Below are positions 1-20,495 of a stretch of 20,495 nucleotides of DNA, piece after piece. The first letter of the stretch is position 1; each line of letters starts with the position of its first letter. Origin of the DNA: a virus. The DNA lies in the IMG/VR virus record IMGVR_UViG_3300023184_000616, positions 1-20,495 of that record; one strand, 5' to 3'. The translations under genes and the position numbers were made by a program. The notes beneath the pieces were generated by a model. The model saw nothing but the letters and a program-made list of their open reading frames with translations. It was not told the DNA's origin and did not search any database.

Positions 1-511
1 CAATTTCTGTTGATGTGCTGGTGTAACCAAAAGAAATTGTGCTGGCAGTTTCAGATACATTTATGGTTACCCCAGTTGCTCCGTTTTGCACAGCATCGGC
101 ATCAGTGTAACCGAGCGTGCCACCTGTACCGTCTGTGCTGGCCACAACTATATAGGTGCCGGTTCTAGTGTACACACCACGGCGTATCATATACTTGACT
201 TCAAATGCAGGAATGGCAGTGGCATCAATAGTAAAAATTGTATCGGTTGTGTTGTCTGCAATAGTAGCGGTGGTGCCTGCGTTGACAACAAGGTCGCCAA
301 AAGAAAATTGTGTACGGCCACTGAAAACATCTGAGTACTCAGTGAGTACTTCTGTATTACCTATCACAGGAGCACCTTCTTCTAGGGTACCATTTCCTAT
401 GAACAGTTTGCGCTGATCAATAGCCCAGCCAAATTCTGCGCCGGCCAGTTGCGGCACATTTTCTGCTAGACCTTTACGGTTTGTGATTCGAGATACTTGT
501 ACAATTGCCAC
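1..511 (-). CDS. Tail/fiber-type structural protein, N-terminal part (runs off left edge)
   Basis: The first 170 codons of a gene that continues past base 1. It starts at a GTG (509-511) with AAAGGA about 8 nt upstream. An ATG start would lose the conserved beginning. The protein opens VAIVQVSRITNRKG, then LAGAEFGWAIDQRKLFIGNG around residues 22-41. This kind of opening, with a self-describing 'G(E/A)..(W/Y)..D...LF(I/V)G(N/D)G' strand pair, is typical of phage fiber and tropism-determinant N-terminal modules that attach the protein to the tail. The following region is Thr/Ala/Gly-rich beta sequence without a catalytic motif. A GCTAAATA element lies 24 nt upstream, so late expression is likely. 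Structural role is inferred from composition and family resemblance; receptor specificity cannot be judged without the C-terminus. Confidence 0.75.
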   Translation of the reverse strand, partial: MAIVQVSRITNRKGLAENVPQLAGAEFGWAIDQRKLFIGNGTLEEGAPVIGNTEVLTEYSDVFSGRTQFSFGDLVVNAGTTATIADNTTDTIFTIDATAIPAFEVKYMIRRGVYTRTGTYIVVASTDGTGGTLGYTDADAVQNGATGVTINVSETASTISFGYTSTSTEI

Positions 512-530
512 TGTGATAGTCCTTTGGATA

Positions 531-1271
531 TCACATATTTAGCATGTAGTACTGTTCAACCTTGCGCCACCACAAGTTACGGTATCGTTCAAATTCTGCG
601 CCTTCTAACACAAATTCCTGATATACAGGCTTGCCTACAATGTTATGTTGCTCGTCCAAGTCGGGCTTGACGCACATTAAAATAACACCTTTGCGTATGC
701 GTGTGCCATGCAGTTCGTTGTGTGCTTCTGCATAGGCCGCCAGTTGCACAAAGTAATCGTCAATCCATTCACGCTTTTTGGGCTTGTTGGTTTGCTTGTA
801 GTCCAGGATTGACTCTTCGTTTAGGTGTATGCCCGCACCGTCTGTTGTTCCTGCGTAGATGTTGGGGAAATATAGCGGAACTTCAATGCCCCAGAATTCT
901 GACACGTTTTTGAGTCCTTCTTGGATCACAGTTTCTGCCATAATATGGCTGGGCCAGGAGAAAGGATTTGAACCACGTTCTTTGATAGCGCCTTCCTTGA
1001 CATAGTGTTCAAGATAGGTGTGCATACGTGTGCCACGATTGGCTGCTTCAGTAGTGATCTGCTGTGCTTTGACTTCGCCTACTGCTCTGCGCCAGTTATG
1101 CAAGGCTGCCTTGCTGGCTTCACTTTTGGTTTTATCTAGGATTGTGGTCACTGACGGCAAGTTGTTGCCATCTGGAGTGGCGTAGTAACGCCGGCCCTCT
1201 ATTGTGACCCGGGGAATTGGTTGATAATCAAATTTTGGATTGTACAAATTAAACTCTAAAACTTTCGCCAC
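531..1271 (-). CDS. PD-(D/E)XK exonuclease, MGME1/RecB-like
   Basis: A nuclease of the PD-(D/E)XK superfamily, close in layout to the MGME1-like exonucleases of T4-like marine phages. Its likely job is DNA end processing in recombination, replication or host DNA breakdown. With the GTG start at 1271 it has 246 residues. Motifs: YPSVTT-like LPSVTTIL (38-45), GTRMH with H84 and E88, D144 in GTTDG, the catalytic D157-Y-K159, and QLAAYA (176-181). It lacks the cysteine set of Cas4/AddB-type Fe-S nucleases (one Cys), so it is not an obvious Fe-S client of the neighbouring genes. Start choice is uncertain: the frame stays open to 1337 and an ATG at 1319 has AAGG upstream, but those codons lie wholly inside the A-type carrier gene and add a non-family leader. 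With GTG it overlaps that gene by 23 nt. Confidence 0.8.
   Translation of the reverse strand: MAKVLEFNLYNPKFDYQPIPRVTIEGRRYYATPDGNNLPSVTTILDKTKSEASKAALHNWRRAVGEVKAQQITTEAANRGTRMHTYLEHYVKEGAIKERGSNPFSWPSHIMAETVIQEGLKNVSEFWGIEVPLYFPNIYAGTTDGAGIHLNEESILDYKQTNKPKKREWIDDYFVQLAAYAEAHNELHGTRIRKGVILMCVKPDLDEQHNIVGKPVYQEFVLEGAEFERYRNLWWRKVEQYYMLNM
536..543 (-). promoter_or_regulatory. T4-like late promoter element GCTAAATA
   Basis: GCTAAATA on the minus strand, 24 nt before the GTG start at 511. It lies inside the last codons of the exonuclease gene. The same octamer occurs at the same distance before the gene at 5590. It resembles the T4 gp55-dependent late element TATAAATA and related cyanophage variants. 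Confidence 0.5.
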
Positions 1272-1572
1272 ATCCGCACTTGTCACGGATATTAGGATTA
1301 TTAAATTCAAAGCCTTCATTAAGGCCTTGACGTACATAATCTACTGTCATGTTTTGTAGATACACGTTGTCTTTTTGATTGACTAGCACAACAAAATCAG
1401 GTTGTGCATAATTTATCACATACTGTTCCGGTGTATATTCTTTAACGTATTCTAACACATAAGCCAGCCCAGAGCAACCTGTAGTTTTAACACCCAGTCG
1501 AATACCAGCATAACCTTTGGCTGTGACGAGTTTTTGTATTTTGTTTCTAGCAGTGTCAGTAAAATTTATCAT
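1249..1572 (-). CDS. A-type iron-sulfur carrier (IscA/ErpA/HesB family)
   Basis: A 107-residue A-type carrier, the usual family length. It would accept Fe-S clusters (or iron) from a scaffold and pass them to apo-enzymes in the cytoplasm. The three family cysteines are all present: C33 in TTGCSGLAY and C99/C101 in CGCGESF at the C-terminus. The middle part (residues 45-85) diverges from bacterial IscA, so I do not assign IscA, SufA or ErpA specifically. The ATG overlaps the stop of the SGNH gene in an ATGA (1569-1572), so translation is probably coupled. Together with iscU upstream it brackets the radical SAM gene, the obvious client in this operon. Confidence 0.85.
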   Translation of the reverse strand: MINFTDTARNKIQKLVTAKGYAGIRLGVKTTGCSGLAYVLEYVKEYTPEQYVINYAQPDFVVLVNQKDNVYLQNMTVDYVRQGLNEGFEFNNPNIRDKCGCGESFRV

Positions 1573-2264
1573 AAGTGCGCAGACAACTTGTTAGATACTA
1601 TTTCAGTAATCTTTCGCCTTCCTAATAGATTAGGGTGTTCATTACATGGTCGAATGAATTGCTTGACTTGGGTATTGTTTGTATGTAACCAATCGTAAAA
1701 ATCAGAATTTTTGTATTCTTGGAATTTAGCAAAATGATCAGGATCAAAAACTTGTAATACACACTGGGTCTTGGGTAAAATCCAATTTTGATCTGGAATT
1801 AGATTCCACAATGGGTGATGTACCTGCTCTGACCAACTTACATTAAACATGTTCAAAAACCAGCAATAAATCGAATTTTGTTGGCAGTATTGATACAGAG
1901 TATAACACACCCATCCCGATTGCCAGCAATCTTGATAATCATTTATGGCCTCAATATTTTTATCCACAAATATGTTGTGCGGTTTACCATCATCATCATA
2001 ATAGAAACGTCTGCTGCCAGCAGTGAGAGAAAACACAGCATGATCGCCTGGTTTTATGTCGCTCTCAAGCAACTGTTGTATGAGATGAGGTTGACTAGAT
2101 CCTGATTTGGAAAAATTCTTGTATGGTAAGTTTAGTCTATCACTTACCATGGCCGGATAACTTTTAATTGACTCATTTGTCATGTACTGTCCGGCTGAAA
2201 ATAATCTTTCAACTTCACATTTTTCGCTTGACCAACTGTCACCAAAAAAATACAAAGTGGTCAT
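1569..2264 (-). CDS. SGNH/GDSL hydrolase-like protein (copy 1)
   Basis: A 231-residue protein with an SGNH-hydrolase layout: block I GDSW at 8-11 (nucleophile S10), block II N50 and SGSS at 54-57, a block III-like strand with T81 and R85, and a C-terminal NEHPN (H210) in the block V place. Enzymes of this fold remove acyl groups or act on esters of carbohydrates and lipids. The substrate cannot be told here. There is no signal peptide, so it is cytoplasmic or virion-borne. It is joined by ATGA overlaps to the radical SAM gene upstream and the Fe-S carrier downstream. Three related proteins occur in this window (14136-14867, 16928-17692, 19994-20495). Base composition is AT-rich compared with the virion genes. 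Confidence 0.7.
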   Translation of the reverse strand: MTTLYFFGDSWSSEKCEVERLFSAGQYMTNESIKSYPAMVSDRLNLPYKNFSKSGSSQPHLIQQLLESDIKPGDHAVFSLTAGSRRFYYDDDGKPHNIFVDKNIEAINDYQDCWQSGWVCYTLYQYCQQNSIYCWFLNMFNVSWSEQVHHPLWNLIPDQNWILPKTQCVLQVFDPDHFAKFQEYKNSDFYDWLHTNNTQVKQFIRPCNEHPNLLGRRKITEIVSNKLSAHL

Positions 2265-3334
2265 AACATCGCTGGACTGTTAGATACTTTGGTGGTTGAA
2301 ATATTTTTTAATATCAATTGTTTGCAACTTTTGACACAGGTAGTGTGCCATTTTCCACTACTGAGACTCTGTTCCAATTGATTATTAAACAAAGGGTTAC
2401 TAAGAATTTTTTCCATACTGTTACTTAGTAAACTTTGATTGTCAAAACCTTGGGATAAATTTTCTAAGTAAGTTTTGTTTTTACCGTCTAATTGTGCATC
2501 AAAATGCATCATGCAACAAGGCAACACATATCCTTGATAGCCAATATAAATCTTACCAATTTTGGCCCAAGAACAGTTCTTATCATGTGCTGTAACGAAT
2601 TTTTTTACAACTTTTGTTGGCAAGGGTAATTGTTTAAATACCACTGTTGGTGGAAGATCTATGTCTGCGGGGGAAATGTAGTGGGTGTGATTTTTTTGTA
2701 TGACCGGCCATTGGGCTAATCCTTTGAAACGATCAATTTGACACTGTGTATAGATTATTTTCTCACAATTTAATTGTTTGGCTTGATTTTCAACTTGTTT
2801 TATCTGATGTTGATTATGTTTAAACAAAATCATTTTCCAAATTGCCCGCCCACCAGATCCAGTGAATGCAGAAAGATTTCTGAGAATAGTTGTATAATTC
2901 AATCCTACTCTATATAAATGATTTGTATCTTGTAAACCGTCAATACTAAAGGTAACAATAAGCCAGGGATATTTTTTTGCAAGATTTTTCCACCAGTTCT
3001 CGTTTCGAATACTACCATTGGTAGTTAAAATCACTGTTGGACGATCTTTTAATGATGTAACTGCATCTAACAAAATCTCTATGTCAGGATTCATCAATGG
3101 ATCTCCTTTATCCCCTGTAATCCTGATCTCTCTCAAAGAAGTCATACGGTCAAGGCATAGATTTTGCAAAATTTTTTGAAAATTCAAATTAGAGAGAGTC
3201 AAATTAGGATGCAAAGTTCCAGTTGACTCAAAAACATCATCCTGAATTATGTTAAATCTAGGACAATGTGGACACTGAGCATTGCAATTAGATGATGGTT
3301 CAAATACTAAAGATTGGATGTCTGACAATTTCAT
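2261..3334 (-). CDS. Radical SAM protein with SPASM-like C-terminus
   Basis: A 357-residue radical SAM enzyme. The cluster motif CNAQCPHC gives C17, C21 and C24, which bind the [4Fe-4S] that cleaves S-adenosylmethionine. GDKGDPL (74-80) sits where the GGE/GEP SAM-binding motif is expected, and TTNGS (104-108) fits the next barrel strand. A second cysteine set, C254, C273, C274, C333 and C337, resembles a SPASM/twitch auxiliary cluster domain. Such enzymes usually modify peptides, proteins or sugars; the target is unknown. It follows iscU with an ATGA overlap (3331-3334) and precedes the SGNH gene with another (2261-2264). A 60-base sample (2401-2460) is 27% G+C against 48% in iscU (3481-3540), suggesting a separate origin. 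Family is confident, substrate is not. Confidence 0.88.
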   Translation of the reverse strand: MKLSDIQSLVFEPSSNCNAQCPHCPRFNIIQDDVFESTGTLHPNLTLSNLNFQKILQNLCLDRMTSLREIRITGDKGDPLMNPDIEILLDAVTSLKDRPTVILTTNGSIRNENWWKNLAKKYPWLIVTFSIDGLQDTNHLYRVGLNYTTILRNLSAFTGSGGRAIWKMILFKHNQHQIKQVENQAKQLNCEKIIYTQCQIDRFKGLAQWPVIQKNHTHYISPADIDLPPTVVFKQLPLPTKVVKKFVTAHDKNCSWAKIGKIYIGYQGYVLPCCMMHFDAQLDGKNKTYLENLSQGFDNQSLLSNSMEKILSNPLFNNQLEQSLSSGKWHTTCVKSCKQLILKNISTTKVSNSPAML

Positions 3335-3711
3335 CTAGCAGTTTTCTGACGATAATCTGCTACTGCGGCTTTGATGGCGTCTTCGGCCAGGATGGAGCAA
3401 TGTATTTTGACTGGCGGGAGAGATAACTCTTCAGCAATCTCGCTATTACGTATGGATCCTGCTTCCTCAAGTGTTCGACCTTTGACCCATTCTGTAACAA
3501 GGCTACTGCTGGCAATGGCCGACCCACAACCGTATGTTTTGAATCTTGCATCTGTTATGATTCCATTTTCTACTTTGATTTGCAATCGCATTACATCCCC
3601 GCAAGCAGGTGCCCCAACCATACCAGTGCCAACGGTATCGTCAGAAGTAGCAAAACTGCCCACATTTCGGGGATTTTCATAGTGATCAATTACTTTGTCT
3701 GAGTATGCCAT
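3331..3711 (-). CDS. iscU: Fe-S cluster assembly scaffold IscU
   Basis: A 126-residue IscU, almost the length of the 128-residue bacterial protein and very close to it throughout. IscU receives sulfur from IscS and iron, builds [2Fe-2S]/[4Fe-4S] clusters and hands them on with the HscA/HscB chaperones. Ligands C37, D39, C62, H104 and C105 are all present. LPPVK (98-102), the peptide bound by HscA, is intact, so the phage protein looks able to use the host machinery. No iscS, hscA, hscB or fdx is in the window. The stop overlaps the radical SAM start (ATGA), and the cupin gene ends 3 nt upstream of its start. The closeness to beta/gammaproteobacterial IscU suggests capture from a host of that kind. 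Confidence 0.95.
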   Translation of the reverse strand: MAYSDKVIDHYENPRNVGSFATSDDTVGTGMVGAPACGDVMRLQIKVENGIITDARFKTYGCGSAIASSSLVTEWVKGRTLEEAGSIRNSEIAEELSLPPVKIHCSILAEDAIKAAVADYRQKTAR

Positions 3712-3714
3712 ATT

Positions 3715-4005
3715 TTAATTAAATCTTGCGGCCCAAAAAGTTGCACCTTCAGGACCATATTTTTCACTGTGCCACACATGACTGTTTAATTCAAAGTTGT
3801 CACCTTTGGTCAAATGTCTAGTGACTCCTTCTATACTTAGCCACATTTCACCTTGAGCCACGTGAGCCCTAACTGCGAACGGGTGTTCGTGATTACCAAC
3901 TTCTTGATTGGCTTTCCATTCTCGAACCAAAACTTCATCAGAACCTTGTCCCAATGCCCATTCTCGAAATTCATCAAAAGTAAGTTCCAAGTCTAAATCA
4001 GCCAT
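3715..4005 (-). CDS. Small single-domain cupin protein
   Basis: A 96-residue protein that is essentially one cupin barrel. Motif 1 is seen as GNHEHPF with H39 and H41 and a following GE (52-53). Motif 2 is GDNFELNSHVWH with H76 and H79. These positions could hold one metal ion. Stand-alone cupins of this length act as metal- or ligand-binding sensors or as small enzymes; nothing here picks a substrate. The gene starts 2 nt after the His-rich gene and ends 3 nt before iscU, so it is part of that operon. The metal-binding context (His-rich protein, IscU, radical SAM, A-type carrier) makes a metal-linked role attractive but unproven. Confidence 0.75.
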   Translation of the reverse strand: MADLDLELTFDEFREWALGQGSDEVLVREWKANQEVGNHEHPFAVRAHVAQGEMWLSIEGVTRHLTKGDNFELNSHVWHSEKYGPEGATFWAARFN

Positions 4006-4006
4006 A

Positions 4007-4297
4007 TTAGATTCTTATCAGTACTTCTTGATACACACCGTTGATCAACATCAACTGCCGGCGGTAAGCAATTCCATCCAGATACACAATATCTGTGGGT
4101 TGTTGTACTACCACAGGAGGCTGTTGAACTACCACAGGCGGTCTAGTGGCGGCGTATACTACAGCACCCCCAATCAGCGCAGGTGCGACCCAACCCCATC
4201 CATGGCCTCCATGTCCATGATGATAATGACCATGGCGGTGTTGAGCCATGGCCGTGACGCATAAAGTAGCCAAAATCAATGCAACAAGTTTTTTCAT
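4007..4297 (-). CDS. Small secreted His-rich protein
   Basis: A 96-residue protein with a clear signal peptide: MKK, a hydrophobic core, and AMA|Q as the likely cleavage site after residue 18. The mature N-terminus is rich in His and Gly (H20, H22, H24, H26, H27, H29, H32), a likely metal-binding stretch. A hydrophobic Gly/Ala segment follows (about 36-50), then two PPVVVQQ units (53-66) coded by a 21-bp tandem repeat, and a C-terminal 'YLDGIAYRR' domain. Similar small periplasmic proteins are common in proteobacteria; their function is unknown to me. A GGAGG lies 5 nt before the ATG, one of the best ribosome sites in the window. It is the first gene of the Fe-S cassette and has both a sigma70-like promoter and a TAAATA element upstream. 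Confidence 0.75.
   Translation of the reverse strand: MKKLVALILATLCVTAMAQHRHGHYHHGHGGHGWGWVAPALIGGAVVYAATRPPVVVQQPPVVVQQPTDIVYLDGIAYRRQLMLINGVYQEVLIRI
4101..4142. repeat. 21-bp tandem repeat, two copies
   Basis: TGTTGTACTACCACAGGAGG followed by C, then a copy with three changes. It codes for the doubled PPVVVQQ in the His-rich secreted protein and keeps frame. Confidence 0.8.
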
Positions 4298-4315
4298 ATA
4301 GGCCTCCAGAAGTTG

Positions 4316-4344
4316 AGTATACTATATTTAACGTTTGAGATCAA
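4316..4344 (-). promoter_or_regulatory. Sigma70-like promoter of the Fe-S cassette
   Basis: On the minus strand TTGATC (4344-4339) and TATACT (4321-4316) are separated by 17 nt, the ideal spacing; 4/6 and 5/6 matches to the consensus. The start of transcription would fall about 4309, just before GGAGG (4307-4303) and the ATG at 4297. A small inverted repeat TCAAC-5-GTTGA (4341-4355) overlaps the -35 and could be an operator. A host RNA polymerase could thus read the cassette early. Confidence 0.45.
4325..4332 (-). promoter_or_regulatory. T4-like late promoter element GTTAAATA
   Basis: GTTAAATA on the minus strand, 27 nt before the His-rich gene start, inside the spacer of the sigma70-like promoter. 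The weakest match of the set outside the TAAATA core. Confidence 0.35.
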
Positions 4345-4367
4345 CCTTTAGTTGACTAGTTTTGGAG

Positions 4368-4706
4368 TTATTTCATTGCCCGCTTGGCTGCGGCAGCCAC
4401 AATGTCTTGTGCTTTGTTAACCGGCATGGGCACAGGTCCAGAATCATTACCTTTGAACTTGATCATACCTGAATTGGGTTCAATTGGCATTATGACCGAA
4501 TTCAGTGGTGCTTGATTGGCCATGTCAGCCAGCGTTTCTGGAGTGAGATCAATCTGCATGTTGTGTGCCAGTTTCAAAAAGGTCTGCATACTGATTTGTT
4601 TCTGGCCAGCGGTGTCTTGAGCACGGCCTAACAAAAACTCAGCCAACGCCAAAAGTTTTGCGGCAGTGCCATGTGAATGGTCAGAGCCGACTTCGTTGAT
4701 GCGCAT
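4368..4706 (-). CDS. Unknown phage protein with MRINE N-terminus
   Basis: A 112-residue protein that I do not recognise. It begins MRINEV, sharing the M-[KRQ]-[LI]-x-E start seen on the proteins at 4706, 7288 and 9210. The first half is helical with few charges out of place (residues 14-60). The middle has a PIEPNSGMIKFKG beta turn, and the end is an Ala/Lys helix. No signal peptide or membrane segment. Its ATG shares one base with the upstream stop (TAATG), so the two genes are translationally coupled. It is the last gene before the promoter region of the Fe-S cassette. Position next to the scaffold-like gene suggests a virion or assembly role, by context only. Confidence 0.7.
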   Translation of the reverse strand: MRINEVGSDHSHGTAAKLLALAEFLLGRAQDTAGQKQISMQTFLKLAHNMQIDLTPETLADMANQAPLNSVIMPIEPNSGMIKFKGNDSGPVPMPVNKAQDIVAAAAKRAMK

Positions 4707-5590
4707 TATCTACGTCCGCGACCCAAACTGGCTGCTGGTGTGGCAGGCTCGGGTTCGGGTTCTGCTCCTGCCTCTGCAGCCGCGGCGTCAAGTTCTGCGC
4801 CAGCACCTAAGTCGGCACCCATTTCGGCACCCATTTCGGCTCCAATGTCTGCTCCGGCTTCGGCACCGGGTACCACCGGAGCACCTCCTTGACCTGTGAC
4901 CACACCCAATGCGGCTTCCAGTTGGCCTTTGCTGGCCTGCAAGTTTTGTACCAAGCCCGACAAGGCGGCGGCAGCATCTGCGTTGAACTGGGCGGCTTGA
5001 TCAGCGCCAACTTCATTCTTGATTGAATCAATCAAGGCAGGCAATTCTTTGAATTGCATTTCGGTGGTGTCTTCCAACATCTTCTGCACACGATCAACCA
5101 TGTCTTGTGCGGCCAACACAACCTGTGCTTGTTGAATTTCAGATTCTTTCAAGAAGTTGCCAGTGTTGTTTTCCGCCATGCCCAAAGTGGGATTCATCAT
5201 GGCCTTTTGCAAGTCAGCAATTTCTTTCTGCTTTTGTTTGATTTCATCCTGCATCTGTTTCTTTTTTTGCTGTTGTTGCACAGTGGCCAATGCGGCTGTT
5301 TTGGCAGGGTCTGAACTGGCAGCGTCGGCGGCTGTGGCTCCGTATTCACGTAATTGTTGAGTCAAGGCCTGCTCCATCATCATGAGTTTGAGATAAGCAG
5401 GATTTTTTTCGCTGTGATGAAAGTTGGGGCTGGCACGATGCTCACTGACCAGGCCGCGCACACGTTGAAGCATGCTACGCACTTGACGTGGATTCATAGT
5501 ATCAAAAGACACACGTTGGTCAAAGTGACTCTCAAATACTTTAGCGATATGTTTTGTGGGGCGTGTTACGGCCAGTTCTTGCAGTTTCAT
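4706..5590 (-). CDS. Scaffold-like coiled-coil phage protein
   Basis: A 294-residue protein. The N-terminal 80 residues form a conserved-looking helical domain starting MKLQELAVTRP. A Gln/Lys-rich coiled coil follows (about 103-133), then another helical stretch (146-230), then an Ala/Gly/Glu-rich tail with GAEMGAEMGADLGAG-type repeats and a basic GRGRR end. High helix and Glu/Gln/Ala content with a disordered acidic tail is what prohead core/scaffold or internal head proteins look like. No specific T4 gene can be named. AAGGAAG lies about 6 nt before the ATG, and GCTAAATA lies 23 nt upstream, inside the preceding gene's 3' end region. The preceding gene overlaps its start by 50 nt. Confidence 0.75.
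   Translation of the reverse strand: MKLQELAVTRPTKHIAKVFESHFDQRVSFDTMNPRQVRSMLQRVRGLVSEHRASPNFHHSEKNPAYLKLMMMEQALTQQLREYGATAADAASSDPAKTAALATVQQQQKKKQMQDEIKQKQKEIADLQKAMMNPTLGMAENNTGNFLKESEIQQAQVVLAAQDMVDRVQKMLEDTTEMQFKELPALIDSIKNEVGADQAAQFNADAAAALSGLVQNLQASKGQLEAALGVVTGQGGAPVVPGAEAGADIGAEMGAEMGADLGAGAELDAAAAEAGAEPEPEPATPAASLGRGRR
4812..4847. repeat. 12-bp tandem repeat in scaffold-like gene
   Basis: TCGGCACCCATT twice, then a diverged third unit TCGGCTCCAATG. It encodes the GAEM/GAEM/GADI repeats in the acidic tail and keeps frame, so repeat number could vary without breaking the gene. Confidence 0.75.
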
Positions 5591-6032
5591 TGTTGCTTCC
5601 TTGAAGTTGTAGATATTTAGCCCGATTTACACATTTTGTCAATTCATTTTCTATCTGCTGGCTTTGTAATCTTTTGTGGGCGGCTTTGGCTGTGACTGTT
5701 TCCCAAAAAGTTCCATGACTTTTTTGTGCTTGACCGCCACGAACTTCAATGTCGTTACGCAATCGCAACAGGGCAAAATCCAGGTGTTGTATTTCTTGGG
5801 CCAGGTTATACTGGCGGTTTTTGTCGGCTATGCACCAGGCCACAGCACTTCTTGTGCTGGTAAATGTACCCACATTGCGGTCCTGATATGTCAAAGCATA
5901 GCCTTGAGTGTTTTGACGCAACACATATGATCCAAACACACGGTATTTTTCACCGTCTGACACAATGACATTGTTGAGTAATTTGGGCAATTCTTGCTCA
6001 GCAAGAGCCGCAAGTTTTTGACTGGGTTTCAT
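5541..6032 (-). CDS. Unknown phage protein (163 aa)
   Basis: Best start is the ATG at 6030-6032, giving MKPSQKLAALAEQELPKLL. It overlaps the previous stop in an ATGA. The open frame continues upstream to 6101, but that part lies inside the holin-like gene. The protein has an N-terminal helix, a beta region with YRVFGSYVLRQNTQGYALTY (residues 30-49) and a basic helical C-terminal half with Lys/Arg/Gln (75-163). No enzyme motif. The C-terminal 16 codons overlap the start of the scaffold-like gene by 50 nt, an unusually long overlap for this genome. I do not recognise the family; a structural or assembly role is likely from its neighbours. Confidence 0.65.
   Translation of the reverse strand: MKPSQKLAALAEQELPKLLNNVIVSDGEKYRVFGSYVLRQNTQGYALTYQDRNVGTFTSTRSAVAWCIADKNRQYNLAQEIQHLDFALLRLRNDIEVRGGQAQKSHGTFWETVTAKAAHKRLQSQQIENELTKCVNRAKYLQLQGSNNETARTGRNTPHKTYR
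5614..5621 (-). promoter_or_regulatory. T4-like late promoter element GCTAAATA
   Basis: Minus strand, 23 nt before the scaffold-like gene start at 5590. Identical octamer and nearly identical spacing to the site at 536-543. It lies inside the 3' part of the preceding coding region. Confidence 0.5.
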
Positions 6033-6292
6033 TTTAACACGTAGTGACTGACCACATAGCCCAGGGCCGCTGTCAGAAATCCAATTATGCCAATGCCCCA
6101 TCCAATCAATTGTGCATTACGATTGTTTGACATCTGTACCACGGCTTGATGTACATCATGAATTGAAGTCTTCAAATCTGCTGTGTCCTGTTTGACATCA
6201 TCTATTCGGGCTTCCAAGGCACGATAACGTTCAGCACACAATTCCACATGTGCTTCTAGACTTTTCTTTTCGATGTCGGTGGTGTCAGCCAT
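6029..6292 (-). CDS. Coiled-coil protein with C-terminal membrane helix (holin/XhlA-like)
   Basis: An 87-residue protein. Residues 5-56 are a charged heptad-like helix (IEKKSLEAHVELC, YRALEARIDDVKQD). Residues 61-82 are one membrane helix rich in Gly/Ile/Ala, ending SHYVLK. This layout matches the XhlA/hemolysin-type small phage membrane proteins often found with lysis genes, and some holins. No endolysin is next to it in this window, so the lysis role is tentative; a virion tail-tip or internal membrane protein is the alternative. CATAAATA lies 16 nt upstream and TTGGAGCAATC before the ATG contains a GGAG ribosome site. Confidence 0.65.
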   Translation of the reverse strand: MADTTDIEKKSLEAHVELCAERYRALEARIDDVKQDTADLKTSIHDVHQAVVQMSNNRNAQLIGWGIGIIGFLTAALGYVVSHYVLK

Positions 6293-6307
6293 GATTGCTC
6301 CAATATG

Positions 6308-6721
6308 TTATTTATGGTCCACTATGTCAAACTCAATGTTGTTGTTGGGATCTAGCATACTGGTAGAGGGAGTGTGATCAAGGTCAGCAAACATAGGCAC
6401 ACCTTGGCAGGCTTTTTTCAGCAGTCCCAATGGGTCTCCACGATCGGCAAACACATCATCAAAGTCAGTGGAGAATTCAAACGACCATCCTTGAGCAGTG
6501 TGTATGGTAGGTGAAATGTCCTGGGCCTGTGTATACAATCCAATGATTTGAAGTATGGTTTCCCAATTGCGTTGTTGATTTCTTGACCTATTCCAGGATG
6601 TTAAATCAGTTACTGATTGGCCTTCTCTATCATCAAATGGCAATACATTGGTTCTAAAGTGTCCTGTGACTCCCGTGGCTGTGCAGTCAAATTGAGTGGT
6701 CACACGAATCCTAGTAGTCAT
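6308..6721 (-). CDS. Unknown phage protein (137 aa)
   Basis: Start set at ATG 6719-6721, giving MTTRIRVTTQFDCTATGVTG. The frame is open slightly upstream to 6742, but that region holds the terminator T-tract. The protein has a beta-rich beginning, a central Arg/Asn/Trp helix (SWNRSRNQQRNWETILQII) and an acidic, Asp/Pro-rich C-terminus. I do not recognise a domain. There is no good Shine-Dalgarno. A CGTAAATA lies only 5 nt before the ATG, which would place the transcript start at or near the start codon. Small cysteine-poor beta/alpha protein between virion-type genes; a structural or chaperone-like role is possible. Confidence 0.65.
   Translation of the reverse strand: MTTRIRVTTQFDCTATGVTGHFRTNVLPFDDREGQSVTDLTSWNRSRNQQRNWETILQIIGLYTQAQDISPTIHTAQGWSFEFSTDFDDVFADRGDPLGLLKKACQGVPMFADLDHTPSTSMLDPNNNIEFDIVDHK
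6309..6316 (-). promoter_or_regulatory. T4-like late promoter element CATAAATA
   Basis: Minus strand, 7/8 match to TATAAATA, 16 nt before the holin-like gene. The spacing equals that of the perfect plus-strand element at 15986. It overlaps the stop codon of the preceding gene. Confidence 0.55.
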
Positions 6722-6726
6722 GCCAG

Positions 6727-6734
6727 TATTTACG
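6727..6734 (-). promoter_or_regulatory. TAAATA element CGTAAATA before gene at 6721
   Basis: Minus strand, 5 nt before the ATG and just after the terminator. If active, the mRNA would be leaderless or nearly so. Less secure than the other sites. Confidence 0.3.
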
Positions 6735-6740
6735 GCCAAC

Positions 6741-6769
6741 AAAAAACCCTGGATTTTTTACGTCCAGGG
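6741..6769 (-). terminator. Rho-independent terminator
   Basis: On the minus strand CCCTGGA (6769-6763), a 9-nt loop, TCCAGGG (6753-6747), then six T (6746-6741). A perfect 7-bp stem with U-tract, 25 nt after the stop of the structural gene at 6795. It is the clearest terminator in the window. Confidence 0.9.
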
Positions 6770-6794
6770 CGGATATCACTCAATCTAAAATTGA

Positions 6795-7226
6795 TTAGAC
6801 TGGAGCAAAGTTGGTTGCGGCTGTGGTGAACACAGCATTGCCTGCGGAACTGTTCAACTGTAGGTTCTGACCACCAGAAGCAACTGTGGCACTGGTGTTA
6901 GCAGTGGTCAACAGTGTTGCGGCTGTGAAAGCACCTGTTGGATAGATAGCCAAGTTCAACACTGTGGGTGCCGCTGGGCTAACTTGATACATGGCAACTG
7001 TTCCTTGCGTTTGAATTGCTTGGATAATGTTATTGATGTAGCCGTTTACGTTACCACTGGTTGTCAATGAACCATTAGCCACAACTGAGAAAAAGTCTAG
7101 TTTTGGACCTTGGAAGTTTACTGAACCAGTTGCCGCAATGTTGGCTGTTCCAGTAATCTGCGCATTGCCAGTGTCCATGTGGAACACTGGTTGGGTGGTA
7201 CCGTTTGTTTTTGTAAATCCTGCCAT
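6795..7226 (-). CDS. Small Thr/Ala-rich virion protein
   Basis: A 143-residue protein almost entirely of Thr, Ala, Gly, Asn, Ser and Val, with very few charged residues after the first 50. It begins MAGFTKTNGTTQPVFHMDTG. This is the look of a small virion surface or decoration protein with repeated beta strands. No catalytic motif. AAGGAG lies 7 nt before the ATG, the strongest ribosome site in the window. It has its own late promoter, a leader hairpin and a strong terminator, so it is a single-gene transcript, probably abundant. Capsid decoration, tail tube or fiber accessory roles are all possible; sequence alone does not decide. Confidence 0.75.
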   Translation of the reverse strand: MAGFTKTNGTTQPVFHMDTGNAQITGTANIAATGSVNFQGPKLDFFSVVANGSLTTSGNVNGYINNIIQAIQTQGTVAMYQVSPAAPTVLNLAIYPTGAFTAATLLTTANTSATVASGGQNLQLNSSAGNAVFTTAATNFAPV

Positions 7227-7239
7227 TTTAAATCTCCTT

Positions 7240-7269
7240 AATAAGTGGGCTTTTCGCCCTACACTTATT
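7240..7269 (-). promoter_or_regulatory. Leader hairpin directly upstream of ribosome site
   Basis: On the minus strand AATAAGTG, bulge TAG, GGC, loop GAAAA, GCC, CACTTATT: an 11-bp stem with a 3-nt bulge, ending at the AAGGAG of the gene at 7226. No T-tract follows, so it is not a terminator. It probably protects the mRNA 5' end or tunes translation. Confidence 0.6.
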
Positions 7270-7273
7270 TATC
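7266..7273 (-). promoter_or_regulatory. T4-like late promoter element GATAAATA
   Basis: Minus strand, 7/8 match to TATAAATA, 39 nt before the virion-protein start. The expected transcript would begin inside or at the 5' edge of the leader hairpin, which partly overlaps the element. Confidence 0.5.
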
Positions 7274-7287
7274 GAATTGGCAAAATT

Positions 7288-9213
7288 TTAGGCTTTTGGT
7301 GGGTTGTTTCGCTGGATATTTCTAGCAGTAAAATCAAATCGACTCACTGCTTTGCCATAGCCTGCAGGTGTGGCAAACACCCAGCCTTCGTTGCCGGGCA
7401 CTTGGGTGTCTAGTTTGCCCAACAAATCCAGTTTCAAATCATGTAGCAATTCAAACAATACAAAGGCAGCGGCTAATGCGCCTTCGTTGGAACTGGGACT
7501 ACGCAGATATTCAGTAATGTTGCGAAACTTTTGTGGAGTTTGTGTGGCCTTCAAATAATCCATAAAACCTGGCACTAGATCACTAAAATCGCCTGTGTAG
7601 GCAGGATAGTTGGGATTGATACGCCGGTTGATATAATCAACACACAATTTTGCCAGGTCTGTGATTTTCATTGCCCGCAGTTCTGCAGGATTGAAAAGTG
7701 TGTCAATGGCAGGACCCATGGTTCGCAACAGGCTCTTGATTTTTTTAACGTACTGATTTTCAAGTTCTACTGGCTGAGCATAGATGGGTTCAATCAACAA
7801 TAGGCCAGGCACAGGGTTGAATTTGACTCTAGACAATGGTTGTTTGGCGCCGCCTGCATCTTCATACATGGTATGTACTGCCACGCCAATTTCGCTGTTG
7901 GCAATGGCTGTGCCTAGTTTGCTTTTTACAGGAATACGATATTCTACAGTGTTGGGTTTAAACTCCAAATTGCCTGCTACCACAGGAGGTGTTGTGATGT
8001 ACAACAAATCACCCTTGACATAGCCCCTAAAGTTTTTAGGAGTGGCAGCCTCTAAGTATGGCCATATGGCTTGATACACAGGTAATAGTTGTTCCACTCG
8101 ATTGGCCACATTTCCTTTGGCAGCCGCATTGGCATCACGCTGTGCCATGTTGTCTGCAATGGCTTGGGGACTGGTAAACAAACCGTCATAGCCCACTGCT
8201 TCAAATCCTGATCCGTCTGTTAAAACAAATTCACCTGTGTCAGGTTTGCGACCAAATACCACAGCAGGTTTGCCATCCCATTTTACTGATGCAACTTTGC
8301 TGTTTTCTCTAAAGGCGTCCACGATTGCTAGGGCTGTTTTGACGCCGGCTGTGCCATTTCTAAATATGTAATCTTCCAGGTGCTCAATACCCTTGGCCCG
8401 ACCGCCCACAGGTGCCGGTGCGGCAGCAGGTTTGGCTGCTTCTACTAGAGCATACATGCCTTGATTTACAATACGATCACGCAATCGTGCCAGGAAGTAA
8501 ACATCACCGCTTTCTTCTAATTGGGTAGGCTCCTTGAGTCCTTCTCGGGCCAGGTACTCACGGAAGTCTCGGAGTTTGGTGTCACGATCTTTGTCACGTG
8601 CCAGGAATGAGTAGATGCTTTCTACATTGCCCAAATCGCCTTTAGTGGCCTTGGGGCCTAGTATGGCCTTGGCCACTGAGTCCGGATCTTGGCTCACAAG
8701 TTCATTGGTGGCACGACTGAACATACCATTGGCACCTATCTTGAGACCCAGTTGTTTGGCTATCGAACTCATTAGCACAGCACGAACCATTCCTTTGTAG
8801 GAAGATGGTGTGACTTGATTGTAGAAGAATGTGCCCCAGTCCAAGTTAGGGAAAAACATAAAGTCTGTTTGTACATAGCCAAGATCAGGTCTACCTGTAA
8901 TAGGAGTACGTAGATGTACTTCGCCTGACTTCTTGACCCAGGTCTTGGGATCTTGACCATGACTTCTAGCCCAGGCTTCTAGTCGTGCGGCCAGTTCATC
9001 TTTTGATATTTTGCTGGCATCAACTGCTAGGTCCAGGTCACCAGACGTGGCGGCTTTACCAGTAGAGCCCAACCACCGCTCACGCGGAAATTCTAGTCCT
9101 GTGAGTTGTTCTATCCAGGTTACTGTGCTGGGCACGTCGGTTTGATTGATGCGTTGTGTTAATGGTTTTCCGTCAGCATCTTTGAATACATTACCACCTT
9201 CAAACAATTTCAT
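7288..9213 (-). CDS. Two-domain nucleotidyltransferase-like phage protein
   Basis: A 641-residue protein with two separate nucleotidyltransferase signatures. Domain 1 (about 40-250) has LGS at 48-50, then D59-L-D61, and a later strand YVQTDFMFF with D117: the G-S...D-x-D...D pattern of Pol beta-like transferases. An Ala/Pro linker lies at 259-268. Domain 2 starts GIEHLEDYIF and has VKWDGKPAVVFG with K311-x-D-G314, the lysine motif of ligase/capping-type covalent nucleotidyltransferases; GYVKGDLLYI and the VEYRIP strand may be later motifs. The second half resembles a phage family of unknown function (DUF6267-like, from memory). The start MKLFE fits the pentad shared with nearby proteins. It overlaps the upstream gene by an ATGA. 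Enzyme activity is inferred; DNA/RNA repair, tRNA or protein modification are all possible. Confidence 0.75.
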   Translation of the reverse strand: MKLFEGGNVFKDADGKPLTQRINQTDVPSTVTWIEQLTGLEFPRERWLGSTGKAATSGDLDLAVDASKISKDELAARLEAWARSHGQDPKTWVKKSGEVHLRTPITGRPDLGYVQTDFMFFPNLDWGTFFYNQVTPSSYKGMVRAVLMSSIAKQLGLKIGANGMFSRATNELVSQDPDSVAKAILGPKATKGDLGNVESIYSFLARDKDRDTKLRDFREYLAREGLKEPTQLEESGDVYFLARLRDRIVNQGMYALVEAAKPAAAPAPVGGRAKGIEHLEDYIFRNGTAGVKTALAIVDAFRENSKVASVKWDGKPAVVFGRKPDTGEFVLTDGSGFEAVGYDGLFTSPQAIADNMAQRDANAAAKGNVANRVEQLLPVYQAIWPYLEAATPKNFRGYVKGDLLYITTPPVVAGNLEFKPNTVEYRIPVKSKLGTAIANSEIGVAVHTMYEDAGGAKQPLSRVKFNPVPGLLLIEPIYAQPVELENQYVKKIKSLLRTMGPAIDTLFNPAELRAMKITDLAKLCVDYINRRINPNYPAYTGDFSDLVPGFMDYLKATQTPQKFRNITEYLRSPSSNEGALAAAFVLFELLHDLKLDLLGKLDTQVPGNEGWVFATPAGYGKAVSRFDFTARNIQRNNPPKA

Positions 9214-10331
9214 GATACGTTGAATCCTAACGCCTCTAGATAGGCTGAAGTATTAGCGTCTGCACTGCGTACTGGAGACAGAGCACTGGTAATTTTTTTA
9301 ATTGCTTCCAACTGACTGGCACTGATACCGGCTGCTTTGGCAATATCGGTGGCAGCCACAGATGCACCACCTGACAATCTTTTTGTTTGTCCAACAGCAC
9401 CACCCGATGCGGCTGCGGTCTGCGAATTGGCTGCTGTGATTTTTTGACTTTCAACACTGGTAGCAGCCACAAGATCTTGAAATGCTTTCTCTTGTTCGCC
9501 AGGGTTGTTTTCAGTGGCTAAAATTTTAGCCAAAGCGTTTTTGATCACAGGATTGGCCAGATACTCTGCTGAATGAGACACCATTGATTGTGGAATCACT
9601 GATTTTTTGTACCAGTCGGTAAGTTGACCAAGTGAAGCCGCTTCAGTTATAGGTGATTTTTTTTCTGCCGCTTGAATTTTTGCTATCAATGCGGCATCTG
9701 CTGGATTTTTAGGATCCAATGGTTTTTGTCCTTTGCCGACTACTATTGGTTCGATTTTTGGTGTTGGTATTGGCGGTTGACTATTACTTGCCCGAATTGC
9801 ATTTACTTTTTGTAATTCTTGTGGTGATAATGCAGGGCCACCTTGTAAACTTGCAGTTGCTTTTTTTAGTAATGCAAGTTCATTTCTAGATTTGTTTAAT
9901 TCAGGTGACGTAGCCACTGCTGGTTGTGGTAATTTTGAGCCACCAACTGTGGGAATACCAGCCGGAGCATTAGTCTTTACACTACTATAACCTGGCGCAG
10001 TTGTTGTTGTTTGAGACGGAGCGGCAGCGGTCTGCGCGGCTGGAAGACTTTTACTGGCCTGTTTCCACTGTGCCTGTAGATTGGACGCCACTTGTTTCAT
10101 GGCCGCTGTGTTTTTGACTGCCTGCATGCGTTTGGCGAAATCACTCATGGTCAAATCATGTGTGCCAAACGCACCTTGGCCAGCACCAGGAGTGATTGTT
10201 CTCAGTGCGTCTTTTGTGCCACCGGGTTGCATCAGAGCGCGACCAGCGGCGCCTATTTTAGACAATAACCCACTGGGTCCAGCAAGGTCAACTTCGTTTA
10301 GTTGTGACCTAGTTAATTCATGAATCTGCAT
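9210..10331 (-). CDS. Probable internal virion protein with low-complexity linkers
   Basis: A 373-residue protein starting MQIHELTRSQLNEVDLAGPSG. It has a short helical start (residues 1-35), a long Ala/Thr/Pro/Gln-rich linker (95-205), a more ordered helical block (220-290) and a Ser/Ala-rich C-terminus. No enzyme motif, signal peptide or membrane segment. IHE (3-5) and LNE (11-13) match the [LI]-x-E pattern cut by the T4 prohead protease gp21, and lie where T4 capsid-targeting sequences lie. Composition and place between the 82-aa and 641-aa genes suggest an internal head or assembly protein. It overlaps the upstream gene by 14 nt and the downstream one by 4. Function not recognised. Confidence 0.7.
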   Translation of the reverse strand: MQIHELTRSQLNEVDLAGPSGLLSKIGAAGRALMQPGGTKDALRTITPGAGQGAFGTHDLTMSDFAKRMQAVKNTAAMKQVASNLQAQWKQASKSLPAAQTAAAPSQTTTTAPGYSSVKTNAPAGIPTVGGSKLPQPAVATSPELNKSRNELALLKKATASLQGGPALSPQELQKVNAIRASNSQPPIPTPKIEPIVVGKGQKPLDPKNPADAALIAKIQAAEKKSPITEAASLGQLTDWYKKSVIPQSMVSHSAEYLANPVIKNALAKILATENNPGEQEKAFQDLVAATSVESQKITAANSQTAAASGGAVGQTKRLSGGASVAATDIAKAAGISASQLEAIKKITSALSPVRSADANTSAYLEALGFNVS

Positions 10332-10566
10332 GGGTACGTCTCACTGTTCTTTCGAAACGGCCAGCATCTCTAGTGCGGATAGCATTCAGCAGTTTTCTAG
10401 TGAGATTTTCTGCTTGCTCAGGCGGAAAAGTGGCGTCAATTTGCTCCAGCAGATTGATAGCACTGGCTATGATGTTGCTGGCCCGGCTCTCTATCACTAG
10501 ATGGCGCTCACGCTCAACATACATTGAATCTAATTCTTCTAGCAAACTGCGTGTTTTTTTCTGCAT
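10318..10566 (-). CDS. Conserved small helical phage protein (82 aa)
   Basis: An 82-residue, all-helical protein beginning MQKKTRSLLEELDSMY with many Arg/Glu pairs and an Arg-rich end (RFERTVRRTH). From memory, very similar small proteins occur in T4-like marine phages next to virion genes, with no known function. ACTAAATA lies 20 nt upstream, and AAAGG lies about 11 nt before the ATG. Its last 14 nt overlap the next gene. It begins the late unit 10566-7288. Confidence 0.75.
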   Translation of the reverse strand: MQKKTRSLLEELDSMYVERERHLVIESRASNIIASAINLLEQIDATFPPEQAENLTRKLLNAIRTRDAGRFERTVRRTHADS

Positions 10567-10586
10567 CAGGGCGGTGACCTTTGAAT

Positions 10587-10594
10587 TATTTAGT
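10587..10594 (-). promoter_or_regulatory. T4-like late promoter element ACTAAATA
   Basis: Minus strand, 20 nt before the start at 10566. It overlaps the first copy of a 13-nt direct repeat whose second copy lies 17 nt upstream. Confidence 0.5.
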
Positions 10595-10619
10595 TTATTT
10601 TGCCCATTAGTTTATTTTG
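10590..10619. repeat. 13-nt direct repeat
   Basis: TTAGTTTATTTTG at 10590-10602 and again at 10607-10619 (period 17). The second copy carries the stop codon of the glycosyltransferase gene; the first overlaps the late promoter element. Confidence 0.8.
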
Positions 10620-11728
10620 GTGCTGTGGGCTATGATCTCATCAACCACTATTTTGTAGTGTGTTTTGTTAATCTTTCCCATTAGTGACCATTTAAGTTTC
10701 TGCTCAATTTGATTTTGAATTTTCAAAAATTTTTCAATAGTCGCATGACTGTTACAGTTTAGAATAGACTTTACTAACCAATCATGATAATTTCTCACAA
10801 TGTTCAAATTGTTTTGTATTCTTTTTTGAATTTGTGGATCTCTGATTAATTCAGTTGCGTGGTTAAACATGTCAGCATTGTCTGACAATATTTTCCAAGT
10901 TCTTGTAACTAAATTAGGCTCGTATTGATTTGAGGTGTTTATTATATCTTTAAAACTATCAAGTCCCATGTTATCCAAAATGTCATAACTACCATAACCA
11001 AATAATATTGGTATAGTGCCTCCATATACAGCCTGTAGATATTTTTCTGAGAGGACACATTGTTTTTCCCAGGTATCTGATTCAAGAACCAAACTGAAAA
11101 CTGACTGGTCTACTAGATATTTTATGTTTTTTTCAAAATTTATAGATGGGACATATTGTACGTTTTTTAAATTAGGCACTGTGCCTTTATATAATTTATC
11201 TAGCATTTTGATAGTTGGCCCAAATGAATATGTCCAATCTACAATATTACCTATTTGTAAAAATTCATTCAAATGATCTAAAAAATCAGATTGAGTCCAA
11301 GACTGAGTATATGTGAATTGAAATTGGCTGCCATAGTTGGCCAACCAACAACTGGCAACGATCCTATGTGGTCGAGGATAGTTTGAACAACAATTAAGTG
11401 CATATTTTTTTTTTGGAAAATCAAGTTTTAGATTTTTAAAAACTTCACTGTATTGTTTTGCTTCCGAATAAAGATATAGTGGCAAGTACAACAATTTTGT
11501 AGTATCAGGCAAACCTACATAACTATCTAAAACAAAAAAATGATCATTTTGAAACCAATCAAATGATTCTAATCGTTGTTTTTCTTCGACCAATAATTTA
11601 TTAGGGTCAATATTTTGATGAGGCACAATGTCATGTAGCCATATTACGGATCTTTTACCTTGAGATGGTATATCTTCAATTTCAATTCGATTCTTAGGAG
11701 AAATGACATTAACGGTGATGTCATCCAT
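10607..11728 (-). CDS. GT10-like glycosyltransferase
   Basis: A 373-residue protein whose middle carries the signature of family GT10 (fucosyltransferase-like): FSLVLES (211-217) and SEKYLQAVYGGTIPILFG (227-244), matching the pattern F-x-L-x-x-E-[NS]...[TS]-E-K...G-x-x-P-I. Such enzymes move a sugar from a nucleotide donor to a glycan. Donor and acceptor are unknown, and fucose specificity should not be assumed. No membrane segment is visible, so it is probably cytoplasmic, acting on lipopolysaccharide precursors or virion proteins. It overlaps the helicase stop by 8 nt. A 60-base sample (11221-11280) is 23% G+C against 42% in the helicase (12241-12300), suggesting later acquisition into the replication operon. 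Confidence 0.7.
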   Translation of the reverse strand: MDDITVNVISPKNRIEIEDIPSQGKRSVIWLHDIVPHQNIDPNKLLVEEKQRLESFDWFQNDHFFVLDSYVGLPDTTKLLYLPLYLYSEAKQYSEVFKNLKLDFPKKKYALNCCSNYPRPHRIVASCWLANYGSQFQFTYTQSWTQSDFLDHLNEFLQIGNIVDWTYSFGPTIKMLDKLYKGTVPNLKNVQYVPSINFEKNIKYLVDQSVFSLVLESDTWEKQCVLSEKYLQAVYGGTIPILFGYGSYDILDNMGLDSFKDIINTSNQYEPNLVTRTWKILSDNADMFNHATELIRDPQIQKRIQNNLNIVRNYHDWLVKSILNCNSHATIEKFLKIQNQIEQKLKWSLMGKINKTHYKIVVDEIIAHSTKIN

Positions 11729-13166
11729 GCTTGATCTGTCCTAGTAGTTGTTTTAGTTTTGCACTTTGTACATCTGCTGTGACTTTGGGTGCTTCTAGAT
11801 CAAAATCTTCCTTGGGCTTGGCACGTTCCCAAGGTGATGTAGAGGATTCACTTTCTTCGGTAGTTTTGACTTGACTCTTGGCCTTGATTGAATCCATGAT
11901 ACTGGGCTTGGCACCACCACGGAAGTTATCTCGCTCGTCACCACCTTCATCTGTAATACGCATGGTTTCGATGTTGTATTCTAAATCAATCTTTTGACCT
12001 ACGCCGGTACTACTACGCGACTTCATGCATTGAATTTGATACTTGCCACGCTCTTTCATGGCACGTGATGTAAAGATACCAAACACGTTGTCTGCTGTGT
12101 TGATCTTAGAGATACCACCTGAAATGTGCGAGTGGTCAAATTCAACTTCTTCCACAGCACTACGATTCAACTGTGACGCTGTTACCATTAACACACTCAG
12201 TTCCTTGGCCAAGTTACGTAGTTCTTCACTCACATACTTATCTTTAACAAACAAGTCATTGGGCGATACTTTTGCACTCACAGGCATCAGCAAGTCCAAA
12301 TAGTCAATCATCACAAAGTCTACCTTCTTACCTGTTTGAATTTGATACTCTTTCAAGTATGCACGAATGTCGTTAATGTTGCTCTGTGCCGGCAAACCTT
12401 TGACCTGATAGTTGCCCGACTTTTTGGCCACTAACTTGACCTTGAGTTCGGTTGTGTCCATGTCTTTGCGAATGTCCTTGGTACTCATGTTTGTTAACAT
12501 AGCATCAGTGCGCAAACTTGTGAGTTCTTCTGAAAGTTCTAGTGTAATGTACACCCCACTCAGTCCTTGTTGTAGCCAGTTCAATGCAATGTTCATCATC
12601 ACAAGTGATTTGCCTGATCCAGAACCTCCGGCAAAAATATTGAGTTCTCCACGACTGAACCCGCCATACAACAATCTGTCCAGTTGTGGCCATCCTGTTG
12701 ACACTTGCCCGCCCGAGTTGAAGTACTTCTCAATGCGAGCCTTAGGATCAGCAAAGTAATCCGTGCCCATGTCTTTGGTGAGTGATATTTGTACTGCATC
12801 TTTGATGAGTTTTTCAACAGGTTCAAATTCGCCTTTTTCCAGCAAGTCTGCTGATTTCAATATGGCACGTTCAAGTTCTTGACGTCGGGTAAATGCTTCA
12901 AACTCGCCCATGAACCAGTCAAAATGTCCTTCATTCAAGTCTGGAACTGGTTGCAATTTAACGCCTGTGGTTGCCGCAATTTGTGTGCGGTCTGGCATTG
13001 TCTTGTGTTTGTCTGAGTGCTCTTTGATAAATTCAGCCGCTGGTCTTAAACTCCGGTCAAAGTTCTGCGGGTTGTAGATATTTTGAACACGCACATAACT
13101 TGTTGCGTCTTCTAGCATCATTTCTAGAAATAGTCTCTGGACGTCAAGTCCGTATTCTTTTAACAA
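11721..13166 (-). CDS. Replicative DNA helicase, DnaB-type (T4 gp41-like)
   Basis: A 481-residue hexameric helicase of the DnaB/RecA fold, close to T4 gp41 (475 aa) in length. It unwinds the fork 5' to 3' on the lagging strand with the primase. Walker A GGSGSGKS is at 180-187, the following E210 sits in VYITLELS, Walker B FVMID at 284-288, and the TASQLNR sensor at 329-335. The start is a TTG (13164-13166) supported by AAGGAAG 7 nt upstream. The first codons lie inside the primase 3' end (23-nt overlap). The Ser/Lys/Glu-rich tail after about 410 is probably flexible and used for partner contact. Primase upstream and helicase together form the phage primosome. Confidence 0.93.
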   Translation of the reverse strand: MLKEYGLDVQRLFLEMMLEDATSYVRVQNIYNPQNFDRSLRPAAEFIKEHSDKHKTMPDRTQIAATTGVKLQPVPDLNEGHFDWFMGEFEAFTRRQELERAILKSADLLEKGEFEPVEKLIKDAVQISLTKDMGTDYFADPKARIEKYFNSGGQVSTGWPQLDRLLYGGFSRGELNIFAGGSGSGKSLVMMNIALNWLQQGLSGVYITLELSEELTSLRTDAMLTNMSTKDIRKDMDTTELKVKLVAKKSGNYQVKGLPAQSNINDIRAYLKEYQIQTGKKVDFVMIDYLDLLMPVSAKVSPNDLFVKDKYVSEELRNLAKELSVLMVTASQLNRSAVEEVEFDHSHISGGISKINTADNVFGIFTSRAMKERGKYQIQCMKSRSSTGVGQKIDLEYNIETMRITDEGGDERDNFRGGAKPSIMDSIKAKSQVKTTEESESSTSPWERAKPKEDFDLEAPKVTADVQSAKLKQLLGQIKHG

Positions 13167-14133
13167 GTTGCTTCTTCCTTATTTCAATTTTAATCTTACT
13201 GACTTCTCTTGCCTGCATTATAGTTAGCAAGGCCCCCAATCGTCCTAGTTTTATCACAGCGTCGTTGACATCTTTGCAACCCTCAGGCCACTCAGGTATG
13301 CTCACTGCCCAACCCAGTTCCACAGCACGGTCAATCAGTTCCACACCTGCGATGTCTTGATCGGGTACCACAGTTACCTCACGCCCAAGACTGCGTATCA
13401 ATCTTGCTTGACTATCGCTGATGGTGTTGTGCATCACAGCAAGTCCACCAATTGAGAGTGCATCAAAGATGCCTTCCATCACCAACACATGTTGCCAGTT
13501 GGCATGTTGCAAGTCTGTGCCAAACACATAACCGGGTTGTGAGTGATTGATGTACCGGGGCTGTTTGTCATCCAAAAACCTAGCACACCAACCCACCACC
13601 TTGTTATCGTATGTGAACGGCACCAACACAAACGGTCGAACCCAATGAATGCCGTCATTCTTAATGGCAGTCATTATGGGAAAGTCTTCAGGTACTCCAC
13701 GTCGACGAATGTAATCCCAGTATAGTGGAAACTCTGGCGTGACCACTTCGGCAAATGGCGGTAGGTCATCATATTCTTCAAATTTGATATCACTGAGTGC
13801 ATTGAATATTCGTTGACGATCTTCCAGTATGCCGTGTATGCTACGGTGCCGTAGACTTTCAAGATTGAGCATGTCAATCTCATTTTCTGGCACGCCCATC
13901 CATCCCAGTAATCTTCGGGCCTTGAAGCCCACTGTGCGCCCTAGTATGAAACTGGCTGTGTACGAGCAGTTGAAACAGTGATAACTCCATCCTGCTTCGG
14001 TAACTTTGATGCCACCGCGACCACGACGATCTTGTGAGTTGCTGTTGTGAGTGCAACACACTGCATTGAAACTAATCCAACCTTGTGGACTGGGTTTTCG
14101 TTTCGCAGGTAGGTACTGAAGTATATCAAGCAT
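13144..14133 (-). CDS. DNA primase (T4 gp61-like)
   Basis: A 329-residue primase, near T4 gp61 (342 aa). It makes RNA primers for lagging-strand synthesis. The N-terminal zinc ribbon uses C26/C27, H29 and C53-x2-C56 (HCFNC). The Toprim core shows VMEGIFDAL with E220 and VVPDQDIAG with D258-x-D260, which bind the catalytic metals. The 3' end overlaps the helicase by 23 nt, which fits their joint action. It starts 2 nt after the SGNH gene ends. All expected motifs are intact. Confidence 0.92.
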   Translation of the reverse strand: MLDILQYLPAKRKPSPQGWISFNAVCCTHNSNSQDRRGRGGIKVTEAGWSYHCFNCSYTASFILGRTVGFKARRLLGWMGVPENEIDMLNLESLRHRSIHGILEDRQRIFNALSDIKFEEYDDLPPFAEVVTPEFPLYWDYIRRRGVPEDFPIMTAIKNDGIHWVRPFVLVPFTYDNKVVGWCARFLDDKQPRYINHSQPGYVFGTDLQHANWQHVLVMEGIFDALSIGGLAVMHNTISDSQARLIRSLGREVTVVPDQDIAGVELIDRAVELGWAVSIPEWPEGCKDVNDAVIKLGRLGALLTIMQAREVSKIKIEIRKKQLVKRIRT

Positions 14134-14135
14134 TG

Positions 14136-14867
14136 CTACATTGTAGCAGAATCTATGGTCAAAATCAACTTGTCAGCAATCATTCGATGCCCAATTTCGT
14201 TAGGATGACCTCCGGGCATGATCAGTTCTCGATTTTGATTATTTGGGTGGTCACGAAACCACATAGTAGTTGAAAAGCCAGGCCAAATCTCAGTAGGAAG
14301 GTCTAGTTGATTGTCGGCTGGCATGATATGAAACTGCATTACAGTTATATTTTTCCTGGCTGCCACACCGTCGAAAAACAACAAAGTCTGCATATGATTG
14401 AGCCTAGCCAACTCAGCACAATTGGTCAATACCAACTGTTGTTTGACCATAGTCCTAAATTCTTCTGGCACAACACTTGATCCATACTGTACCCAAGTTG
14501 AGTGTATGAACTTGTTCCAAGGAGGATCATTGGCGTAACTCTGATGATTAGGATTGTAAAAACTCAATCTATCAGAATCGGTATGTCCTACTATAACCAA
14601 GCAGTCTTCAGGACAGGGCTCGTGTTCCAACCACCAAAGAAAAGTCCATATAGAACTTTGCATGCTGCCGCCGGCTATGCCAAAATTTTCTACAGAAACC
14701 TTGTAATGTTGTCCGACCAATCCTAAAAAGTTATGACTCTTACGGTATTGATCGTTTTGGTGCCAACAACTATGCGCATCTGGGTGCTGTTGGATCAGCA
14801 CAGGATCCAACAACTCATCTCCGTACATCCATGAATCACCAAACCCAACTATTTTTTTAAAAGTCAT
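14136..14867 (-). CDS. SGNH/GDSL hydrolase-like protein (copy 2)
   Basis: A 243-residue protein and the clearest SGNH of the window. Block I GDSW is at 10-13, block II NFGIAGGS at 61-68, block III-like VGHTDSDR at 93-100, and block V GGHPN with H221 near the C-terminus. Ser12 and His221 are the likely catalytic pair. Enzymes of this fold hydrolyse esters, often sugar O-acetyl groups, which would suit host-surface glycan changes; no substrate can be read from sequence. No signal peptide. It overlaps the structural gene upstream by an ATGA and abuts primase downstream, so it rides in the replication operon. A 60-base sample (14521-14580) is 38% G+C, closer to backbone genes than copies 1 and 3. 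Confidence 0.75.
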   Translation of the reverse strand: MTFKKIVGFGDSWMYGDELLDPVLIQQHPDAHSCWHQNDQYRKSHNFLGLVGQHYKVSVENFGIAGGSMQSSIWTFLWWLEHEPCPEDCLVIVGHTDSDRLSFYNPNHQSYANDPPWNKFIHSTWVQYGSSVVPEEFRTMVKQQLVLTNCAELARLNHMQTLLFFDGVAARKNITVMQFHIMPADNQLDLPTEIWPGFSTTMWFRDHPNNQNRELIMPGGHPNEIGHRMIADKLILTIDSATM

Positions 14868-15955
14868 CTACAAATGATGTCTGTTACAGCCCCTGTTGTG
14901 ATGAATACTGCGGCCGGTACAGTAGGCTGAGCAGGAGAGGGGGTGTAACCTTGGCCTCCGTTTATTACATTTATGGCCGATACTTGTCCTCCAGTAATTT
15001 CTGCTTCTGCCACAGCGCCTGCACCCAAGCCCACAATTGAAACTTTGGGTGGTGCTAGATAACCGTTGCCCGAATTGGTCACTGTGATGCCTGTGATAAC
15101 ACCATTGGCAGCCTGGGCATTGGCGGTGGCAGGACCCACAATTTCTGCGCCGGAATAACTGTTGAGATCCAGTCGCAATAAGGGATGATAACCCAGCACA
15201 TTGATATAATCCACACCTGTTTTGTTGTAGTAACTGTAGATATCTGTAACATCATACCAGACACTTTCGTAATTTTCTGCCGCTTGGGCTTTGATGTTGC
15301 CAGTGTAATGATCAAAGGTCAATTGAAATGTAGTCAAACTTGAACCTGTAGTAGGGACGAAACTTGAATAACGTTCGGGATTGGGTTGTACATTGCCCAC
15401 AGGAGGCGGGTTAAGTGCCCAATCAGGATAGTTGCCGGCATACACAGGGTTCACATAAATTTCAGGACCATATATAGTGGGCACTGTTACTGTGTGGCTG
15501 GGCACAAACTCAGGTAACACTGAATCTTGTATGTCTACATCTGCACGAGCCTGTGCTTGTGCGTCCACAAATACTGCTTCTGTTAGGTTGCCACTGGTTC
15601 TGTCTATGGAATAACTGGCAGGTTCTGTGGGCAGTTCTGTGGTGTCTGCGGCACTGAGTGTGACTTTGGCACGACCATATGCGGCATTGAGTATGACCAT
15701 TTCTTTTTCCAGCAACTGCACATCGCCTTGCAAGTTGATCAATCTAAACATCAAGGTACTGCCGGTGATGTTCACAGGTTTTTGATCTTGATTTATGAAT
15801 TCAAACAAGATCACGTTGTCCACGCCCTTGTTGATTGTTAGTTTTTTTGCGTACACTGGTTCCCACCTCCGGACAAATACCTCACCCTCGCCTGCGGTGT
15901 CTATAAGCAAAATTCTTTGGATCTGTTGATAAATGTAGGCAGTGGTTGAGTACAT
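14864..15955 (-). CDS. Tail/baseplate-type structural protein, BppU-like N-terminus
   Basis: A 363-residue protein. The N-terminal part (about 35-120) carries the pattern KKLTINKGVDNVILFEFIN then GSTLMFRLIN, like the immunoglobulin-like N-terminal domain of BppU/fiber proteins that fixes appendages to the baseplate. A Pro/Tyr-rich middle follows. Residues 285-347 hold two copies of a G-x-G-Y repeat (ITVTNSGNGY..PP, INVINGGQGYTPSP) common in phage fibers. No enzyme motif. GGTAAATA lies 9 nt upstream and GGA lies 4 nt before the ATG. It heads the unit that also contains primase and helicase, mixing virion and replication genes. Structural role is fairly sure; exact tail position is not. Confidence 0.72.
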   Translation of the reverse strand: MYSTTAYIYQQIQRILLIDTAGEGEVFVRRWEPVYAKKLTINKGVDNVILFEFINQDQKPVNITGSTLMFRLINLQGDVQLLEKEMVILNAAYGRAKVTLSAADTTELPTEPASYSIDRTSGNLTEAVFVDAQAQARADVDIQDSVLPEFVPSHTVTVPTIYGPEIYVNPVYAGNYPDWALNPPPVGNVQPNPERYSSFVPTTGSSLTTFQLTFDHYTGNIKAQAAENYESVWYDVTDIYSYYNKTGVDYINVLGYHPLLRLDLNSYSGAEIVGPATANAQAANGVITGITVTNSGNGYLAPPKVSIVGLGAGAVAEAEITGGQVSAINVINGGQGYTPSPAQPTVPAAVFITTGAVTDIICR

Positions 15956-15964
15956 AGTTCCAAA

Positions 15965-15972
15965 TATTTACC
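15965..15972 (-). promoter_or_regulatory. TAAATA element GGTAAATA
   Basis: Minus strand, 9 nt before the start at 15955, which leaves almost no leader. It faces away from the plus-strand TATAAATA 13 nt further right, so the gap would hold a divergent late promoter pair. Confidence 0.35.
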
Positions 15973-15985
15973 TAAAATATCTGCG

Positions 15986-15993
15986 TATAAATA
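15986..15993 (+). promoter_or_regulatory. T4-type late promoter TATAAATA
   Basis: A perfect T4 late promoter octamer on the plus strand, 16 nt before the only plus-strand gene. No -35 is seen, as expected for a gp55-type promoter. Confidence 0.7.
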
Positions 15994-16009
15994 AACCGAA
16001 CCAAAAATT

Positions 16010-16387
16010 ATGGGCAGTGATTTGTTTCAAAAACTAGCAGAAAAATATCCATTTATAACCTTGTGCATCTACGCCAGCAATGAATATGTGGGCATAGTGC
16101 AAAATCGAGATGACGCTATCACTACCATCTACGACTTTGGAGCAATACAAGATCAAGAATCAAAGCGCAGATTTATAGACCTAGCCAACACTTGGTGGTG
16201 GGAAAGCAATAGAAGTATACCTATCAACATATTCCTGCGTGGAGAGTGGGATCTGTTTCGTCCTACGTTGAGAACATTTGCCAACAAAGACTTAGAAATC
16301 TTGCACGGCCCTGTGTGCAGTTTGAATGACATTGCTCGCAAGAAGAGCAAAAGAAAGAGTATTACACTTGTTCGTCGGGTTGATTAA
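16010..16387 (+). CDS. Conserved unknown phage protein, only plus-strand gene
   Basis: A 125-residue protein starting MGSDLFQKLAEKYPFITLC. It has mixed alpha/beta character, with TWWWESNRSIPINIFLRG at 61-78 and a basic end (ARKKSKRKSITLVRRVD). I recall similar proteins in T4-like marine phages, with no function assigned. No Cys/His metal site and no membrane helix. It has no clear Shine-Dalgarno, but a perfect TATAAATA lies 16 nt upstream. The last 26 nt overlap the 3' end of the convergent mini-DnaE gene, so simultaneous transcription of the two would collide or form antisense RNA. The basic tail could contact nucleic acid. Confidence 0.75.
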   Translation: MGSDLFQKLAEKYPFITLCIYASNEYVGIVQNRDDAITTIYDFGAIQDQESKRRFIDLANTWWWESNRSIPINIFLRGEWDLFRPTLRTFANKDLEILHGPVCSLNDIARKKSKRKSITLVRRVD

Positions 16388-16931
16388 TCAGATTCATATG
16401 CAAGGACACTAGAGCCGCATAAGAAATACTATGACTCTTTTTGAATGTATAGCCTTTTGAGTCATCTCCGTTCCATACTGACGCAAATACTTCTGTCCAT
16501 GGTTTCTTTTGTAAATGTGCCTTGCCCGGACGAATAATAGATATAAATGCCGCCATTCTAGGTATCGAATCTGGCTTCATGTGTGCCAAAAGGTCAGTGT
16601 AATTCCCTACGTGTACAAGTTGCCTTGCCCACTCCGGATCAGACCACAGTCGTTGCCAAGGTGGTGTTGCGGTCAACATTGATTCATAGTGTGCAGGATC
16701 CTTTATCAGACTGTACACACTCATGTTCAAAAAGTCCAATTTGAAGTAACCGCGCTGTTCAGCAGTTTCATAATCCAATGCCGCACAGCGGTTAATGGGA
16801 TCTTGTGGTATGTCTGTGACATAGATCCCTGAGTTGTGTTTTTGCCCATTGCTTTGTCGTGCCGGAGTATGCTGAATTAATTTCAGCACCAACTCTCTGT
16901 TACCAAAATCTATGTCAATATCTGCGCTCAT
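16362..16931 (-). CDS. Miniature DnaE-like (family C polymerase palm) protein
   Basis: A 189-residue protein with parts of the bacterial replicative polymerase DnaE in the right order. ADIDIDF (3-9) matches the PDxDxDF palm motif with two catalytic Asp. KHNSGIYVTDIP (31-42) matches the HxAGVVI strand. RGYFKLDFLN (60-69) matches the vKfDFLGL strand with the third Asp (D66). MKPDSIPRMAAF then IIRPG (118-136) matches KPxxFeDLxAxxALyRPG. FKKSHSISYA (163-172) matches FNKSHAxAYA. The PHP domain, most of the fingers and the OB/tau-binding region are absent. It overlaps the SGNH gene by an ATGA. Similar short proteins exist in T4-like marine phages as I recall, without a known role. The homology is from motif reading; activity is unknown. 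Confidence 0.7.
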   Translation of the reverse strand: MSADIDIDFGNRELVLKLIQHTPARQSNGQKHNSGIYVTDIPQDPINRCAALDYETAEQRGYFKLDFLNMSVYSLIKDPAHYESMLTATPPWQRLWSDPEWARQLVHVGNYTDLLAHMKPDSIPRMAAFISIIRPGKAHLQKKPWTEVFASVWNGDDSKGYTFKKSHSISYAALVSLHMNLINQPDEQV

Positions 16932-17692
16932 ATTTTTTGTAAATGTGGTATAAGAATTTGTTCTGCAAATGCCCTATGTGCGTCTGGCCCGTAGTGTCCA
17001 ATGTTGGGCCGATCTTTGTAATCTAATGGATCAAAACCTTGTTGGTGACACCAACTTGCAAAACCAAATGTCTCAAAATCAAAAAAGTTCTCGTTGTTGA
17101 GATTCGATTTAAAAAAATCTAATAGATATTCTTGTTGCAATTTTTCTGCCTTTGGTCCTTGAAACATCAAAAACTGTATATTCAGTTGATTCATCAAGGA
17201 TTGAAACATCAAACAATCGCACAATAAATTTGTTCTTTCTGCATATGGACTGTAAAAGTAAGCACGACCTTTGCTGTAACTGTCAAAAAACTCTTGGTCA
17301 ATTCTACTCTTGGGTCCAGTTGGATCGATATCTTTGTTTGCCAACAGTAGTTCGCGCCAATTTACTTCTCTTGAAAACAAGTGCGTTCGAAAGTTTGACT
17401 CAACCACAGTCTGTGGTACAATGTTATCTATCCAAATCTCACTTCGAAGTTCAAAAGACAAACTTATTAATGCAATTATTTTTTGATCGGGATTTAACTT
17501 TCTTTGATGCACTAAATCATGAATGCTGGTTCTTATGATGCGTCTATTACAACTGCCACGTATTGCATTGTTGATAGTAAATCCTTGTAAATATTGACCA
17601 ATCACATGTGCATATGTTTTATTTTTCAATGTTGGGTGATAGTTTTCATCACTGTAACTATCGCCATTGCAGTAGATCAATGGATGTTGCAT
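16928..17692 (-). CDS. SGNH/GDSL hydrolase-like protein (copy 3)
   Basis: A 254-residue protein with NGDSY at 9-13 (block I), N42 and RGSCN at 45-49 (block II), a strand IIALISLSFELR in the block III place, and GHYGPDAHRAFAEQ near the end with H233 and H239 as block V candidates. It is more diverged than copy 2: the usual HPN is replaced, so activity is less certain. It may be a non-catalytic binding protein. No signal peptide. The ATG shares a base with the upstream stop (TAATG), and the stop overlaps the mini-DnaE start (ATGA). A 60-base sample (17461-17520) is 25% G+C, much lower than backbone genes. Confidence 0.65.
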   Translation of the reverse strand: MQHPLIYCNGDSYSDENYHPTLKNKTYAHVIGQYLQGFTINNAIRGSCNRRIIRTSIHDLVHQRKLNPDQKIIALISLSFELRSEIWIDNIVPQTVVESNFRTHLFSREVNWRELLLANKDIDPTGPKSRIDQEFFDSYSKGRAYFYSPYAERTNLLCDCLMFQSLMNQLNIQFLMFQGPKAEKLQQEYLLDFFKSNLNNENFFDFETFGFASWCHQQGFDPLDYKDRPNIGHYGPDAHRAFAEQILIPHLQKI

Positions 17693-18057
17693 TATTCTTG
17701 CACCAATGCTGTCACAATCTGAACTTGCTCTTCGGCTCGCTTCAGTGCTTCAAGTGCGTCTGCTACACTAGGATGCTTTGCGGCCAGTTCTCTCATGCGT
17801 GATTCTTCGGCCATCTTTGTCTGTGCCCAGGCCACCACGGCCTGCACATGCGGAGCAAGTTCAATAGTTGGATACGCTGAATTCATCAGTATCCATGAGT
17901 TACCGTCATAGACCTCTAGGTTTTGACTGCTGCCATTGTAGCGAAGTTGTCCCACCAAACCGTTTCCTGTGCTAGTAACTGTGTTGTAAAAACTAGGCCA
18001 GGTACTGTGGTTATTGTTAATGCTTATGCCACTTCCGGGGTTTAGGTTCTTGATCAT
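17692..18057 (-). CDS. Small tail-type protein with C-terminal coiled coil
   Basis: A 121-residue protein. The first 60 residues are Gly/Asn/Ser-rich beta sequence ending GQLRYNGSSQNLEVYDGNSW, a strand-turn pattern (G-x-x-[RY]-[YF]-N...-W) very common in phage tail and fiber proteins. The second half (65-121) is an Ala/Glu helix, probably coiled coil. No enzyme motif. It sits between the zinc-finger gene (1-nt gap) and SGNH copy 3 (TAATG), so it is translated with replication-type genes although it looks structural. Function beyond 'probably virion' is not clear. Confidence 0.65.
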   Translation of the reverse strand: MIKNLNPGSGISINNNHSTWPSFYNTVTSTGNGLVGQLRYNGSSQNLEVYDGNSWILMNSAYPTIELAPHVQAVVAWAQTKMAEESRMRELAAKHPSVADALEALKRAEEQVQIVTALVQE

Positions 18058-18058
18058 G

Positions 18059-18733
18059 TTACCATCCTGCTTTTGCTAATATATCTTTTACATACTCTTG
18101 ATCCGCTGGATAGTTTGAGAACTTCCGTTGCCAAGCATCTGAGTCAATGTAGGGCCATATCATTTGTACTTGTTCTGTGCTTAACTCAATTAAGAACTTT
18201 TGTCCTGATTCACTATTGTAGATCACCCAAGGTGAAATGCGTCCTGCTGTGACAGCATAACATAAGGCATTGGTATTGCCATAGCGCAACCAATCATGTG
18301 CAGGATTACCTGTTTCTTCTGCCCAACGCATGCTGTATTCTACTGCTCTAGCCAAGGCATCTGCCACTGCTTCCACACGCAGGTATTCCACAAGATACTC
18401 TGTGTAAACTTTGTCACTGCACCAATGATCAATTTTCTTTTGTGCTTTCAGTAACCAGGCCATGAAACGATCTGGCGCCACCACTCTAGTGTTCACACAG
18501 TAGTTGCCAAATTTCACAAATGCTCTGTAGTAAGGCGAGTCACAAAAGTCATCGTATGTTTTGTTTTTGGCCGAGCCTTGCATGGTTTCATAGAACTTGA
18601 TATAGGCCTGGAAACCCATACGCACACCTGCTTCATCTCGGCTCAAACGTCTGCGCTTGGGTTCACATGCATGAACTGCTATGCTAGTTTCTCTAGCAAA
18701 TGTTTTCTTGCAATACTCGCACGTGAATGTCAT
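18059..18733 (-). CDS. Zinc-finger phage protein of unknown function
   Basis: A 224-residue protein. The N-terminus has a finger-like C5-x2-C8-x12-H21-x-C23 pattern (CEYCKKTF...HAC), followed by a basic EPKRRR. The rest is a helical domain rich in Tyr/Trp/Ala with no motif I know. From memory, the same architecture occurs in T4-like cyanophages, also unassigned. The finger plus basic patch suggests nucleic-acid or polymerase binding. It overlaps the probable clamp-loader subunit gene by an ATGA, so a role in replication or late transcription (which in T4 is tied to the sliding clamp) is worth considering. This is context, not evidence of function. Confidence 0.7.
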   Translation of the reverse strand: MTFTCEYCKKTFARETSIAVHACEPKRRRLSRDEAGVRMGFQAYIKFYETMQGSAKNKTYDDFCDSPYYRAFVKFGNYCVNTRVVAPDRFMAWLLKAQKKIDHWCSDKVYTEYLVEYLRVEAVADALARAVEYSMRWAEETGNPAHDWLRYGNTNALCYAVTAGRISPWVIYNSESGQKFLIELSTEQVQMIWPYIDSDAWQRKFSNYPADQEYVKDILAKAGW

Positions 18734-19176
18734 TTCTTTTCATTACCTGCTTGCTTGTTGTACTCGTCTATTTCTTTTTGTGTTGTGATTTGGCACATGA
18801 CATCTATTTCGTCATCTTTGTAGTCTGGATACATGGCCACTAATGCTTTGCGTTTGGCGCTGAGACCTGCTTCTTTCTTTTTAGGGGCGATCCACGGATG
18901 TCTTGGTGTACCCAGCCCTGGACTCACGCTTGTGGCCATGAGCCATTGTAGGCCAGGATGCTTGGCTACATCAAAGAAGTGTTTGTTCAATCGTTCATTG
19001 GTAGCGATTACATAGAACTCTTGCAGTTCACGTGATCCTTCTACGGCTGAGCCCCAGCGTATCATGAGATAGTTTGAAAACTTTTTCTTTTCTTCTGCGG
19101 TAAGATCGTCATAGAATGTTCTGACCTTGCGGTCAAACATACGCATCTCATTAGCAATGTTTAGTTTGTCACTCAT
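18730..19176 (-). CDS. Probable clamp-loader small subunit (T4 gp62-like)
   Basis: A 148-residue protein. KFSNYLMIRWGSA (32-44), LQEFYVIATNERLN and LQWLMATSVSPGLG line up by eye with T4 gp62, where YxKFMV, VYAMNLI and FNYLMAAVPRGKR occur in the same order. gp62 joins four gp44 subunits to load the gp45 clamp onto DNA. It is shorter than T4 gp62 (187 aa). The C-terminus is charged (Lys/Asp/Glu). It overlaps genes on both sides (8 and 4 nt). gp44, gp45 and polymerase gp43 would be expected to the right, outside the window. The assignment rests on remembered alignments of marine T4-like proteins, so it stays probable. Confidence 0.6.
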   Translation of the reverse strand: MSDKLNIANEMRMFDRKVRTFYDDLTAEEKKKFSNYLMIRWGSAVEGSRELQEFYVIATNERLNKHFFDVAKHPGLQWLMATSVSPGLGTPRHPWIAPKKKEAGLSAKRKALVAMYPDYKDDEIDVMCQITTQKEIDEYNKQAGNEKK

Positions 19177-19480
19177 TTTCTTTGCTCAATTGATAGATCA
19201 TTATAGCACGTTCCAGTGCGTCTTGTAAAGTGGGATTGGTGCGGGCCTCTCGACGGATCTCACCCCACAGTTGGTCTTCTAACATGTGATCACGCAAGGG
19301 TCTTCCGTCGCTGGTTCTTGAGTCATAGTCAATACGGTGTCCGTTTATGGGATCATACTCACGACCGTTTTCGTATCCTACTACTTTTCGGGTACTGGGA
19401 TCAGCGCCTGACTCGCGAGCGTACACCACACCGTCGGCTCTTTCGTATATGTAAGTGGCACCTGGCTTGAGTTGTCCCAT
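19169..19480 (-). CDS. Conserved unknown phage protein (103 aa)
   Basis: A 103-residue protein starting MGQLKPGATYIYERADGVVY. Residues 20-60 are rich in Arg/Asp/Gly/Tyr. The C-terminal part (68-103) is helical: LWGEIRREARTNPTLQDALERAIMIYQL. From memory it is a recurring small protein of T4-like phages with no function known. No metal site or membrane helix. It starts 3 nt after the 166-aa gene and its stop overlaps the gp62-like gene by 8 nt, so it belongs to the replication operon. Confidence 0.7.
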   Translation of the reverse strand: MGQLKPGATYIYERADGVVYARESGADPSTRKVVGYENGREYDPINGHRIDYDSRTSDGRPLRDHMLEDQLWGEIRREARTNPTLQDALERAIMIYQLSKENE

Positions 19481-19483
19481 TAT

Positions 19484-19984
19484 CTACCACGCTTTATTAT
19501 AGTCCACGATCTCGCAGTTACGACTAACGTCTTTTACAAAGTACACACAGTCCGGAGTTGAACTGTCGTCTATGGGCACACACAACATCTGTCCGTTCTT
19601 GAGTTTGGGTGCATACCAAGCCACTTCTTGATACACGTCTACAATTTCTATGTTAGGAAAGGAGGGACGGAAACTGCTTAATGGGTTGAATTGGAATGCT
19701 CTAAATCCGCGATCATTGATTGACGTTAATGGCAGTATTTCTAAGTCGCCCACATCAGGTTCTCCAATGAGTATTTGCCAGTCTACAGGCATTCGAATTC
19801 TGTTGGTACCTATCTGTAGCACCAGTGCAGGTGCATTAAAACTTTCCAAAAAGATTAATGGAATATAATGATAGTCTGGATTGGCAGGATCTGAATTGTC
19901 TAGTATTGCAAATCTCATGTCTTCTACCTGTTCGGGCAGATGATCTAGATCGTAAGGAGAGTTATCTAGTGTTAGTATGCGCAT
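19484..19984 (-). CDS. Conserved unknown phage protein (166 aa)
   Basis: A 166-residue, mostly beta protein. Its centre reads PVDWQILIGEPDVGDLEILP (67-86), then NDRGFRAF, and later WYAPKLKNGQMLCVPI. It is acidic, with no signal peptide or known catalytic motif. I recall close relatives in T4-like marine phages, all unassigned. No Shine-Dalgarno precedes the ATG: the upstream bases are AT-rich and hold a strong sigma70-like promoter whose predicted start falls at or beside the ATG, so the message may be leaderless. It is the first gene of the unit running to 16362 (clamp loader, zinc-finger protein, mini-DnaE). Confidence 0.75.
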   Translation of the reverse strand: MRILTLDNSPYDLDHLPEQVEDMRFAILDNSDPANPDYHYIPLIFLESFNAPALVLQIGTNRIRMPVDWQILIGEPDVGDLEILPLTSINDRGFRAFQFNPLSSFRPSFPNIEIVDVYQEVAWYAPKLKNGQMLCVPIDDSSTPDCVYFVKDVSRNCEIVDYNKAW

Positions 19985-19990
19985 GGTTTT

Positions 19991-20019
19991 ATTTTATACT
20001 ATTTGTATAGTATTGTCAA
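19991..20019 (-). promoter_or_regulatory. Sigma70-like promoter of replication unit
   Basis: On the minus strand a perfect TTGACA (20019-20014), 17 nt, then TAAAAT (19996-19991). The predicted start is about 19984, the A of the ATG. The spacer is a near-perfect fit to an inverted repeat (19996-20013). It lies over the last codons of the upstream gene, so the sequence is under coding constraint too. Confidence 0.5.
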
Positions 20020-20495
20020 TGGGTTGTTGTAATATTTCTCTTACCTCTTGGGCAAATCTTTTTTGCCAAGCAGGATCATCTACGTGAAAACCTGGACTGG
20101 CTTTCCAATTTGAATATCCAGCAAACGTAGTTGGAGTTTGGTGTTTAGCAAATTCACCTAATGTCATAATTTCATTTTCGTAAATGGCTTTCCAAGGTTC
20201 ATCTATTAGACATTTAGTGCTTGAATCCCAAAGTCCATTTAAAGTAAACGCATATGGTATTTTTTGTTTCTCACAAGTTAACAACAAACTTCTAACTGTT
20301 AAAAAACTTTTGAACAACATCATTTCTTGACATACTGTGGCTTGATAATAATCAACTGCTAGTTTTTCATCTGCGTTCATGTGGCCGTCATGTTTGCTAC
20401 TGTACCATTTGTTCTTAGTGTATGTAAAATTTGTAGTCTTAAATTCAATCCTATCTGCCATGGTAAATCCTAACACCACTGCATCTGGGCATTGC
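19994..20495 (-). CDS. SGNH-like protein, C-terminal part (copy 4, runs off right edge)
   Basis: The frame is open to the right edge with no stop, so the start lies outside. The visible part begins QCPDAVVLGFTMADRIEF, which corresponds to the block III strand of copy 2 (VIVGHTDSDRLSF) and copy 1. It ends with GFHVDDPAWQKRFAQEV, in the place of the HPN/H-x-x-FA block V of the other copies. An ATG at 20461 (MADRIEF) would cut through the conserved strand and is unlikely as the true start. The catalytic Ser block is not visible. Function as for the other copies: SGNH-fold esterase or binding protein of unknown substrate. Confidence 0.6.
   Translation of the reverse strand, partial: QCPDAVVLGFTMADRIEFKTTNFTYTKNKWYSSKHDGHMNADEKLAVDYYQATVCQEMMLFKSFLTVRSLLLTCEKQKIPYAFTLNGLWDSSTKCLIDEPWKAIYENEIMTLGEFAKHQTPTTFAGYSNWKASPGFHVDDPAWQKRFAQEVREILQQPIDNTIQIV
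19996..20013. repeat. Inverted repeat, possible operator
   Basis: ATACTAT-TTGT-ATAGTAT, perfect 7-bp arms around 4 nt. It exactly fills the space between the -35 and -10 of the promoter before 19984. All-AT stem, so a protein-binding site is likelier than an RNA hairpin. Confidence 0.5.

Follow-up and report, generated by a model that had tools for sequence, protein, structure and literature searches.

A split minimal Pol III alpha was predicted in the group 2.2 jumbo phages by Iyer et al. 2021, who suggested a role in one-strand synthesis or repair and a resemblance to an ancestral Pol III (PMC7824862). The sequence-only reading of the locus treated here had found no described function for its protein; that statement needs to be amended, as the split pair had been described and named (PMC7824862), and it holds only in that no experimental follow-up was found in the open literature. 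In cyanobacteria, DnaE is likewise encoded by two genes, but there a split intein rejoins full-size halves, whereas the junction of the phage pieces carries no extra sequence and, therefore, no splicing element. A split-intein origin of the phage break was considered and rejected, since neither piece has an extra domain at the junction. The complete family C enzymes are a further point of comparison. The active-site aspartates of DnaE are D401, D403 and D555, H760 has been modelled as a steric gate (PMC8485763), and the thumb of the E. coli enzyme comprises residues 433-509 (PMC4703070). Palm fold and aspartate triad are common to the phage protein and DnaE/PolC (E. coli 2hnh, T. aquaticus 3e0d). 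Unlike these, the predicted phage enzyme consists of two chains and is devoid of the PHP domain (1-280), the thumb, the fingers at ~642-742 and the HhH, OB, clamp and tau parts.

The window, which is the whole 20,495-base (20-kb) viral genome fragment that was analysed, encodes a 189-aa protein (C) that is a further member of the split Pol III alpha of Iyer et al., already described in jumbo phages. The family is the same (PHROG 11778 for C, PHROG 11127 for the N-terminal piece, N), and the relatives examined here also show the same division, with one piece (N) for NTP binding, another (C) for metal and DNA binding, and the two genes far apart. The company kept by that system, a family B polymerase, a T4-type helicase, a primase and a clamp loader, is shared by the relatives examined here. 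Unlike the jumbo-phage members, to which it is 33-40% identical (phage collection), the window protein comes from a large, mostly environmental lineage. What is new is that relatives from the environment number in the hundreds, that both halves occur in a complete non-jumbo phage of 141 kb, and that the breakpoint is located exactly and the thumb seen to be missing. We consider it likely that this protein forms the C-terminal subunit of a minimal family C DNA polymerase made of two pieces. Homology, fold, conserved residues, purifying selection, the joint occurrence of the pieces, their exact fit and the usual company of a family B polymerase are shown below, and from these we infer docking, catalysis and role. 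Coordinates are collected in Table 1.

Table 1. Features of the C locus in the window, with residue equivalents in E. coli DnaE numbering and conservation among 66 C sequences
Feature	Position	Strand	Remarks
DnaB-like (gp41-type) replicative helicase	11721..13166	minus	PHROG 19, PF03796; same module as C
Toprim (DnaG/gp61-like) primase	13144..14133	minus	PHROG 47, PF13155; same module as C
Convergent 125-aa gene, function not assigned	16010..16387	plus	PHROG 11637; overlaps C gene 3' end by 26 bp
Probable C-terminal (metal- and DNA-binding) subunit gene of a split minimal Pol III alpha	16362..16931	minus	189 aa, PHROG 11778
FKKSHSISY, residues 163-171 = F756-Y764, including H167 = H760 (steric-gate residue)	16419..16445	minus	H167 invariant
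R134-P135 = R639-P640 of the RPG motif	16527..16532	minus	invariant
K64-L-D66 = K553, D555 (D66 = third catalytic aspartate)	16734..16742	minus	K64, D66 invariant
H32 = H511 (HAGGVVI motif)	16836..16838	minus	invariant 66/66
DIDID motif, D4/D6/D8 = D401/D403/D405, metal-binding palm strand	16908..16922	minus	invariant 66/66
254-aa ORF upstream of C gene	16928..17692	minus	stop overlaps C start (ATGA)

The C protein and its catalytic residues

The 189-aa ORF, for which the sequence-only reading gave no strand, lies on the minus strand; it is real and encodes a true family C (DnaE/PolC) core, and its motif set is not a product of chance. The five motifs named in that reading are all present in the right order, namely ADIDIDF (residues 3-9), HNSGIYV (32-38), FKLDFLN (63-69), KP...IIRPG (119-136) and FKKSHSISYA (163-172). 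Residues 3-183 match PHROG 11778, annotated as 'DNA polymerase' (E=1.9e-48), and there is a further match to PHROG 405, which is DnaE-like (E=1.9e-7). Searches of Pfam and the PDB with the window protein as a single sequence gave no match, and the C-family profile did not recover DnaE from the PDB sequences; the link to DnaE is therefore carried by the PHROGs, by profile-profile comparison and by structure. In an hhalign comparison of the C family (66 relatives) with the aligned palms of eleven family C enzymes, E. coli DnaE among them, the score was 46.9, as opposed to 24.0 for the best of 150 column-shuffled controls; with a smaller alignment the probability was 98.3. A significant profile match to family C, for which the sequence-only reading had proposed to search, was thus found.

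The structural evidence points the same way. The AlphaFold model of C (mean pLDDT 92.2, pTM 0.81) has the Pol beta-type palm with its three catalytic aspartates, and the 14 top PDB matches found by Foldseek are DnaE chains (E 8e-4 to 0.09). With VIA-align, residues 1-189 of the model superpose on residues 460-842 of T. aquaticus DnaE (3e0d; Z 9.4, 187 residues), and the model aligns end to end with residues 399-784 of E. coli DnaE (Z 8.0) and with residues 969-1304 of PolC (Z 7.4). Each of the top 14 chains in this ranking belongs to DnaE or PolC, and the first unrelated chain follows at Z 3.3, so that the predicted fold is that of a family C palm, as had been expected, with strong matches to family C only.

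Residue conservation was examined in 66 C and 63 N sequences. In addition to the triad, the equivalents of DnaE H511, K553, R639, K758 and H760 are kept in C. Y171, corresponding to Y764, is identical in 66/66 sequences; at E58 (E547) there are 64 Glu and 2 Asp, and at K165 (K758) there are 57 Lys, 8 Arg and 1 Gln. The earlier assignment of the palm aspartates was correct for the third, D66 (D555), but not for the metal-binding pair, which had been given as D6/D8 and is D4/D6 (D401/D403), with D8 corresponding to D405. The C gene is under strong purifying selection, with dN/dS values of 0.05-0.13 against six relatives, for four of which dS is high. These values exclude decay and with it the relic that had been entertained as one explanation. 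A length of about one sixth that of DnaE is what a decaying fragment of a captured host dnaE would have, and yet such an origin has practically no chance of being correct: apart from the selection data, which refute it, there are hundreds of intact relatives of C (484 in the first scan of IMG/VR, together with 63 phage records), both pieces of the polymerase have uniform ends, and C is modelled at high confidence as a compact fold.

What has been lost is as clear as what has been kept. The distance from D4 to H32 is 28 residues in C versus 110 in E. coli DnaE, a shortening which means that the thumb is gone. The distance from R134 to F163 is 29 residues versus 117, and the region with R709/R710 is deleted. 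C also lacks the PHP domain, the remainder of the fingers and the C-terminal tail; the single chain in which complete DnaE and PolC unite PHP domain, thumb and full fingers thus has no counterpart in C. The description of the protein as a family C palm without PHP or full fingers was therefore apt, as the PHP domain is absent and much of the fingers deleted while the catalytic residues are kept.

The N-terminal piece and the break in the palm

When complete relatives were searched with family C profiles, each of them proved to have another short ORF, which matches PF07733. It corresponds to positions ~361-436 of PHROG 405, immediately upstream of the DIDIDF motif. These N proteins make up PHROG 11127 (PF07733) and are ~120-180 aa long as annotated, typically ~170 aa. 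For the N family, hhalign gave a score of 88.6, with a maximum of 24.8 among the shuffled controls. The N model (pLDDT 93.5) aligns through residues 76-171 with residues 280-394 of E. coli DnaE (Z ~10), and the ~75 N-terminal residues have no aligned counterpart in the DnaE matches. The GRGSS loop (R362, S364) is invariant in the 63 N sequences; R390 of DnaE is replaced by a conserved Glu/Asp, and Y340 is not kept, two differences that weigh against the two-piece polymerase.

The two pieces fit end to end. N proteins terminate at EFLK/EFLR or a close variant (e.g. EFFKGE), which corresponds to DnaE 390-393, C begins a few residues before DIDIDF, and the ends of both are uniform. N supplies the missing GRGS nucleotide-binding loop (DnaE ~280-394) and ends exactly where C starts. 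The chain break falls in a linker of ~6 residues, from DnaE ~394 to 400, so that N and C should dock as one palm with one active site. The beta-strands of the C palm would supply the metal-binding aspartates D4, D6 and D66 together with K64, the KxH helix of C (K165, H167) would contact the incoming nucleotide, and N would contribute the palm helices and, for holding the triphosphate of the dNTP, the GRGSSxAS loop. Judged from the alignments and models, N and C together would form a family C active site of ~360 aa without PHP, thumb or clamp-binding parts.

With a complementary half that carries the GRGS loop encoded in the same genome (the counts are given below), neither of the two other functions that had been suggested for C on its own is supported: a stand-alone decoy is set aside on this ground, and a stand-alone small nucleotidyltransferase lacks support for the same reason. 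A wider form of the decoy idea would have a non-catalytic protein, alone or with N, bind the host Pol III, the clamp or the phage family B polymerase without any DNA synthesis. The missing thumb, PHP domain and part of the fingers would suit such a regulator, as would the acidic residue at the position of R390, but we regard it as decidedly unlikely. A decoy has no need for D4/D6/D66, K64 and H167 plus a GRGS loop in a second protein, whereas phages of great diversity all keep the metal-binding residues and the key nucleotide-binding ones without change. Moreover, it is precisely the parts with which DnaE binds clamp and tau that are absent, and the hosts of C-bearing phages extend from Agrobacterium and Sinorhizobium to Vibrio, Pseudomonas and E. 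coli.

In three other families, PHROG 13169, 7513 and 11165, a match to the GRGS piece lies close to the end of proteins of ~460 aa or close to the beginning of one of 782 aa. These matches may hint at further family C architectures that are split or trimmed at the same place.

Distribution of the two halves

Almost every sufficiently long C-bearing related genome also encodes N. The 60 listed C phage records include 56 that are also among the 60 listed N records, and N was found by other searches in Vibrio 2.275 and Slicko01, which brings the count to 58/60 with the other two records left out of further checking. In IMG/VR, 19 long contigs carry both genes. Among contigs picked for carrying C, N is present in all five of at least 86 kb and in none of the four of at most 62 kb. 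The Alishewanella phage Slicko01 has a complete circular genome of 141 kb with both halves and a clamp-loader gene between them; the split polymerase is therefore not confined to jumbo phages, and Slicko01 offers a conveniently small model. A family B polymerase accompanies the pair in 5/5 named phages, in Slicko01 and in 10/13 long contigs with both halves.

The N and C genes are never adjacent in our data, which is unusual for obligate partners: they are 31 kb apart in PBECO4, 11 kb apart in Slicko01 and at least 11 kb apart wherever both could be placed. A mirror-tree comparison of N and C over 24 genomes gave r 0.90, a value that we do not take to indicate binding, since common descent by itself also yields high values.

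The window's own lineage is the place where the pairing is least visible, a point against the two-piece reading. Neither an N partner nor a main polymerase is seen in the 20-kb window, N was not found in 40 C-bearing contigs of the lineage, which are mostly short (the longest is 130 kb), and a six-frame profile search for N in the 130-kb and 48-kb relatives found none. These results are what one would see if N had been lost and C were an independent enzyme, acting alone or paired with the N-terminal region of host DnaE. We think this very unlikely. Most contigs of the lineage are short, and the 130-kb one is itself incomplete, as no family A or B polymerase was detected in this longest close relative; nearly everywhere else, long C genomes have N as well. 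The search for the lineage's N also used tetranucleotide matching of N contigs, and the sole lead overall is the 35-kb contig L379, which carries N, GroES and a clamp loader and has three genes in common with the end of the 130-kb contig (71-85% protein identity). This overlap is a hint, not proof, of the lineage's N. The N families anchored on L133 and L164 were also followed, but the C genes found to accompany N of the L164 type share just ~38% identity with the window protein.

Gene neighbourhood and proposed role

In most genomes examined, the order of genes is C, a convergent ~120-aa gene of PHROG 11637, primase and DnaB-type helicase, and the window keeps this order with two extra genes in between. 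The primase and helicase beside the C gene are of T4 type, which bears out the T4-type replication context that had been recognised from the letters. The usual neighbours of the N gene are a GroES-like gene and the clamp loader.

As there is no PHP, thumb, clamp-binding or OB region, the polymerase formed by N and C would be expected to perform short-range, non-processive (distributive), partner-dependent synthesis. The dependence might be on the primase-helicase, whose genes adjoin C, and a role beside the family B replicase could be primer extension at the primase-helicase, gap filling or recombination-linked repair. In its fullest form the proposal is that N and C make up an active, thumb-less family C polymerase of ~360 residues, among the smallest known, which works at T4-type family B forks in a large part of the T4-like phages, whether jumbo or not, and has a task of its own there (e.g. 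primer extension or recombination-linked gap filling). This we put forward tentatively, as a statement with somewhat less than an even chance of being right.

Without the thumb and the R709/R710 region, the complex might have a poor hold on DNA, or the reaction it catalyses might be a different nucleotidyl transfer; this, too, weighs against the polymerase reading. The deleted thumb, which in DnaE puts a loop into the DNA duplex, and the small total size of N and C are what an enzyme of template-independent terminal transfer, or of RNA or protein nucleotidylation, might display, and family C palms have the Pol beta-type nucleotidyltransferase fold (PMC7824862). That the pair acts on such a substrate is nevertheless unlikely, given that the KSH helix, which contacts template and nucleotide, the RPG region and the H760 steric gate against ribonucleotides are retained, and that C adjoins the primase and helicase and N lies near the clamp loader.

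If the split polymerase is active, it would be a naturally divided, near-minimal family C enzyme from which one could learn which parts of a replicase catalysis needs, and in many phages one replication system would combine two polymerases, one of bacterial type and one of T4 type. Should it be inactive, some other reason must be sought for an active site so strictly conserved in hundreds of phages. Its presence in a 141-kb phage and in abundant environmental phages means that the split polymerase is no oddity of jumbo phages.

Several features around the C gene deserve mention in their own right. The PHROG 11637 gene is convergent with the C gene in 134/164 loci with room for its detection, and the two overlap in phages from those of Agrobacterium to those of E. 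coli. Its protein, which contains a WWWE/QS-R motif and ends in a basic tail, is a possible third subunit or regulator. On the other side, the ATGA overlap with the 254-aa ORF suggests translational coupling of that ORF and the C gene. A DnaQ-type 3'-5' exonuclease (RNase_T) is encoded upstream of C, within its module, in PBECO4 (L085:6805-7620) and Vibrio phage 2.275 (L086:6562-7365), and could be a proofreading partner.

Three proteins of similar size that start with GDSW/GDSY, a motif typical of SGNH hydrolases, are encoded on the minus strand of the window (1569-2264, 14136-14867 and 16928-17692); Pfam gave no match for them except a weak one to DUF6071 for the last. The window also contains an iron-sulphur cassette (3331-3711, 1249-1572 and 2261-3334, all on the minus strand) that comprises an IscU/NifU-type scaffold (E 8e-53), an IscA-type protein (E 6e-20) and a member of the radical SAM proteins that bears a SPASM-like domain. 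Lastly, a 641-aa protein with a C-terminal DUF6267 domain (7288-9213, minus strand) shares ~90% identity with its counterparts in the two long relatives that are closest.
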